The notes beneath the pieces are model-generated. The model did not search any database. It worked only from the letters and a program-made list of their open reading frames with translations, and had not been told where the DNA came from. Shown here in pieces: positions 1 to 64,000 of a stretch of 64,000 nt of DNA. The DNA is from Cyanobacterium stanieri PCC 7202 (GTDB lineage: Bacteria > Cyanobacteriota > Cyanobacteriia > Cyanobacteriales > Cyanobacteriaceae). Within the stretch, counting starts at the first letter, position 1. Every line of letters starts with the position of its first letter. Position numbers and translations under genes: made by a program. The stretch spans positions 1,364,001 through 1,428,000 of the forward strand of contig CP003940.1 in the NCBI GenBank assembly GCA_000317655.1. The letters are read 5' to 3'.

Positions 1-1
1 A

Positions 2-484
2 TTCCAACTGAGCGATCGCCCCATGCTCTTGGTAAAAGATGATATATATATTCGTAGGATAAAAAGGGTAATGTTGGCCCTTGATAAATCAGAAGCGGCT
101 CAATACGCCCTCGAGTTGACCATTAATATGCTCAAAGACTATCGGGAAGCGGAATTATACCTTGTCAGGGTAAATCCCGATTTAGATGCCAATGTGGACT
201 TATCCAGAACAGAAATGGAACAAAACTCCATCCTCGCCCCTGCCCTTGCCCAAGCCAAAAGAATGGGTATCAATGCCCATTGTATAGTTACAGGGGGTAA
301 ACCGGGCAAAAAAATCTGTCAATTAGCCGAAGAAAAAGACATCGATTTATTGTTACTCGGTTCCCCTGATCGTCGTCCTTCCATTGCCAAAAGTTTGGTA
401 GATTTAGATCGTTTACTCGGTTCCTCTCTTTCTGATTATATCCGAGTAAATGCTAACTGTCCTGTTTTACTCGTGAGAAAATAA
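2..484 (+). CDS. Universal stress protein, C-terminal domain (5' end outside window)
   Basis: The reading frame is open to the left edge, so the gene starts upstream. The first visible residues look like the end of one Usp domain (a PMLLVK-like last strand), followed by a fresh Usp start (KRVMLALDKSEAA) and a second ending, CPVLLVRK. This suggests a tandem-Usp protein of which only the second domain is seen. Within that domain a glycine-containing stretch (LLLLGSPDRR) resembles the Usp nucleotide-binding loop, but the full ATP-binding G-2x-G-9x-G(S/T) pattern is not obvious. Usp proteins are cytosolic and linked to stress or energy limitation; the specific role cannot be told. The ATG at 23 is an internal Met rather than a convincing start. 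Confidence 0.75.
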   Translation, partial: FQLSDRPMLLVKDDIYIRRIKRVMLALDKSEAAQYALELTINMLKDYREAELYLVRVNPDLDANVDLSRTEMEQNSILAPALAQAKRMGINAHCIVTGGKPGKKICQLAEEKDIDLLLLGSPDRRPSIAKSLVDLDRLLGSSLSDYIRVNANCPVLLVRK

Positions 485-508
485 ACTTTAGGTTTCAGGT
501 TTCAGTTG

Positions 509-558
509 TTAGGTACATGGGTAATTAATTATCCATTGTCAATTATCCATTCTCAATT
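509..558. repeat. AT-rich ATTATCCATT/CAATTAT repeat stretch
   Basis: The gap between two plus-strand genes holds near-repeated AATTATCCATTGTC / AATTATCCATTCTC words. Similar CAATTATC words recur between other genes in the window (about 19.9, 24.6 and 60.3 kb). No gene or promoter is recognised here. Confidence 0.5.
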
Positions 559-564
559 ATTACC

Positions 565-1164
565 ATGTCTATAGGCGATCGTTTTAACAGAATTAGAGGC
601 AAAACGAGGTTTGTTGTCTCCCGAATATTTATCCATTTACAAGGGGAAGAAATTGCTCCTCTCCTAGGGGTGTTGAATGAAAATGCCCGTAATGCGGTTG
701 ATGCGGAGGGAGATTTGGAAGTAATGGGGGAATCTTTGGTTAATGTTTGCCAGAGTTTACTGCAATATCAGAACTATTGGCGCAGTGCCGCTAATGAGGG
801 TGATGTGGTATGGGATGAAGGAGACGCAGGGGATTATGTGGAGGAATTGTTTACCGATTCAGCTAACCGTTATCTCTCCCAACCAGATGTTAACCCCACG
901 GTAGGGGAAAACGAACCTTTATCCCTGCCCATCACCGATAATTTAATTGTTATGATCACAGTAGCTTTTGAAGGGGAATCCCCTGACATTGAAACTGATT
1001 TGGCAGAATATTATGCCCTTAGTGAAGGTTTAAAAGCTCTTATTAGTCTTAAGTATAAGGCAGGATACCGTGCGATCGCACTTCATTTTTCCCCCGCCCG
1101 ACTAGGAGAAATCCTCACCGAAGAACAAACCATTCTTAATTTTCCCGAATTAATACCTTTATAA
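565..1164 (+). CDS. DUF1517-family conserved cyanobacterial protein
   Basis: A 199-residue soluble protein without a signal peptide or membrane segment. The C-terminal half fits the DUF1517 pattern: a strand ending in VAFEGE (about 145), a helical segment, then a final strand and a closing segment with LTEEQTI and FPELIPL, matching the usual 'T..EEL...YP.L.PL' end. The N-terminal half is acidic (WDEGDAGDYVEELF). The plant member FLAP1 is a thylakoid/envelope protein affecting acclimation to fluctuating light; cyanobacterial members are uncharacterised, so no function is claimed. It stands alone between the Usp gene and a lipoprotein gene. Confidence 0.65.
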   Translation: MSIGDRFNRIRGKTRFVVSRIFIHLQGEEIAPLLGVLNENARNAVDAEGDLEVMGESLVNVCQSLLQYQNYWRSAANEGDVVWDEGDAGDYVEELFTDSANRYLSQPDVNPTVGENEPLSLPITDNLIVMITVAFEGESPDIETDLAEYYALSEGLKALISLKYKAGYRAIALHFSPARLGEILTEEQTILNFPELIPL

Positions 1165-1190
1165 CCTGCGTTTGGGATAGTAGTTGTCAA

Positions 1191-1236
1191 GAGGCAAGAG
1201 GCAAAAGGCAAAAGGCAAAAGACAAGAGGTAAAAGA
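1191..1236. repeat. Tandem heptamer-like repeat (AGGCAAA / AGGCAAG)
   Basis: Five to six degenerate copies of a seven-base unit (GAGGCAA, GAGGCAA, AAGGCAA, AAGGCAA, AAGACAA) run head to tail. This is the short tandemly repeated repetitive (STRR) type found between cyanobacterial genes. Complementary TTGCCTN runs occur at 43125, 44753 and 55671. Confidence 0.7.
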
Positions 1237-1346
1237 GAATAATTGTTCATTATCAATTGCCAATTATTTCCTGCCTTAGCCAAAAATGTTATCCCCAACT
1301 CAACTTTTGTAAATATGTTCATCAAACACAATCAGAAAAAATCATA

Positions 1347-2234
1347 ATGTTAAAAAAATTACTCGCCATCTGTTTAGTCATAACCCTCGGTTTCACCACC
1401 GTAGCTTGTGGCTCGAACAATGTTGCTCGTACTACAAATAATAACTTTACCAACAACACCACCCAACCCATTAATAATATCCCCGATGGTCAATATCCCG
1501 TCCAACAAGCCACCTTTAACGACGTGGATGGAGAATATAACCTAATGTTATTAAACACCCCTTCTGGTACCCGTCCAAACTATTTGACCACGGATTTACA
1601 AATGGCGAGGTTAACGGACGAGGAAATCGAAGCGGGAAAACAAACCTATGTAGCAATCAGTGGTGATGAAGCTGTAATGCACCTTACCGAAGATTTCCGC
1701 ATTGAATACATCCACAACGAAACCGAAACCGTCACCAATCCCAACACAGGCAGACAAGAAACCGTCATTATCAGACAACAATCGAGTTTCTGGAGTCCTT
1801 TTGCCGGTGCATTGGCAGGACAAGCTATTGGTAGTATGTTATTCCGTCCTCAGTATTATGTTCCCCCCGTATTCCAGCCGGGAGTACCCCTCACAGGATT
1901 TGGTGGTTATGGTAGCACCTATACCCAAGCAGTGGACAGTTATCGCAGTAACCATAATGCTGTGCCTCCTGTGGAAAGAAATCGTCAATCGGTACGTACC
2001 ACAGGCACCATCAGAAACAGTCAAACAGGAGCCGTCAGAGGTAGTACCGTAAGCGGTACAAGAGCGACAGGTTCTGGGGTTGGTTCTAGTAACCTAGGTA
2101 ATAATAACAGATCAAACACCAATACTAGACAAAGAAATAATAGCAGTTTCGGTAGTGGTAGTAACACAAGAAGAACACCTGTTCGCCGTACTCCTAGCCG
2201 TAGTCGTGGTTTTGGCGGTGGTCGTCGTCGCTAA
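1347..2234 (+). CDS. Predicted lipoprotein with Ser/Thr/Arg/Gly-rich tail
   Basis: I chose the ATG at 1347 because it opens a clear signal peptide: Lys3-Lys4, a hydrophobic stretch, then TVAC with Cys21 as candidate lipidation site. The upstream ATG at 1257 would put 30 non-signal residues in front. The position before the lipobox is Thr rather than Leu, so lipidation is likely but not certain. After an Asn/Thr-rich linker there is a compact middle region (about 50-160), then a low-complexity tail rich in Ser, Thr, Asn, Arg and Gly ending in RGFGGGRRR. The basic tail could bind an acidic polymer or RNA, but that is speculation. No known domain was recognised. Confidence 0.6.
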   Translation: MLKKLLAICLVITLGFTTVACGSNNVARTTNNNFTNNTTQPINNIPDGQYPVQQATFNDVDGEYNLMLLNTPSGTRPNYLTTDLQMARLTDEEIEAGKQTYVAISGDEAVMHLTEDFRIEYIHNETETVTNPNTGRQETVIIRQQSSFWSPFAGALAGQAIGSMLFRPQYYVPPVFQPGVPLTGFGGYGSTYTQAVDSYRSNHNAVPPVERNRQSVRTTGTIRNSQTGAVRGSTVSGTRATGSGVGSSNLGNNNRSNTNTRQRNNSSFGSGSNTRRTPVRRTPSRSRGFGGGRRR

Positions 2235-2250
2235 TTGTTTTTGATAATAT

Positions 2251-2276
2251 GGGGGCATAATGCCCCTTTTATTTTT
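2251..2276. terminator. Hairpin terminator between convergent genes
   Basis: GGGGCA-TAA-TGCCCC stem followed by TTTTATTTTT on the plus strand. It lies just after the lipoprotein stop and overlaps the stop codon of the converging Ap4A phosphorylase gene, so it probably serves the plus-strand gene. Confidence 0.8.
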
Positions 2277-3162
2277 CGATACCTACTTTTTTTAAAATAT
2301 GTAGGGGTTTATATTGTTTAATAATTTCTAATTGTTCTTCATTTTTTACTAATAAAGCCCCTGCAAATCCTAGGGAATTAATGGAAATTGATTCGGCTTT
2401 GGGTTGAGTTCTAGGAATCATCATCATCCATTGTTTTGTGACCAGTAAATTGTAGTTTCCTCGGGATGTTTTGCCATCATTTTCTATGCTTAAGTATTCC
2501 AACATTTGATGATATAGTTCCTTCGTAATTTTGGCAGATTCCTTCGCTGATTTTTCCATATTACCTGTAAAGGCGATCGCCTGTAGATAGGGTAATTCAT
2601 CCACTGTGACAACCTCCCCATCCCTCAATTTAGAACGATAATTTAAAACTAAGTTTTCCATGGGAAACCCTTGAGAATTAGGAGCAAGAGGAAAGGGAAT
2701 AACCTGTAAATGTTTATGAGGTTGAGAAGCTCCTGCCACCGCCCCAGCATTATAAAAACCTAAACCACTTACTTGTTTTAAAACCATCCAAAAAGCCTCT
2801 AAATCATTGATATTTAATAGATTCTCCTGCGGTTCAAAATCTTTGGTAATAATTAAAACATGATTATTAACCACATTATATTTATTTAAAATACAAACAT
2901 GGGAATCACCCAAATCATCAACATACAATTTTTCTTCGTAAGGTAAAAAAGGATTGTACTCAGTTGATTTTTGTTTCTTTTTTTGCTTCTTTTTTGCATT
3001 TTCTTTTCTCTGAATATTATCTAAAATACGGACAATAAAATTAATATTTTGCTCCTCTAAAAATTGATATTTTGTTTCGATAGGTTTGAGAGCTTTTTCT
3101 TGCAAAGCATTAATGGTTGTTGCGTTTATCTTACTCCATAAATCCAGATTATTATTGCCCAT
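2269..3162 (-). CDS. Ap4A phosphorylase / ATP adenylyltransferase-like protein
   Basis: A 297-residue cytosolic enzyme of the HIT-like ATP adenylyltransferase family. These enzymes cleave diadenosine tetraphosphate with phosphate to ADP and ATP, keeping the alarmone low. The nucleotide-binding histidine motif is visible at 147-153 (QPHKHLQ, His149 and His151), preceded by the typical GASQPH approach. An N-terminal substrate-binding region (NPFLPYEEKL, about 70-79) and a C-terminal DUF4922-like segment with WMMMIPR complete the fold. An unusual Lys-rich stretch (KKKQKKKQK, about 57-65) sits in a loop. It is the last gene on this strand before a convergent terminator and follows the phosphohexomutase gene at about 100 bases. 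Confidence 0.85.
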   Translation of the reverse strand: MGNNNLDLWSKINATTINALQEKALKPIETKYQFLEEQNINFIVRILDNIQRKENAKKKQKKKQKSTEYNPFLPYEEKLYVDDLGDSHVCILNKYNVVNNHVLIITKDFEPQENLLNINDLEAFWMVLKQVSGLGFYNAGAVAGASQPHKHLQVIPFPLAPNSQGFPMENLVLNYRSKLRDGEVVTVDELPYLQAIAFTGNMEKSAKESAKITKELYHQMLEYLSIENDGKTSRGNYNLLVTKQWMMMIPRTQPKAESISINSLGFAGALLVKNEEQLEIIKQYKPLHILKKVGIEK

Positions 3163-3267
3163 AAACTGTTAATCATATTATTCACGACCAATATACAGTT
3201 TACGGGATTAATGGTAATATTTGCTGTGATTGGTAACAATTTTTTAATTACTTTTACAAATTGTTAT

Positions 3268-4779
3268 TTATTTTTCCAAGGCAGAAAAAGACTCAAGAAA
3301 TCTAAATAAACGAGCCATAATTTTTTCTACTCCTCCTTGCACATTCGACTCAATATTAATAGGAATCACAGGATCATGAAGAGATAAACGTAATAAAAAC
3401 CAACCTTTTTCCTCCTCCGATGGACAACTAACTCTCACCCCTTCATAATTATTTGGCACTATCTGCCAGTCAGATTGATTATTAGTAAATATCGTTAATT
3501 CTTCAATAATATTATTACCATATTCTTTAAAATTATCAGCTTTTATGGTTAGTCTAATTTCCTTACTTTCGAGGGGTTCTTCTAAACTATTAATTAACTC
3601 TGTTAATCGTTTATCCATTAATTTTAACTTAGCTAACTCGATCAATAATTTAGTAATTAAATAAGCTCCATCATCAAGAAAATAATTCTCTTTTAGTGCC
3701 GCATGACCAGATGTTTCGATGGCTAACCATGACTCGATACCTTCATTATTCAGTCTCAATGCCTCATTAATAACATTTTTATAACCCCGTTTAAAACGAT
3801 GGTGTTTTCCTCCCAAATTTTGCTCAATAAATTTGGTCAAACCTTCGGAGGTGATGGAATCGGTGACGATGGTTGATTGGGGATGCTCTTGTAAAATGAT
3901 CGCAGAAATAAGGGCTATGAGACGGTTACGATTTAATTCTTTGCCTGTGCTATCAACGGCGGCACTTCTATCAACGTCGGTATCAAAAATAATTCCAAAG
4001 TCAGCTTTATGTTTTATCACGGCTTCACAAATAGATGCCATGGCTTCGGGATTTTCAGGGTTAGGAATATGGTTAGGAAATGTGCCGTCAGGTTCTAAAA
4101 ATTGACTCCCTGTAATGTCGGCACCGAGGGGCTTTAATACTTTATCAGCAAAAAAACCTCCTGCCCCATTTCCTGCATCAACTATTATTTTTAACTCTTT
4201 TAAGGGTTCTTCAAAATGTCGGGGATGATTAACTGCTTGTCTTATTTGTTTTACAAATAAATCGGCATATTTTGCCATAAAATTTTTATTAATTATATTG
4301 CCTTTTTCTTTTGTATAATTAAAGCTATTTTCTTGGGCTTTTTCTAATATATTGGTAATGTCTTGTTTTTCAAGTCCCCCTTGTTTTGTGAAAAATTTTA
4401 AACCGTTACGGTTGAAGGGTAAGTGACTGGCAGTAAGCATAATGGCACCGTCGCAGTTCAAATCAGTGTCAATGGTACTCATGAACATGGCAGGGGTAGA
4501 AGCCATTTCAAAGTTATATACTGTCACTCCTAATTCACTGATAGCTGTGGCGATCGTCCCTAATAAATTTTCCCCTGAAAGACGACTATCCCTACCGAGG
4601 GAAATGATTAATTGTGAGGGAGATTTGCTAAGTTTTTCACTTAACCACTGAGCGAAACTTTTGCCCAGAATTTTAATTATTTCGGGGGTTAAATTTACTT
4701 TTTCTCCTTCAATTCCTTCTAGGGCAACTCCTCTTATATCAGAGCCATTTTGTAGTTTTTTCCAGTTTTCTTTTAACAT
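3268..4779 (-). CDS. Phosphoglucomutase/phosphomannomutase family protein
   Basis: A 503-residue member of the alpha-D-phosphohexomutase superfamily, which moves phosphate between C1 and C6 of a hexose. All key sites are present: the phosphoserine loop TASHLP with Ser118, the Mg-binding DTDVD at 266-270, the sugar-selecting ETSGHA at 355-360, and a C-terminal phosphate-binding region. Length and the diverged domain 4 resemble the cyanobacterial/plastid PGM-like branch rather than GlmM (about 445 residues). Substrate cannot be fixed from motifs; glucose-, mannose- or glucosamine-phosphate are all possible. Confidence 0.85.
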   Translation of the reverse strand: MLKENWKKLQNGSDIRGVALEGIEGEKVNLTPEIIKILGKSFAQWLSEKLSKSPSQLIISLGRDSRLSGENLLGTIATAISELGVTVYNFEMASTPAMFMSTIDTDLNCDGAIMLTASHLPFNRNGLKFFTKQGGLEKQDITNILEKAQENSFNYTKEKGNIINKNFMAKYADLFVKQIRQAVNHPRHFEEPLKELKIIVDAGNGAGGFFADKVLKPLGADITGSQFLEPDGTFPNHIPNPENPEAMASICEAVIKHKADFGIIFDTDVDRSAAVDSTGKELNRNRLIALISAIILQEHPQSTIVTDSITSEGLTKFIEQNLGGKHHRFKRGYKNVINEALRLNNEGIESWLAIETSGHAALKENYFLDDGAYLITKLLIELAKLKLMDKRLTELINSLEEPLESKEIRLTIKADNFKEYGNNIIEELTIFTNNQSDWQIVPNNYEGVRVSCPSEEEKGWFLLRLSLHDPVIPINIESNVQGGVEKIMARLFRFLESFSALEK

Positions 4780-4879
4780 TGTAATTTTTTATTACGAAGG
4801 TGCTTTTTTTCAGTGTAACGGTTACTTTTTGAAATACAATTAGGATGATTTATTTTTAAGGTTCTTTTTACATTTGGGT

Positions 4880-5668
4880 ATGGGTATTTTTGGTTTTATT
4901 ATAGTTGCGATCGCCCTTATATTATTTTTTGTCAAACAAGCTCAAACAAAAAGCCATAGTAGTGTACTACTGGCACGATTTACAGATGTACAAGAGTTAG
5001 AAAGTACCTGCCAAGCCATTACGGAAGATATTGGAGGGGGAAATTGGCGTGATTATGTCAAATTATGGGGAAAAATTACCATTGATGAACCTTTGATTTC
5101 AGAAATGAAACAAGAACCCTGCGTTCATTATCGTATGCTAGTACAACGGGAATATGAGGAGAAAGTGCGATCGCAAGATAGTGAAGGAAAAACCGTAGAA
5201 AAAACCGTCAGAAAATCAGAAACAATCACCCAAAATCAGCGCTCAATCCCATTTATTTTAGAAGATAAAACAGGAGCAATTACCATTAATCCTGAAGATG
5301 CAAAATTTGACACTATTAAAATTTTAGATGAATTTAGACCTGAACAACCAGCGGGGGGAATGCTTCAATTTGGCAATTTTTCTTTTCTAGTTAGAAATAA
5401 TAATTATCATACCCGCACATTAGGTTATCGTTATCAAGAATTTATTTTACCAATCCATAGAGAAGTTTTAATTGTGGGGAATGTCAGTGATGAAACTGGC
5501 TCTTTAAAAATAACTAAACCCATGGATAATCAACCTTTTTTAATCTCTTTAAAAACAGAAGAAGAGTTAAATTCTGATTATCAAAAAAATCAAAATATTC
5601 TTAAATACAGTATGATTTCCTGTTTTGTTATAGGTTTTATTTTAATATTAGTAAATGTTATTACTTAA
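4880..5668 (+). CDS. GIDE-domain membrane protein (MUL1-like BAM domain, no RING)
   Basis: A 262-residue protein anchored by an N-terminal membrane helix (about 3-20) and a second one at the extreme C-terminus. The middle matches the GIDE domain known from the eukaryotic mitochondrial ubiquitin ligase MUL1/MULAN: CVHYRMLVQREYEE, IPFILEDKTGAI and YREXX-like PIHREVLIVGNVS segments. The RING finger of the eukaryotic enzymes is absent, so ligase activity is not implied. Such bacterial proteins are functionally unknown. I prefer the ATG at 4880 to the TTG two codons earlier. The gene is convergent with, and almost abuts, the next one (stop codons 2 bases apart). Confidence 0.7.
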   Translation: MGIFGFIIVAIALILFFVKQAQTKSHSSVLLARFTDVQELESTCQAITEDIGGGNWRDYVKLWGKITIDEPLISEMKQEPCVHYRMLVQREYEEKVRSQDSEGKTVEKTVRKSETITQNQRSIPFILEDKTGAITINPEDAKFDTIKILDEFRPEQPAGGMLQFGNFSFLVRNNNYHTRTLGYRYQEFILPIHREVLIVGNVSDETGSLKITKPMDNQPFLISLKTEEELNSDYQKNQNILKYSMISCFVIGFILILVNVIT

Positions 5669-5670
5669 AA

Positions 5671-6090
5671 CTAAACATAAAACTTATATACAATTGAACC
5701 CTCATCATTAACAGAAAAATCTGCATTTAATTGTTGAGCTTTATCGTCTAAGTATTGTTTAGCTTTCTCCAAAGGAAGTTGGGATTGCACAGCAAATTTT
5801 AGAGCAGTTATTTCCCCTTTATTTTCTGCCAACATATTTAGAAAAATTTGCTCCTCATCAATTTTAGTTTTATCAATTTTATTTTTTTGACTGTATTTTA
5901 AATCAAATATCAAATAAGTGGCGATACCTGTGGGTGGCAAACCAAGGATGAATAATGCGGCTAATGCCCCATCTCTATCTTCTTGACTCTGATTATCATC
6001 GAATAATAATTGAATAGAAGCAAGGGATGTAATAGGTAAACCAATAATGAGGAAGAAACCAATCAATATTTTTTTTATTGCATTCATCAT
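5671..6090 (-). CDS. Small membrane protein with possible winged-helix-like tail
   Basis: A 139-residue protein with a hydrophobic N-terminal helix (about 8-24), a second hydrophobic segment (about 43-64, LFILGLPPTGIATYLIF), then a soluble tail. The tail (ITALKFAVQSQLPLEKAKQYLDD, then NADFSVNDEGSIVYKF) has the helix-turn-helix/strand rhythm of small winged-helix folds found in cyanobacterial membrane proteins. No named family is recognised. It converges on the GIDE-domain gene, ending 2 bases from it. Confidence 0.6.
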   Translation of the reverse strand: MMNAIKKILIGFFLIIGLPITSLASIQLLFDDNQSQEDRDGALAALFILGLPPTGIATYLIFDLKYSQKNKIDKTKIDEEQIFLNMLAENKGEITALKFAVQSQLPLEKAKQYLDDKAQQLNADFSVNDEGSIVYKFYV

Positions 6091-6304
6091 GATTGATAAG
6101 TAGTAATCGCTGATTTAGATCAATTAATAGTTACATTATTGTAAACTTTTTTGGAATTTGTTTTTCTGGAAAATTATTGTAGTCAATTTCCGCAAGATTA
6201 TTTCAAAATATTCTTATAGATAAAAGAATATCTTTCCAAGGGTTAAGTTTCAATGGTATTGTCAAATATGATATTAGATTACTATTTTTATTGTTATTGC
6301 TTTT

Positions 6305-7132
6305 ATGAGTCAAGATAACTTAATTCCCGTAGTGGTAAATGGTGCAGCGGGGAAAATGGGTCGAGAGGTAATTAAGGCGATCGCCTCTACCGATGATATG
6401 ATGTTAGTGGGTGCGGTAGATCAAAATCCCGCTGTATTAGGTCAAGATGTGGGAGAAATTGTAGGATGTGGAGCGCTAGAACTTCCCATTATGAATGATT
6501 TAGAGGGAGTTTTAGTCCTCGCCACTCAGCACAAAATTCAAGGGGTAATGGTCGATTTTACCCATCCTGATAGTGTATATGAAAATGTACGCAGTGCGAT
6601 CGCCTATGGAGTCCGCCCCGTAGTCGGTACCACAGGATTAAGTCCTCAACAAATCAATGAATTAGCTGACTTTGCCGAAAAATCTAGTACAGGAGTATTA
6701 ATTATTCCCAACTTCTCCATCGGTATAGTGTTAATGCAACAAGCAGCCATCCAAGCCGCCCAATATTTTGATCATGTAGAAATCATTGAACTACACCACA
6801 ATCAAAAAGCCGATGCCCCCAGTGGTACCGCCATTAAAACCGCTGAAATGCTCTCAGGGTTAGGTAAAACCTACAATCCCCAACAAGTCGAAGAAACCGA
6901 GCATATAGCAGGGGCTAGGGGTAGCCTTTGCGGAGATAACATTCGTCTCCATAGTGTGCGTCTCCCCGGATTAATCGCCCACCAAGAAATAATTTTCGGA
7001 GCCCAAGGACAAATTTACACCCTAAGACATGATACCAGCGATCGCTCCTGTTATATGCCGGGAGTGCTGTTGTCTATTCGCAAAATAACAGAACTAAAAT
7101 CCTTGGTGTATGGCTTAGAAAAAATAATCTAA
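6305..7132 (+). CDS. dapB: 4-hydroxy-tetrahydrodipicolinate reductase
   Basis: A 275-residue cytosolic reductase that converts hydroxy-tetrahydrodipicolinate to tetrahydrodipicolinate with NAD(P)H in lysine and diaminopimelate synthesis. The dinucleotide-binding loop GAAGKMG is at 13-19; the family signature [15 protein letters not shown] spans 162-176 with catalytic His164/His165, Lys168 and the substrate-binding PSGTA. Length is normal for the family. It stands alone on the plus strand after a 214-base AT-rich gap and is closed by a strong hairpin terminator. The start is well supported since the Rossmann strand begins eight residues in. Confidence 0.95.
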
Positions 7133-7153
7133 TTTTTAAAAACAGTAAAGACA

Positions 7154-7178
7154 AAAATCCCCCAAATTGGGGGATTTT
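7154..7178. terminator. dapB terminator hairpin
   Basis: Perfect inverted repeat AAAATCCCCC / GGGGGATTTT with a five-base AAATT loop, 21 bases after the dapB stop. The A/T flanks mean it could work in both directions, also ending transcription of tRNA-Leu from the other strand. Confidence 0.8.
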
Positions 7179-7232
7179 AAAGACTGAGGAAATAATCTAT
7201 TTCCTCCCCGAACATTCAAGCCCACTCTTGGA

Positions 7233-7313
7233 TGCGGACGGAGAGACTCGAACTCTCACATCAGAGATACTAGAACCTAAATCTAGCGCGTCTACCAATT
7301 CCGCCACGTCCGC
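7233..7313 (-). tRNA. tRNA-Leu (anticodon UAG)
   Basis: Read on the minus strand the gene starts GCGGACG and ends CGTCCGC plus discriminator A. The anticodon arm CTAGA-TTTAGGT-TCTAG gives anticodon UAG (reads CUN leucine codons). The variable arm is long, as in class II tRNAs, and the T arm carries GTTCGAG. The 3' CCA is not encoded. The gene is 81 bases long. Confidence 0.95.
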
Positions 7314-7369
7314 TTTAAATTAGACCGAATACTATGATAACATCATTTCTACAAATATTCAAGTCCAAA

Positions 7370-7921
7370 TTAACGATAAGTACCAAAACGCATCTGGGTA
7401 AGAGCTTTTTGAGTTTTACTATCTAAGGAGTTGAACAAAAAACGCCCCTGAGACTTATTACGGGAGCGATGGTTTCGTTTTTCTCTTTTTTGGGTTAAAT
7501 CAATTTCTTTAGCTAAATGTTGAGCAGACATCCACTCAGCCCCATAACCAACTACTGTGTGGCGTTGTGCTTGGTCAGAGGTTGCAACGATAATTCTGGT
7601 GGAAGTATCTGGGTTTTTTCGTTGAAAAGAAGCGCAATACTTTTCAATATAAGTGTCTGCGGTTTCATTGTGAGAAGTATAATGCACCGAAACACGATCA
7701 CTGTATTTTTCCTTATATCCAGGGGTTTTTTGGTAATGGGCATCAAATACGACGGTTGTTTCTAATGCTTTATAACCAGTGTAATTAACAAGAATGTCTA
7801 ACAAGGATTGTCGAGCATATTCCAATCCATTTTTATCCCTAATCCTTTTGAGAGAATTCCACGCACCGATGATGTTGTAACCATCTACCAGTAAAATAAT
7901 TCGAGAAGAAGTAGAAACCAT
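7370..7921 (-). CDS. NYN-domain ribonuclease (YacP/Rae1 family)
   Basis: A 183-residue protein of the YacP-like NYN family, PIN-fold metal-dependent RNases; the Bacillus member Rae1 cuts mRNA on the ribosome. The first strand carries the hallmark DGYN (Asp13-Gly-Tyr-Asn16), followed by VVFDAHYQ (about 58) and the IIVATSDQAQR motif (about 109-119) with acidic/Asn metal ligands. The C-terminus is basic (KREKRNHRSRNKSQGR), consistent with RNA binding. Immediate neighbours, tRNA-Leu and an HNH gene, give no more specific hint. Confidence 0.85.
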   Translation of the reverse strand: MVSTSSRIILLVDGYNIIGAWNSLKRIRDKNGLEYARQSLLDILVNYTGYKALETTVVFDAHYQKTPGYKEKYSDRVSVHYTSHNETADTYIEKYCASFQRKNPDTSTRIIVATSDQAQRHTVVGYGAEWMSAQHLAKEIDLTQKREKRNHRSRNKSQGRFLFNSLDSKTQKALTQMRFGTYR

Positions 7922-8081
7922 TTTCCTGCATATATCCTTATTCTATGGGTTTATCTGTCTTGATGTCATAATGTTAAATTTTAGCAAAATTTTATAATTG
8001 TCGGTGTATAAATATTGACAACCCAACAAGCAAAAAAAATCTCCCTTGTGGACAAGAGAGAACAAAATTATTGATCATCGC

Positions 8082-8579
8082 TTAAATACCGATGACATAT
8101 TTTTTCCATTCATGGTTGCGATTATCTTTAGTACACTTAACAATTTCAAAGTGCAAACTACTATAGGGTTTTCTCGGTTGTTTTAATAAAGGCATTTCCG
8201 ATTCCTTGGGAGTACGATTTCCCTTTCTAATATTACATCTCACACAGGCCGCCACGAGATTCTCCCAAGTATCAGGCCCTCCCCGAGAACGAGGAATAAC
8301 ATGATCTAATGTTAGTTGTTCCCCTTTATAATTACAATACTGACATGTGTGGCGATCGCGCTCTAACACATTTTTTCTAGTCAGAGGAATTTCCTTATAA
8401 GGAACCTTGACATAATACCGTAACCGAATCACCGATGGTAACGGGAATGTCTGACAAATAAATGTTCCATTATGCTCTAATTGTTCCGCTTTGCCTTTGA
8501 TTAACAGAATTACCGCTCTCTTCCAACTGGTGATATTCAGCGGTTCATAGGAGGCATTTAAAACTAAAACCTTACCCAT
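8082..8579 (-). CDS. HNH endonuclease family protein
   Basis: A 165-residue protein when started at the ATG at 8579 (MGKVLVLNASYEPL); a longer reading from 8627 adds 16 residues that do not match the usual family start. The HNH/zinc module is complete: Cys79-x2-Cys82, LDHVIPRSRGG with Asp92-His93, ENLVAACVRCN with Cys112-x2-Cys115, then RKGNRTP. This type is very common in cyanobacterial chromosomes as a single gene and its biological role is not known; it is not accompanied by a methyltransferase or other restriction gene. Confidence 0.85.
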   Translation of the reverse strand: MGKVLVLNASYEPLNITSWKRAVILLIKGKAEQLEHNGTFICQTFPLPSVIRLRYYVKVPYKEIPLTRKNVLERDRHTCQYCNYKGEQLTLDHVIPRSRGGPDTWENLVAACVRCNIRKGNRTPKESEMPLLKQPRKPYSSLHFEIVKCTKDNRNHEWKKYVIGI

Positions 8580-8710
8580 AAACGTCTTTTTCCAAGGATT
8601 TATTGCTGATGTTAGCATAAAGAACATATTTATTGCAGGAGTTACAGCCTCTCAACCATAACCCCCATTTGTGATGATTAAATCACCATGGACTACATCA
8701 CTTCCAATTA

Positions 8711-10021
8711 CTAAATCCGATACTTACCACCCTTATCAGGATCTGTCCAATCACAGGCATAACCTTGAGTTTCAGGAACAAACTGGTTCCAAGGAATTGG
8801 ATCCACAGGGCCATCAGTAGAATAGAGAATATCAAATAATCCATCACTTCTTACCTGCCCAATCCGAACAGTTTTAGAAATATGATGATTAGGTTGCATG
8901 GTAACAGGTCCATGGGGTGCGTCCAGTTGTTGTCCAACGGCAGCAGCCCTTACCGCTTCCAAGTCATCCGCAGTACCAGCCGCCTCCACCGCCTGTTTCC
9001 AGAGATAAACCATAATATAAGCAGCTTCCATGGGGTCATTTGTTACCCTATCTGCCCCATACTCAGCTCTGAAAGCATCAACAAACGAACTATTTTCGGG
9101 AGTTTCGACAGTTTGAAAATAATTCCACGCCGCATAATGACCTTCCAAATATTCCACCCCAATCTGTCTCACCTCTTCCTCGGCAACACTCACAGACATC
9201 ACAGGATACCTTTCAGGATCTAAACCCGCAGCCTGAATTTGTTTAAAGAAAGCCACATTACTATCACCATTAAGGCTATTGAAAATAATTCCCCCATCGG
9301 GCAATGCCGCCCTGATTTTGGCAATAATGGGAGTAACCTCGGTATTTCCTAGGGGCAAATAATCTTCTCCCACAACTTCCCCACCCAAAGCATTTAACTG
9401 CTCTTTGATAATAGTATTGGCAGTACGGGGAAAGACATAATCAGAACCGACTAGGAAAAACTGATCACCCTTATTGTCCAACAACCATTGTACAGCGGGT
9501 TCAATTTGTTGATTAGGGGCAGCCCCTGTATAAAAGATGTTCCTAGAACACTCTTGACCCTCATATTGCACAGGATACCAGAGCATGTGGTTTTTAGACT
9601 CAAACACAGGTAAAACCGCCTGACGACTCGCAGAAGTCCAACAGCCGAACACTGTTACCACCTGATCTTGATCAATTAACTTGGTCGCTCTTTCGGCAAA
9701 GGTAGGCCAATCGGACGCTCCATCTTCGATAACGGCTTCTATTTGTTTTCCTAATACCCCACCATTGGCATTGATTTCCTTAATTGCCAACTGTTCAGCT
9801 TCTACCACAGTGGTTTCACTAATGGCCATGGTGCCACTGAGAGAATGCAAGATTCCGACTTTGATGGTATCCCCACTACTAGCAGTGGTTTCTCCTCCAG
9901 CGGTGGTTTGTTCTCCCCCTTCGGTGGTAGTGGTCGCATCTCCACAGGCTTTTAATAAAATACTTGTTCCCAAGGTTGCAGAACCATATAAAAGAAACTT
10001 TCTTCTACTATATTTAGACAT
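8711..10021 (-). CDS. urtA: Urea ABC transporter substrate-binding protein
   Basis: A 436-residue periplasmic urea receptor of the amide/urea branch of the leucine-binding protein family, feeding the UrtBCDE importer. The N-terminus has a twin-arginine signal (SRRKFLLYG, Arg6-Arg7) and a lipobox-like LLKAC with Cys26, so it is probably a Tat-exported lipoprotein. A Thr/Gly linker follows, then the binding domain starting [25 protein letters not shown] and [12 protein letters not shown] are typical UrtA segments. An NtcA-type promoter lies 51-91 bases upstream. urtB and urtC are not seen in the window, while urtD and urtE lie 44 kb away. Confidence 0.93.
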
Positions 10022-10071
10022 ATTTATTCAGTTTACTTTTTAATTGGTGTTTATATTGTTTCACTCAACTA

Positions 10072-10112
10072 ATAGTAAAGTACCCCTTAGAATAAAATGT
10101 ATTCCACTATAC
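10072..10112 (-). promoter_or_regulatory. NtcA-activated promoter of urtA (GTA-N8-TAC plus -10)
   Basis: On the minus strand GTATAGTGGAATAC matches the NtcA consensus GTA-N8-TAC exactly (10099-10112). A TACTAT -10 box (TA-N3-T, 10072-10077) follows after 21 bases, inside the N20-24 spacing of class II NtcA-activated promoters. The whole unit lies just upstream of urtA. Nitrogen-limitation control is inferred from the site and from known NtcA control of urt genes. Confidence 0.8.
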
Positions 10113-10271
10113 ATTTTTTTGAGGATTTCATTTTTTTTATTTATGTCAAAATTCAGTAATAAAGCTACAATTCATTACTATTGGGGGAAATTTGAGATAA
10201 TTTCTCCTGGCTAGTTCAGGAAAACTGATGCCTGTTTGTAAACATAGAATAGTATTAAGAAATATTAACAA

Positions 10272-10550
10272 ATGAGTGAAATTATTGATCAAAAAGTGAG
10301 CGATCGCATTTGTAAACATATGAATGATGATCATCAAGATGCCATAATCTTATATGCCCAAGCCTTTGCCAATATTGATAATGTGCAAAGTGCGGTCATG
10401 ATTTCCATTGACCATGAGGGGATGAATATAGCAGTTAATAATGACCCTCAAAATCCCGTCAGAATTAACTTTGACCATACCCTTACCGATGCCAAAGATG
10501 CTCATCATACCCTTGTGGAAATGATTAAAACGGCAAAAAGTAAACAATAA
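10272..10550 (+). CDS. DUF2470 domain protein
   Basis: A 92-residue protein that is essentially one DUF2470 domain: ICKHMNDDHQDAIILYAQ near the N-terminus (the HMNxDH signature) and FDHTLTDAKDAHHTLVEM near the end. In larger proteins this domain sits next to HugZ-like haem oxygenase or pyridoxamine-oxidase-like domains; stand-alone versions are common in cyanobacteria and unassigned. The start follows a divergent gap that also holds the urtA promoter. A weak hairpin follows the stop. Confidence 0.8.
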   Translation: MSEIIDQKVSDRICKHMNDDHQDAIILYAQAFANIDNVQSAVMISIDHEGMNIAVNNDPQNPVRINFDHTLTDAKDAHHTLVEMIKTAKSKQ

Positions 10551-10567
10551 ATTTACCTTAAAAAGTT

Positions 10568-10596
10568 AGTTGGGTTAGAGCCAAAAAAACCCAACT
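10568..10596. terminator. Inverted repeat after the DUF2470 gene, possible terminator
   Basis: AGTTGGGTT / AACCCAACT arms separated by 11 bases lie 17 bases past the stop. There is no T-run afterwards, so termination is uncertain. Confidence 0.45.
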
Positions 10597-10811
10597 GCAG
10601 AATTCAAATATTAATTGAATTTACTGATTACTCAAATAAAAAAACCAATGTGAAATTAAAGTGCTATAATAATTCCAGAAGAGATTAAAGTATCGGTTTA
10701 AAGATTTTGTTGAAGATATTCCCGAATTTTCGAGTTTTACATTGGCAGTCTTCTCTCCGAATATTACAGATCCTCCCATAAGCAAAATAAACATTTGGAG
10801 AAAAGACAATT

Positions 10812-11120
10812 ATGTCAATATATGTAGGCAACCTTTCCTATGACGTTACCGAAGCTCACCTTACCTCTGCTTTTGCAGACTTCGGAGCCGTCAAAAGGGT
10901 TTATTTACCTACCGACCGTGAAACTGGTCGTATGCGCGGTTTTGGTTTCGTTGAAATGGATACCGAGGCGGAAGAAGATGCAGCCATTGAAGCACTAGAC
11001 GGTGCAGAATGGATGGGCCGTGACATGAAGGTAAACAAAGCTAAACCCCGTGAAAATAATCGTTCTTCCTATGGTGGCGGTGGTAACAGAAACGGAAATC
11101 GTTTTTCCCGTAGTCGCTAA
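10812..11120 (+). CDS. RNA-binding protein, RRM type with Gly-rich tail
   Basis: A 102-residue RRM protein of the cyanobacterial Rbp family. RNP2 (IYVGNLSY) is at 3-10 and RNP1 (RGFGFVEM) at about 40-47, each with the aromatic residues that stack on RNA. The C-terminal tail is short and rich in Gly, Asn, Arg and Ser, as in the cold-inducible RbpA type. The start has a good ribosome site (GGAG, 10 bases before the ATG). A leader of roughly 100 to 200 AT-rich bases may carry the cold response known for these genes, but no specific element was identified. Confidence 0.9.
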   Translation: MSIYVGNLSYDVTEAHLTSAFADFGAVKRVYLPTDRETGRMRGFGFVEMDTEAEEDAAIEALDGAEWMGRDMKVNKAKPRENNRSSYGGGGNRNGNRFSRSR

Positions 11121-11148
11121 AATTAGCTAGAACTTTTTAAAAAAACTG

Positions 11149-11180
11149 AATCCTCATCTAATCTTAGGTGGGGATTTTTT
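11149..11180 (+). terminator. Terminator of the RRM gene
   Basis: AATCCTCATC / GGTGGGGATT stem (with G-T pairs) followed by TTTTTT, about 29 bases after the stop. Confidence 0.8.
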
Positions 11181-11867
11181 AGTATAAATAGAAAAAAAGT
11201 CATGAAATTTACAGATATTTCACCCAAAACCGAAAAGGTTTGTTAACCTAGGGGCAAGGAAGAATTTGCACCCAAGCACAAAACGTATGTATTACGACGG
11301 ATGTTATCCACTATGGTTAAAAAAATATCACTTCTCGATGCCATTTTCTGTGAAATTCATTACAATATCTGAAAGATTTGACCGAAAAAACTTGTTTAAC
11401 AATTACAAGCAAAACCAAATGACATTGTCACTAGGTATCGCAACAATTGACTCATTAAAGGGGTTAGGCACTTAATATGCAAAAGTGTAACGATAATCTA
11501 TCGACACACTCTAACCTAGATGTTTCCATGGAAAATTTGTTCCACAATGGAAATAATGTCAAGAAAACAAGATTTTTCAGTTTTAATCTCATCACTTCTT
11601 AACAATCATATAGGTATAGTTTTACCCTTGGTTCAGAATAAATTTTATCCTGAATAAGTGGACTAAAACTAGGTCTAAAGTTAAGCTGGTTTTTCAAACC
11701 GAATTTGATTTTGAGAACAAACAAACTGATGAAAATAACAATCATCCATATTGATTTGTTTGAATTTACATGAAGATTTTGTCCTGAAACAGAATTACTT
11801 CAATAAATTATTTACAACTTTTTCAATAATTAATCTTCAAGCATAAAAGGAATAAGAGGAAAACGGC
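11181..11867 (+). other. Long gene-free stretch upstream of sigA
   Basis: About 690 bases with no convincing gene; one 69-codon ORF (11266-11475) lacks a ribosome site and family-like composition. Short inverted repeats occur (TTCCATGGAA near 11525). The stretch probably contains one or more sigA promoters and a long 5' untranslated region, but I could not place -35/-10 boxes with proper spacing. Confidence 0.5.
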
Positions 11868-13043
11868 ATGACGCAGGCACAAGAAATTTTCGCAACTATC
11901 ACCCCCACCAATGACATCGATGAGCTTTTAGAATTAGGATCGAACTCTAGTAAAAGTAAGACTTCGGTTAATGTGGATACGGAGTTAACGGAAATCATCA
12001 CCGAAGCAGACTCTATTGGGGTTGCCGATGCTAGTAATAAGAAAGCCCGAAAACTTCCTGCGACTCGTCGTCGAACTCAAACTAAGAAAAAGCCTTTTAC
12101 TGAAGATTCTATTCGTGTTTACCTTCAAGAAATTGGACGCATCAGACTTTTAAGGGCAGAGGAAGAGATTGAGTTGGCCCGTCAGATTGCAGACTTGTTG
12201 GATTTAGAATATATCCGTGCTACTCAAATTGAGCATTTAGGACGTATTCCCACCGATGAAGAATGGGCGATTGCCTGTGACATCCCTAATATGCGACAGT
12301 TTAACCGTCGTTTGCATATTGGCAGAAGGGCAAAAGATAAGATGGTTCAGTCAAATCTGCGTTTAGTGGTATCCATCGCCAAAAAGTATATGAACCGAGG
12401 GTTATCTTTTCAGGATTTGATTCAAGAGGGTTCGTTGGGTTTGATTCGCGCCGCTGAAAAGTTTGACCACGAAAAGGGTTACAAATTCTCCACCTACGCC
12501 ACATGGTGGATTCGTCAAGCCATTACCCGTGCGATCGCAGATCAATCCCGTACCATTCGTCTCCCCGTGCATCTCTACGAAACCATTTCACGGATCAAGA
12601 AAACTACTAAAATGCTTTCTCAAAAAATGGGCAGAAAACCCACCGAGGAAGAAATCGCCGAAGATATGGAGATGACCATCGAAAAATTAAGATTCATCGC
12701 CAAATCTGCACAACTACCCATTTCCCTTGAAACCCCCATCGGTAAGGAAGAAGATTCTCGCCTCGGCGACTTTATCGAAGCTGATGGAGAAACTCCCGAA
12801 GATGAAGTATCCAAAAACCTCTTGCGCGAAGATCTTGAAAACGTCCTCGATTCCCTTAGCCCTCGCGAAAGAGACGTTCTCAGACTACGTTATGGTTTGG
12901 ATGATGGACGCATGAAAACCCTAGAAGAAATCGGGCAAATATTTAATGTTACCCGTGAGCGTATCCGTCAAATCGAAGCTAAAGCATTACGCAAGTTGCG
13001 TCATCCTAACCGTAATAGTATCCTAAAAGAATATATTCGTTAG
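11868..13043 (+). CDS. sigA: Principal RNA polymerase sigma factor (group 1)
   Basis: A 391-residue sigma-70 factor for housekeeping promoters. Region 1.2 starts at [13 protein letters not shown] (about 80), region 2 has [26 protein letters not shown] and the promoter-melting [13 protein letters not shown], region 3 contains PVHLYETI, and region 4 ends in the helix-turn-helix [20 protein letters not shown]. The acidic N-terminal region before 1.2 is short, as usual in cyanobacterial SigA. A ribosome site (GAGG) precedes the ATG. Full conservation of regions 1.2 to 4.2 favours group 1 over the closely similar group 2 sigmas, though the two can be hard to separate by eye. Confidence 0.9.
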
Positions 13044-13057
13044 GAATAATCTCTCTT

Positions 13058-13105
13058 ATCCTCCCCCATAGCCATAAAACATTGATGATTGTGGGGGATT
13101 ATTTT
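13058..13105 (+). terminator. sigA terminator
   Basis: TCCCCCA... / TGTGGGGGA arms around a loop of about 20 bases, then TTATTTT, starting 15 bases after the sigA stop. Confidence 0.65.
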
Positions 13106-13124
13106 CCTATAGTATAAAGACGAA

Positions 13125-13427
13125 ATGAATACAAATTCAGATAAAAATTGGCAAGAAAGAATAGAAGAAATTGAAGCGGAAATTTATGATGCTACCCCAT
13201 TAAATCCCCCAAACAATGCTCAGGGTAGTGTTATTCCCATTATCAAAGGTTGGTTTTCGGCTTTGCCCTCTGGGGGTAAGGTGATTATTACGGTGTTTGG
13301 GGTGATGTTGTTATTTTCCCTCATTAGCACTGTATTTTCTATTCTCAAATCTTTACTGAGTATCCTTGTGATTGGGGTGGTTTTTTATATTGCCTATAAA
13401 TTTGTTAATAGTAATGGTAAAGAGTAA
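13125..13427 (+). CDS. Small protein with C-terminal membrane hairpin
   Basis: A 100-residue protein: an acidic N-terminal helix (WQERIEEIEAEIYDA), a proline-rich linker, then two closely spaced hydrophobic helices (about 53-75 and 77-93) ending in KFVNSNGKE. No family recognised. It follows sigA on the same strand after a terminator and precedes two copies of a short palindromic repeat. Confidence 0.6.
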   Translation: MNTNSDKNWQERIEEIEAEIYDATPLNPPNNAQGSVIPIIKGWFSALPSGGKVIITVFGVMLLFSLISTVFSILKSLLSILVIGVVFYIAYKFVNSNGKE

Positions 13428-13449
13428 TTGATAATGTAATTATTTGAGT

Positions 13450-13510
13450 GTTGGGCTAGAAGCCCAAACTACAAACATTATTATTTGACCATCGGGCTAA
13501 AAGCCCGAAC
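13450..13510. repeat. Two copies of a GGGCTNNAAGCCC palindromic repeat
   Basis: TTGGGCTAGAAGCCCAAACTAC (13451-13472) and TCGGGCTAAAAGCCCGAACTAC (13492-13513, here partly covered) are variants of one element. The stem arms carry compensating changes (TTGGGCT/AGCCCAA versus TCGGGCT/AGCCCGA), which suggests selection for the hairpin or spread as a small repeat family. Confidence 0.75.
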
Positions 13511-13621
13511 TACGATCAAAAAATGATGTTTCTTAATCATCTAAATTTTATCAAAAAATTTGGGTTTAAAATCTAGTCCGTAACTGACGGCTTTATATTA
13601 TCCATTATTCATATAATCCTT

Positions 13622-14593
13622 ATGACCAAAAAAGCATTAATCTGTGGCATATCAGGGCAAGATGGTGCCTATTTAGCCCAATTACTCATCCAGAAAGGTT
13701 ATCAGGTGGCTGGTACTTCTAGGGATGCTCAGATGTGTTCTTTTCGCAATTTAGAGCTTTTGGGTATTAAGGAGCAAATTCAGTTAGAATCCATGGCACT
13801 TAATGATTTTCGTAGTGTCTTACAGATTTTGATGAAGACTGAACCTGACGAGGTTTATAATTTGGCGGGACAAAGTTCGGTGGGTTTGTCTTTTGATTTA
13901 CCTGTGGAGACTTTGGAAAGTATTGCCACGGGGACTTTAAATTTATTGGAAGCGATTCGCTTTACCCATCGCCCCATCAAATTTTATAGTGCGGGTTCTA
14001 GTGAGTGTTTTGGGGATATTGGTGTTGAAGCGGCGGATGAGAATACCCCTTTTCGCCCTAGAAGTCCTTATGGGGTAGCAAAATCAACGGCTTTTTGGCA
14101 GGTGGCAAATTATCGGGAGGCTTATAATATTTTTGCTTGTTCGGGAATTTTGTTTAACCATGAGTCGCCGTTGCGCCCCCGTCGTTTTGTGACGCAAAAA
14201 ATTATTGATCGGGTGATTGATATTGCCCAAGAAAAAGAACAGCTTTTATCTTTGGGTAATATTAATATTAGTCGGGATTGGGGATGGGCGCCTGAGTATG
14301 TGGAGGCGATGTATTTAACTTTACAACACGATCGCCCCGAGGATTTTGTCATAGCCACAGGGGTTAGTTATAAGTTAGAAGATTTTGTCGCCTGTGCGTT
14401 TGCTTATTTTGATTTAGATTGGCAAAAATATGTAAGGTGCGATCGCACCCTATTACGCCCCACAGATTTAGCCTTTAGTCAGGGCAACCCCCAAAAAGCA
14501 AAACAAATATTAGGTTGGGAAGCTCAGTATAAAATGCCCGATGTGGTGAGGGGAATGATTGAGGCAAAACTACAAATATCATCTGCCATTTAA
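13622..14593 (+). CDS. gmd: GDP-mannose 4,6-dehydratase
   Basis: A 323-residue short-chain (extended SDR) enzyme that turns GDP-mannose into GDP-4-keto-6-deoxymannose, the first step to GDP-fucose, rhamnose or perosamine for surface glycans. The cofactor loop GISGQDGAYL is at 9-18; the active site YGVAK has Tyr150 and Lys154; the family markers NLAGQSSVGLSF and NHESPLRPRRFVTQKI are present. No other nucleotide-sugar gene is adjacent, although an ABC-2 polysaccharide exporter pair occurs 31 kb away. The gene converges on a toxin-antitoxin-like pair, overlapping its end by four bases. Confidence 0.93.
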   Translation: MTKKALICGISGQDGAYLAQLLIQKGYQVAGTSRDAQMCSFRNLELLGIKEQIQLESMALNDFRSVLQILMKTEPDEVYNLAGQSSVGLSFDLPVETLESIATGTLNLLEAIRFTHRPIKFYSAGSSECFGDIGVEAADENTPFRPRSPYGVAKSTAFWQVANYREAYNIFACSGILFNHESPLRPRRFVTQKIIDRVIDIAQEKEQLLSLGNINISRDWGWAPEYVEAMYLTLQHDRPEDFVIATGVSYKLEDFVACAFAYFDLDWQKYVRCDRTLLRPTDLAFSQGNPQKAKQILGWEAQYKMPDVVRGMIEAKLQISSAI

Positions 14594-14829
14594 GCCACTG
14601 TACGAAATTCATAAACAGGCACTTGTCGAACATCAATCGGTTTTTCATCACCCAAAATAATATCCTGTAAACGTTCCACCACATCAGGGGCAAAAAACTG
14701 CTCCCCTGTCTCTTCATTCACTCTCGCAGGTACATTTTCCACCAAAATTAACTCTCCATTCAACTCTATAGAGTATGTCACCAATTTATTAACCAATTGC
14801 TTTTCCTCTTGTTCAAAATTCATAAACAT
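14590..14829 (-). CDS. YgiT/MqsA-like antitoxin candidate
   Basis: A 79-residue acidic protein with the pattern of the C-terminal part of YgiT-type antitoxins: a strand LVENVPARVNEETGEQFFAPDVVERLQDI, then a short tail. The two CxxC pairs of the usual N-terminal zinc finger are absent, so this is a finger-less form. Its ATG overlaps the stop of the upstream DUF4258 gene as TAATG, a sign of translational coupling. A second ATG two codons in (14823) is also possible. It ends inside the last codons of gmd on the other strand. Confidence 0.65.
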   Translation of the reverse strand: MFMNFEQEEKQLVNKLVTYSIELNGELILVENVPARVNEETGEQFFAPDVVERLQDIILGDEKPIDVRQVPVYEFRTVA

Positions 14830-15134
14830 TATCTCCTAGTACTAAAATTATTTTGCCAACGTTGTTTATTGGGTTGATAAAGAGTTATTATTTTCAAAAT
14901 TGGGCGAGAAGGATAGCTACAATGAAGATGTAAAGGACGATTAGCTAAAGTAAAACCACAAATTAAACAACTTGAACCGTATTTATCATCTGGATAGTCT
15001 TCTATTATTTGCCCATTAGTAATCATTTCGTTGATTTCTTTTATTCTAATATTTCGTACAATAGACTGATCAAAAGCGTGTTTGGACAATTCAAACTGTC
15101 CGTTGATAATTTTTTGTTGTATTGCCCTCAGCAT
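14829..15134 (-). CDS. DUF4258 protein, toxin candidate
   Basis: A 101-residue basic protein matching DUF4258: an N-terminal segment with FELSKHAFDQSIVRNIRIKEI (the SxHaxxrm..R.I..eei pattern), EDYPDDKYGSSCLICG, then RPLHLHCSY and IITLYQP strands. DUF4258 genes are often paired with YgiT-type partners and resemble RelE/HigB-like ribonuclease toxins. An AAGGTG ribosome site lies five bases before the ATG. Toxicity is inferred from family and gene order only. Confidence 0.7.
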   Translation of the reverse strand: MLRAIQQKIINGQFELSKHAFDQSIVRNIRIKEINEMITNGQIIEDYPDDKYGSSCLICGFTLANRPLHLHCSYPSRPILKIITLYQPNKQRWQNNFSTRR

Positions 15135-15234
15135 TCATTCACCTTTAAATCATCATTAATAGTTGATTATAAAAAAATTGCCCAGATCCTTGACAAAAAA
15201 AAATAAATTCGCCATAATAATATATGTGCTGATT

Positions 15235-15306
15235 GCGGGTATAGCTCAGTGGTAGAGCGTCACCTTGCCAAGGTGAATGTCGCGCGTTCGAATCGCGTTA
15301 CCCGCT
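15235..15306 (+). tRNA. tRNA-Gly (anticodon GCC)
   Basis: GCGGGTA acceptor pairs with TACCCGC before discriminator T. The D arm is AGCTCAGTGGTAGAGC, the anticodon arm CACCT-TGCCAAG-GTG gives GCC, and the T arm contains GTTCGAATC. No encoded CCA. Length is 72 bases. Confidence 0.95.
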
Positions 15307-15322
15307 TAAATAACTAATCTTC

Positions 15323-17017
15323 TTAAAAGCCGAGGTCAGCCTTGGCTTTTTCTGCTTTTGGCTTCAGTTCTTCATCATCCATGGTTTGCCAGTCAGGCTC
15401 ACCCACTTGTGCATAAAACTGCTGATCATAGGCTCTCGTCCTCACCACCACAGGCATCGGCACCGCATGACCCAATACTAACGCCTGTTGCTTAGAATCT
15501 AACTTAGCCAACACAGAACGTAACCCACTTGCCCCCGAAACCCCCGTAAAGATAGCATCAATATCCTTTTCATCATTCAAAAGACAAGTAACCCTTGTTC
15601 CCACCTGAGACATCACTTCATTATCAATGCCCGAAGGACGTTGATCTACTACCAATAAAGTTACAAAGTATTTTCTCATTTCACGGGCGATAGTACCGAA
15701 AATAGTTTGATGAACAATTTTAGAATCGAGAAAACGGTGCGCTTCCTCAATGGTAATCACCAAAGGACGAGGTTTATCCATCACATTTTTAGTTTGTAAG
15801 AAAGTCTCCGCTTTTTTTACATAGGCACGGTGAATCCTACGGGTAATCATATTCGTCACCAACATATAAGAAAGCATATTACCTTGAGAGCCAAATTCCA
15901 CCACTACGTGTTTACCACCGTCAAGAATGCCCAAAATTTCCTCGATATAATTGTGAGGACATACCGATTTCATATACTTGAGGCTTTCTAAACGTTTTAA
16001 CTTCCGTTGAAGTGCCATGATAGAGCCTTTATGTCCTTGTTTTTCATTACAGAACATTTCTATATCCTCATTAGTCATATTAATGAGTTGATAAATCCAA
16101 TTTCTGCCAAACTCCCCCGCCAAAATATTGGCATTATCTAAACTCGCTTCCGATAAACCTAATTCCCGACTAATGAGCCGTAAATCTTCGATCTCGATTT
16201 GGTCATAACTTAAAAATAAATCCCTTGAATTGGGTACCCCTCGGCGATGGGTGGATTTTGGATCTAGGGTATAAATTTCTACCTCTTTGGGGAATAATTG
16301 CCGTAAACCCTTTACCATATTGAGGTTTTTCCCCTCACTGACTGCCTCCCAACCATATTCCGAGTGCATATCAAACATCAAGTTAACCGCCGCCTGTTTA
16401 CGGATAATGCCAGAAATCAGCAACCTAGTTAAAAAAGATTTCCCTGTACCCGATTTACCAAAAATACCATTACTACGTTCCACAAAACGATCTAAATCAA
16501 TACATATCGGCACTTCCATATCAAGGGGTTTACCGATGGCAAAATTTCTTTTGTGAGGATCATCTTCCCAACCAAATACCGAGCGAAAATCCTGCTCCGT
16601 AGATTCATATACCTGACTAAAATGGCTAGGAATGGTTTTAACGGGCAGTAACTTTAATTGACTGTCAAATTCGCCAAAGGCATTTTTGATGGTGACAGTG
16701 TCAGGGTTATCATCTTTAATGCTGTTATCAATGGTGAGCATAAGCATGGGGGCGATTTCGATGGTGCCGTAGGTATCACTCCCTGCCAATACTTCACGCC
16801 AAAAGTCATCCTCTGGATCAGGGGGATGGGTAAAAATTCGGGGGGTAGATGTACCAAGGGAAACATCGGTGAGGAGACAGAAAAATTTTGATCTACTTCC
16901 CTGTACCACCAAAAATTTACCTACCCGCATTTCTTCTACGGATATATCAGGATGTAAGCGCACTTCTAAACCTTCGCTTAATGATCCTTCAATAACTGAT
17001 CCTAGAGGTTTATTCAA
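15323..17017 (-). CDS. HerA-like DUF87 ATPase
   Basis: A 564-residue RecA/FtsK-fold ATPase of the HerA/DUF87 type. The N-terminal region resembles a HAS-barrel; the P-loop GKSGTGKS is at 187-194, followed by a Walker B-like segment (LVITIEEAHRFLD) and sensor region (LLVVDQRPSGID). Archaeal HerA works with NurA in DNA end resection, but no NurA-like gene is next to this one. Such a gene is widespread in cyanobacteria as a single unit. The final residues are Lys/Ala rich. It ends 16 bases from tRNA-Gly on the opposite strand. Confidence 0.75.
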   Translation of the reverse strand: MNKPLGSVIEGSLSEGLEVRLHPDISVEEMRVGKFLVVQGSRSKFFCLLTDVSLGTSTPRIFTHPPDPEDDFWREVLAGSDTYGTIEIAPMLMLTIDNSIKDDNPDTVTIKNAFGEFDSQLKLLPVKTIPSHFSQVYESTEQDFRSVFGWEDDPHKRNFAIGKPLDMEVPICIDLDRFVERSNGIFGKSGTGKSFLTRLLISGIIRKQAAVNLMFDMHSEYGWEAVSEGKNLNMVKGLRQLFPKEVEIYTLDPKSTHRRGVPNSRDLFLSYDQIEIEDLRLISRELGLSEASLDNANILAGEFGRNWIYQLINMTNEDIEMFCNEKQGHKGSIMALQRKLKRLESLKYMKSVCPHNYIEEILGILDGGKHVVVEFGSQGNMLSYMLVTNMITRRIHRAYVKKAETFLQTKNVMDKPRPLVITIEEAHRFLDSKIVHQTIFGTIAREMRKYFVTLLVVDQRPSGIDNEVMSQVGTRVTCLLNDEKDIDAIFTGVSGASGLRSVLAKLDSKQQALVLGHAVPMPVVVRTRAYDQQFYAQVGEPDWQTMDDEELKPKAEKAKADLGF

Positions 17018-17167
17018 TTTTCAAATTCTCCCAAAATCCACTTTTTTCCACTATACTAACTCTTTATTGGTAAATATGATCTTATTTAACTTGAGTTCGA
17101 GATAGTATTTTTAGCCTTTTAAAGGAACAATTGACAATGAACAAACTATGACCTACCACCAAAAACC

Positions 17168-17194
17168 TGTACGGACGTACCATGGTACATCCCT
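17168..17194. repeat. Dispersed palindrome, GGACGTACCATGGTACATCC type
   Basis: A near-perfect inverted repeat centred on CATG, preceded by TGTA. It matches in shape and sequence the element at 31071-31100 (TGTA, then GGGGACG...CATG...CGTCCCC). Followed by CCTGCAA heptamer-like words. Confidence 0.6.
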
Positions 17195-17267
17195 AACACC
17201 TGCAACCTGCAACCAGAAGCCTGAAGCCTAACCATACGGATAGCTCTTATCTCGAACTGAGGTTGAG

Positions 17268-19892
17268 TTAAAAAGAAACCATAAATAAGTCCAAACCCTG
17301 CTCAAAAATTTGATCAATGGGTAACATCTGGCCATCAGAGGTCATCATCTTATGATCCTTCGTAGCTTTGATAGTTGCACCATTTTCCAACTCATACTCA
17401 AAAACCTCTTGCTCTCCTCGATCATGCCACTGGGCGATCGCCTGGGTATATACAAAACCATACTGATCTACACTATACACAGTACACTGGATCTGCTCTT
17501 CAACAATTTTACCGATGGGTAAAACCCCATACTCCACCGTCAAAACCTCCGTATCATAACTCAAACAATACTCAGCAAACTTAACCATCTGCTGAAATAA
17601 ACTCTCCGCAATGTCCTTCGACACACCATTTTTCATCGCCCCATCGATAAATTTCTCTTGATGTTTCGCCATTTCCGAAGCCTTTTTCTTACCCATCGCC
17701 CGACGCAAAAGATCTGCCTCCCCAAGGGAATAACCAGCCAAATCCTGAGCCATTTTCATAATTTGCTCTTGATACACCAACACCGCATAGGTTTCCTTGA
17801 GAATAGGCTGGAGCAGTTCATGGTCATATTTAATGGGCTCTCTACCATGCTTACGATTGATGAAAATGGGGATCAAACCAGCATCAAGGGGGCCGGGGCG
17901 ATATAGTGCCAAAATCGAAGAAATATCCTCAATGCCCGATGGTTTCAAATCCCGAACAATTTGTTTCATACCATCGGACTCTAGCTGAAAGATACCCTGT
18001 AAATCTCCCCTTTCTAGTAAATTATGGGTCAATGCCACATCCTTGGGTAACTTTTTACTGGTACCCTTTGCCAAAATTTCCAGAGCTTTCCTTTCCCCTA
18101 GGGGTAAGTCATCTACATCGATGTGAATATCTCGATTTTGCTTGATCAAGTCTGCTGTTTTTTGGATCGTGGTTAGATTTCTTAGACCCAAAAAGTCCAT
18201 TTTCAATAATCCCAAGGATTCGAGATCTTCCATAAAATATTGAGTAATCACCGAACCTTCGTTATTTTTTTGTAGGGGTACAATTTCATCCAAGGGATCA
18301 CTGGAAATTACCACCCCTGCGGCGTGAACCCCAAAGGTTTTATTCATCCCCTCAATGCGCATCGCCATATCTAACCATTTTTTTACCCTTGGTTCGTTAT
18401 CATATCTTTGTTTAAATTCAGGGGATGGGGTGTCATCGGATACCATCACCTTCAATTTTGCGGGTTTTCCACGGGCTACGGGAATCATTTTTGCCATCTC
18501 GTCGGCTTCGGCGTAGGGGATCGCCAAAACTCTCGCCACGTCCTTTAACACCGCCTTAGAGGTCATACGGTTAAAGGTGATAATTTGAGCGACTTTATCC
18601 TCTCCATATTTAGCGGTGACATATTTGATCATCTGATCCCTTTTATCAATACAAAAGTCGGTATCAATATCAGGCATGGATTTACGCTCGGGGTTGAGGA
18701 AACGCTCGAACAACAGTCCATGGTGAACAGGATCAATGTTGGTAATACCAAGGGCATAGGCTACCAATGAACCTGCCGCCGAACCTCGCCCTGGCCCTAC
18801 GGGAATATTGTTATCTCTGGCATATTTAATATAGTCCCAAACTACGAGGAAGTAGGTGCAGAAGCCCATTTTTTCCATCATCCGCAGTTCATATTCCAGT
18901 CTTTCTTTATAAACTGGGGTGATTTCGCTTTTTTGGCGACAGTTAAATCTCTGCATCAAACCATCCCAGGTGACGGCTTCGAGATAGCTTTCGGGGGTGT
19001 GTCCACTGGGGATGTCAAAGTTGGGGATTCTTGGCTCTCCGAGGACGTTGTAGGGTTTGATTTTATCGGCGATTTCGAGGGTATTGATAATGGCTTGATC
19101 GATAATTTCTGGCTCAAGATGATCTCTAAATAGCAGTTTCATCTCGGCTTCGGATTTGAGGTATTCTGTGCCTGAATAACGCAGTCTTTTTTCCTCGTCG
19201 ATGTTTTTCTTGGTATTGATACAGAGGAGGGCATCATGGGCTTCTACGTCATTGCAGGAAAGAAAGTGAGAGTCGTTGGTGGCGATTATTTTGATGTCTA
19301 ATTCTTGGCTGATTTTCGCTAGTTCCACATTAACGATTCTATCTTCCCTTGATCCGTGATCTTGAATTTCGAGATAAAAGTCATCTTGGAATACTCTTTT
19401 GTACCATTTGGCTACGTCTCTGGCTCTTTTTTTGTCTCCTTTGAGGATGGCTTGGGGTATTTCCCCCCCCAGACAGGCACTGGTGACGATTAAGCCTTGG
19501 TGGTATTGTTCTAGTAGTTCTTTGTTAATACAAGGACGGGAAAAGATGCCTTTGCCTTGCATTCCTTGTAGGTGGGAGATGGTGGTAAGTTTGACGAGGT
19601 TTTTGTATCCTTGTTTGTCTTTGGCGAGGACGACTTGATGAAATTTTTTGATGCCTCGATGGTATTGGGTGATGTCATCATTGATAACGTACATTTCGTT
19701 ACCGATGATGGGTTTGATGGGTTTATTGAGGCAGTTTTTGATCAGTTGAATGGCACCATACATGACTCCGTGATCGGTAATGGCGATCGCAGGCATTCCC
19801 AATTCTACGGCTTTTTCTACGAGGGAGGGAATTTGGGATGCACCATCTAATAAGCTGTAGTCGGTGTGTATATGTAAGCCAACAAAAGACAT
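17268..19892 (-). CDS. dnaE1: DNA polymerase III alpha subunit, N-terminal part fused to split intein-N
   Basis: An 874-residue product: DnaE residues 1-775 followed by the 99-residue N-half of the cyanobacterial split DnaE intein. The PHP domain starts [11 protein letters not shown]; the polymerase active-site PDIDTDF is at 407-413 with Asp408 and Asp410; [10 protein letters not shown] and [10 protein letters not shown] are typical. The junction is [12 protein letters not shown] with Cys776 as the splicing nucleophile. The second DnaE half with intein-C, needed for a working replicase, must lie elsewhere in the genome; none is seen here. Function is chromosomal replication after protein trans-splicing. 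Confidence 0.97.
17271..17567 (-). other. Split intein N-half (DnaE intein-N)
   Basis: Ninety-nine codons from Cys1 (CLSYDTE) to FMVSF at the stop. Block A is [14 protein letters not shown]; the block B TxxH is in ATKDHKMMT, matching the Npu/Ssp DnaE intein type. It has no endonuclease domain. Length is near the 102 residues of Npu DnaE-N. Confidence 0.95.
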
Positions 19893-19900
19893 TTAGGTAA

Positions 19901-19934
19901 TTGATAATTGAGAATTGACAATTGATAATGGGTA
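19901..19934. repeat. AATTGATAATTGAGAATTGACAATTGATAAT tandem words
   Basis: Four degenerate copies of a TTGATAA/TTGACAA word in the gap before dnaE. The same words, on either strand, occur near 540, 24500-24645 and 60311. Confidence 0.6.
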
Positions 19935-19993
19935 ATATTATTCAGTTTAGCATTATTCATTATTACTCTTACCCCGTGCCTCTTGCCTTACGA

Positions 19994-21625
19994 TCAATTT
20001 CTCTTTTGCAGGGAGATATTAATGTCTAATTGACTGGTATTAGGATCTAAACTAGAGCTAGTTATGGCAACCCCTTTGAGGGCATTAATAATTTGTTCTG
20101 CTTCGGTGGGGGTATCGGCGAACAAGTTGGGGTCAAATTCATTGAGAATATTAACGGTTCTTTCTATGTCAAAATAAACATAACCGAAGTTATTTCTAGG
20201 TAAGGTTTGGGTGGTTAGGGTAAAGGTTTCATTATTATTTAAAGATGGGGTATTATTTATAGTATTAATTATATTTTCTTCTTGACTTAAGTTTAAAAAG
20301 AAACGGTTATTTTCAAACCAACCATAGGATAATAATTGACCTTCTGGGGTGATCCATTTTGTAGAAGAAACGTCCTCATTTTCTTCTCTTTCTATTTGCA
20401 AGAAGGTATCAAAAGTGGCGAATTGTTCTAATCGGCTAAGGGTGCTTTCTCCTAGGGGGCGATCGCCCGTTTCCATTAAAAATAAACCTTTGATACCCGT
20501 ATCAGCAAAGGAATTATTTTGATCTACGGATAAAGCAAAAGCAAACTCTCCATCCATCCAGCCAAAAACATCATTGCGTATATTAAGGTTGAGAAAATCT
20601 TGAGAAAAAGACTCTACTAGGGTAATTAATTCATCTAATTCAGGAATTAATTGACGATTATTTTCTACCTGTTCCCAAATATTTTTGATAGCAATACCAT
20701 CTAACATAAAAATGGTATTTTCAGGAATTTTATCAATTAATTGATGGCTGGTGGTACTACCAATTTCTGAGTACAAAGATTCTGATAAACTGACTACGGT
20801 ACTTAAATTAATACCATGATCTTGGATACTAAAAGTGGTTGCGGCTGTCTCAATAAAAGGAATTTCGACGGTGTCTGGTAAATCCAAAGAGTCTGTAATT
20901 ACATCATCAATAAAATAATTGTAATCAGTGATATAAAACTGAAGTAAAGGATTACTTTCATTTAACTTTTGTCTGGTTGCCTCATTGGCTTCCTTGATGG
21001 GGGCGATGGAATCAGCACCTCGATAGGTATCAATAAATTGCTCTACTACTGTTTGACTAACACCTATGACTGCTTGACTATCATAAAAAGTAAACCAAAT
21101 CCCTTCGGGATCCTGATCACTGATAATCTGATAAACGGTGATATTTTGGTACTCACTTTCGATAACTTCCGTATCGGGATTATCTTTAATTTTGTTTAAA
21201 AAATCCCTTGCTTTTAACTTATTTTTTACCCCTGCAATTAACCCTACATCAGGCTCGGAAATGTCTTCAGCATTGGGCAAAAAAGCAATCATCAAACCCC
21301 CTAACCAAGGTTCAATATCTTCTTGATAATTTACTTCAATATTTTCCTCTTCCAACTCAGCGCGCCATTCTTGCCAAGTTTCTTCGATGGCTTCCCTCCC
21401 ACCAAAGGTGTCAAATTGTTCTAGTTGTTGCCAATCGTTAATATCTGTAGAGATAAAACCCGTTGCCACAGCACTAGCAGGGATAATTTGTGCCCCCCGT
21501 GAAGGGGTTAACTCTTCCCCTAATAAGAATCTACGCCCAAAATAGTATCCTAACCCCGCCCCTACTAATACCAGTAGAGAAATGCCTACACCGATGCCTA
21601 GCTTATTCTTTTTCTGTACTGTCAT
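19994..21625 (-). CDS. DUF3352 membrane-anchored protein
   Basis: A 543-residue protein with an N-terminal membrane helix (about 10-30, GIGVGISLLVLVGAGLGYYFG) and a large extracytoplasmic domain of the cyanobacterial DUF3352 family. Markers include IIPASAVATGFISTD after the anchor, WLGGLMIAFLP, and a C-terminal GVAITSSSLD strand. The composition is acidic with many Asn and Gln. Function is unknown. It lies between dnaE and a ProA-like gene on the same strand but with gaps of about 70-100 bases, so operon membership is unclear. Confidence 0.75.
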   Translation of the reverse strand: MTVQKKNKLGIGVGISLLVLVGAGLGYYFGRRFLLGEELTPSRGAQIIPASAVATGFISTDINDWQQLEQFDTFGGREAIEETWQEWRAELEEENIEVNYQEDIEPWLGGLMIAFLPNAEDISEPDVGLIAGVKNKLKARDFLNKIKDNPDTEVIESEYQNITVYQIISDQDPEGIWFTFYDSQAVIGVSQTVVEQFIDTYRGADSIAPIKEANEATRQKLNESNPLLQFYITDYNYFIDDVITDSLDLPDTVEIPFIETAATTFSIQDHGINLSTVVSLSESLYSEIGSTTSHQLIDKIPENTIFMLDGIAIKNIWEQVENNRQLIPELDELITLVESFSQDFLNLNIRNDVFGWMDGEFAFALSVDQNNSFADTGIKGLFLMETGDRPLGESTLSRLEQFATFDTFLQIEREENEDVSSTKWITPEGQLLSYGWFENNRFFLNLSQEENIINTINNTPSLNNNETFTLTTQTLPRNNFGYVYFDIERTVNILNEFDPNLFADTPTEAEQIINALKGVAITSSSLDPNTSQLDINISLQKRN

Positions 21626-21696
21626 TATTTCTCGTCCATTTTATTCCTGATTTTATCAGGGTTTTTTGAGGGCGAGACAAAAAACTCATAATACCT

Positions 21697-22944
21697 TTAC
21701 ATTTGTCCATCTCCCACCACAATTTGTTTAAGAGTTGTAAAGGTTTCTAAACTAATTAAACCTCGGCGATGTCCTTTTTGATTAGAGACTCCCAAAAATA
21801 CGGAGTTACTTCCTTGGAGATAACGATAAAAACGGGGGGATGAGTTGATATATACGAGGGCGCTATCTGCTTCCATGGCAAAAATACGCCCTTCTTGGTA
21901 AGAATCGGTGATTAAACAATTGGCATGACCACTGCTATACTCGTTGATATGGGCGATCGCACTTTGTAGATCATCTGTACGCCGAAAAGCGATGGTTTTC
22001 GTGAGAAAAGGCTGATACCATGAAGATTCCTTGACAGGATTTAGATAATCAGGAAATTCCTCCACCAAAGCATCGTCTCCCTTCAAAACAAAATCATTTT
22101 CTTTAAGATAATTAAATAGTCGAATAATTGAGGTGGACTTTTGTTGACTATTAATCAAAACTTTTTCAATGGCATTAACAGGATCTGGTAAACTACTATG
22201 ACTATCTACAATTACCGATCTCACCAAGTCTAAATCACTAGATAAAGACCAATATAAATAACAGTTTCCCATGGCCGACTTTAACACTGGTGCAGTTGCC
22301 ATTTCCGTCACCTGTTGAATTAAACTAGGGCGCCCGTAGGGAATAATTAAATTTAAATATTGATTCTGGGTAATTAAATCTTGGATAGAATAACCCTGTT
22401 CTGATGGTAAAAACTCGATACAACTAGAGGGAAAATCTGCCTCCTCAAGGGCAACTTGTAAGATTTGAGAAATGATGGTGTTGGTATTACTCGATTCACT
22501 CCCCCCTCTCAAAATTAAACTATTGCCTGTTTTGATGGTTAATCCTGCGGCGATAATGGCTAAATCAGGCAATGCCTCATAAACCATGGCAATCACCCCA
22601 AGGGGCATTAGTTGGGAGTAATTTTGACAGTAGGTTACTTGGTAGGGGGCATTAATTACTTTTTGAAAAGGATCAGGTAATTCTGCTAAAGTTTTTAATA
22701 TCTCCACTGCCGCCTCTAATCTTTGAGGAGTTAATTTTAACCAGTCTAAAATTAAATCAGGCACCGACATTTCCCGACTAATTTCTAAATCGAGGGTATT
22801 TGCCTGGAGGATGTCATCGAAACATTCTTCTAATTTTTCTGCCATCAAGGAAACGGCTAAGGAACGTTCAACTCCTTTTGCTCGGCTCATTTCGAGGAAT
22901 GCTTGATGGGCTTTTTTTACCCTTTTTTCAATAGATTCTGTCAT
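21697..22944 (-). CDS. ProA-like protein lacking the catalytic cysteine
   Basis: A 415-residue homologue of glutamate-5-semialdehyde (gamma-glutamyl phosphate) dehydrogenase from proline synthesis. Family landmarks are clear: PLGVIAMVYEALPD (ProA 'VYESRPN'), KTGNSLILRGGSES, GNCYLYW and GVSNQKGHRRGLISLE near the end. Where ProA has the nucleophile in CNAxE, this protein reads PVNAIE, with Val256 at the cysteine position. It therefore probably does not catalyse the normal reaction, and may be a regulatory or neofunctionalised paralogue. A second, intact ProA would be expected elsewhere in the genome. Confidence 0.7.
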   Translation of the reverse strand: MTESIEKRVKKAHQAFLEMSRAKGVERSLAVSLMAEKLEECFDDILQANTLDLEISREMSVPDLILDWLKLTPQRLEAAVEILKTLAELPDPFQKVINAPYQVTYCQNYSQLMPLGVIAMVYEALPDLAIIAAGLTIKTGNSLILRGGSESSNTNTIISQILQVALEEADFPSSCIEFLPSEQGYSIQDLITQNQYLNLIIPYGRPSLIQQVTEMATAPVLKSAMGNCYLYWSLSSDLDLVRSVIVDSHSSLPDPVNAIEKVLINSQQKSTSIIRLFNYLKENDFVLKGDDALVEEFPDYLNPVKESSWYQPFLTKTIAFRRTDDLQSAIAHINEYSSGHANCLITDSYQEGRIFAMEADSALVYINSSPRFYRYLQGSNSVFLGVSNQKGHRRGLISLETFTTLKQIVVGDGQM

Positions 22945-22972
22945 AGAATTTGTGGTTATAACCTGAACAATT

Positions 22973-23359
22973 TTAGTATCTGTATGGCAAGAGGAAAATT
23001 ATCACAAGGGAGGATACAATCATAATGGTTCCCAATATCCAAGGTATGAGGCTTACCATCGAAAAAGCTAATAATATGGAAATCATACCAATAGTAAACC
23101 ATAGCAGAAAAAATAAATAGTTTTTTGAAATTCCTTGGCGATGTAATATCCATTTTTTGCCATTCCAAGACCATTTTTTTTGATAGGGCGATAAATTAAC
23201 CACAGGTTCTAAGTACTGATGTTCTTCGTCGGTGACAAAGATTTGCTGACATTGATCACAACCAAAGGCTTCTGTTAGGGTAATTGGTTGTAGTGTACCC
23301 TCTCGGCGACAAGGGCAGGGGTATTCACATTTTAGGTCTATGGGCTGATCTTTAAACAC
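22973..23359 (-). CDS. Zinc-ribbon-like small membrane protein
   Basis: A 128-residue protein with an N-terminal cysteine module (Cys11, Cys15, Cys17, then FGCDQCQQIF with Cys34-x2-Cys37) followed by a two-helix membrane domain (about 81-101 and 104-124). The arrangement looks like a zinc ribbon on the cytoplasmic side of a membrane hairpin. No named family recognised; context (next to a ProA paralogue and narM) does not define a role. Confidence 0.6.
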   Translation of the reverse strand: MFKDQPIDLKCEYPCPCRREGTLQPITLTEAFGCDQCQQIFVTDEEHQYLEPVVNLSPYQKKWSWNGKKWILHRQGISKNYLFFLLWFTIGMISILLAFSMVSLIPWILGTIMIVSSLVIIFLLPYRY

Positions 23360-23462
23360 TCAAGCGCCTCTTTTTTTCGCTTTTATCTTTATTTTTGTTT
23401 ATTTTAATTTACTATTTTCTATAATATTAATTTTAGAGGTATCTTTTTAAGAGCGATCGCCC

Positions 23463-23915
23463 ATGACTGATTTTTTTCAATTTGAAGCGGATTTCGTAGA
23501 GTCTTTACGGTGTATTCCCTTGTTAGTCAGAATGAAACTAGACACCTGCGGAGTAAAATTAAAACTCAATCATTGGCATGAATTCACCCTCGAAGAAAGA
23601 GAAATATTAGTCAATAAATCCTGCTCGACTCCTTCTCAGGCTCAAGAATATGGAGATTTATTACAGCAATTAGTATATCAAAAGACGGGAGAATATGCAA
23701 AAACTTTGACCATTGATCCTCATCCTTTATGGCAAAAAAAAGAGATTATACCATCTCAAATTGTAGAAAAAGCTCAAGAATTTGATATTACAATAGATAT
23801 TAATAAGTGGGCGGAATTAACAGATTTACAAAGGTTTGCCTTAATAAAATTGAGTCGCCCTAGCCACGAAAACCGAAATTTTTTACCCGCCCTCAAAGAG
23901 TTTGGTTTGGCTTAA
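23463..23915 (+). CDS. narM: Nitrate reductase-associated protein
   Basis: A 150-residue protein matching the cyanobacterial Nitr_red_assoc family: FQFEADFVESLRCIPLLVRMKLDTCG at the start, then LKLNHWHEFTLEERE and a repeated helical pattern near the end (ALIKLSRPSHENRNF). In Synechococcus the narM product is required for nitrate reductase activity, probably in assembly or maturation. Cys17 and Cys29 are candidate functional residues. The nitrate reductase gene itself is not in the window. A HIP1 octamer overlaps the region just before the ATG. Confidence 0.8.
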   Translation: MTDFFQFEADFVESLRCIPLLVRMKLDTCGVKLKLNHWHEFTLEEREILVNKSCSTPSQAQEYGDLLQQLVYQKTGEYAKTLTIDPHPLWQKKEIIPSQIVEKAQEFDITIDINKWAELTDLQRFALIKLSRPSHENRNFLPALKEFGLA

Positions 23916-24032
23916 TATTAAGTAATCTAAGTTCAGGTTAACATTTTACTCCGTTCCCCGTTCCCTAACTAAAAATATATCCATCAAACATCAGGTATAA
24001 TGGTAAGATTGCAGACAAAATGAAACTTGTTT

Positions 24033-24497
24033 ATGGCAGAAAAAAAACCAATTAAAGTTATAAGTGATAATCGTCAGGCGAGATACCTATATGAGATTTT
24101 AGATACCTATGAAGCAGGGATTCAGCTAGGCGGTACTGAGGTAAAATCCGTTAGGGCTGGAAAAGTGAACTTGAGAGATGGATATTGTTTAATTCGTAAC
24201 GGCGAAGCATGGTTGATGAATGTTCATATCGCACCCCATCAAACCGCAGGACAGTATTTTAACCATGAGCCTAAGCGCGATCGCAAATTATTGTTACACA
24301 AAAAGGAAATCAATAAATTAATCGGTTTATTAGAGCAAAAAGGATTAACCCTGATTCCTCTGAAAATGTACATCAAAGGAGATTGGATTAAAGTGAGTCT
24401 TGGTTTAGGTAAGGGTAAGAAACTCCATGATAAACGGGAAACTATCAAACGTCGTGATGATGAGCGACAAATGGCAAGGATGATGAAACGATATTAA
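24033..24497 (+). CDS. smpB: SsrA-binding protein
   Basis: A 154-residue tmRNA partner that delivers SsrA to stalled ribosomes. The family pattern is complete: [39 protein letters not shown] (split across 10-50), HIAPH, the [10 protein letters not shown] helix and the basic tail [20 protein letters not shown] needed for decoding-site contact. The ATG at 24033 is preferred to the TTG at 24027. It is a single gene on the plus strand, followed by repeat-rich spacer DNA before gatA. Confidence 0.95.
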
Positions 24498-24646
24498 AAA
24501 TTGACAATGGACGACAAAAATTGACAATAGACAATGGACAATTGACAATTAAATATATTTGGATCATTACTCATTGTAAGAGATCATAATCGAAGATGTT
24601 AGTCTCAGAGCTAATTATCAATTATCAATTATTAATTATCAATTAC
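24496..24646. repeat. AT-rich TCAATTA / TTGACAA heptamer repeats
   Basis: The smpB-gatA gap contains runs of AAATTGACAATGGAC-like words (24497-24550) and ATCAATT tandem units (24612-24645). No gene is seen. This is the same repeat type as near 540, 19901 and 60311. Confidence 0.65.
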
Positions 24647-24651
24647 TATTC

Positions 24652-26100
24652 ATGGCTTCCATTTCCCAGTTACACAAACAGCTTATCAATAAAGAACGTT
24701 CAGCGGTAGAAATTGCCCAAGAATATCTCAACACCATCGAAAAATTAGAACCCCAAATAAAAAGCTATCTTCATATCACCAAGGATTTAGCCCTAAACAC
24801 CGCCCAAAAAGTGGATGAAAAAATTGCTAGGGGAGAAGAAATAGGCACCCTAGAGGGCATTCCCATCGCCGTTAAGGATAATATGTCCACCAAGGGCATT
24901 CCCACCACCTGCGGTTCAAAAATCCTCGAAGGTTTTACCCCCAGCTATGAATCCACCGTTACCCAAAAACTCCATGATCAAGGGGCGGTCATTTTGGGTA
25001 AAACTAACTTAGATGAGTTTGCCATGGGAAGCTCTACGGAAAATTCTGGTTATCAAATAACTGCCAATCCTTGGGATACCACCCGAGTGCCGGGAGGCTC
25101 TTCTGGAGGCTCTGCGGCCGCCGTGGCGGCAGATGAATGTGTGGTTTCGTTAGGATCTGACACTGGGGGTTCAATCCGTCAACCTGCCTCTTTGTGTGGG
25201 GTTGTGGGCTTAAAGCCTACCTATGGCTTGGTGTCTCGTTTTGGTTTAGTTGCCTATGCTTCCTCCCTCGATCAAATCGGGCCTTTTGCCCACACCGTCG
25301 AGGATGCAGCTGTTTTATTAAAGGCGATCGCAGGTTATGACTCCAAAGACTCTACTAGCTTAAAAGTAGAAATCCCCGACTATACCAAATCCTTTACCAC
25401 CGACTTAAAAGGTTTAAAAGTGGGCATCATCCGAGAAACCTTTGGGGAAGGATTGGATAACGTAGTCGCCGAAGCCGTTAACCAAGGCATCAAAGAATTA
25501 GAAAAACTGGGTGCGCAGGTAAAAGAAATTTCCTGCCCCCGCTTCCGCTATGGTTTGCCTGTTTACTACATCATCGCACCCAGTGAAGCCTCAGCCAACC
25601 TTGCCCGTTACGATGCAGTAAAATATGGCATCAGAAGCCAAGCTGATAACCTGATGGATATGTATACCCAAACCAGGGCGCAAGGATTTGGTAAGGAGGT
25701 AAAACGCCGTATCATGTTGGGTACTTATGCCCTTTCTGCAGGTTATTATGACGCTTATTATCTCAAAGCCCAAAAAGTTAGAACTTTAATCAAACAAGAC
25801 TTTGACAATGCCTTTGCAGATGTGGATGTGCTAATCTCTCCCACCTCTCCCACCACCGCCTTTAAAGCCGGGGAAAAAACTGATGATCCCCTTACCATGT
25901 ATTTATCGGATTTAATGACTATCCCTGTTAATCTCGCAGGTTTACCCGGCATGAGTATCCCTTGCGGTTTTGATGGTCAAAATTTACCCATCGGTATGCA
26001 GTTAATTGGTAATGTCTTACGGGAAGATGTTTTATTTAAAGTAGGTTACGCCTTCCAACAAGCCACCGACTGGCACACCAAATCCCCTAATCTTGGATAA
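24652..26100 (+). CDS. gatA: Glutamyl-tRNA(Gln) amidotransferase subunit A
   Basis: A 482-residue amidase subunit of GatCAB, which converts Glu-tRNA(Gln) to Gln-tRNA(Gln) using ammonia from glutamine. The amidase-signature triad is complete: Lys75 (AVKDNM), Ser150 in [10 protein letters not shown] and Ser174 in [11 protein letters not shown]. Length is typical. Cyanobacteria usually scatter gatA, gatB and gatC, and neither partner is next to it here. A hairpin terminator follows. Confidence 0.96.
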
Positions 26101-26113
26101 TTTTTTCAGCTTG

Positions 26114-26137
26114 AAATTCCCCTATTTTGGGGAATTT
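26114..26137. terminator. gatA terminator hairpin
   Basis: AAATTCCCC-TATTTT-GGGGAATTT, 14 bases after the gatA stop. Also usable for the converging Uma2 gene. Confidence 0.7.
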
Positions 26138-26180
26138 AAGTTTTGGTTAGGTCAAAATAATTTAAAAAAATACAACATAT

Positions 26181-26747
26181 TTATATCGCAAAAAAATCAT
26201 TGGCTTTAACCATTAAATCAGGAAATAAAGTAGATTTTATCAAGTCATTTTGTTGATATTCTGTCACCTCATAAAAGCCATCGACTAATATTAAAATCGA
26301 AATTTTTTCTAATTCTGGATCAATAATCCAATATTCAGGAATTTCTCTCACAGCATATTCCGAACGTTTGTAACGGTAGTCATCTTGTTTATTATTGGCA
26401 CTCACAATTTCCACCGCCAACATTGGTGCATTGTCTAAAACGGCCGTTTTCATCTGACGAATTTCTTGACATTGTTCGGATGATAAAATGACTAAGTCTG
26501 GAATCCTTGATTTATTTTCTGCTGTTCTAACTCCTACTGTGCCAGGCATAGGTTTATAATCTAATTTTAGTCGCTCTATCTCTTTTTTTAATAAGTCATA
26601 AATAAAAACTAAAATCAAAGCATGAAAACCACTAGCAGTAGGCATTAAAACCAATTCTCCATTAACTAATTCATACTTGTTATCCGTGCCATCACTAAAA
26701 CTTAAATACTCATCAAAGGAGTAGGTTTTTGTTAAAGATTGAACCAT
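26181..26747 (-). CDS. Uma2-family (DUF820) putative restriction-endonuclease-fold protein
   Basis: A 188-residue member of the Uma2 family, very numerous in cyanobacteria. The core has ELVNGELVLMP at about 25-35, RIPDLVILSSEQ, LAVEIVSANNKQDDYRYKRSEYAVREIPEYWIIDPE: the PD...ExK-like arrangement (Asp in PDLV, Glu in VEIVS, Lys in YKRSEY) of a restriction-fold nuclease. Biological role is unknown; some links to mobile elements have been proposed. It is single and converges on gatA. Confidence 0.85.
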   Translation of the reverse strand: MVQSLTKTYSFDEYLSFSDGTDNKYELVNGELVLMPTASGFHALILVFIYDLLKKEIERLKLDYKPMPGTVGVRTAENKSRIPDLVILSSEQCQEIRQMKTAVLDNAPMLAVEIVSANNKQDDYRYKRSEYAVREIPEYWIIDPELEKISILILVDGFYEVTEYQQNDLIKSTLFPDLMVKANDFFAI

Positions 26748-26928
26748 TATTAATCACACCCCTGATATTTTTCTTAATTGTAACTAATGGATATATTTTC
26801 CTTTGGCATTGGCTTTGTGCCATAATGCCTAATTATTTCTTGTGGTGGTTCAAGACAAATCACAAATCCCATACTATGCTAATAATAAAAGTAATAGTAG
26901 CAACGTAAGAGAGATTAAATAATTTTCT

Positions 26929-29568
26929 ATGTCAACCCTTGTCATCGTCGAGTCACCCACCAAAGCAAAAACCATCCGTAACTATTTACCCAAGGATTTT
27001 ATAGTCGAAGCATCCATGGGGCATATCCGAGATTTACCCTCCTCTGCCGAGGAAATTCCTGCTCAATATAAACAGTTTGATTGGGCAAGGTTGGGGGTAA
27101 ATGTAGAAAATGATTTTGAGCCTATTTATGTGATTCCCAAGGGGAAAAATAAGAAGGTACAGGAGTTAAAAAAACTTTTGAATGGTGCGGATGAGTTGAT
27201 TCTGGCGACGGATGAAGACAGGGAAGGGGAGAGTATAAGTTGGCATTTATTACAATTACTTAAGCCTAAAGTACCTATTAAACGCATGGTTTTCCATGAG
27301 ATTACGAAGGAAGCGATTCAAAAGGCGTTATCTAATTGTCGAGATATTGATGAAAATTTGGTTCATGCCCAAGAAACTCGGCGTATTCTGGATCGATTGG
27401 TGGGTTATACCCTCTCTCCTTTGTTGTGGAAAAAAATTGCCCGTGGTTTGTCGGCGGGAAGGGTGCAGTCGGTGGCGGTGCGTCTCTTGGTGCAAAGGGA
27501 AAGATTGAGAAGGGCTTTTAACAGTGCTTCCTATTGGGATCTTAAGGCTTTGTTAAATCATGACAAAATTGACTTTGAGGCTAAATTAAGTACCTTGGCG
27601 GGGCAAAAACTCGCCACAGGGAGCGATTTTGATCCCGATACGGGTAAGTTGATCAAGGGGAAAAAAGTAACGGTTTTGGATGAGCAAGGGGCGATCGCCC
27701 TTAAGGACAGACTAGATGGCAAACCTTGGACAGTTACCGATACCGAGGAAAAACCTACCACCAGAAAACCCTACGCCCCTTTTACCACCTCCACCCTGCA
27801 ACAGGAGGCTAACCGCAAATTAGGACTGGGGGCAAGGGATACCATGCGCATCGCCCAAAGCCTATATGAGAATGGCTACATTACCTATATGCGTACCGAT
27901 TCGGTACATCTATCGGATCAGGCGATCGCCGCCGCCCGTGCCTGTGTAGAACAAATGTACGGGAAAGAATATTTAAGCCCCAAACCTAGACAATATAAAA
28001 CCAAAGCTAAGGGAGCGCAAGAAGCCCACGAAGCCATCCGCCCAGCGGGTAATACCTTCCGCATCCCCAAGGAAACAGGGTTAAAAGATCGAGAATTAGC
28101 CCTCTACGACTTGATTTGGAAACGTACCGTTGCCTCCCAGATGGCAGAGGCCAGATTGACCCAAATCGCCGTTAATATTCAGGTAGAAGATGCTGTTTTT
28201 CGTTCCTCGGGTAAAAGGATTGATTTCCCCGGTTTCTTTCGTGCCTATGTGGAAGGTTCTGACGATCCCGAAGCGGCGCTCGAAAACCAAGAGGTTATCC
28301 TACCTAACCTCACCCAGGGCGATCGCCCCCGATGCAAAGAATTAGACGTAGTCAATCACCAAACCCAACCCCCTGCCCGTTATACTGAGGCATCCCTCGT
28401 AAAAACCCTCGAAACCGAAGGGGTGGGGCGCCCTAGTACCTACGCCAGTATTATCAGCACCATCATTGATCGAGGTTACGCCCAACTGCGTTCCAAAGCC
28501 CTCATTCCCACCTTTACCGCCTTTGCCGTGGTTAGTTTACTAGAACAAAACTTCGAGGAATTGGTGGACACCAAATTCACCTCAAAAATGGAGCAAAGCC
28601 TTGATGAAATTGCCGCAGGACAAGAGCAGTGGATTCCCTACCTCAAAAACTTCTATCTAGGAGATCAAGGACTGCAAAACCAAGTTAAAACAAGGGAAAC
28701 AGAGATCGATCCTAGTCAAGCAAAGGCGATCGCCCTTGAAAACCTCGATGTACAGGTCAAGATAGGACGTTTTGGCGCTTACTTAGAAGCCCAACGGGGA
28801 GAAGACTTAGTAAAATCTTCTATCCCCGAAGAACTAACCCCCTCCGATCTCAACCCCGAACAGGTAGAGATGTTATTAAAACAAAAAATCGAAGGTCCCA
28901 AAGTCCTCGGACATCACCCCGAATCCGAAAAACCCATCTACCTGCTTATAGGCAGTTATGGTCCCTATGTACAACTAGGAGACACCCCCGAAGGCAAAGC
29001 CAAAAAACCGAAAACCGCATCTTTTCCCAAAGGTACCCAGTTAGAAGACATCGATCTTGACATGGCGTTAGCATACCTTTCCCTACCCCGTACTCTCGGC
29101 GAACATCCCGACACAGGAAAACCCGTCAAAGTGAGCCTAGGACGTTTTGGCCCTTATGTAGTTCATGATCAAGGAAAAGACGGTAAGGATTATCGTTCCC
29201 TCAAAAAAGAAGACGATCTCTTAACCATCTCCTTTGAAAGAGCTTTAGAACTTCTCGCCCAACCCAAAAGGGGCAGGGGGCGCAGTGCAGGAAGTGCCAA
29301 GAAACCTTTACGGGAATTGGGCAATCATCCCGATGATGATCAACCTATCAATATCTATGATGGGCCTTATGGGGTATATTTCAAACACGGTAAAACCAAC
29401 GTCAAGTTACCCGATGGCGAAACCGCCGAGAGTATGAGCTTAGATAAGGCTTTGTTATTGTTAAAAGATAAAGCCCCCGCCAAAAAGAAAACCACCACTC
29501 GTAAAAGGTCGACTACTACCACCAAAAAGAAAACCACTACTCGTAAAAAGAAAACAGAGGACAGTTAA
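26929..29568 (+). CDS. topA: DNA topoisomerase I
   Basis: An 879-residue type IA topoisomerase that relaxes negative supercoils. The Toprim domain has the metal-binding DEDREGE at 95-101; the active-site ITYMRTDS has Tyr320. The C-terminal half contains several repeated topo C-terminal modules with (F/Y)GPYV...LG-type motifs ([44 protein letters not shown]) in place of zinc fingers, as in cyanobacteria. The last 35 or so residues are a Lys/Thr/Arg-rich tail, probably DNA binding. Preceded by a gap of about 180 bases and followed by a palindromic repeat. Confidence 0.96.
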
Positions 29569-29586
29569 ACAGTGTGCTTCCTGAAT

Positions 29587-29602
29587 CCCCCAATTCTGGG
29601 GG
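29587..29602. repeat. CCCCCAATTCTGGGGG palindrome
   Basis: Core of the dispersed element found in longer form at 52701 and 55608. It lies 18 bases after the topA stop and may double as its terminator, though no T-run follows. Confidence 0.65.
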
Positions 29603-29733
29603 AAATAAATGGGAACAATTCAAAAATTTATGAATAAGGGCGATCGCACTCTATACTTTCACCACAAGTGAGATCAATCTAAATCCTTAAATTATCCGTT
29701 GTGATAAGATGAGCTTAAATAATCAATGCTGGA

Positions 29734-29991
29734 ATGATGAGAAATATATATAAACTACCATTAATATTGGAACCGCAACCCGAGGGGGGTTATACAGTAA
29801 CTTGTCCTTTATTACCTGATCTAATCACAGAAGCCGATACATTAGATGAAGTTATTCCCAATGTTTCTGATGCTTTGTCAGCATTAATCGAAGCCTATCA
29901 AGAGTTAAATAAACCTTTACCTTCTTTCTTAAATCCTATTATAGAACCTAGTCTTATTTGGACGGAAACTTTAATTCCAACTTCGGCTTGA
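29734..29991 (+). CDS. hicB: HicB-family antitoxin
   Basis: An 85-residue protein with the partial RNase H-like HicB fold: LPLILEPQPEGGYTVTCPLLPDLITEADTLDEV is a typical HicB core (EGGYxVxxPxLPGxxTxGdTxeEA), followed by a helix (VSDALSALIEAYQE). There is no C-terminal DNA-binding domain, so autoregulation would have to work another way. The stop overlaps the next start as TGATG. Either ATG (29734 or 29737) could be used. Confidence 0.85.
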   Translation: MMRNIYKLPLILEPQPEGGYTVTCPLLPDLITEADTLDEVIPNVSDALSALIEAYQELNKPLPSFLNPIIEPSLIWTETLIPTSA

Positions 29992-30203
29992 TGAAATATA
30001 AAGAAGTTATCAAAAAACTAAAAAAGATGGGATGTAAAGAAATTCCCAGAAAGGGAGGAGGTTCTCATCGAAAATGGTACAATCCTAGTAATAAAGTCGT
30101 AGTACCAGTTCCTGATTGGGGAAATAAAGATTTGAAATTAGGCACTTTAAGAAAAATTATTCGTCAACTAGATCTTGATTGGGAAGAGTTTAAAAATTTA
30201 TAA
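29991..30203 (+). CDS. hicA: HicA-family mRNA interferase toxin
   Basis: A 70-residue double-stranded-RNA-binding-fold toxin: KEVIKKLKKMGCKEIPRKGGGSHRKWYNP carries the active-site GSHRKW with the catalytic His, followed by VVVPVPDWGNKDLKLGTLRKIIRQLDL. HicA toxins cleave mRNA. The start at the overlapping ATG (29991) fits the family; a longer reading from 29958 would put non-family residues inside hicB. The order hicB-hicA is the reverse of the classical hicAB but is frequent in cyanobacteria. Confidence 0.87.
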   Translation: MKYKEVIKKLKKMGCKEIPRKGGGSHRKWYNPSNKVVVPVPDWGNKDLKLGTLRKIIRQLDLDWEEFKNL

Positions 30204-30250
30204 ATAAGGGCGTATCTTATACCCTCAACAAAATAACAAAAACACAAAAA

Positions 30251-30276
30251 ACCCCGCCTACAAACAGAAGCGGGGT
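30251..30276 (-). terminator. Terminator of the DUF3386 gene
   Basis: ACCCCGC / GCGGGGT arms with a 12-base loop, then TTTTTTGTGTTTTTG on the minus strand. Could also stop hicBA transcripts on the other strand. Confidence 0.75.
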
Positions 30277-30296
30277 AATCAATTAGAAAAAACAAA

Positions 30297-30935
30297 CTAA
30301 CCTAAAACCACATTAGAGAATTGATACTCAGTAGTTACAGGCGCACCATTTTCCTCAGTGGTAATAGTACGATTAGTTAAAACATAATAACCGTCAACAT
30401 TTTCAAAAGTATCATTGAAAACCGTTTTAGGCCCTCTGGGTTGTAAAGTTTCCGCATCTAAATAAACAGAATCATAACCAGTAGAAAGATAACCCTGATC
30501 AGTGTTTAATAAACCAAAGGTATTAATCGCCACAATACCCTTACCCATGCGACGATACACAAAGCAAACATTGTTATCTTTTACCTTATAGCGATTACCC
30601 TCAGAAGCACCACCCACTAAGATTTCCACTGCACCATTTTCGTCTTTTTCACCAAAGGTGAAGGTATTATCGCCGTGGCTTTTTTCAAAACTATGATTCA
30701 CACGGTGAATGGTAATCTCCCATAACTGTTGTTCCATAGCTTTTTTCACAGGGCCTTCCTCGATACCAGAAATTTCAAATTTGAGATCTGCCCCAATTTT
30801 TGCTTGAGCGGTGAAAGTTCCTTCTTTGGATTTTAAAGTAATATCACAGCTATAACCAGGGAAATCACTGTCCCAAGTGTAGCGATTTTCGTAGGCAGAG
30901 CGAAAAAGATTTTCGGCGGTTAATGTCTGAGTCAT
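30297..30935 (-). CDS. DUF3386 protein
   Basis: A 212-residue cytosolic protein of the cyanobacterial DUF3386 family: an N-terminal helix (AENLFRSAYENRYTWD), then long beta-rich segments with FPGYSCDITLKSKEGTF, FVYRRMGKGIVAINTF and a closing EYQFSNVVLG. No signal peptide. Function is not known; the fold looks like a beta-barrel or lipocalin-like sheet but this is a guess. Single gene with its own terminator. Confidence 0.8.
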   Translation of the reverse strand: MTQTLTAENLFRSAYENRYTWDSDFPGYSCDITLKSKEGTFTAQAKIGADLKFEISGIEEGPVKKAMEQQLWEITIHRVNHSFEKSHGDNTFTFGEKDENGAVEILVGGASEGNRYKVKDNNVCFVYRRMGKGIVAINTFGLLNTDQGYLSTGYDSVYLDAETLQPRGPKTVFNDTFENVDGYYVLTNRTITTEENGAPVTTEYQFSNVVLG

Positions 30936-31070
30936 TTTTACTCCTAAATGTTGTTTAAATTACTTTTCTATTCTCAGTATAGTTGACATAATTCTGTCTG
31001 TGGGGTGTTGAAATTTATCATTGACAATTAATGATTATTTTTGATCGCCATTTTTCTAACACATAACATC

Positions 31071-31100
31071 TGTAGGGGGACGCAGCATGCTACGTCCCCG
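31071..31100. repeat. Dispersed palindrome GGGGACG...CATG...CGTCCCC
   Basis: TGTAGGGGGACGCAGCATGC followed by TACGTCCCC forms a stem around a central GCATGC. Same family as 17168-17194. It sits downstream of the flavodiiron gene and may help end its transcript. Confidence 0.65.
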
Positions 31101-31124
31101 CAAATAGCAACGTACTTATATTTA

Positions 31125-32849
31125 TTAATAGTAGTTACCCACTTTGCGATGATGTACCGCCGTTAAAGCGTCAGATTTCGATACCCTGCCTGTGGTAACT
31201 TTACTATATACAATCCAATGATCTCCGCAATCCATACGACTTACCACCTCACATTCAAGATAGGCAAGGGCATCTACTAAAATGGGAGATTTATTGGTGG
31301 CTACGGCGGTTTTTACCCCTTCAAAACGATCCGCCCCAGGGGGGAATCTTTTGAGAAAATGTTTCATGAGGGGCTGATATTTTCCTTCCTCAAGAATGTT
31401 CAAGACAAAAGTATCCTCTACCTGTAGCAAAGATTCGATCGCCCTGTCTTTTGCCACCGCCACGGTAAATCCGGGGGGTTCAAAACTAGCTTGACTCACC
31501 CACGATGCCAACATCGCCCCTTTGGTTTCTTCTCCTTTTTGGGCAGTGATGATATACAACCCACCGCTTAAACGCCCCATAGCCTTGTCTAGGTCAACGT
31601 CTAAGGCTTTCCTTTTACTAATTTTGGCTTTTTTGGTCAAAATCTGTCCTAAGTCAACTCCTGACTCCTCACAGGTTTGATAGGTGATTTCGTGGGGGGT
31701 TTCTTTGATGCGGATGGGGTTAAATACTTGATTTAAACCTAAATCCGATAGTTTGGAGGAAAAGGTGTCGATGGGTTCATCATCACCACCATAGGACTCG
31801 TATAGTCCGAAAATCTGCTTACTGTTGACAGTGGCAAGGATTGCCCCTACTTTATTGGCAATGTCGCCATTGTCGCTGAGGGGGGGCATACCAAGGACAA
31901 TTCCTGCACTGCGACTAACTATTTCGGGTATTTCGTGGATGTCGGTGCCGTTGATGTCGATCATTTCCACCGTAACCCCTGTTTTCGTGATACCCTTAGC
32001 AATGGATTGTGAGAGGCGATCGCTATAACCGTAATCAGAGATATAGAATACAGCGACGGTTTTTTCTCCCTTACTTTGTTCGCTACTCCAACGATGATAA
32101 CGGTCTAATAATTCCTGAACATTATGTTTTAAAATTGGGCCATGACCATTGGCAACCAATTTTACTTCCCCAAGGGCAGACATTCTTTTCATGGCAGAAA
32201 GGACAGATCTCGCATTAGGACCCATCAAACATTCATAATAGAAACGATAGTCTGGGGAAATGGCATCTAAATCTTGATCATATATGTCGGCACTGCAATA
32301 GTGTAAACCGAAAGCATCACAGGTAAAAAGAGTATTGGTGCCATGGTCATAACTAAATATAGTATCTGGCCAGTGGAGGTTAGGGGCGTTGACAAATTCA
32401 AATATATGACCGTTACCGATGTCTAATTGGTCACCATTTTTGACAACTTGTCGCTCAAAATCTTTATGTACAAAACCCTCTAAAAATTGGATGGCAACCT
32501 TAGAAGCCACCACGGTGATATGGGGGGCAATATCTAATAAATCTTTTACTAACCCGCTATGATCTGGCTCAGTATGAGAGATAATTAAATAATCTATATC
32601 TTGGGGATTAATTACTTTTTTTAATTCATCAAAATAAAGATCTTTAAATTTGGCGTGGGAAGTGTCAATTAAGGCATTTTTTTCTCCTTTCACCACATAG
32701 GAGTTATAGGTAGTTCCATTTTGTAAACCAAATTCGATGTCGAAACGATCTCGATCCCAGTCTAGGGAGCGTATGGTGGTGGTATCAGGGGCGATATTTT
32801 CCACCTGAGTAGTAAGACGTTTTGCTGTTTTAATGGGAGTTGTAACCAT
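31125..32849 (-). CDS. flv3: Flavodiiron protein, probably Flv3
   Basis: A 574-residue three-domain flavodiiron protein: metallo-beta-lactamase-like diiron domain, flavodoxin-like domain (from about 260), and a C-terminal flavin reductase-like domain (from about 425, LSGGLYIITAQKG). The diiron ligands are canonical: HTEPDH at 92-97, the His of NLHWPDT, the Asp of TCDAFG and the His of NGHGPI. In Synechocystis Flv1/Flv3 return electrons from photosystem I to oxygen. Canonical ligands point to Flv3 (or Flv4) rather than Flv1/Flv2; the start IRSLDWDRDRFDIEFG supports Flv3. The partner gene flv1 is not in the window. Confidence 0.82.
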   Translation of the reverse strand: MVTTPIKTAKRLTTQVENIAPDTTTIRSLDWDRDRFDIEFGLQNGTTYNSYVVKGEKNALIDTSHAKFKDLYFDELKKVINPQDIDYLIISHTEPDHSGLVKDLLDIAPHITVVASKVAIQFLEGFVHKDFERQVVKNGDQLDIGNGHIFEFVNAPNLHWPDTIFSYDHGTNTLFTCDAFGLHYCSADIYDQDLDAISPDYRFYYECLMGPNARSVLSAMKRMSALGEVKLVANGHGPILKHNVQELLDRYHRWSSEQSKGEKTVAVFYISDYGYSDRLSQSIAKGITKTGVTVEMIDINGTDIHEIPEIVSRSAGIVLGMPPLSDNGDIANKVGAILATVNSKQIFGLYESYGGDDEPIDTFSSKLSDLGLNQVFNPIRIKETPHEITYQTCEESGVDLGQILTKKAKISKRKALDVDLDKAMGRLSGGLYIITAQKGEETKGAMLASWVSQASFEPPGFTVAVAKDRAIESLLQVEDTFVLNILEEGKYQPLMKHFLKRFPPGADRFEGVKTAVATNKSPILVDALAYLECEVVSRMDCGDHWIVYSKVTTGRVSKSDALTAVHHRKVGNYY

Positions 32850-32929
32850 TGAGAGATTCCCCCTTTATAAATTTTTTATATTATTGCTTCTCCCATTATA
32901 GTCAGCAAAGGTTTTTAAGATGGTTATTT

Positions 32930-34417
32930 TTATACTTCGAGCATCACTTCTTCTTCTAATACTCTTACTTTTTTACCTGATTTAGTCATTTTGGAACCGA
33001 TAATAAACACAGCTAACCCGATTAAAGGACTAATGAGAGTGGGAAAACCATCAAAATCGGGAGAGAAAAAAGAATTGGGAATATATAGAAGAGTGTTATC
33101 GATACCAAATACCGTCGGCATGAAAATAAAAAATAGTAGACGAGTGGAAGTGCCGATGATTATACAAGATAATGCTCCTTGCCAAGTTGCTTTTGACCAG
33201 AAAAGTCCACCAGTCAAAGGAATTAATAAACCTGCAAAGCCTATATCAAAAGCTAATAGTAATAAAATTCCCGTTTGGGGTACTCTTAGGGCAAAAAATA
33301 CTCCTAAAGCAGTAATGAAAAAAGCCATGATTCGGGTAATAAGTAAAAGGCGATCGCCCCCAGCGTTACGATCATCATGACGAATACCTAAAATATTATG
33401 AGCCATCACCGATGCAGTACCCAAAATAGCTCCATCAGCAGTGGATAGAGATGCAGACAAAATAGCTGCAATAACCAATAAACCCAAAGCAGGAGGAATA
33501 ACACCCCTAATCAAACTGAATAACAAAGGGCCCTCGGGAGTAATTCCCGCATTACTAAGAATATCCCCTGCAGACAAAGCAATCATGGAAAATGGCACAC
33601 CAATAATCACAGTACCAAAAGAACCAATAAAACACGCTCTTTGTGCTGTATCAGGACTCTCAGCCGCAAAAACACGAGCCATAAAATCGATCGCCACAAT
33701 ATCCCCTAATCCTAAAGCCAGAAGAGTAGCCCAGTTAATAGCAGCCCCTTCTGCTGGATTGGTAAGTTGAGCCAAATCCATCGGCCCCATACCATCAGGA
33801 ATAACTAAACCAAAATTCATCGTGATGAAAAACATCAACAAAACCGTGCCAACCAAAGCAATAGCTACTTGAATGGCATCGGTATAAGCTACGGCAAAAA
33901 GACCACCACTAGCCGTATAAATCAAGACGATGATTGCAATCAACATCACTCCAGCTATATAGCTAGTGCCTAAAAAGGCTTGAAATAGATAACCCCCTGC
34001 CACCAGATTACCCGCTAACAAAAAAGAGAAGCTCAGAACCATAATAATCGAAGCAACAACTTCCGTTAGACGATTATACTTACGCCGATAAAAATCAGGT
34101 AAAGTGATTAAACCCATACGGTTCATAGGCTTTGCAAAGAAAAGACCAGTCAAAAATAGACATAGAGCCAAACCAAGGGGTAAAGATGCCCCTGCCCAAA
34201 ACCCAAATTCTGCGGCTAAATCAGTATTTCCGAGAGTGGCATTAGAATCTACCGATTGAGCCATTAAAGTAGCTGCAGCTAACGGTAACATTAATCCTCG
34301 ACCAGCTACCAAATAATTTTCACTGTTCCCTTTTATTTTTTTTGCAGCCCATACACCTATGCCTAAAGTACCGAAAAGAAATACAACAATCCCCCAAAAC
34401 AGTATCTTATCTGTCAT
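32930..34417 (-). CDS. Sodium:solute symporter (SSS family), candidate guanidine-operon transporter
   Basis: A 495-residue membrane protein with about 13 hydrophobic helices and SSS-family landmarks: an N-terminal SENYLVAGRGL segment, the TASGGLFAVAYTDAIQ stretch in the middle (the family 'GG...v..TD..Q' motif), and SLSTADGAILGTASVMAHNI after it. These carriers use sodium to import small solutes such as sugars, proline, pantothenate or urea. It follows ghaB on the same strand after 128 bases, so it may belong to the guanidine regulon and bring in guanidine or a related compound. The substrate is inferred from position only. Flv3 starts 80 bases further on. Confidence 0.75.
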   Translation of the reverse strand: MTDKILFWGIVVFLFGTLGIGVWAAKKIKGNSENYLVAGRGLMLPLAAATLMAQSVDSNATLGNTDLAAEFGFWAGASLPLGLALCLFLTGLFFAKPMNRMGLITLPDFYRRKYNRLTEVVASIIMVLSFSFLLAGNLVAGGYLFQAFLGTSYIAGVMLIAIIVLIYTASGGLFAVAYTDAIQVAIALVGTVLLMFFITMNFGLVIPDGMGPMDLAQLTNPAEGAAINWATLLALGLGDIVAIDFMARVFAAESPDTAQRACFIGSFGTVIIGVPFSMIALSAGDILSNAGITPEGPLLFSLIRGVIPPALGLLVIAAILSASLSTADGAILGTASVMAHNILGIRHDDRNAGGDRLLLITRIMAFFITALGVFFALRVPQTGILLLLAFDIGFAGLLIPLTGGLFWSKATWQGALSCIIIGTSTRLLFFIFMPTVFGIDNTLLYIPNSFFSPDFDGFPTLISPLIGLAVFIIGSKMTKSGKKVRVLEEEVMLEV

Positions 34418-34448
34418 AATATTTACCTTTATGTATCATTTTTAATTT

Positions 34449-34537
34449 GTCGAATCTGAGAGTTGCACCTACCAATGTTCCTTCTTAGGTTCGACTTTTT
34501 CTCGTTACAGACTTATGTACTGTTAGTTAGACAGTAC
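34449..34537 (-). promoter_or_regulatory. Structured spacer between ghaB and the symporter gene
   Basis: The 128-base gap contains a 7+7 inverted repeat (GTACTGT/ACAGTAC, 34517-34537). It also has a nested stem: GTCGAA/TTCGAC outside (34449-34495) with ACCTA/TAGGT inside. A segment AACTCTCAG with an upstream CGAGA weakly recalls a glycine riboswitch, but most of the consensus is absent. It could be a processing site, attenuator or an unknown riboswitch. The ribosome site AAAGG lies nine bases before the symporter ATG. Confidence 0.4.
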
Positions 34538-34545
34538 AAATAGAC

Positions 34546-35247
34546 TTACACCGTTGCCGTTAAAGTCTTTTTCTGATTAGTTATTAACTGATTTTTGACC
34601 CAAGTAAACCATTCATCTAACCCCATTTCTGTCTTACTCGATACAGGAATAATAGTTACATGAGGATTCATTTGTTTTACGTTACTAATTAATTTTTCGA
34701 GATCAAAATCCAAATAAGGAGCCAAATCCATTTTTGTAATTAATAAACAATCTGCTTCCTGAAACATAATTGGATATTTGAGTGGTTTATCTTCCCCCTC
34801 CGTAATGCTCAATAAAGCTACTTTGGCGTGTTCTCCTACCTCAAATTCCGCAGGACATACCAAATTACCGACATTCTCTACCCAAACTAAGTCTAGGGTG
34901 TGGGGATCATATTTTGCTCTGAGTTGATGAATTCCCCCCGACACCATCTTGGAGTCAAGATGGCAAGATCTTCCTGTATTAATTGCGATGACGGGAACGT
35001 CATACTGTCTCAGGCGATCTGCATCCAATTCGGTTGTCATATCCCCTTCAATCACTGCCATTTTTAATTGATTATGTAAATGGGCAAGGGTTTTTTCTAG
35101 TAAAGCTGTTTTACCTGCTCCGGGGCTACTCATTAAGTTAAAGCAGGTAATGCCCCACTGGTCAAAATGTTCTCGATTATGATCAGCCCCTGCTTGATTC
35201 GCATGGAGTAAGTTTATTTCTAAGGCTGCGTCAAATGTCTGGTGCAT
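34546..35247 (-). CDS. ghaB: HypB-like GTPase nickel chaperone for guanidine hydrolase
   Basis: A 233-residue SIMIBI GTPase related to HypB. The P-loop SSPGAGKT is at 40-47; [11 protein letters not shown] and [12 protein letters not shown] (with the metal-binding Cys) are typical, and TKMDL is the guanine-specificity motif. The N-terminus lacks the long His-rich storage stretch of some HypB proteins. HypB inserts nickel in hydrogenase maturation, but here it lies directly after gdmH and the HypA-like gene with no hydrogenase genes nearby. By analogy with Synechocystis (sll1077-sll1079) it most likely loads nickel into GdmH. Confidence 0.87.
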
Positions 35248-35266
35248 AATGTTTATTAATTACTAT

Positions 35267-35641
35267 TTAATTTAAGGACAAAGAAGGTTCAGGATTTGAA
35301 TATTCAATATGATCAATTTTTAATTCTCTACCTGAGCGAATATCTTCCATGGGTGCATTACATTGGGGACAAGAATATTGCAGGCCAATTTCTGGTTTAT
35401 ATTCTTGGTCACAATGATGACAAAAAGCCACAAGAGGAACACTTTTGATGGCAAGAGTTGCCCCTTCAAGGAAAGTATTGCGGGTTTGAGCTTCAAAGGC
35501 AAAAGCTAGACTAGCAGGTTCAACACAGGTAAAGTCACCCACCAAAAGATGAACCTTATCAATTTGATAGGGGTGAGGTTGGGACTCGTACCAATCCCTT
35601 ACAGTCATTATCAATGCCTTGGTCATATCGGTTTCGTGCAT
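35267..35641 (-). CDS. ghaA: HypA-like nickel chaperone for guanidine hydrolase
   Basis: A 124-residue HypA homologue when started at the ATG at 35641, which gives the invariant nickel-binding MHE N-terminus and has a GGAGGAG ribosome site four bases upstream. A longer reading from 35680 would bury this motif. The zinc site is intact: CHHC and CPQC, separated by about 16 residues. It sits 29 bases after gdmH and 19 before ghaB, forming a tight operon. HypA proteins pass nickel to enzymes with HypB; the context points to GdmH as client. Confidence 0.88.
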   Translation of the reverse strand: MHETDMTKALIMTVRDWYESQPHPYQIDKVHLLVGDFTCVEPASLAFAFEAQTRNTFLEGATLAIKSVPLVAFCHHCDQEYKPEIGLQYSCPQCNAPMEDIRSGRELKIDHIEYSNPEPSLSLN

Positions 35642-35670
35642 AATCTCCTCCACAGATAAGGGTGAATAGT

Positions 35671-36828
35671 TTAGCTCCAAGGCTCATCGACTACTTGAGA
35701 TTCTTCGTAAATATAGTCTGGCTTTTGTTGACGAGGAAGTTGTCCAGAAACTACTAAATGAGCCATGGTGTCACAAATTACTCGGGTCGCCATTAAAGAT
35801 GTCATGTCGCTCACATCATAGGGGGGAGATACCTCCACAACTTCAATGCCACAGACTGTTGTATTTTGTACGATTTTCTTTAAAAGATATAAAGCCTCAC
35901 GGGGTAATAATCCCCCAGGTTCTGGCCATCCAGTACCAGGAACAAATCCTGCATCAATACAATCTATGTCGAAACTAATCCAAACGCAATCGGTGCCATC
36001 GGTGGCTTTTTCAATGGCAAAGTCAGCGGCGGCATCTAAACCCATTTCGGTAATATCGGTGACGGTTAAAATGTTGGTTGCTCTTTCTCTACAAACTTTT
36101 ACTCCTTGTCGGGGTACTTGCCAACCTCCAATGCCCAACTGGACTAAATTTTTGGCAGGGGCATTTTTCATATTGGTGGCATGAAACCAAGGGCAGGTAT
36201 GCATTCTTTCATCTAAATCTGTCTCTTGGGTATCCACATGACGATCAAAGTGAATGATGCCTATTTTTTTATCCCCTAGATGACGGCATACTCCTCTGAC
36301 GGTGGGGAAGCCAATGGAGTGATCTCCGCCCAGAATAATGGGAAATGCCCCTGATTTAAATATATGAGCGATACCTTTGGAAATTTGGTCAAAGGATTTT
36401 TCATTGTTGCCGGGAATGGTGAAAATATCTCCCACGTCACACAATTTAATTTGTTCTCTGAGGTCAACTCCTAGCTCGAAGTTGTAGGGGGTATATAAAG
36501 CACTTATGCGGCGAATACCCTGAGGACCAAAGCGAGTACCGGGACGGTATGTGGTTCCTGAGTCATGGGGGACTCCCACAATGGCTACATCATAGTTTCC
36601 TACTTTATTGACATCTTCTAGGTAGGGGGCCTTGAGAAAAGTGTTGATTCCTGCATAGTGGGGGAGTTCTCCACGGGAAAAGGTGGATATGGTACGGTCT
36701 TTGATGCTATCGGCGGCTTCTAGCCCGTAGTTTAATCCATCTTGTACTTCTTGCTGCCATCCTGTTAAGGATAGTTGTTGTTCTTTTTCCAAGGCTCTTT
36801 GAGCTTCGTTTTCTGGTTGGTTACTCAT
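35671..36828 (-). CDS. gdmH: Ni-dependent guanidine hydrolase (ureohydrolase family)
   Basis: A 385-residue ureohydrolase that by family hydrolyses guanidine to urea and ammonia. Metal ligands are present: His170 (GGDHS), Asp195/His197/Asp199 (DRHVD) and Asp287/Asp289 (SFDIDCID). The long N-terminal extension, the HFDRHVDTQETDLDERMH segment and PGTGWPEPGG separate it from ordinary agmatinases and match the Synechocystis Sll1077 type shown to be Ni-dependent GdmH. The start at 36828 has an AAAGGA ribosome site five bases before. A guanidine-I riboswitch precedes it and two nickel chaperone genes follow, which together make the substrate assignment strong. Confidence 0.92.
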   Translation of the reverse strand: MSNQPENEAQRALEKEQQLSLTGWQQEVQDGLNYGLEAADSIKDRTISTFSRGELPHYAGINTFLKAPYLEDVNKVGNYDVAIVGVPHDSGTTYRPGTRFGPQGIRRISALYTPYNFELGVDLREQIKLCDVGDIFTIPGNNEKSFDQISKGIAHIFKSGAFPIILGGDHSIGFPTVRGVCRHLGDKKIGIIHFDRHVDTQETDLDERMHTCPWFHATNMKNAPAKNLVQLGIGGWQVPRQGVKVCRERATNILTVTDITEMGLDAAADFAIEKATDGTDCVWISFDIDCIDAGFVPGTGWPEPGGLLPREALYLLKKIVQNTTVCGIEVVEVSPPYDVSDMTSLMATRVICDTMAHLVVSGQLPRQQKPDYIYEESQVVDEPWS

Positions 36829-36864
36829 ATTTCCTTTGATATTTTTGTGTAATATACATAGATA

Positions 36865-36917
36865 CAACAAAGCCCAGAAGAACGATCATAGGGGCGACCG
36901 CATTCTCCCGGGCTTTT
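36865..36917 (-). terminator. Riboswitch-controlled terminator before gdmH
   Basis: Minus-strand AAAGCCC (36916-36910) pairs with GGGCTTT (36875-36869), extended by AGAA/TTCT, then GTTGT. The 5' arm is part of the conserved AAAGCCCGGGAGA end of the aptamer, so ligand binding would block terminator folding. This is the usual 'on' logic of guanidine-I riboswitches. Confidence 0.75.
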
Positions 36918-37036
36918 CTCCCTCCGTGTAGCTAAAGTGTATCAGGGTGATTTTTGTAAACAAATTCCCCACGGTTTCAGCCTGTTTCTCTCGGACCAGT
37001 CATATATTTTTATATATCGGAACCCTAGAAACCTTC
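36899..37036 (-). promoter_or_regulatory. Guanidine-I riboswitch (ykkC type)
   Basis: On the minus strand the leader shows the class hallmarks in order: CTAGGGTTCCG, then GACTGGTCCGAGAGAAAC after an AT-rich stem-loop, later ACACGGAGGGA and finally AAAAGCCCGGGAGA. These are the conserved blocks of the guanidine-I aptamer. The downstream gene is a guanidine hydrolase, the expected kind of target. Boundaries are approximate. Confidence 0.93.
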
Positions 37037-37065
37037 TTTACATATCTTTATTGTCTTTGGCATTA

Positions 37066-37108
37066 AAGTTAACATCCCCCTATGGGGGAAAACTGTATTA
37101 GAATATAC
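37066..37108 (-). promoter_or_regulatory. NtcA-type promoter of the guanidine operon
   Basis: GTATATTCTAATAC (37095-37108) matches GTA-N8-TAC exactly. On the minus strand a TAACTT -10 box (TA-N3-T, 37066-37071) follows after 23 bases, within NtcA promoter spacing. Transcription would start just ahead of the riboswitch aptamer. A CCCCCATAGGGGG palindrome sits between the two boxes. Confidence 0.75.
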
Positions 37109-37158
37109 GGAAACTTTAGGTTTTTGGTTAAGTTTTGTGAAGTAAAAAGGGCATTTTT

Positions 37159-38169
37159 CTATGGTTGATCGCTAATCATTTTTTGCCCGCCGATGCCTAA
37201 TTCTTGTTTTAATAGTTGAATGGATTTGTCACCTATATAGTTATCACTACAAATTAATTTGGGAGGGCGTATCAACTCTTCTTGGGTAGCCAAAATCATT
37301 TTTTTGACTGCTAGATAGCTATGGTTATCGGAAATGATGGTATGGGCGCGATTGACGACACTTTTTAGGCGACGATGATCGTTGGGTTGGGCGATAATGG
37401 TACTAACTTCGTTTCCCCGTAAACTTTGCACCATCATCTCGGCAACTCGGAGAATGCCACTACTGAGGCTGACGATGCCTAGGCAGGAGTCGAGGGGTAA
37501 TTGTTTGATGACTTTTAATTCTTTGGCGTAGTCGCATATATCGATGGGAATTACTCGGATAGATGGTAGGGAAATGATGTCTAATACTTGGGTGACGAAG
37601 TAGCGACTGGTGACGATGGTGGCGGAGTTTTCTTGGCTGATTATTTTACTTAATTCTTCGAGGGGTATTAGTTGGATGGGCATCATGAGGGCTTGTTGTA
37701 GTTCTAATACCATGAGTTTTCCTGCTCCGATGTCGGCGTTTGGCACGGTGACGAGGACAAGGGCGTTGCAACTTAGTCGCCAGTCTATTTCTGCTAAAAA
37801 TAATTCTTTGATTTGATCAAGGTTTGAGCCTGAGAGGAGTAGTTGATCAATTTGTTGACTGATAATGGTCTGAATTTCTGAGTATTTGGTGGGGGGGGAG
37901 TTTTTGTTATTTAGGATTCCTTCGTTGCCTTGGGCTTTGACGTAAATTCCTGAGCCTGTGAGGGATTCGACTAAGCCTACTTTTTCTAGTTTCTGATAAA
38001 CTTTACTGATGGTGTTGCGGTGTAAGCCCGTTATTTGTCCTAGTTGGCGGGTGCTGGGTAGTCTATGCCCTGGGGGATATTGCCTGGAGGCGATCGCAAA
38101 TTGGATCTGGTCAAAGAGTTGTTGTGAGGGGGGAATATCACTGTCGGAGTGAATTTGAAAGTAAACCAT
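37159..38169 (-). CDS. GntR-family transcriptional regulator
   Basis: A 336-residue regulator with an N-terminal winged helix of the GntR type: PPSQQLFDQIQFAIASRQYPPGHRLPSTRQLGQITGLHRNTISKVYQKLEKVGLVES (about 14-70), ending in GSGIYV. The remaining 250 residues are an effector-like region of a kind seen in cyanobacterial GntR proteins; it is neither a clear aminotransferase nor a UTRA domain. A similar Synechocystis regulator (Sll1961) affects photosystem stoichiometry, but orthology is not established. It lies upstream of the guanidine promoter on the same strand, so it could be a neighbour without regulatory link. Confidence 0.75.
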   Translation of the reverse strand: MVYFQIHSDSDIPPSQQLFDQIQFAIASRQYPPGHRLPSTRQLGQITGLHRNTISKVYQKLEKVGLVESLTGSGIYVKAQGNEGILNNKNSPPTKYSEIQTIISQQIDQLLLSGSNLDQIKELFLAEIDWRLSCNALVLVTVPNADIGAGKLMVLELQQALMMPIQLIPLEELSKIISQENSATIVTSRYFVTQVLDIISLPSIRVIPIDICDYAKELKVIKQLPLDSCLGIVSLSSGILRVAEMMVQSLRGNEVSTIIAQPNDHRRLKSVVNRAHTIISDNHSYLAVKKMILATQEELIRPPKLICSDNYIGDKSIQLLKQELGIGGQKMISDQP

Positions 38170-38209
38170 AATGTTTCGTCATGGACAATGGGTGAGGGAC
38201 TCGCATTGG

Positions 38210-38250
38210 CTACACTGAAACCCGAGCTTTCGGCTCAACAAACAGTGTAG
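38210..38250. repeat. Long imperfect hairpin between the permease and the GntR gene
   Basis: CTACACTG / CAGTGTAG outer arms and GAGC-CGAAAG-GCTC-like inner pairing (read on the minus strand: TTGAGCCGAAAGCTCGGGTT) form a 41-base hairpin. No T-run follows on either strand, so it may be a processing or attenuation element ahead of gntR rather than a simple terminator. Confidence 0.55.
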
Positions 38251-38337
38251 TGGTGGATTTATTACGTCCTCCCTCCTGAAATTTTCCCCAACCTAATCAT
38301 AGACTAGGACGTTGATAAAGTAATTTTAGCATAGACT

Positions 38338-39681
38338 TCAGCTTTTCAAGAGATAATAAATGGTAATATAAAGGGCAGAAATGGTTAACTGGGCGATCGC
38401 AATGGGTAAACCATAACGCAAAAAAGTACCATAGGAAATCGTTTTTCCGTGCAACTCAGCCACCCCAGCGCCCACAATATTAGCAGAAGCACCCACCAGA
38501 GTAGCATTTCCACCCAAAGTCGCCCCAAACATCATCGCAAAAAATAAAGGCAACACCACAGGGGGATAATTACCACTAAAACTACTTTGTAAAACCTCCC
38601 CCCCAATTAATCCAGCATTGAATAAATATTCTTTCAAAAGAGGAATCATCGCCACCACCAAAGGAATATTCGGAATCACAGAAGATAACGCCCCCACCGC
38701 AAACACCAATACTAAGGAAGCTAGGAAAATATTTTGACCCAACAACAACGCAAAGATTACCGAAATCTGACTAATTACCCCCGTTTTTTCCAATCCCCCA
38801 ATCAGCACAAATACCGACATGAAAAAAATTAAGGTACTCCAATCCACATCCCTTAAAATATTTTGCACCGTATCAATTTTACTCTGATGGGCTAATAATA
38901 ACGCCAAAGTAGCCCCCATCAAAGCCACCGCCGCAGGAGAAAGAGGTATGGGTAATAAATCTCCGAAAATAAAGAATAGGAGAACAAATAACATAATTAA
39001 AGCACCCAAGGACAGTACCCGAGGATGATTAATTTTGGGAATGGGTAACTGTTCAAAATTAGTAAAACGACTATGCCAGATTTCTTTGAACAAAAAAGGA
39101 GTCATCACCACCACCGTAACCACTGCTAAAACCCCTGCCCAACTCAGAGAAATTAAATAATCAAAAAAACTCATATTAATAGAATCCCCCACAATAAAAG
39201 TAGCAGGATCTCCCACCAATGTTAATAGTCCAGCACTATTAGAAACAATTACCATCAAAATAATTAACGGGACAAAATTAACACCAATTTCCTCAGCTAA
39301 AGGAGGAATTAAAGGAGCAAGAAGAGTTACGGTGGTAGCGTTGGGTAATATGGCACAAATAGGGGCAGTAATGCCGATAATACCTAATAACAAATAATTA
39401 CCTCTACCCTTTGACCAAAGCACAATTTTCGTGGCTAAATAGGCAAAAATGTTTGTCGGTTCAAATGCTCTTACTAACACCATTACCCCAAAAAATAAAC
39501 CCAGGGTGACATGACCTCGGCTGATATAGTCCACAGCTTCTCCTAATGTCATAATATGGGCAAATACAAGCACCAAAGAGCCTAATAAAGCCGCCACAGT
39601 TAGATGTATTTTCTCAGTCATAATTAGGGCAATTACGGCGATGAATACGCCCCCTGCCACTAGGCTAGAAAAATCAAGCAT
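38338..39681 (-). CDS. ArsB/NhaD-superfamily ion permease (SLC13/P-protein-like)
   Basis: A 447-residue membrane protein with about 11-12 hydrophobic helices. Two family repeats are visible: AICAILPNATTVTLLAPLI (the 'NxTT' loop) and NSAGLLTLVGDPATFIVGDSI in the first half, then SSVIPNIPLVVAMIPLL and FGATLGGNATLVGASANIVG in the second. This pattern is shared by ArsB, the OCA2 P-protein, NhaD and citrate carriers. The ion is uncertain; sodium/proton or an organic or inorganic anion are possible. A c-di-AMP riboswitch in the leader ties it to osmotic or ion balance. Confidence 0.8.
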   Translation of the reverse strand: MLDFSSLVAGGVFIAVIALIMTEKIHLTVAALLGSLVLVFAHIMTLGEAVDYISRGHVTLGLFFGVMVLVRAFEPTNIFAYLATKIVLWSKGRGNYLLLGIIGITAPICAILPNATTVTLLAPLIPPLAEEIGVNFVPLIILMVIVSNSAGLLTLVGDPATFIVGDSINMSFFDYLISLSWAGVLAVVTVVVMTPFLFKEIWHSRFTNFEQLPIPKINHPRVLSLGALIMLFVLLFFIFGDLLPIPLSPAAVALMGATLALLLAHQSKIDTVQNILRDVDWSTLIFFMSVFVLIGGLEKTGVISQISVIFALLLGQNIFLASLVLVFAVGALSSVIPNIPLVVAMIPLLKEYLFNAGLIGGEVLQSSFSGNYPPVVLPLFFAMMFGATLGGNATLVGASANIVGAGVAELHGKTISYGTFLRYGLPIAIAQLTISALYITIYYLLKS

Positions 39682-39779
39682 TATTTATTTTCAGATTGAA
39701 TAAGGGTGATTTGATGAAGAGATGTGTCTTATTCGGATACCTAAATCAATTTTTAGTTTTCACAAAAAAACTATTTTTT

Positions 39780-39942
39780 TGGTCTCCTCCCAATGCCGAC
39801 GAGGTTAGCTGACGGGCTAGAACTGAGAGATGTTCTTCTTTAAGATCTGCTTAAAGATAAGCCCCGAATTTGGTTCCCCCGCTCCTCTTTAATTACTAAG
39901 TATTAATAATCTTTTTATAAGGACTAGGCTGACTTTCTCTAG
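39780..39942 (-). promoter_or_regulatory. c-di-AMP riboswitch (ydaO/yuaA type)
   Basis: Read on the minus strand, the leader contains the conserved blocks in order: CAGCCTAGTCCTT, then GGAGCGGGGGAACCAAATT, CGGGGCTTATC, and near the end GCCCGTCAGCTAACCTCG followed by GGCATTGGGAGGAGACC. These match the ydaO class. An AAAAAAATAGTTTTTTT stretch follows and could form part of an expression platform. The permease ATG lies about 100 bases downstream. Known ydaO riboswitches usually turn genes off when c-di-AMP is high. Confidence 0.93.
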
Positions 39943-39999
39943 GAAAAATATTAACAAATTTTATTTTGTTTTGTGGTGTTTTTCGTAACAAAAATTATT

Positions 40000-41535
40000 T
40001 TATTCATCAATTTGTCGTAATGCCCTAGTTTCATCAAGCAATGCCTCGATTTCTTCATCAGAGGGTAATCTGACGTAGTTAATTTTGATTTCTTCGAGTA
40101 GGTCATATAACAGTGATTCTACCACTTCCAAATTATGTTTCGCACCCACAGAGAGGGTAAGAGTGGATCCTGATTTGGTGATAATTTTTTCGACATGGTC
40201 ATCGAATACGGGATCTTCTTTTAATAGTTGTTGTACAGTTTTTAGTAATACGGAATAGATTTGGGTGGAGGTTTTTTGACTGATATTTTGAGGGAATTTT
40301 TGTAATCCGGGTAGGTGGGCAATGCTTTGATAGGCAGGGGATTCTATAATACTTTTTTCAATGATATAGTTGAGCAAGTCTTCCACTTCGGGGCGGATTT
40401 CTGGTAATACTTGATTAGCCACTAAATCAATTAGTAACTTAGTAATTTCAGCGATTTCGTTGGTATTGTTGAAGTTTATATATTCTTTTTGGGTATTTTC
40501 GGGGGACAAAAATTCTTCGATATAACCATCTTTTATAAAGTGTTGTAGCTGATTAATGACTCTCAAGATAATTACTTCGGTAATATCCCCAGCAATACTG
40601 GCTACAAAACCTTGACTGGCTTGTCTTTTGATGGATGTTAAACAAATGATTTTACTTTCATCTAGTCTAATGCTGACGGGGATAATTCTTAACCAGCGTA
40701 GGGTGGGTAAAAAGAAAATTAGGTCATACCAACGCCAAAAAATTGCGTCTTGGATTTTCACGCCACTATATCTTAAACTAATTACAAATGATCTGACTAA
40801 AAAGTCGGCAAAAAGAATAGCAATAAAAGGGAAATCTATCAGACCAAAATAATCTACAAATTGACCACTTTCCCCAATAGGACGAAAATAATTGGTATTA
40901 ATTAAAGGGGCAATTTCTTCGTTAAAAAAGGTTAATTCTTCTTCTAATTGTCCTTCTAAATGATCTATATCCCAAAATGATTCAAAGGCTATGGTGGCGG
41001 AATTACGGGGATTATCGATGGGATCTTCCATGCGATCGCGCATTATATTTTTAACCCGTTCCAAATTACCACTTTTATTGGCTAATTCAAAAGGATTTTG
41101 AGCTATCATTTCTGCACTCATTTCCCGTAACATTTCTAATATTTCGGCGGTTTGGGGAGAATCTAAACCAAATTCATCAATGGTGTTTTGCAATTCGGCA
41201 ACAGTTTCTAAATATTGTTGGGTATCTCGATAGGGTTCAATGCCTTTAATAGCATCATACTGAATCACTACTTCTCTGACAGGTTCGGGAACGATAGTTA
41301 GTCTGTATCCATCATATTCGTAAGGTCCGAGGGTAAAATTGCCCACGGTGATGACTCCATTTAACCAGATGTCACGGAGGGGAATATAGGTTAAGTCGAA
41401 AGCGACTACGCCCAAATTTGCGAGGGAAACGAGTGCCATTAGTTTGGCGACATAAATGTTATCAAACCAAAAATTATAGATCCAAGATACTGGTTTGGTG
41501 GTTTTTTTGATCTTTTTAACGATGGGGCTTTTCAT
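40000..41535 (-). CDS. Large cyanobacterial membrane protein of unknown function
   Basis: A 511-residue protein. Near the N-terminus is a basic segment then a membrane helix (about 30-50, LMALVSLANLGVVAFDLTYI). A long acidic soluble stretch follows (about 90-215), then a second membrane region (about 232-295) with FPFIAILFADFLVRSF and a basic amphipathic piece WRWYDLIFFLPTLRWLRIIPVSIR. The C-terminal 200 residues are helical and soluble. The second region vaguely resembles a voltage-sensor or ion-channel linker, but no pore motif is seen. No family name can be given. It is upstream of the c-di-AMP riboswitch on the same strand. Confidence 0.7.
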   Translation of the reverse strand: MKSPIVKKIKKTTKPVSWIYNFWFDNIYVAKLMALVSLANLGVVAFDLTYIPLRDIWLNGVITVGNFTLGPYEYDGYRLTIVPEPVREVVIQYDAIKGIEPYRDTQQYLETVAELQNTIDEFGLDSPQTAEILEMLREMSAEMIAQNPFELANKSGNLERVKNIMRDRMEDPIDNPRNSATIAFESFWDIDHLEGQLEEELTFFNEEIAPLINTNYFRPIGESGQFVDYFGLIDFPFIAILFADFLVRSFVISLRYSGVKIQDAIFWRWYDLIFFLPTLRWLRIIPVSIRLDESKIICLTSIKRQASQGFVASIAGDITEVIILRVINQLQHFIKDGYIEEFLSPENTQKEYINFNNTNEIAEITKLLIDLVANQVLPEIRPEVEDLLNYIIEKSIIESPAYQSIAHLPGLQKFPQNISQKTSTQIYSVLLKTVQQLLKEDPVFDDHVEKIITKSGSTLTLSVGAKHNLEVVESLLYDLLEEIKINYVRLPSDEEIEALLDETRALRQIDE

Positions 41536-41772
41536 AGATTTGATAATTGTGGATAAAAAATAAAGGTTTTAAAATACTAATTGATGGAAAAAATATGATT
41601 CAAATACATAGAAATAAATCTATGGTTAGTTATATTACAAATCCTAAAGTTTGAGTAAAAAATGGCTTATAATAGACTATAAAAGAATTATAGTTCTTCT
41701 ATTTTATTGATTTATTTTAATTAATAAAAAAAGTAAAAAAAAGAGCTAGAACAATAATTGAGTAATATAATT

Positions 41773-43086
41773 ATGACATCAGATTTATTAATTAGACAGG
41801 CAGAAATCTTTTTACCTGATGGGGATATTCTACTAGGAGATGTAAGGATAAGACAAGGTAAAATTGCGGAGATAGGCACAGATTTAGAAGTAGGAGAAGA
41901 AAGAATAATCGATGCCCAAGGATTAACTCTGTTACCGGGTGTTATCGATCCTCAAGTACATTTTAGAGAACCGGGTTTGGAATATAAAGAGGACTTGTTT
42001 ACGGCTTCTTGTGCTTGTGTGATGGGGGGGGTCACATCCTTTTTGGAAATGCCCAACACCCGCCCCCTAACCACCACTCAGGAGGCTTTGGACGATAAGT
42101 TATACCGAGCATCTCAAAAGTCTTTGGTCAATTATGGCTTTTTTATGGGTGCCACGGCGGATAATTTGGATGATTTGCGGGATGCCAATCCTAGTTGTGG
42201 GATTAAAATATTTATGGGCTCATCCCATGGCGCTTTGTTGGTGAGTACGGAGGAACAAATTGAGCCGATTTTTGCGAAGGGAAGTCGTTTGATTGCGGTT
42301 CATGCGGAGGATCAAGCTAGAATTGTAGAAAGAAAAAAAGAGTTTCATGGTATTACTAACCCTGCCATTCATTCCACTATTCAAGATGAGACGGCGGCGC
42401 TAAATGCCACTAAGTTGGCTTTGAAGTTGTCTAATAAGTATCAAAGACGGTTACATATTCTACATCTGAGTACGGGTATTGAGGCGGAATATTTACGGGA
42501 GCATAAGCCCAGTTGGGTTTCTACGGAGGTGACACCCCAACATTTATTATTAAATACCGATGCTTATGAAACCATTGGCACTTTTGCCCAGATGAATCCC
42601 CCGTTGCGATCGCCCGAAAACAATGATATATTATGGAAAGCGTTGATGGATGGTGTAATCGATTGTATTGCCACGGATCATGCACCCCATACATTAGAGG
42701 AAAAAGCCAAGGAATATCCCAACAGCCCTTCTGGTATGCCGGGGGTAGAAACCTCTTTACCTTTGATGTTGACGGAACATAAAAAAGGACGTTGTACCCT
42801 TGCCCATGTGGTGAAATGGATGTGTAGCGCCCCTGCTAAATTATACAATATTCCCAATAAAGGTGCGATCGCCCTTGATTATGATGCAGATATTATTTTG
42901 GTGGATTTAAAAAATCATCGTCCTGTACTACGAGAAAACCTCAAAACTAAATGCGGTTGGAGTCCTTTTGAAGGTTGGAATTTAACAGGCTTCCCCGTTT
43001 ATACCATTGTCGGCGGTCAAGTTGCCATGGAAAAAGGTATTATTAACACTGAGGTAAGGGGTAAACCTCTTTCTTTTGACGCTTAG
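41773..43086 (+). CDS. pyrC: Dihydroorotase
   Basis: A 437-residue class I amidohydrolase making dihydroorotate in pyrimidine synthesis. The metal-binding QVHFREPG motif occurs early (HxH replaced here by QVHFREPG with His-Phe-Arg, as in related cyanobacterial proteins), followed by ASCACVMGGVTSFLEMPNTRP, IAVHAEDQ, LHILHLSTG and the ATDHAPHT catalytic segment. The first residue of the usual D(P)HVH is Gln, so the metal site deserves a check. I chose the ATG at 41773 over the TTG five codons earlier. Single gene, followed after about 85 bases by atx1. Confidence 0.85.
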   Translation: MTSDLLIRQAEIFLPDGDILLGDVRIRQGKIAEIGTDLEVGEERIIDAQGLTLLPGVIDPQVHFREPGLEYKEDLFTASCACVMGGVTSFLEMPNTRPLTTTQEALDDKLYRASQKSLVNYGFFMGATADNLDDLRDANPSCGIKIFMGSSHGALLVSTEEQIEPIFAKGSRLIAVHAEDQARIVERKKEFHGITNPAIHSTIQDETAALNATKLALKLSNKYQRRLHILHLSTGIEAEYLREHKPSWVSTEVTPQHLLLNTDAYETIGTFAQMNPPLRSPENNDILWKALMDGVIDCIATDHAPHTLEEKAKEYPNSPSGMPGVETSLPLMLTEHKKGRCTLAHVVKWMCSAPAKLYNIPNKGAIALDYDADIILVDLKNHRPVLRENLKTKCGWSPFEGWNLTGFPVYTIVGGQVAMEKGIINTEVRGKPLSFDA

Positions 43087-43124
43087 GGGTTAACAATGGA
43101 CAATGGATAATTATTTTATTATCT

Positions 43125-43156
43125 GTTGCCTTTTGCCTCTTGCCTGTTGCCTTTTA
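43125..43156. repeat. TTGCCTN heptamer repeat
   Basis: GTTGCCT TTTGCCT CTTGCCT GTTGCCT TTT: four exact-length heptamers just before the atx1 start. Same STRR family as 1191, 44753 and 55671. Confidence 0.8.
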
Positions 43157-43171
43157 TTATCCATTAACATT

Positions 43172-43366
43172 ATGATTTCTCTAAAAGTACCTACCATCGC
43201 TTGTGAAGTATGTGCCGAAACTATTACCAAGGCTATTATAAATAGTGACCCCAAAGCCCAAGTAAAAATTGATGTGCCTGAGAAAATTGTCAAGGTAGAA
43301 ACTTTGGCAGATGCAAATGTCATTAAACAAGCCATCACCGATGCAGGGCATGAGTATGTCGATTAA
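43172..43366 (+). CDS. atx1: Copper chaperone Atx1 (HMA domain)
   Basis: A 64-residue heavy-metal-associated protein. MISLKVPTIACEVCAE carries Cys11 and Cys14 (CxxC), and the end reads DAGHEYVD with His60 in loop 5, the same extra histidine that binds Cu(I) in Synechocystis ScAtx1. Atx1 carries copper to the P-type ATPases CtaA and PacS for delivery to plastocyanin in the thylakoid. The start at 43172 fits; a longer in-frame reading from 43103 would be hydrophobic repeat-coded sequence (heptamer repeats) and is rejected. Confidence 0.87.
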   Translation: MISLKVPTIACEVCAETITKAIINSDPKAQVKIDVPEKIVKVETLADANVIKQAITDAGHEYVD

Positions 43367-43443
43367 GTGAACTACCTACACCCTCTGCCTTTGGTATCTT
43401 CCCTTTTATGATTTTGAAATTTTATCATGGAGGCAGGAAAAAG

Positions 43444-44664
43444 CTATGGCATGGGTAAGATAGGGCGAGTTTGCCAATGATTATCCAAATCAGTTAGTAG
43501 TTGATCTTGTCTATTTCTCAGATCATCTAAACCATTAGCATAATTCATAATAGCAAAATAAACTGTTTCCCTTTCCTCGGTATCTATAACCCCTGATAAG
43601 GCACTAACCACCGCCAAAGAGCCTGTTTTGACTGGTACACCAAAGGGGATATTACGCTCTTTTAGGGTTCCCTCATCGATGCCAGAAACGGGAAACAAAT
43701 CCGCAATGGTAATGTTATGGTTAGCAATTTTTTGCTCGATGGCAATTAACATCCGACAGGCGGCGCGGGGAGAAATGCGATTATCCACCCCCAATCCTGA
43801 GCCGTTAATTAATTGGATTTCTTCTGGGGGTACATTACTTAGTTTAGAGGCGATCGCACCTAATTGATCACCCCCGCCAATTTGTTGGGCGAGATGATCA
43901 GCGATAAAGTTGTTACTATAAAGATTCATGGCTCGGAGAATCTGATGTAGGGGTTTTGATGAGTGGGTATACAAAAGATTACTGGCAGGGGGTAAACCAT
44001 CCCGAAAAATATTTTCTCCTTCGATGACTAATTGAGGACGAGGGGGAGGATTTTCCATACCCTGATACTGGGTTTCTACCGTATAATTCCAATTATCACT
44101 ATTCAAAGCCCGTCTTAAATCATCCCCCGAGGTAAGGTTATTTTCCTTAAAATTCATTTGCCAATCACCGACAATGATTAGGTTTCCCCTTACCCTCTCA
44201 ATACCCAATTTCCTGATTTCATCCCCAAGGGCGATGGCATCTTCCCAGACAAAAAAAGGATCATTTCCTGCCTCCACAATCAAATCCCCCTGCAAAACTC
44301 CCCCAAGAATATCCCCCGTAGTATAGATATTAGTGAGAAAACGATGATCCACCGACCATTTATCCAAAGCCCCTAAAGTAGTTGCCACCTTAGTAATAGA
44401 AGCCGCAGGGGCAGGAATTGTACCCCGATTATCCCCCAAAGTTGCCCAGTGGGTTTGAATCCATACCCCTTGTTGATTGATTGGCACATTACGATTTGCC
44501 AAACCCTCTAAATATTGCTCTAAAATCCTCTCTACCTCCTCGTCTCCCTCAGTGGGTAATTGAAAGATAGGATTTTCATGCCAAGGAATTAATGGCACTT
44601 CTTGAGGAGTCAAGGCAAAATTAAACCAGCCAGAAAATATCGTTAATAAAGTTGAGAAAAACAC
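43444..44664 (-). CDS. dacB: D-alanyl-D-alanine carboxypeptidase / PBP4-type (peptidase S13)
   Basis: A 406-residue peptidoglycan peptidase of the S13 family, exported via an N-terminal hydrophobic signal (MFFSTLLTIFSGWFNFAL). The three penicillin-binding motifs are visible: SITK (SxxK, in PAASITKVATT), SNN (LYSNNFIADHLAQQ) and KTG (VPVKTGSLAVVSALSG). The domain between the first two motifs is shorter than in E. coli PBP4, as in many cyanobacteria. The enzyme trims or cuts peptide crosslinks in the periplasm. It converges on the atx1 gene. Confidence 0.88.
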   Translation of the reverse strand: MFFSTLLTIFSGWFNFALTPQEVPLIPWHENPIFQLPTEGDEEVERILEQYLEGLANRNVPINQQGVWIQTHWATLGDNRGTIPAPAASITKVATTLGALDKWSVDHRFLTNIYTTGDILGGVLQGDLIVEAGNDPFFVWEDAIALGDEIRKLGIERVRGNLIIVGDWQMNFKENNLTSGDDLRRALNSDNWNYTVETQYQGMENPPPRPQLVIEGENIFRDGLPPASNLLYTHSSKPLHQILRAMNLYSNNFIADHLAQQIGGGDQLGAIASKLSNVPPEEIQLINGSGLGVDNRISPRAACRMLIAIEQKIANHNITIADLFPVSGIDEGTLKERNIPFGVPVKTGSLAVVSALSGVIDTEERETVYFAIMNYANGLDDLRNRQDQLLTDLDNHWQTRPILPMP

Positions 44665-44752
44665 GGGCTAATCATTATAAAAACTATTAATTTTGACGTT
44701 GCTTAATTATGGTATGAAATATAGTTGAGCTATGACAAAAAATATTATCACG

Positions 44753-44782
44753 ATTGCCCATTGCCTATTGCCCATTCCCCGC
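44753..44782. repeat. ATTGCCCATTGCCTATTGCCC heptamer repeat
   Basis: ATTGCCC ATTGCCT ATTGCCC ATTCCCC: four heptamers in the gap between the ABC exporter ATPase and dacB. Same STRR family as elsewhere. Confidence 0.75.
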
Positions 44783-44826
44783 CTAAACGACCAACTATAT
44801 CTCAATATCTCAAATCAGCATTTTTC

Positions 44827-45573
44827 CTACTGATGGGCAACACCCACCGAATCAAGATATAGGGAGATAGCTGTTTCCGTATCCCCTTCAAAAGCAATGG
44901 TACCATCCTTCAGCCATATAGTGCGATCGCACAAATCCTTGACATATTCCAAACTATGGGAAACAAATAAAATGGTACTACTCTTTTCCCACAAAGACTC
45001 AATACGCTGACGAGATTTCAGAGAAAACCTCGCATCTCCCACCGATAAAACCTCATCCAAAATTAATATATCAGGTTGAACATCTGTGGCAATGGCAAAA
45101 CCAAGCCTTGCCGTCATCCCCGAAGATAAACCCTTAACAGGAATATGAGCATAATCCGTTAACTCTGCAAACTCGAGAATTTCACGACTCCTTAACTTCA
45201 TCTCCTGACGAGAATAACCCAACAATACCCCATAAAGAATAATATTATCCTGCACCGTCATCTCAACATTAAAACCCGCCCCTAATTCGATTAAAGGAGC
45301 GATATTTCCCCTCACTCTCACAGTGCCTTCGGTGGGGGGTAAAATACCACATATTACCTTTAGTAAAGTAGATTTGCCTGCACCATTAGAACCAATAATA
45401 CCTATTTTTTGCCCCGACTGAATCGTCAAGTCAATATCACTTAAAACCTTTTTCTTGCTCGGTTTTACATATTTACCCTGCAAGACAGAAAAAATAGTCT
45501 TTTTCAAATCATAATTAAACTCCTCTTGGGTTCTTCTCCACAACCCCACATTATCCAATCTAATAATTTCCAT
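44827..45573 (-). CDS. ABC-2 polysaccharide/O-antigen exporter, ATP-binding subunit
   Basis: A 248-residue ATPase of the Wzt/KpsT/TagH type. Walker A is GSNGAGKST (about 63-71), the signature LSSGMTARLGFA, and Walker B LILDEVLSVGD. There is no C-terminal carbohydrate-binding domain, so chain-length or modification recognition as in E. coli O9a Wzt is unlikely. It follows its permease at about 40 bases in one operon. No glycosyltransferases are adjacent, so the exported glycan cannot be named. Confidence 0.9.
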   Translation of the reverse strand: MEIIRLDNVGLWRRTQEEFNYDLKKTIFSVLQGKYVKPSKKKVLSDIDLTIQSGQKIGIIGSNGAGKSTLLKVICGILPPTEGTVRVRGNIAPLIELGAGFNVEMTVQDNIILYGVLLGYSRQEMKLRSREILEFAELTDYAHIPVKGLSSGMTARLGFAIATDVQPDILILDEVLSVGDARFSLKSRQRIESLWEKSSTILFVSHSLEYVKDLCDRTIWLKDGTIAFEGDTETAISLYLDSVGVAHQ

Positions 45574-45611
45574 TTACCATTAAAATAAAAACAAAAAATC
45601 CACGGTCAAAC

Positions 45612-46439
45612 TTAAAGTAAATCGATAAAAGCAGATTTACATCGTTGAAAAAAGAACCAACCAAAAGTAAGTATGATTATACCACCCAGAAAACTCCTCA
45701 CAAAATATTCCGTACTGGGAATGGTTCCCTGCAAACTAATATCTCTTAGACTTTCAATGATAGGCACTAAGGGATTTAAATGTAAAAAAGGTTGGATTTT
45801 GTCAGGTACAATCTCCGCAGGATAAAATACAGGGCTAGTAATCCAGACTATGAAGGTAGCAATTTCATAAAAATAACCTAAATCCCTAAAAAATACATAA
45901 AGGGCAGACATTAATAAACCAACCCCCGTACATACCAACACCAAGGCAGTGAAAGGTAACAGTAAAAGAAAGACATAAAAAATATTATGGGAGTTAATCA
46001 AAGTTACAATGGCTAACAGAGGTAATGAGCCCACTAAAAATTGAAAAACATTAACCCCAATCATGGTTAGGGGAAATACAGGTAAAGGTAACCTGATTTT
46101 ATTAAGTAAGCTACCATTAGAAACAATACTCGCAAGGGCTTGGCTGGTAGAAGCGCTAAAAAAGTTAGTAATTAATAATCCTGTGAATGCCGCTAGGGTA
46201 TAGTTAATGATGGAATCCCCATAATAGGATGCAAAAGTTGCCCCGAAAATAAGTGTATATAGCCCTGTCATGGTTAGGGGGTTTAATAATGACCAATATA
46301 CTCCTAAAAATGAACCACGATAACGAGTGTGGAGATTTTGGGGAATTAATACTGATAATAACTCTTGGTATCGCTTGGCAGTCGACCAAAAAGAGGTTTT
46401 TTGTAATACTATCCAATGCTTTTTGAGGGCTATAACCAT
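45612..46439 (-). CDS. ABC-2 polysaccharide/O-antigen exporter, permease subunit
   Basis: A 275-residue permease of the Wzm/KpsM/TagG type with six predicted membrane helices; LLSVLIPQNLHTRYRGSFLGVYWSLLNPL near the N-terminus (the family 'R.R..........W....P' segment), a central ITSPVFYPAEIVP and the closing HLNPLVPIIESLRD are characteristic. It forms a pair with the following ATPase, exporting a lipid-linked or teichoic-acid-like glycan across the inner membrane. Confidence 0.9.
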   Translation of the reverse strand: MVIALKKHWIVLQKTSFWSTAKRYQELLSVLIPQNLHTRYRGSFLGVYWSLLNPLTMTGLYTLIFGATFASYYGDSIINYTLAAFTGLLITNFFSASTSQALASIVSNGSLLNKIRLPLPVFPLTMIGVNVFQFLVGSLPLLAIVTLINSHNIFYVFLLLLPFTALVLVCTGVGLLMSALYVFFRDLGYFYEIATFIVWITSPVFYPAEIVPDKIQPFLHLNPLVPIIESLRDISLQGTIPSTEYFVRSFLGGIIILTFGWFFFQRCKSAFIDLL

Positions 46440-46647
46440 GAAATAATTAAAAGAGAAAGGATTAAGGGTTTAATGTCTGGATGTCATTTTATCTTACATT
46501 AACCGTACTTCGGTATAAAATTGTTGTTGGTCATATTTTGTTGGTCTAAGGTTCATCAATAATTTTTAATCTACAACCCGACACCTACCTTGATGATTTT
46601 ACTCTTTCATCAAACCCTAATTAATTATTAATTTTTAAATCTATTGA

Positions 46648-47544
46648 ATGTTTAATCAGAAAATATCAGGTTCAAATTTATTGTTGTGGTATCAGGAGGC
46701 TGTTAAAATTGCTCGGGATCAAAATATTTCTGTGTCGGAGTTGGATTGTCTTTTGCAGGAATTTACTAATTTAGATAGTTTGGCAATTAAGTTAAAAGGT
46801 TATCAAAATAAAGAGGAAATTTTAAGTAAAAAAACACTTTTAGAGTTGAAAAATCTATGGCAATTAAGAACTGAAAAAAAATATCCTCTTCAATATTTGA
46901 TCGGCAAATGTTATTGGCGAGATTTAGAGTTAAAAGTGAGTGCTGATGTTTTAATTCCTCGTCCTGAAACAGAATTAATTATTGATATTGCCATGGATGT
47001 TTGTAAGTCTTTTCCCACTCTCAAAACGGGACTATGGGCGGATTTGGGTACGGGAAGCGGTGCGATCGCCCTTGCCCTAGCAAAAAGTTTTCCTCAAGCT
47101 CATATCCATGCTATTGATCAAAGTACCTCAGCCCTCGGCATTGCCCAAGAAAATGCCCATAATCTAGGTTTAAGTGAAAAAATAACTTTTCATCAGGGAA
47201 GTTGGTTTGAACCCCTTTCATCCCTCAAAAATCAACTTTCTGGGATTCTTTCTAACCCCCCCTACATCCCCTCCAACATGGTACCAACCCTACAGCCCGA
47301 AGTTGCCCACCACGAACCAAAAACTGCCCTAGATGGAGGAGAAGATGGCTTGAGGGATATTCGTATCATCGTAGATCAAGCCCCTCAATTTTTGATAGAA
47401 AACGGACTATTAATTATTGAAATCATGGCAGGACAAGCCCCCCAAGTGTGCCAAATTATCGAATCCACCCATCAATATCACAGCATCCAAACCCATACAG
47501 ATTTAGCTCAAATTGATCGGTTTGTCGTGGCACACAAAAAATAA
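46648..47544 (+). CDS. prmC: Peptide chain release factor N5-glutamine methyltransferase
   Basis: A 298-residue SAM-dependent methyltransferase that methylates the GGQ glutamine of release factors RF1 and RF2. The PLQYLIG(K)CYWRDLELKV and LIPRPETELI segments lead into the SAM loop DLGTGSGAIALALA, and the catalytic NPPY is at 203-206. The N-terminal helical domain is complete. Single gene ahead of chlI after about 150 bases. Confidence 0.94.
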   Translation: MFNQKISGSNLLLWYQEAVKIARDQNISVSELDCLLQEFTNLDSLAIKLKGYQNKEEILSKKTLLELKNLWQLRTEKKYPLQYLIGKCYWRDLELKVSADVLIPRPETELIIDIAMDVCKSFPTLKTGLWADLGTGSGAIALALAKSFPQAHIHAIDQSTSALGIAQENAHNLGLSEKITFHQGSWFEPLSSLKNQLSGILSNPPYIPSNMVPTLQPEVAHHEPKTALDGGEDGLRDIRIIVDQAPQFLIENGLLIIEIMAGQAPQVCQIIESTHQYHSIQTHTDLAQIDRFVVAHKK

Positions 47545-47693
47545 ATCTTTATCAACCGTCAAAAAAAATTGTTCATGGTTTGATTTCCCATGGATTCAAT
47601 CTTGACTGTGATCTAAGAAACTCCTACCATAGAAAGGTTATTATTAACTGATACGAAAAATTAAATTATCTAAAAAATTAAATTTAATAACCT

Positions 47694-48767
47694 ATGACAA
47701 CCACTTTACAAGCACCTCCTAAAAAAAATCGTCGTTTAGTTTTTCCTTTTACTGCCATTGTTGGACAAGAGCAGATGAAACTCGCTCTATTGCTTAATGT
47801 TATCGACCCTAAAATTGGTGGGGTGATGATTATGGGCGATCGGGGTACGGGCAAATCTACCACCATCAGAGCGTTAGCGGATTTGTTACCCGAAATTAGT
47901 GTAGTGGCAGGAGATCCTTTTAATTCAGATCCCAATGATATGGAAATGATGGGGGAAGAGTTGAGAGAAAAGATTGAACAAAATCAACATATCGATACCG
48001 TTCAGAAAAAAGTACCCATGATCGATTTACCCTTGGGTGCGACCGAAGATCGTGTTTGTGGTACTATCGACATTGAAAAAGCCCTTTCTGAAGGGGTGAA
48101 AGCCTTTGAACCGGGATTACTCGCCAAGGCTAACCGTGGTATCCTTTATGTGGATGAGGTAAACCTCTTGGATGACCACTTGGTAGATGTTCTCCTCGAC
48201 TCCGCCGCTAGTGGTTGGAATACCGTGGAAAGGGAAGGTATTTCCATTCGTCACCCTGCCCGTTTTGTGTTGGTGGGTTCTGGAAACCCCGAAGAAGGGG
48301 AATTAAGACCTCAGTTATTAGACCGTTTTGGGATGCACGCTGAAATTCGTACGGTCAAAGATCCTGATCTTCGTGTGCAAATTGTAGAACAAAGGGCGGA
48401 GTTTGATCAAGACCCTCAAGGTTTCTTGGCGAAATATGAAGATGATCAAAGGGCTTTGCAACAAAAGTTAGTTGATGCCCAAAATCTTTTACCCCAAATC
48501 ACCATCGATTATGAAATCCGAGTAAAAGTCTCTGAGATTTGTTCTGATCTCGATGTGGATGGTTTACGGGGTGATATTGTGACAAATCGGGCGGCAAAGG
48601 CGATCGCAGCTTTTGAAGGACGTACCGAGGTAACTGTGGATGACATTCGCCGAGTAATGCCCCTCTGTCTTCGTCACCGTTTACGTAAAGATCCCTTAGA
48701 ATCCATTGATTCTGGCTACAAGGTAGAGAAAGCCGTGGATCGTGTTTTCGGGTTAGAAGTCGAATAG
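47694..48767 (+). CDS. chlI: Magnesium chelatase subunit I
   Basis: A 357-residue AAA+ ATPase of the magnesium chelatase (with ChlD and ChlH), which inserts Mg into protoporphyrin IX in chlorophyll synthesis. The P-loop GDRGTGKST is at 48-56, Walker [15 protein letters not shown], and the C-terminal helical domain contains [15 protein letters not shown]. Length matches plastid and cyanobacterial ChlI. A perfect 12-bp hairpin terminator follows. This gene is strong evidence for a photosynthetic host. Confidence 0.97.
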
Positions 48768-48781
48768 GTGTGATTTAATCA

Positions 48782-48825
48782 GGGCAAATTACCATATATA
48801 ATTAGGGTAATTTGCCCTTTTTTTT
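48782..48825 (+). terminator. chlI terminator
   Basis: Perfect 12-base arms GGGCAAATTACC / GGTAATTTGCCC around a 12-base loop, then eight T. The next gene's GTG start lies only six bases after the T-run. Confidence 0.92.
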
Positions 48826-48831
48826 GAAACT

Positions 48832-50874
48832 GTGAAAGCTAACGAAACAAAAATAATTCAATTTTTACAACAAACGAGAATCCAGTTTGTTATTCCCGTT
48901 TATCAAAGGAATTATGATTGGTCAATTCCTGAATGTAAACAAATTTTAAATGACATCCTAGACATAGGAAATAATAATAATATTACTACTCATTTTATTG
49001 GGGGAATCGTATATATTCATGATGATATATATGTTTCTACTGATGTCAGGGAGTTAACCATAATCGACGGGCAACAACGTTTAACTACCATCACTTTAAT
49101 TTATTTAGCTATTTATCATTTGGCGAAAAAGTTAGATATTGAAATAGCAAATGAGATCCTTAATACTTATATTCTTAATCAATTTATTAAACAAGATGAG
49201 CAAAAAGTAAAGTTAAAATTAACCTCTGAAAATGACCGAGCTTTAAAATATTTGATTAGGGGCGATCGCACCGAAGAAATTACCAGTTATTCAAAAATAA
49301 TTGATAACTTTAACTACTTTGAAAAAAATATTAATCAAGATAATTATGGAGTGGTTTTAAAAGGTTTAGAAAAACTAATATTTGTAGAAATATCTTTAGA
49401 AAGAGGAAAAGATGATCCTCAGCGAATCTTTGAAAGTCTTAACTCTACAGGATTAGATTTATCCCAAGCAGACTTAATTAGAAATTATATCTTAATGGAT
49501 TTAAACCTTGATGAACAACAAAGAATTTATCAAGATTATTGGCTAATGATTGAAAACCTTGCAAGGGATGAGATAAAAAATATTAGTAAAGTATCTGATT
49601 TCATTAGAGATTATTTAACCTTAACCCATAAAAATATTCCCAATAAGTCAAAAGTTTATGAGGAATTTAAAAATAAATATCCAGATAAAGTTAATTTAGA
49701 AGAAGTTTTAAAAACCATAAAAAGGTTTGCTAAATATTATAATAAATTAATTAACCCCAAAAATGAAAAAGATATAGACATCAGAAAAGAATTAGAGTAC
49801 ATAAATCGCCTCGAAATAAATGTAGCTTATCCTTTTCTAATGCAGGTTTACTTCGACTTTGAAGAAAAAATAATAGATAAACATACTTTAATTCACATTC
49901 TCCTTGTAGTTCAATCTTTTGTATGGAGAAGATTTATTATCGGCTTAAGTACCAATAGTTTAAATAAAATTTTTATGAATTTGTATGAAAAAATAGATAC
50001 AGATAATTATTTATTTTCTCTACAAAAAGCCCTATTACAAAAAAAAGGAAGTCAAAGATTTCCCAAAAATCAAGAAGTTTTAGACGCTCTGAAAGTTAAG
50101 GATGTTTATAATATCAAAGCTAAAAATAGGATTTATTTATTAGAAAGATTAGAATATTATCAAAACTTTGAACCTGTAATATTAGATAGTAAAATTACCA
50201 TAGAGCATATTTTCCCCCAAAATCCTGATCCACAATGGTTAAAAGATTTAGGTAAAGAGGAATTTGATTATATTAAAAATAATTACTTACATACCTTAGC
50301 AAATTTAACCTTATCTGGGGTAAATGCTCAGTTAAAAAATAAGTCTTTTCTTGAAAAAAGAGATTTAAAAGACTATGGATATAAATACAGTAATTTTAAC
50401 CTTAATAGATATTTAAAGGATTTTGATAAATGGGATAAAAGTGAGATTCAAAAACGTTTTAATGATTTAGCTGAACAATTTTTAAAAATCTGGTCTTATC
50501 CTGACATTGATATAAACGATAGAGAAACAGAGGAAGTTAATATTTTTGATGCCGATGAACCAAAAGGAAAAAAACTTGAATATGCCATTTTCTGTGATGA
50601 AAAATTACACATCAAAGAAGTAGCTAAACTGTATGCAGAAGTATTTAAAAAATTATTTGAGCGAAATTCAGAGATATTTTTTAATTCTGATCTAAAAGAA
50701 AAAATTAGTTTAACAGAAGAGAAAAATAAAAATATTTTAAGGCAGTCTGTAGCCGTTAGCAATAACTTTTATATCGAAAGTAATTTGGATAACAATCAAA
50801 AATTTGACAAAATTAAATATGCCTTAAAATTGTTTGATCTCGAAGAAGAATTAATTATTAAATACACAAAATGA
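48832..50874 (+). CDS. DUF262/DUF1524 protein (GmrSD-type nuclease candidate)
   Basis: A 680-residue protein. The N-terminal DUF262 (ParB/Srx-like) domain has IPVYQRNYDW and the catalytic-type DGQQRLTT (Asp79-Gly-Gln-Gln-Arg83). DUF1524 with an HNH-like IEHIFPQN motif (His459) follows, then an unassigned C-terminal region of about 130 residues. Proteins combining both domains include the type IV restriction enzyme GmrSD, which cuts modified phage DNA, and BrxU. The GTG start matches the usual family start (MKANE..) but has no ribosome site and lies six bases after the chlI terminator. Base content is more A/T-rich than neighbours, consistent with transfer. Confidence 0.75.
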   Translation: MKANETKIIQFLQQTRIQFVIPVYQRNYDWSIPECKQILNDILDIGNNNNITTHFIGGIVYIHDDIYVSTDVRELTIIDGQQRLTTITLIYLAIYHLAKKLDIEIANEILNTYILNQFIKQDEQKVKLKLTSENDRALKYLIRGDRTEEITSYSKIIDNFNYFEKNINQDNYGVVLKGLEKLIFVEISLERGKDDPQRIFESLNSTGLDLSQADLIRNYILMDLNLDEQQRIYQDYWLMIENLARDEIKNISKVSDFIRDYLTLTHKNIPNKSKVYEEFKNKYPDKVNLEEVLKTIKRFAKYYNKLINPKNEKDIDIRKELEYINRLEINVAYPFLMQVYFDFEEKIIDKHTLIHILLVVQSFVWRRFIIGLSTNSLNKIFMNLYEKIDTDNYLFSLQKALLQKKGSQRFPKNQEVLDALKVKDVYNIKAKNRIYLLERLEYYQNFEPVILDSKITIEHIFPQNPDPQWLKDLGKEEFDYIKNNYLHTLANLTLSGVNAQLKNKSFLEKRDLKDYGYKYSNFNLNRYLKDFDKWDKSEIQKRFNDLAEQFLKIWSYPDIDINDRETEEVNIFDADEPKGKKLEYAIFCDEKLHIKEVAKLYAEVFKKLFERNSEIFFNSDLKEKISLTEEKNKNILRQSVAVSNNFYIESNLDNNQKFDKIKYALKLFDLEEELIIKYTK

Positions 50875-50906
50875 TTTGTAGGGTGATGCACACCCCACCA
50901 ATATTT

Positions 50907-51746
50907 TTATTTAGCTACATCATTAAGATTGAACAAGAAAGGAACACTACCTTTAGAATCCCCTCCCATGACTAAAACTTTGGGCATCTGAGAGCCGCCA
51001 TTGCGCCATGCTTCGATCGCCTCTTTCTGTAATACCAACTCGCCCCCTTGTGCCTTAAGGGTTTCAGCCAATAGCCTTTGAGCCTCTGCCCTACCTTTAG
51101 CACGGTTGATGTCGGCTTGGGCTTCCTGTTCGGCTTCTTTGGCGATATATACAGCCCTTTGAGAACGTTGTTCAGCGATTTGTTTATCTTCTACTGCCTT
51201 CGCAAACTCAGGAGAGAAAGCCAAATCAACTACACTGGTATCAAGAACGATAATACCATATTTATCAAGGCGAGAAGTGAGGGCATTGTCAAAATCTTCT
51301 TTTAACTCACTCCGTTTAGTGATAGCTTCTTCTACGGTGCGTTTAGCCGCCGCAATTTTAAAAGATTCTTGGGTTTGAGGAGCAATAATTTTCGCTACAA
51401 TATTTTGTAATGTTCCCTGAGTTCTTCTGATTTCCACTACTTTTACAGGATCAAGACGGAAGTTAATAGCAAAACTAGCCGATAAATCTTGTAAGTCTTT
51501 GGTAGAACTTTGGGCAGGTACTTCAAATTTTTGTACTGTCACATCATAAACATCCACCGCTGATACAACAGGGGGTTTAAAGTGGATACCCTCTAATAAT
51601 GGTTGATCTTGGGCTTTCCCGAGAATGCTTAATACCCCTGTTTGTCCGGGATTGATGATGACGAAAGAATTAAGTCCAATAAATACAATAAAAGCGGTTA
51701 CAATAGCGGCTATTAATGAGGATATATTGGTTGTTTGACGATTCAA
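50907..51746 (-). CDS. Prohibitin-like SPFH/band 7 protein
   Basis: A 279-residue membrane-anchored protein with one N-terminal helix (about 10-30) and an SPFH domain: FVIINPGQTGVLSILGKAQ, GIHFKPPVVSAVDVYDVTVQ and AKAVEDKQIAEQRSQRAVYIAKEAEQEAQADI, where the last is a long charged coiled coil. Prohibitins form ring assemblies that hold and protect membrane proteins and interact with FtsH-type proteases. Synechocystis Slr1106 is a likely relative. Single gene ending close to the DUF262 gene. Confidence 0.88.
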   Translation of the reverse strand: MNRQTTNISSLIAAIVTAFIVFIGLNSFVIINPGQTGVLSILGKAQDQPLLEGIHFKPPVVSAVDVYDVTVQKFEVPAQSSTKDLQDLSASFAINFRLDPVKVVEIRRTQGTLQNIVAKIIAPQTQESFKIAAAKRTVEEAITKRSELKEDFDNALTSRLDKYGIIVLDTSVVDLAFSPEFAKAVEDKQIAEQRSQRAVYIAKEAEQEAQADINRAKGRAEAQRLLAETLKAQGGELVLQKEAIEAWRNGGSQMPKVLVMGGDSKGSVPFLFNLNDVAK

Positions 51747-51953
51747 AACAGATTTACTCCTATGTTTTTTTATCTATACCTTTCATTGTATAGCACTACT
51801 TAATAAACAATTAATTAATGTGGGGACAACAAAGAGAACAAAAAAACTCATAAACCCCATTAAAATTTGATTCCTAATACTGGGATATATGCCCCCTCTC
51901 CCCTTTCAAGGGGAGATGCCGAAGGCAAAGGGGTAGGGAGAGGACGAAAAAGA

Positions 51954-52643
51954 TTACTCTGTCAAGCCATGGGTAAGGGCAAAACGCACCAATTCTGTAC
52001 GGCTGTTGGTGCCTGTTTTACTAAAGAGACGACTAACATATTTTTCCACATTGCGAACGCTAGTCTGAAGAGTTTTGGCGATTTCCTTATTCATCAAACC
52101 TTGTGCCACTAAGTCTAATACACTTTGTTCTCGGGGTGTTAAATCAATTTTGATAGGGGATTCTGTGACACTCAATTTATTAGAACTATCTAATTTGTCT
52201 TTAATATCCTTAACGTCTTTCACTAACTCCTCTAACTGGCTACTCTGAGGACTACTTTCTTGTCTTATTTTACTCTTTTCCAGTAAATTTTTAACGATCG
52301 CCTCTAATTCGTCAGGATCAAAAGGTTTTGGTAAATAAGCATCACATCCTGCAGTATAACCTTCGATGCGATCGCCTGTCATCCCCTTCGCAGTCAAAAA
52401 TACCACGGGAATATTCTGAAAACGAATATCATCCTTTAATTGAGCCAAAAATTCCAAACCATTAACTTCGGGCATCATAATATCGGAAATAATTAGATCA
52501 GGAATTTCATCCTGTAACATTGTCCATGCTTCCTTGGCATTACTGGCAACATCCACCTGCCAATCGTCATTATCTCCTAAATACGCCTGTAAAGATTCCC
52601 GAATCCCCGGCTCATCATCCACTAATAAAATACGTTCTGTCAT
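51954..52643 (-). CDS. NarL/LuxR-type response regulator (Rre1/Ycf29-like)
   Basis: A 229-residue two-component regulator. The receiver has the acidic pair Asp9/Asp10, phosphoacceptor Asp54 (LIISDIMMP), and Lys106 (LPKPFDPDEL). A short linker is followed by a LuxR helix-turn-helix: LTPREQSVLDLVAQGLMNKEIAKTLQTSVRNVEKYVSRLFSKTG. The receiver style (VFLTAKGMTGDRIEGYTAGCDAYLPKPFDPDEL) resembles cyanobacterial Rre1/plastid Ycf29 regulators, which respond to stress with Hik2. Orthology is a judgement by eye. No histidine kinase lies beside it. Confidence 0.8.
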   Translation of the reverse strand: MTERILLVDDEPGIRESLQAYLGDNDDWQVDVASNAKEAWTMLQDEIPDLIISDIMMPEVNGLEFLAQLKDDIRFQNIPVVFLTAKGMTGDRIEGYTAGCDAYLPKPFDPDELEAIVKNLLEKSKIRQESSPQSSQLEELVKDVKDIKDKLDSSNKLSVTESPIKIDLTPREQSVLDLVAQGLMNKEIAKTLQTSVRNVEKYVSRLFSKTGTNSRTELVRFALTHGLTE

Positions 52644-52700
52644 AAACTTCTATTAAAATAAAAATAATAAATGCAAGATATGATAATTATCAACTGCTTA

Positions 52701-52731
52701 GCCCCCTAAATCCCCCAATTCTGGGGGACTT
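52701..52731. repeat. 31-base dispersed palindromic element (copy 1)
   Basis: GCCCCCTAAATCCCCCAATT then CTGGGGGACTT, identical over 31 bases to 55608-55638. Its core CCCCCAATTCTGGGGG is also at 29587. It lies in the gap before the PD-(D/E)XK gene. Confidence 0.85.
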
Positions 52732-52786
52732 AAAACCTAATTTGATCTAAAATATTGTCGCCTCAAGTTATTAAACCTCAAAACTA

Positions 52787-53584
52787 ATGGAAACTTATCA
52801 ATCATTATCTCAAACCCATCTTACCCTGTTTGAAACCTGCCCTCCATTATTTCAGAAAAAATACCTCGAACAAATTAGCACTCTTCCCAATATTAATCAA
52901 GAAGAAAAAAGCGAATGGGGAAAAAAATTTCACCTCTTAATGCAACAATATCACCTCGGCTTACCCGTCCATGACTTTATCTATGATGATATATCTTTTC
53001 AACAGTCTTTAGAAGCTCTAATAAATGAGACGAAAAATATTTGGATTTCATCAAAAACCTTTTCACGGGAAGCGGAGTATAAATTACAACTAAAGTTTAA
53101 TAACTACATTTTTACGGTTATTTATGACCTTTTAATTTTATATCCTGACCAAGCAATTATTTATGATTGGAAAACATATTTACAACCAGAAAACAAAAAT
53201 AAGTTACAAAATAACTGGCAAACCAAACTATATTTATACGTCTTGGCAGAAAAGATGAATTATCAACCCTCACAGTTGAGTATGACTTACTGGTTTGTGA
53301 AATTACCCCATAAACCTCAAAGTGTGACTGTTCAATATAGCGATGCCATGCACCAAAAAAACCGTCAAGAGATAGTTAATATTCTTGATAAACTAGAGTC
53401 TTTTACCCATGATTATATTAACAATAATCTTGATTTTTCTCATGTTATAAATTGTCAAAAAAAATGCCCTTATTATAAACTCTTAAAAGAGGATAATATT
53501 ATAGATAATGCTATAGAAAGCGTAGCAAATATTTCCTCCAATTTGTCAGAAATAGAAGAAATAAATCCTTTTTTAAACAGCTAA
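52787..53584 (+). CDS. PD-(D/E)XK nuclease-superfamily protein (RecB/Cas4-like)
   Basis: A 265-residue protein with a PD-(D/E)XK arrangement: E96 (REAEYKL), D114 (IYDLLIL), DWKT with Asp127 and Lys129, and the QxxxY motif at 145-149 (QTKLY). Cysteines at 18 (FETCPP), 223 and 227 (NCQKKC) resemble the iron-sulfur cluster ligands of Cas4/AddB nucleases, although a fourth cysteine is not evident. It could act in DNA end processing or as an orphan Cas4-like protein. No CRISPR array or cas gene is nearby. It overlaps the end of urtE by 12 bases on the opposite strand. Confidence 0.7.
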   Translation: METYQSLSQTHLTLFETCPPLFQKKYLEQISTLPNINQEEKSEWGKKFHLLMQQYHLGLPVHDFIYDDISFQQSLEALINETKNIWISSKTFSREAEYKLQLKFNNYIFTVIYDLLILYPDQAIIYDWKTYLQPENKNKLQNNWQTKLYLYVLAEKMNYQPSQLSMTYWFVKLPHKPQSVTVQYSDAMHQKNRQEIVNILDKLESFTHDYINNNLDFSHVINCQKKCPYYKLLKEDNIIDNAIESVANISSNLSEIEEINPFLNS

Positions 53585-54274
53585 AAATTCCTGAATTACC
53601 CTCTGACTAAGTTGGCTTGTTTTGCCCGATGCCACTATTCCTCCTTTTTGCATGGCGTAATATCGATCCGCTTGACGCACAAAATGCAAATGTTGTTCTA
53701 CCAATAATACAGAAATACCCGTTTCGGCAATAATCTTTTTCACCGCTGCCTCAATTTCAAGGATAATCGATGGTTGGATTCCTTCGGTGGGTTCGTCTAA
53801 TAGTAGCAGTTTTGGTCTGCCCATCAAAGCCCGTGCGATCGCAAGTTGCTGTTGTTGTCCTCCGCTCAAATCTCCTCCCATACGATGTAACATGGTTTTA
53901 AGCACAGGAAATAACTCGAAAATTTCATCGGGAATAACCTTTTTGCCCCTCTCTTTTTTGGGGATTGCTTCTAAACCAATTAACAAATTATCTTTAACCG
54001 TTAAACGAGGTATAATTTCCCTACCTTGGGGTACATAACCAATACCTAATTTTGCCCTTTTATCGGTGGTCAACTTATCTAATTTTTGCTCTCTAAAATT
54101 AATCATTCCCGTGCGAGATTTCAACAAACCCATGATGGTTTTTAAAAGGGTGGTTTTTCCCACACCATTTCTACCAATTAAGCACACCATTTCGCCACTA
54201 TTGATATTTAAATCAACCCCTCTGAGAATATGGCTTTCTCCATAATATACGTTTAAATCAGACAAATTTAACAT
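53573..54274 (-). CDS. urtE: Urea ABC transporter ATP-binding protein UrtE
   Basis: A 233-residue ATPase of the LivF type for the UrtABCDE urea importer. Walker A is GRNGVGKTTLLKT (about 33-45); LSGGQQQQLAIARALMGRPKLLLLDEPTEGIQPSI contains signature and Walker B and is the typical UrtE sequence. It ends in QRVIQEFLAV. Located 45 bases after urtD in the same operon; urtA, urtB and urtC are not next to it. Confidence 0.9.
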   Translation of the reverse strand: MLNLSDLNVYYGESHILRGVDLNINSGEMVCLIGRNGVGKTTLLKTIMGLLKSRTGMINFREQKLDKLTTDKRAKLGIGYVPQGREIIPRLTVKDNLLIGLEAIPKKERGKKVIPDEIFELFPVLKTMLHRMGGDLSGGQQQQLAIARALMGRPKLLLLDEPTEGIQPSIILEIEAAVKKIIAETGISVLLVEQHLHFVRQADRYYAMQKGGIVASGKTSQLSQRVIQEFLAV

Positions 54275-54319
54275 TGTTTTCCCTCGTTTTAATATTCTAT
54301 TTATAGTGATAATAATTCC

Positions 54320-55462
54320 TTATTCAGCTTCATATAATGGCTCAGAGAGCGAACTTTGATCCTCATTCAAAATTTCTTGGACGACTTCAGGGGTAAGATT
54401 TAATAAAGTAATTAATTCTTGAAAATATTGATTTTGTAACTCATTATCTGGACTATTTTTAATAATGTGATAACTAACTTGTAGGGCTTGTTTTTTAGTT
54501 TCCTCACTATCTAACTGAGGCACTAACTCCTCTAGGGCAATATTTTCCCCCAAGAAGTTAACTAATTCTGCCTTAATTTCTTCCTCATGGTCAGCATTTT
54601 CGGCAAATTCCTTGCTTAACTGATCTAAAATAATATCTTGTTCTTGGGGTGTCAAATTAAAATCTGCCCATGCAATGGAGGCAGCGATGCGTATGATAAC
54701 AATTTCTTGGCTATCAAAGGAGGTTTCTTGTCCTAAATATACCTCAATTACCCTTGGATCATTTTGTACTTCATCCATTACCCCTTCACATAATACCGTA
54801 CCTTGATGTAATACAGTGACTTGTTTGGCGATTTGACGTACAAATTCCATATCGTGTTCTATGACAATGATAGAATGACTCTCGGCAAGGGCGATTAAAA
54901 GATTGCCGACATTTTCCGTTTCTTCGTCGGTTAATCCTGCTACGGGTTCATCTACTAATAATAAGTCAGGGGATTGGGCAACGAGCATCCCAATTTCTAG
55001 TCTTTGTTTTTCTCCATGGGAAAGTAAGGCGGCTTTGAGGTGGGCTTTGGTACTTAAGCCGATGGTTTCTAGTAAACTTAATACACTGGTTTTTTCTTCT
55101 TTTTTTGGTTTACTAAATAGGGTAGAAATTACGTTTTTATTTTTATTGGTAACGAGGTCAAGATTTTCTTTTACCGTAAGGTTTAGATATACCCTAGGAG
55201 TTTGAAATTTGCGCCCAATTCCTAGACGGGCAATTTTATATTCTGGCGATTTTTTGAGATTTTTCCCTTTGAATAATACTCTTCCTTGGGTGGGTTGAAC
55301 TTTTCCTGTAATAACGTCTAAAAAGGTGGTTTTTCCTGCACCATTGGGCCCAATAATAACTCTTAATTCGCCTTTGTTGAGGTGAAAGTTAAGGTTATTG
55401 AGGGCTTTAAAACCGTCGAAGTTGACGGTTAGGTTTTCTATTTCTAATATTTTCTCACTCAT
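54320..55462 (-). CDS. urtD: Urea ABC transporter ATP-binding protein UrtD with TerB-like extension
   Basis: A 380-residue LivG-type ATPase. Residues 1-245 are a complete UrtD-like domain: Walker A GPNGAGKTTF, GRKFQTPRVYLNLTVKENL, LSHGEKQRLEIG and LLLVDEPVAGLTDEE, with DPRVIEVYLGQE at the end. Residues 246-380 (54323-54727) are extra: IIRIAASIAWADFNLTPQEQD and HIIKNSPDN resemble a TerB/DjlA-like helical domain. Similarly long UrtD proteins may exist in other cyanobacteria; a plain UrtD is about 250. The extension may link urea uptake to another partner. Gene pair with urtE. Confidence 0.87.
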   Translation of the reverse strand: MSEKILEIENLTVNFDGFKALNNLNFHLNKGELRVIIGPNGAGKTTFLDVITGKVQPTQGRVLFKGKNLKKSPEYKIARLGIGRKFQTPRVYLNLTVKENLDLVTNKNKNVISTLFSKPKKEEKTSVLSLLETIGLSTKAHLKAALLSHGEKQRLEIGMLVAQSPDLLLVDEPVAGLTDEETENVGNLLIALAESHSIIVIEHDMEFVRQIAKQVTVLHQGTVLCEGVMDEVQNDPRVIEVYLGQETSFDSQEIVIIRIAASIAWADFNLTPQEQDIILDQLSKEFAENADHEEEIKAELVNFLGENIALEELVPQLDSEETKKQALQVSYHIIKNSPDNELQNQYFQELITLLNLTPEVVQEILNEDQSSLSEPLYEAE

Positions 55463-55474
55463 GGAGTTTTTTTT

Positions 55475-55525
55475 AAAACAGGATATGGTATGAATTTCCT
55501 AGGTTAGTTATATCCTGTCTTTTTT
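55475..55525. terminator. Inverted repeat upstream of urtD
   Basis: ACAGGATAT and ATATCCTGT arms, 23 bases apart, flanked by a T-run on the plus side (CTTTTTTTC) and TTTTAAAA on the minus side. It could end the upstream dehydrogenase transcript or act as an operator for urtD. Confidence 0.5.
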
Positions 55526-55607
55526 TCGGTAAAAATGGCTACATTTTCTGATGTTGCTAATTGCTATATCAAGTTGAGTCATCAGTTGCGACAAAAACGC
55601 TTGTTTT

Positions 55608-55638
55608 GCCCCCTAAATCCCCCAATTCTGGGGGACTT
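55608..55638. repeat. 31-base dispersed palindromic element (copy 2)
   Basis: Identical to 52701-52731 over all 31 bases. Followed by a T-run and then an STRR heptamer stretch. Confidence 0.85.
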
Positions 55639-55670
55639 TTTTAACAATCATTATCTCTTCTCTTTTACTT

Positions 55671-55707
55671 CTTGCCCATTGCCCATTGCCCCTTGCCTAT
55701 TGCCTTT
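55671..55707. repeat. TTGCCCA / TTGCCTA heptamer repeat
   Basis: CTTGCCC ATTGCCC ATTGCCC CTTGCCT ATTGCCT: five heptamers directly after the dehydrogenase stop region. Same STRR family as 1191, 43125 and 44753. Confidence 0.8.
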
Positions 55708-55712
55708 CTTCA

Positions 55713-56603
55713 TCAAAATTTCTCACCATAGGCTTTAATCATGGCTTGAGTTCCTTCTAGGTAACCGTTATCATTGTTTTGGTGGGCTACTTGTTGGAAT
55801 AGTTGTTGGGCAAGGTTGATGCCGGGATAGTTTTCGATGTCTTCGATTACTTCTTTGACGAGGCGTAAGTCTTTGAGGATGTGTTTAATCATGAAACCAG
55901 GTTGATAGTCTTGGTTGATGATTTTGGGAGCTAGATTTGTTAATGCCCAGGAACCTGCGGCGCCTGTACTACAAACATCTACAATCAGGTTAGGGTCAAT
56001 GTTTTGGGTTTTGGCTAGTTGTAGGGCTTCACAAAGGGCTACCATGTGGAGGGATGCTAAGACTTGATTACATAGTTTGACGGCTTGTCCACTGCCTACT
56101 TCCCCGCAGTAGGTGATGTTTTTACCGACTATGTCGAGATAGGGTTTTATTTCTTCAAAGTCTGCTTTTTCTCCTCCTACCATGATAGTAAGGGTGCCGT
56201 TTTTTGCTCCTATATCTCCTCCTGATACGGGGGCATCCATAAAACGGATTTGATGGGTTTTTAGTTTAAGGGCGATCGCCCTTGCGCCTTGAGAGCCAAT
56301 GGTACTAAAATCAACAATGATACTATGGGGGGAGGCGTGATGAATAATGCCACCATTCCCGAAAATAACCTCCTCTACATCAGGAATATCCCCCAAACAG
56401 GTAAAAATAATGGACGCTGATTCTACGGCTTCTTGGATAGAGTTAACGATGGTGGCCCCTGATGCGGTTACGTTTTGCAACCAAGGGCGATCGCCCGTAC
56501 GATTCCATGCTTTGATAGGTAAATTATGCTGGGCGAAATTGATTGTCATCGGCGCCCCCATTACCCCCAAACCAAGAAAAGCAATTTGATTCTCTACCAT
56601 CAT
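55713..56603 (-). CDS. NAD(P)-dependent beta-hydroxyacid dehydrogenase
   Basis: A 296-residue 3-hydroxyisobutyrate dehydrogenase/tartronate semialdehyde reductase-type enzyme from the ATG at 56603. The Rossmann motif GLGVMGAPM is at 8-16, DAPVSGGDIGAKNGTL is the substrate-binding signature, and GSGQAVKLCNQ has the catalytic lysine. The exact substrate is unknown (glyoxylate, succinate semialdehyde or 3-hydroxyisobutyrate are possible). A GGAG ribosome site precedes this start. Longer in-frame starts overlap the ArsR gene by eight bases, suggesting coupled transcription with it. Confidence 0.85.
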   Translation of the reverse strand: MMVENQIAFLGLGVMGAPMTINFAQHNLPIKAWNRTGDRPWLQNVTASGATIVNSIQEAVESASIIFTCLGDIPDVEEVIFGNGGIIHHASPHSIIVDFSTIGSQGARAIALKLKTHQIRFMDAPVSGGDIGAKNGTLTIMVGGEKADFEEIKPYLDIVGKNITYCGEVGSGQAVKLCNQVLASLHMVALCEALQLAKTQNIDPNLIVDVCSTGAAGSWALTNLAPKIINQDYQPGFMIKHILKDLRLVKEVIEDIENYPGINLAQQLFQQVAHQNNDNGYLEGTQAMIKAYGEKF

Positions 56604-56640
56604 CTTTGTGTCTCCAACTTCCTTTTTCCCCTTGATTTTA

Positions 56641-56931
56641 TCAGTCACTGGCGGATTGTGCTAAAGACTCTATCAAAGCCTGAAATTGAAGCGGATTAAG
56701 ACGATAATATATCCAGCGCCCTTCCTGCCTTGTTTGCAATAATCCCGATTCCCTTAATACCCGTAAATGAAAAGATAATTTAGGTTGAGCGATTTTTAAA
56801 GCTAAACAAATATCTCCCACACACATTTCCTTTTCTTGTAATAAATTTATTACATTTAGTCTTATGGGATCAGATAAAGCACGAAAACAGGTTAACATAC
56901 CACTCAAGTTTGAGCTTGGCATTGATGACAT
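56641..56931 (-). CDS. ArsR/SmtB-family regulator
   Basis: A 96-residue winged-helix metal-type regulator: CFRALSDPIRLNVINLLQEKEMCVGDICLALKIAQPKLSFHLRVLRESGLLQTRQEGRWIYYRL. The MCVGDIC segment has two cysteines four residues apart, near the As(III)-binding ELCVCDL position of ArsR, but the usual Cys-Val-Cys is not intact. It lies directly upstream of the dehydrogenase gene, 37 bases from its start, so it may control that operon and sense a thiol-reactive species. No arsenic-resistance genes are nearby. Confidence 0.85.
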   Translation of the reverse strand: MSSMPSSNLSGMLTCFRALSDPIRLNVINLLQEKEMCVGDICLALKIAQPKLSFHLRVLRESGLLQTRQEGRWIYYRLNPLQFQALIESLAQSASD

Positions 56932-57528
56932 TTTTTTTACAGAAAATGGAATGAAATATTTGGAATAATTTATTGGTTATCCATCTACTACTATAATCAA
57001 TATTACTAACAGTTGTATGAAGATGTGATGAAGATTTAATAAAGATAAGTTTAATTTTATTAAGTTTATATTTACAGATTCTTTCATATAAACGAATCTA
57101 AATATATTTTTTAATTGATATGGACTAAATGACGATAAACCATTGAGAATTGATATAAAGTAATTATAAATGAATAGGTCGTTTAACTATTAAAAAAAAT
57201 TGTTTTATCAATCAACAAGGATAATAAACGAACAATCAATGAATATAAAAATAATTTTATAAACATAGCAAGTATCCGTAAGTATAATTTAATGACTTGT
57301 ATTAATCATCAAAAAAAAGATTGATATATTTCCAGAAAATAAAAGCTATCTTCCGCCAAGAAATAATATCAAAATCTTAAATAATTTAAAAATATAAAAA
57401 TAAGCAAAATATCTATTTTAGCCCTGTCAAAAAATATAAAATATCTGGTCTATCATAAATAAAAAAAATATATCTGCATCAACAACCTATTATAAAATAA
57501 GCAAGATGAACAAAAAAACATCAAAAAC
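56932..57528. other. 597-base AT-rich stretch without a gene
   Basis: Between the ArsR start and the cobI stop there is no ORF with a family-like sequence. The region is very A/T-rich (mostly A and T, few GC runs) with no hairpin stronger than background. It probably holds the ArsR-operon promoter; nothing more can be said. Confidence 0.6.
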
Positions 57529-58245
57529 CTATCTCTGACAAATAATCATCAAAGAGAAGTAACTCAACTTAAGAGACGATAAATTAGTTAAATCAATATA
57601 TATTTTCTCATCAGGAAAACTTGCTCTTTCAACCACCCGGGCAAATTTTAATAAATCAAGATCTTTTAATAATTGCCATACTTGAGAATATACTGAATGA
57701 ACCTTCAACAGTACAACAATATCAACAGTTTTTAATACCTTTTCCAATTCTTCCACAGAATAAAAAGCAGGTAAAATAGCCACTTTTTCCTCCTGCATAG
57801 TTAAAGGAATTTGCAAAGCAGAAGCCCCTACCATGGGAGAAGAAACCCCAGGAATTCTCTGAATAACAACCTGCTCATCCAACATCTTTACATACTGCGC
57901 CAAATAAGTAAAAGTGCTAAAAAAACTTATATCTCCTTCACAAGCAAAAGCCACATCATAACCCTGCATCAAATAACCATAAACCTCAAAGGCAACCTTT
58001 TCCCATGCTTGATGTAAAACAAGATCATCAGTAGTATAAGGAAAACACAGAGGAACTTTTTTTTGCCTAGGATTAAGATAACCTTCAATAATCCCCTCTG
58101 CAATGCCCTTCTTATGCCTTAACCCTTGAGGAAAAGCCACAATGGGGGCATTTTCTAAAATTCTAACCCCTTTAAGGGTAATTAATTCAGGATCTCCTGT
58201 TCCAACACTAACACCATAAAGTATTCCTTTTTTTGTTGACATCAA
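57529..58245 (-). CDS. cobI: Precorrin-2 C20-methyltransferase
   Basis: A 238-residue SAM-dependent uroporphyrin-type methyltransferase for cobalamin/pseudocobalamin synthesis. The N-terminal KGILYGVSVGTGDPELITLKGVRIL carries the loop GVSVGTGDPE typical of this branch; VAFACEGDISFFSTF and RIPGVSSPMVGASAL are the expected substrate- and SAM-binding segments. Length is normal. It is the last gene of a run downstream of a photolyase and a response regulator, with a 13-base gap. Confidence 0.9.
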   Translation of the reverse strand: MMSTKKGILYGVSVGTGDPELITLKGVRILENAPIVAFPQGLRHKKGIAEGIIEGYLNPRQKKVPLCFPYTTDDLVLHQAWEKVAFEVYGYLMQGYDVAFACEGDISFFSTFTYLAQYVKMLDEQVVIQRIPGVSSPMVGASALQIPLTMQEEKVAILPAFYSVEELEKVLKTVDIVVLLKVHSVYSQVWQLLKDLDLLKFARVVERASFPDEKIYIDLTNLSSLKLSYFSLMIICQR

Positions 58246-58258
58246 AATGTGTTAAAAG

Positions 58259-58675
58259 TCAGTCCTCCTCAACCTTCCACTCTCCATTAATAAAAGATTT
58301 TACCTCCTCTACAAATTCCTCTTGATCAACAATAGGCTTTGTAATATAACCATCCGCACCACTAAGATTTAAAAAATTTTCCTTATCTCCTTCCATGGCA
58401 TGGGCCGTAATTAATACCACGGGAATATCATGGGTGACAGGATTTGCTTTTAATAACTGAGTAATTCTAATACCATCCACAGGCTCACCGTCATAATAAC
58501 TATTAGACAGAGAAACATCCATTAAAATAACCTTTGTCACCCCAGAATTAGCCACCTTTAATACCTCATCAACATTTTCAGTGCCAATCACATTCAACCC
58601 TCCCCTTTTACTGAGGATTTTGGAAAAAACTTTTAAATTAATTGGATCATCTTCTACGATTAAAACTGTAGTCAT
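58259..58675 (-). CDS. Single-domain CheY-like response regulator
   Basis: A 138-residue receiver with no output domain: Asp9/Asp10, phosphoacceptor Asp53 (VILMDVSL), Thr near 90 and Lys113 (YITKPI). There are extra residues between the phosphoacceptor and the next helix (NSYYDGEPVDG). Its start codon overlaps the photolyase stop by four bases (ATGA), so the two are translationally coupled; cobI follows after 13 bases. The partner kinase is not in the window. Confidence 0.88.
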   Translation of the reverse strand: MTTVLIVEDDPINLKVFSKILSKRGGLNVIGTENVDEVLKVANSGVTKVILMDVSLSNSYYDGEPVDGIRITQLLKANPVTHDIPVVLITAHAMEGDKENFLNLSGADGYITKPIVDQEEFVEEVKSFINGEWKVEED

Positions 58676-60132
58676 CGAGTGGCACCCAAATAAACTTTTT
58701 CGTTGTGTTTGACAGATTTAAAAAAATCTACCATGGGACGAGGATAAGTTACTCCTAATTGTACCTTAAATTGTGTCTGTTCTTCCTTTGATAATTTCCA
58801 CGGTTCATGAATTTTTTCCCCTTTGATAGAAGCTATTTCTGGCAACCAATGGCGTAGATAGTCTCCTTGATAGTCATAATCTTTAGATTGTTTGGGAATA
58901 TTAAAATAACGAAATCCACGGGCATCGTTACCCACCCCTGCGGTGTAATTCCAATTACCCCAGTTGCTACATACATCATAGTCAATGAGTAACGATTCAA
59001 ACCATTCGGCGCCCATTTGCCAATTTATACCGAGATTTTTTGTCAGGAAACTAGCCACATTTTGCCTACCTCGATTAGACATAAATCCTGTGGCTTTTAA
59101 TTCTCTCATGTTGGCATCAATGAGGGGATAGCCTGTTTTTCCTTGACACCACAACTCGAATAAGTTTTGGTTTTCTTGCCAAGGTATCTGAATATTTTGC
59201 AATCCTGATTTATGAAATACGCTATTACCGTATTTGAGGCAGGTAAAGCGGAAAAAGTCTCGCCATAATAGTTCAAAGATTAGCCAATAGGTAGAGTCGT
59301 TTTTGACTCTTTCTTGTTCATATTTTTCGATTTCGGTATAAATGAGACGGGGGGAAAGGCAACCTTGGGCTAACCATGGGGAAAATTTGGAGGAGTAGTC
59401 ACCCCCTAGCATACCGTTACGGGTTTTTTTATAATTACTGATATTGTCTGTTTCCCATAAGTAATACTGTAGTCTTTTGATGGCTTCGGTTTCTCCGCCC
59501 ATAAAGGTTAATACGCCCCTATCATCTTTGGTAAATTCTTCTAAGCCTAAGTCGGATAATGTTGGTATTTTACCGATGTCAATATTTTTGGGTAGGGGAG
59601 GAAGGGATGAGGGGGTTTTGAAGGTGTTATATACTTCGGCTTTTTTTTCTACTTGTTTGCGAAAGTTGGTAAAAAGATCGGGTAATTCTTTTATACTAAA
59701 GGGTAAGTCATCGGGGAAATAAAGGGTACTTTGCCAGAAGGTTTTTATTTTGACTTGTTTTTTATCTAAAATTTTGGTTAGTTTTTTTTCCATCGCCCTT
59801 TCTTCTGCCGTGGCTTCCTTGGAAAAATAAACTTCGGTGATTTGATATTTTTCAACAATTTTAGAAATTTCTTCTTCAGTTTTTCCTTTTTTTACTACTA
59901 AATTACTACCTATTTTTTGCAAAGATTTTTGTAAATCAGTTACGCTTTCAATGATCAATTTTGCTCGATATTTTCCTGTTTTTGGAAACCCGAATGATGT
60001 TTGGGTATAGGTGCGATCGTCAAAACAATAAAAAGGAATTATATACTTAGGCTCGGCTGAAATAGCTCTATAGATACATTTTTGGTCATGTAGTCTTAGG
60101 TCATTTCTAAACCAAATTAAAATATTAGCCAT
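58672..60132 (-). CDS. cryD: Cryptochrome DASH / DNA photolyase family protein
   Basis: A 486-residue flavoprotein from the ATG at 60132 (MANILIWFRNDLRLHD). It has the photolyase alpha/beta domain and the FAD-binding helical domain; the stretch RYFNIPKQSKDYDYQGDYLRHWLPEI is a hallmark of the cry-DASH type, and the tryptophan-bearing segment WNYTAGVGNDARG is present. Cry-DASH proteins repair cyclobutane dimers in single-stranded DNA and may sense blue light. First gene of a photolyase, response regulator, cobI run. Confidence 0.9.
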   Translation of the reverse strand: MANILIWFRNDLRLHDQKCIYRAISAEPKYIIPFYCFDDRTYTQTSFGFPKTGKYRAKLIIESVTDLQKSLQKIGSNLVVKKGKTEEEISKIVEKYQITEVYFSKEATAEERAMEKKLTKILDKKQVKIKTFWQSTLYFPDDLPFSIKELPDLFTNFRKQVEKKAEVYNTFKTPSSLPPLPKNIDIGKIPTLSDLGLEEFTKDDRGVLTFMGGETEAIKRLQYYLWETDNISNYKKTRNGMLGGDYSSKFSPWLAQGCLSPRLIYTEIEKYEQERVKNDSTYWLIFELLWRDFFRFTCLKYGNSVFHKSGLQNIQIPWQENQNLFELWCQGKTGYPLIDANMRELKATGFMSNRGRQNVASFLTKNLGINWQMGAEWFESLLIDYDVCSNWGNWNYTAGVGNDARGFRYFNIPKQSKDYDYQGDYLRHWLPEIASIKGEKIHEPWKLSKEEQTQFKVQLGVTYPRPMVDFFKSVKHNEKVYLGATR

Positions 60133-60310
60133 GAATAAAAAATATAATTGCAATTATCATATACTAATTTAGTATACATCTTTTTACTACAAAAATATCA
60201 TCAATTTCAAAAAAATAAGTGATTGAAATATAAACTATTTGAAAGTTTTAAAACCATATTATATTTTATAGATTAAATATAAAACAATTCAATTCATTTT
60301 AATTATTAAC

Positions 60311-60340
60311 TATCAATTATCAATTATCAATTTCTAACGT
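60311..60340. repeat. ATCAATT tandem heptamers
   Basis: TATCAATTATCAATTATCAATTT: three heptamer units in the gap before cysC. Same words as at 24612. Confidence 0.7.
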
Positions 60341-60414
60341 TGTCAATTGTTAACACACCCTGTAAAATACATTAAGCAAAAATTGATTATATAAATTAAT
60401 AGATTAACAAAGTA

Positions 60415-60948
60415 ATGGAGCATAAAGGCGTAACAGTTTGGTTTACAGGGCTTAGTGGAGCAGGAAAAACTACCATTAGCCAAGTAGTAGCCCAAAAACT
60501 AAAAGATGCTGGTTATAAATTAGAAGTTCTCGATGGTGATATTGTACGCACCAATTTAACCAAGGGGTTGGGTTTTAGTAAAGAAGATAGAGATGAGAAT
60601 ATTCGTCGTATCGGCTTTGTATCCAATTTATTAACCCGTAATGGTGTAATTGTAATTGTATCGGCTATTTCTCCTTATCGTGAAATTAGAGATGAAGTGA
60701 GAGGAAAGATTGGTAATTTTGTAGAGGTATTTGTAAATGCCCCTCTGGCTACCTGCGAGGAAAGAGATGTAAAAGGTTTATACAAAAAAGCTAGATCTGG
60801 GGAAATTAAAATGTTTACTGGTATCAGTGATCCTTATGAACCTCCTTTGAATCCTGAAATTGAGTGTAGAACAGATTTAGAGGAATTAGATGAGAGTGTT
60901 AATAAAGTTTTACAAGGGTTAAAGGATTTAGGTTATTTGGCTGATTAA
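60415..60948 (+). CDS. cysC: Adenylyl-sulfate kinase
   Basis: A 177-residue kinase that phosphorylates adenosine 5'-phosphosulfate to PAPS, for sulfate assimilation or sulfation. The P-loop GLSGAGKTT is at 12-20; DGDIVRTNL, SKEDRDENIRRIGFV and YEPPLNPEIE are the standard substrate-binding motifs. No CysN/ATP sulfurylase is fused or adjacent. Followed by a strong terminator. Confidence 0.95.
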   Translation: MEHKGVTVWFTGLSGAGKTTISQVVAQKLKDAGYKLEVLDGDIVRTNLTKGLGFSKEDRDENIRRIGFVSNLLTRNGVIVIVSAISPYREIRDEVRGKIGNFVEVFVNAPLATCEERDVKGLYKKARSGEIKMFTGISDPYEPPLNPEIECRTDLEELDESVNKVLQGLKDLGYLAD

Positions 60949-60961
60949 TTCTTTTTTTTGT

Positions 60962-60987
60962 GGTGGGTGATACCCACCTTTTTTTTC
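60962..60987 (+). terminator. cysC terminator
   Basis: GGTGGGT-GAT-ACCCACC stem followed by TTTTTTTT; 13 bases after the cysC stop. Confidence 0.92.
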
Positions 60988-61017
60988 TTCAAACAAACAA
61001 GCTGAATGGGAGAGTTT

Positions 61018-61770
61018 ATGATGAATATCAATGTAGATTGGTCAAATCCTTGGTTGTTGGGGATTGTTGTTAATACGGTGTTAATCTCTTTGGCTTTTAT
61101 CTTGCCGAAAAAACTTTTAACGGTTTCGGGTTATCTTAATGCTTGGTTGTTGGGGGTAATTGTTTGGGGTTGTTTGAGTTGGCAGGGTTATCTAGTAGTT
61201 TTGTTTTACTTTTTTGTGGGTTCTAGTGTAACTCGCATTGGCATGAAGGAAAAGCAAGAGCAAGGTATTGCGGAAAAAAGGGATGGGGTGAGGGGGCCAG
61301 AAAATGTCTGGGGTAGTGCTTTGATTGCTACTTTCTGCGCCCTTGGTTATTTTTTTGCTTCTCCTATGTGGCAACCTTTAATGGTTTTGGGTTATGTGGC
61401 GAGTTTTGCAACTAAGTTATCGGATACTTGTGCTTCAGAAGTGGGTAAGGCTTACGGTAAACGGACTTTTTTGATTACTACTTTTAAGCCTGTGCCGAGG
61501 GGTACGGAGGGGGCTGTTAGCCTTGAGGGTACTTTAGCAGGGATTGTTGCTAGTGTGATTATTGCCTATGTGGCTTATATCTTAGGATTAATGGGTATCG
61601 GGGGAATTGTGATTTGTGTGGTGTCGGCTTTTGTGGCGACGAATTTTGAAAGTTTTGTGGGGGCTACTTTTCAGGAAAATTTTGATTGGTTGACTAATGA
61701 GGTGGTTAATATTATTAATACTTTTGTGGGGGCTGTAAGTGCGATCGCCCTTAGCTATTATTTCTTATGA
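61018..61770 (+). CDS. DUF92 (TIGR00297) membrane protein, phytyl-phosphate kinase-like
   Basis: A 250-residue protein with about six membrane helices: LPKKLLTVSGYLNAWLLGVIVWG, FVGSSVTRIGMKEKQEQGIAEKRDGVRGPENVWGSA and KLSDTCASEVGKAYGKRTFLITTFKPVPRGTEGAVSLEGTLAG are DUF92 landmarks. The plant member VTE6 is a phytyl-phosphate kinase in tocopherol and phylloquinone synthesis, and a Synechocystis relative does the same, so that role is likely. I prefer the ATG at 61018 (GGGAG ribosome site) to that at 61006. Confidence 0.82.
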   Translation: MMNINVDWSNPWLLGIVVNTVLISLAFILPKKLLTVSGYLNAWLLGVIVWGCLSWQGYLVVLFYFFVGSSVTRIGMKEKQEQGIAEKRDGVRGPENVWGSALIATFCALGYFFASPMWQPLMVLGYVASFATKLSDTCASEVGKAYGKRTFLITTFKPVPRGTEGAVSLEGTLAGIVASVIIAYVAYILGLMGIGGIVICVVSAFVATNFESFVGATFQENFDWLTNEVVNIINTFVGAVSAIALSYYFL

Positions 61771-61916
61771 AGCCGTGGCAGAAGATAACTAAACTAAAAT
61801 GGAATACTTCCGATTTAGAATTATTACCAGAAAATAATAATATTCCTTTTAATCTTTTCCTCCTCCCTGTTACTCATATAGAATTAGGGTAAATAATATC
61901 TATATTTGCTGACAAT

Positions 61917-64000
61917 ATGAGTTCAATTACCAAAACGAACACCTATTATGATGTACCCGAACAGGAAGTCGGTGCCATCTTTGCCACAGATTTACAACAG
62001 GGTTTAACCCCTGAAGAAGTGGCAAACCGTTATGAAACATACGGATATAACGAATTAGAAGCTAAAGCTGGTAAACCCCAGTGGCTCAAATTCTTATTAC
62101 AATTCAATCAACCTCTACTATATATCCTAATCATTGCCGGAACCATTAAAGCCTTTTTAGCTTCATGGACAAATGCTTGGGTAATTTGGGGGGTAACCTT
62201 AATTAACGCCATCATCGGTTATGTGCAAGAAGCCAAGGCAGAAGATGCCATTAACTCCCTATCCAAGTCCGTCACCACGGAAGCGACAGTATTTAGGGAA
62301 GGTCAAAAAATCCGTTTACCATCAAGGGATTTGGTACCGGGGGATGTAGTGCAATTAGTATCGGGGGATAAAGTACCCGCAGATGTGAGATTGTTTGAAA
62401 TTCGTAACTTACAAGTGGATGAATCTGCCCTGACGGGGGAGTCTGTACCAGTACAAAAAGCCTTAGACATATTACCCTCCGACACCCCTTTAGCGGATCG
62501 GAAAAATATGTCCTATGCGGGAACCTTTGTTACTTTTGGGCAAGGTATGGGGGTAGTGGTAGCCACAGCGAAGGATACGGAGGTGGGTAAAATTTCCCAA
62601 TCCATGGAGAAAAGCGTCAATTTGATGACTCCTTTAACCCGTAAATTTGCCCAGTTTAGTAATATTCTCCTTTATATTATCCTTGGTTTAGCTAGTTTTA
62701 CCTTTTTTGTCGGTCTTGGCAGAGGGGAATCCTTTGCAAATATGTTCGAGGCGGCCGTCGCTTTAGCTGTGAGTGCCATTCCTGAAGGTTTACCTGCTGT
62801 GGTAACTATTACCTTGGCGATTGGGGTAAATCGTATGGCGGCCAGAAATGCGATCATTAGAAAGTTACCTGCAGTAGAAACTTTGGGCGGGGCAACGGTT
62901 ATTTGTTCTGATAAAACTGGTACTTTGACGGAAAACCAGATGACGGTTCAACAAATCTACGCAGGACAGGAAACCTATCATGTTACAGGAGGGGGTTATA
63001 GTTCTAAGGGTGAAATCTTGCGGGGGGATGACATTGTGGAGGATTTACCTTTTTCTCTCCAAGAGTGTTTGATGTGCGGTTTACTCTGTAATGATTCTCG
63101 TTTGAAAACCAAGGATAAGTATAAAATTGTCATCGGAGATCCCACGGAAGGGGCTTTAATTACCGTGGCTTCTAAGGCAGGTTACAATCAAGCCCATTTT
63201 AATAATACTTTTCCTCGTCTTGATTCGATTCCTTTTGAGTCGGATTATCAATATATGGCGACGCTCCATGATACTAGCGAACATCATCCTGAAACCCCCA
63301 GAATCATTTATGTGAAGGGTTCGGTGGAGAAAATGCTGGAACGATGTACCCAAGCCTACGATCTTCAGGGACAAATTATCGAACTCGATCGCACCCTAAT
63401 CCTTGACCAAGTGGAAACCATGGCATCACAGGGTTTGAGGGTGTTGGCTTTTGCCCGTAAGGTAGCTCCTGATCATCAACATTCCATCGACCATGAGGAT
63501 TTAGAAGAAAATCTGATTTTTATCGGTTTACAGGGTATGATTGATCCTCCCCGTGCAGAGGCGATCGCCGCTGTCCATGCCTGTCAAAGTGCAGGAATAC
63601 AGGTAAAAATGATTACAGGGGATCATATTTCCACCGCCAGTGCGATCGCCCATCGTCTCGGCATCAACAAAGACGGTAATCTCCTTAGTTTTGAGGGCAA
63701 ACAAATTGCCAAAATGGAACCCCATGAACAAGAACAAGCGGTTATCGATGGTTCCGTATTTGCGAGGGTTGCCCCCGAACAAAAATTACAACTGGTGGAA
63801 ATCCTGCAATCTCAGGGGGATGTGGTCGCCATGACGGGGGATGGAGTCAACGATGCCCCCGCCCTCAAACAAGCCCAAATAGGCATCGCCATGGGCAAGG
63901 CAGGGACGGATGTGGCAAGGGAATCATCGGATATGCTCCTCACGGACGATAATTTTGCCTCCATAGAGGCGGCAGTGGAAGAAGGGCGCACGGTGTACCA
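61917..64000 (+). CDS. Cation-transporting P-type ATPase, type II (right end truncated)
   Basis: At least 694 residues are visible; the frame is open to the window edge, so the C-terminal membrane helices are missing. The phosphorylation motif SDKTGTLTEN has Asp332; TGES is in the actuator (ALTGES); PEGLP in helix 4 (AIPEGLPAVVTITLA) is the cation-site motif of Ca2+-type P2A pumps; MTGDGVNDAPALKQAQIGIAMG is the hinge. This matches cyanobacterial PacL-type or related Ca2+/Mn2+ pumps. Which ion cannot be told without the rest. The gene follows DUF92 after about 150 bases on the same strand. Confidence 0.9.
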   Translation, partial: MSSITKTNTYYDVPEQEVGAIFATDLQQGLTPEEVANRYETYGYNELEAKAGKPQWLKFLLQFNQPLLYILIIAGTIKAFLASWTNAWVIWGVTLINAIIGYVQEAKAEDAINSLSKSVTTEATVFREGQKIRLPSRDLVPGDVVQLVSGDKVPADVRLFEIRNLQVDESALTGESVPVQKALDILPSDTPLADRKNMSYAGTFVTFGQGMGVVVATAKDTEVGKISQSMEKSVNLMTPLTRKFAQFSNILLYIILGLASFTFFVGLGRGESFANMFEAAVALAVSAIPEGLPAVVTITLAIGVNRMAARNAIIRKLPAVETLGGATVICSDKTGTLTENQMTVQQIYAGQETYHVTGGGYSSKGEILRGDDIVEDLPFSLQECLMCGLLCNDSRLKTKDKYKIVIGDPTEGALITVASKAGYNQAHFNNTFPRLDSIPFESDYQYMATLHDTSEHHPETPRIIYVKGSVEKMLERCTQAYDLQGQIIELDRTLILDQVETMASQGLRVLAFARKVAPDHQHSIDHEDLEENLIFIGLQGMIDPPRAEAIAAVHACQSAGIQVKMITGDHISTASAIAHRLGINKDGNLLSFEGKQIAKMEPHEQEQAVIDGSVFARVAPEQKLQLVEILQSQGDVVAMTGDGVNDAPALKQAQIGIAMGKAGTDVARESSDMLLTDDNFASIEAAVEEGRTVY

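Follow-up and report, generated by a model that had tools for sequence, protein, structure and literature searches.

A guanidine-use gene cluster of Cyanobacterium stanieri with an NtcA-type promoter, a guanidine-I riboswitch and a probable SSS-family guanidinium importer

Background

The use of guanidine as a source of nitrogen has come under study only recently, and the locus reported here raises the question of how a cyanobacterium might take up free guanidine and control its use. We analysed a window of 64,000 nucleotides of the Cyanobacterium stanieri PCC 7202 genome (CP003940.1, positions 1,364,001 to 1,428,000); all coordinates below refer to this window. Its minus strand carries a guanidine-use cluster composed of the following features, in the order of transcription.

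37095-37108, minus strand: NtcA box GTATATTCTAATAC, an exact match to GTAN8TAC
37075-37089, minus strand: inverted repeat TCCCCC-3-GGGGGA between the NtcA box and the -10 element
37066-37071, minus strand: -10 element TAACTT (TAN3T), 23 nt downstream of the NtcA box
36903-37039, minus strand: guanidine-I riboswitch aptamer (Rfam RF00442, 83.5 bits)
36869-36916, minus strand: predicted terminator hairpin, with a strand in common with the 3' side of the aptamer
35671-36870, minus strand: gdmH, open reading frame of a putative Ni-dependent guanidine hydrolase, Arginase family
35267-35680, minus strand: ghaA, putative HypA-like Ni chaperone (PF01155, TIGR00100)
34546-35247, minus strand: ghaB, HypB-like GTPase (TIGR00073, 308 bits)
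32930-34417, minus strand: SSS-family Na+/solute symporter (PF00474, SSF), the candidate guanidinium importer

We believe that these features are very probably best explained by a nitrogen-scavenging operon for free guanidine, controlled by NtcA and by the riboswitch and served by SSS uptake. Sequence comparison establishes which parts are present and in what order, that the NtcA box and the predicted terminator stem are conserved, and that SSS genes are linked to the riboswitch.

Results

Genes of the cluster

Pfam and NCBIfam assign the four reading frames to the Arginase family, HypA, HypB and SSF, which bears out the operon content read from the letters in the original prediction. The likely start of gdmH is the ATG at 36828, with AAAGGA just before it, and that of ghaA is the ATG at 35641, from which the protein begins MHE... 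A consensus scan called no minus-strand terminator in the 128-nt gap between ghaB and the SSS gene, and we presume that co-transcription extends as far as the latter.

In the alignment with 7esr, GdmH has the same motifs GGDHS, HFDRHVD and SFDIDCID, which we take to hold the metal ligands. Guanidinases are its closest solved relatives, well above other ureohydrolases: the match to 7esr/7oi1 reaches 799 bits over residues 18-398, nearly the full length, that to 9fek 582 bits, and the next best 177. According to PMC11410670, 7OI1 is the Synechocystis GdmH and 9FEK the guanidinase of Nitrospira inopinata. A role as agmatinase was rejected, considering that the NCBIfam agmatinase model was barely passed (181 vs 174 bits) and that the guanidinases lead.

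The ghaB product is the sole match above the HypB cut-off (TIGR00073) in the whole genome, and a search of the genome found no NiFe hydrogenase; therefore, ghaA and ghaB most likely serve GdmH, and their reading as hydrogenase maturation genes was dropped for the latter reason. Urease and NtcA are both encoded in the genome, the urease genes lying elsewhere, outside the operon. The expected outlet of urea into a urea pathway thus has its enzyme.

Riboswitch and terminator

The aptamer exceeds the gathering score of 63 and covers model positions 1-107 (E 2.1e-13 for a search of the 64-kb window), and the riboswitch class first proposed is confirmed by Rfam. The stretch 36860-36922 folds into a terminator-type hairpin of -27.8 kcal/mol, and none of 200 shuffles was as stable. 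The predicted stem occupies the 3' strand of the aptamer, so that this expression platform and the aptamer would be mutually exclusive.

For comparison, we collected 101 cyanobacterial guanidine-I leaders: a pattern found 106 in the loci that had been retrieved by way of gdmH, SSS or the riboswitch, and 5 duplicates were dropped. The pattern recovered the riboswitch in all 31 loci from two Rfam genome searches; Rfam was also run on 20 loci for riboswitches missed by the pattern, including all 13 SSS loci described below as having neither context, and two were added after this check. A stem of at least 8 bp is present in 90/101 leaders vs 20/101 shuffled ones (a control of one mononucleotide shuffle per leader), and a T-rich tail follows such a stem in only 48/101. 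The aptamer would bind guanidine, and termination is the presumable read-out.

NtcA-type promoter

Class II NtcA promoters have the consensus GTAN8TAC followed by TAN3T 20-24 nt downstream, and transcription starts some 41 nt from the middle of the box. The cluster has this layout (exact box, 23 nt, TAACTT). The inverted repeat between the two elements was considered as a conserved operator and set aside, being absent, by eye, from most of the leaders printed.

The riboswitch might be the sole control, the NtcA box of this strain being a chance match. The pattern is indeed frequent: at the N23 spacing alone, GTAN8TAC-N23-TAN3T has 29 sites in the genome vs 58 for the reversed control. The motif of the window is not significant on its own, and a claim of genome-wide significance was dropped on these counts. 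Its position before the riboswitch is significant, to judge from the relatives, because 78 of the 101 leaders (related sequences, not independent draws) have the exact box no more than 200 nt upstream, vs 3.1 (sd 1.7) in shuffles. The conservation concerns a single spacing, other GTA-Nn-TAC spacings occurring in 1-6 of the same leaders; windows further upstream contain the exact box in 1-4 of 95-100. A chance match is, against this, very unlikely.

By leader class, the exact box is found in 59/76 leaders before gdmH, 18/22 before SSS and 1/3 of the others. The full arrangement with TAN3T at 19-25 nt is present in only 29/101 leaders, vs 0.53 in shuffles. The exact box is absent from 23/101; in 8 of these, a box with one mismatch is followed by a suitably spaced -10 element (3/100 in control windows), and the leader of the genome nearest to Synechocystis (L198) is among these 8. 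The NtcA-type promoter of the original prediction is supported by the box and -10 element as well as by this conservation, and NtcA probably binds there.

The SSS transporter and its genomic context

The SSS protein matches Pfam SSF with 122 bits, above the cut-off, and its predicted structure (pLDDT 78) has CHT1, SGLT and a sialic acid symporter as best fold matches. Among 388 genomes searched, a sample of a larger class, 43 have homologues at E 1e-100: in 22 of them the gene immediately follows a guanidine-I riboswitch of its own, in 8 it is part of a gdmH operon, and in 13 it has neither context. For 12 of these 13, the 300 nt upstream contain no exact NtcA box. A guanidine-I riboswitch is present somewhere in 40/43 of the SSS genomes and in 166/345 of those lacking SSS (p 5e-9; the counts were made by hand, and the genomes are not independent).

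Behind gdmH, the 95 loci contain an ABC importer only (47), a partial ABC importer (1), SSS only (15), both (0) or neither (32, of which 13 have less than 5 kb of downstream sequence); the scan of genome contigs kept 80 of 369 gdmH stretches. SSS is thus the less usual transporter behind gdmH, and the ABC type the commoner, a point that the original prediction does not make. The two exclude each other in this place (p 1.8e-6, calculated on the 74 loci whose downstream sequence reaches 5 kb or more). Some of the loci with neither have ABC genes close by, on the opposite side or strand (L079, L089, L110), or a divergent SSS gene (L046, L100, L160, L185).

In Geminocystis, the nearest relatives by gdmH, an ABC importer stands at the place of the SSS gene; its binding protein, used as a query, has no match in the C. 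stanieri genome. The same query matches 176/388 genomes of the class overall and, by hand count, 21/43 SSS genomes, where the protein is encoded elsewhere; this rules out a genome-wide exclusion of the two transporters. Mapped on the gdmH tree, the SSS label changes 13 times vs a mean of 14.2 for shuffled labels, which is no more clustering than chance would give; the trees are quick ones in which many forks are weak. Outside cyanobacteria, a plasmid of Rubrobacter indicoceani (L201) has a guanidine-I riboswitch, GdmH (59%) and SSS (55%) consecutively, with urease genes nearby; the ureohydrolase found nearby in haloarchaea is more distant, with only about 36% identity to GdmH.

We consider that the SSS symporter is a probable sodium-driven guanidinium importer. 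It might instead import another substrate (urea, a choline-like compound or a small amine) and merely share the operon: the closest solved structures, by sequence and by fold, are choline transporters CHT1, plant DUR3 urea transporters are also among the matches, the 13 homologues mentioned lack the guanidine-I or gdmH context, and the ureohydrolase near SSS in two haloarchaea is a distant one. The position of 22 of the 43 directly behind their own riboswitch, the exclusion of the ABC importer behind gdmH and the riboswitch-GdmH-SSS row in an actinobacterium all oppose this, and we regard it as rather unlikely. Efflux pumps are common targets of guanidine riboswitches (PMC12186494), and the protein could likewise be a safety valve that exports guanidine. 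Its gene stands in place of an ABC importer, the NtcA box in 18 of the 22 SSS leaders fits scavenging, and members of the SSS family are mostly Na+-driven importers; export is, for these reasons, hardly credible.

Discussion

With guanidinium import as the preferred role of the symporter, the cluster could work as follows. Under nitrogen limitation, NtcA with 2-oxoglutarate would activate the class II-type promoter, and the nascent leader would fold as the guanidine-I aptamer. When guanidine is present, the aptamer, presumably by its P3 stem, would keep the strand AGCCCGGGAGAA, and transcription would read on; when it is absent, AGCCCGGGAGAA would pair with UUCUUCUGGGCU to give the terminator. 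The transcript would yield GdmH, the Ni chaperones GhaA and GhaB and the SSS symporter, which would bring in guanidinium with Na+; GdmH would produce urea and ammonium, and the urease encoded elsewhere would complete the breakdown of urea.

Dual control by NtcA and the riboswitch was claimed from this strain alone; the comparative leader data uphold it, and it looks conserved in cyanobacteria. The accompanying strict AND gate, in which NtcA starts the transcript and guanidine permits its continuation, is a plausible inference and not a result. One published dataset fits it poorly: in Microcystis at low nitrogen, speB (locus 18840) changes -1.6 fold and the ABC genes 18880-18900 rise +5.3 to +7.5 fold (PMC3720943), these tags probably belonging to the guanidine operon. 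The portion of PMC3720943 on which we draw does not mention added guanidine. In Synechocystis, excess ammonium lowers sll1077-1082 (PMC10094980).

The two inputs might therefore be additive, through a leaky terminator or a basal promoter, and we give this a little under an even chance. The low-nitrogen rise of the Microcystis ABC genes would favour it, subject to the locus assignment and to the silence on guanidine just noted, as would the 20-fold increase of Sll1077 reported for guanidine-producing Synechocystis, where the nitrogen status is not established. The strong hairpin, sharing a strand with the aptamer, and the NtcA box placed in series speak for the strict gate.

In a wider context, we are inclined to think, with some reserve, that the SSS protein belongs to a guanidinium-specific family of Na+ symporters, which in cyanobacteria has repeatedly changed places with the ABC importer and which is associated with GdmH in Actinomycetota and, in haloarchaea, with related hydrolases; and that the guanidine-I leaders of cyanobacteria are a widespread composite switch with NtcA and the riboswitch in series. 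If so, an importer independent of ATP would account for the supply of GdmH where the ABC system is missing, and SSS would offer a testable transporter family. The conserved leader would mean that guanidine is food under nitrogen hunger and not a poison alone; it would also be a two-input switch for engineering.

Among the known systems, the operon sll1077-sll1082 of Synechocystis sp. PCC 6803 is described as combining the riboswitch with GdmH, an importer and HypA/HypB-like chaperones, as here (PMC8390497, PMC10094980, PMC12186494). Its importer is of the ABC type, whereas C. stanieri has one SSS symporter and its operon contains no ABC importer genes; the leader of the genome nearest to Synechocystis has a one-mismatch NtcA box and that of C. 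stanieri an exact one. The comammox bacterium N. inopinata shares the guanidine-I riboswitch, a guanidinase and a single-protein secondary transporter; the latter is an APC permease instead of SSS, and the region is described in PMC11410670 without Ni chaperones corresponding to ghaAB. The Rubrobacter plasmid, from another phylum, differs in that ghaA and ghaB are unmatched in the 14.4 kb examined and in having its urease genes close to the cluster. Cyanobacterial gifB also combines NtcA control and a riboswitch in one leader, but with NtcA as a repressor and glutamine as the ligand (PMC6316151), whereas in C. stanieri NtcA is expected to activate and the ligand would be guanidine.

Results

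An NtcA-type promoter, a guanidine-I riboswitch, gdmH, ghaA, ghaB and the gene of a sodium/solute symporter (SSS) had been claimed to form a single run on the minus strand, and the layout was confirmed, with a predicted terminator-type hairpin between the aptamer and gdmH.

Features of the operon
37108-37095, minus strand: NtcA box GTATATTCTAATAC (sequence pattern)
37071-37066, minus strand: -10 element TAACTT, 23 nt past the NtcA box (sequence pattern)
37039-36903, minus strand: guanidine-I aptamer (83.5 bits; gathering cut-off 63)
36828, minus strand: likely ATG start of gdmH (translation and the start of a relative in locus L190)
35641, minus strand: likely ATG start of ghaA (translation)
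32930, minus strand: 3' end of the SSS symporter gene, the last of the operon (ORF)

The intergenic gaps are about 29 nt (gdmH-ghaA), 19 nt (ghaA-ghaB) and 128 nt (ghaB-SSS), and the consensus scan called no minus-strand terminator in the last of them. A flavodiiron-type gene (31125-32849, minus strand) lies 80 nt 3' of the SSS gene on the same strand, with TATAAT inside the gap and no terminator called there. Directly upstream of the operon, on the same strand, is a GntR-type regulator of 336 aa (37159-38169, minus strand), which we take to resemble cyanobacterial PlmA; it has no homologue of at least 40% identity in the other mapped loci. Further upstream, a c-di-AMP riboswitch (39779-39912, minus strand; RF00379, 66.4 bits) precedes a CitMHS/ArsB-type transporter gene (38338-39681).

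Residues 18-398 of GdmH align to the solved chains 7esr/7oi1 with 799 bits, and the metal-site motifs are identical to those of 7esr in the printed alignment; 9fek scores 582 bits and the next ureohydrolase 177. According to PMC11410670, 7OI1 is the Synechocystis GdmH and 9FEK the guanidinase of Nitrospira inopinata. In the host genome, searched as one contig of 3,163,381 bases, the only HypB match above the cut-off of 121 bits is the one inside the operon (the runner-up has 80 bits), and a search for the NiFe hydrogenase large subunit, positive in 5 of 14 control genomes, gave no match there. The genome also encodes urease alpha, elsewhere, and NtcA (374 bits).

By itself the NtcA motif proves nothing: genome-wide, GTAN8TAC-N23-TAN3T (spacing N23 only) has 29 sites, and its reversal has 58. 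Among 101 distinct cyanobacterial guanidine-I leaders (106 found, less 5 duplicates), an exact GTAN8TAC stands within 200 nt upstream of 78 (59 of 76 before gdmH, 18 of 22 before SSS, 1 of 3 others), as against 3.1 (sd 1.7) in dinucleotide shuffles. Control spacings of N3 to N14 between GTA and TAC gave 1-6 leaders, seven alternative triplet pairs at N8 gave 1-8, and five more distant upstream windows of 200 nt contained the box in 1-4 of 95-100 cases. The exact box is accompanied by TAN3T at 19-25 nt in 29 leaders versus 0.53 expected from the shuffles. Eight of the 23 leaders without an exact box carry a one-mismatch box and a -10 element at 22-23 nt (3 of 100 in a control window); L198, a locus whose GdmH is 97.6% identical to Synechocystis Sll1077, is among them. 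An inverted repeat, TCCCCC-ATA-GGGGGA (37075-37089), lies between the NtcA box and the -10 element; its position holds a C-rich stretch in two Geminocystis-family leaders, and such a stretch is mostly absent from the others.

The 63-nt stretch from the aptamer end folds at -27.8 kcal/mol, more stable than 200 of 200 shuffles; the terminator-type hairpin is likewise part of the minimum-energy fold of the complete leader. The predicted hairpin uses the 3' strand of the aptamer itself, and the gdmH ribosome site is located outside it. This strand has a downstream partner of at least 8 bp in 90 of 101 leaders; when each leader was mononucleotide-shuffled once, 20 of 101 had one. Since only 48 of 101 leaders combine the stem with a T-rich tail (five or more T among the next nine bases), we infer, and do not claim as observed, that the leader is read out by transcription termination and not in some other way.

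Of 388 genomes sampled from the class, 43 carry an SSS homologue (E 1e-100 or better). In 22 of these the gene is directly behind its own guanidine-I riboswitch (3 are divergent from gdmH); in 8 it is inside a gdmH operon, 7 having a riboswitch by sequence pattern and the eighth, L158, none above the Rfam cut-off; 13 have neither riboswitch nor gdmH nearby. By a hand count at E 0.001 or better, over genomes that are not independent, the riboswitch occurs anywhere in 40 of 43 genomes with SSS versus 166 of 345 without (p 5e-9).

Downstream of gdmH, 95 non-duplicate loci comprise 47 with the ABC importer only, 1 with one ABC gene, 15 with SSS only, none with both and 32 with neither; restriction to the 74 loci whose downstream sequence reaches 5 kb or more gives ABC 41, SSS 14, both 0, neither 19 (Fisher p 1.8e-6). 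Among the loci with neither, L079, L089 and L110 have ABC genes nearby that are not downstream on the same strand, and an SSS gene divergent from gdmH is present in L046, L100, L160 and L185. In L079, a second guanidine-I riboswitch (1121-1201), apart from that of gdmH, precedes a separate ABC importer cluster. The exclusion is absent at the whole-genome level: the ABC binding protein is listed in 21 of 43 SSS genomes (hand count) versus 176 of 388 overall. The ABC binding protein has no match in the host genome.

Of 131 plasmid-collection records with an SSS match, the four examined, taken from the top of the list, have homologues of 49-58% identity. In Rubrobacter, SSS adjoins a GdmH (59%) with a guanidine-I riboswitch in front (75.7 bits) and urease genes beyond an opposite-strand formamidase gene; the best solved match of this GdmH is 9fek, followed by 7esr. 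In Nonomuraea, SSS is beside a divergent GdmH (61%), and no guanidine-I riboswitch was found at the locus. In the haloarchaea Haloarcula and Halalkalicoccus (L199, L200), the SSS homologues (56-58%) have a ureohydrolase nearby that shares about 36% identity with GdmH, possibly a separate guanidino-compound pathway. Among solved structures, the SSS protein is closest to human choline transporters, which likewise carry a small organic cation; considering the moderate model confidence (pLDDT 78), we claim no binding site.

Discussion

The published descriptions present a riboswitch-GdmH-HypA/B-ABC operon with its role in Synechocystis (PMC8390497, PMC12186494). Limnospira has this six-gene cassette too, behind a ykkC leader (PMC8400943); marine picocyanobacterial clusters include an ABC transporter (PMC10119275), and the transporter in comammox is an APC permease (PMC11410670), whereas the host operon has an SSS symporter. 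Expression of the Synechocystis operon drops under excess ammonium (PMC10094980), and NtcA is combined with a glutamine riboswitch at gifB (PMC6316151). Among the papers listed, as judged from titles, abstract openings and some passages, none describes NtcA control of this operon or guanidine transport by SSS, and we claim no priority for either.

A strict AND gate, in which NtcA would start the transcript and guanidine would let it continue, is plausible for the host. When Microcystis is grown at low nitrogen, speB (18840) goes down 1.6 fold and the ABC genes 18880-18900 go up 5.3-7.5 fold (PMC3720943); provided that these tags belong to the guanidine operon, as their neighbourhood suggests, the strict gate fails there.

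Concerning a possible transporter swap, the trees contain many weak forks. The gdmH of the host is nearest to that of Geminocystis sp. GBBB08 (96%, ABC type), within a starred group of five rows (3 ABC, 2 SSS); on the SSS tree the host pairs (97, starred) with L044, a metagenome genome (Cyanobacteria bacterium). On the gdmH tree, the SSS label requires 13 changes, of which starred branches force 4 or more, and shuffled labels require 14.2 on average, so it is not clustered beyond chance; the ABC-versus-SSS label alone requires 12. In L088, a 59-codon piece similar to the C-terminal part of SSS (9443-9619) is flanked by ghaB on one side and the ABC genes on the other and is probably a relic of such a swap.
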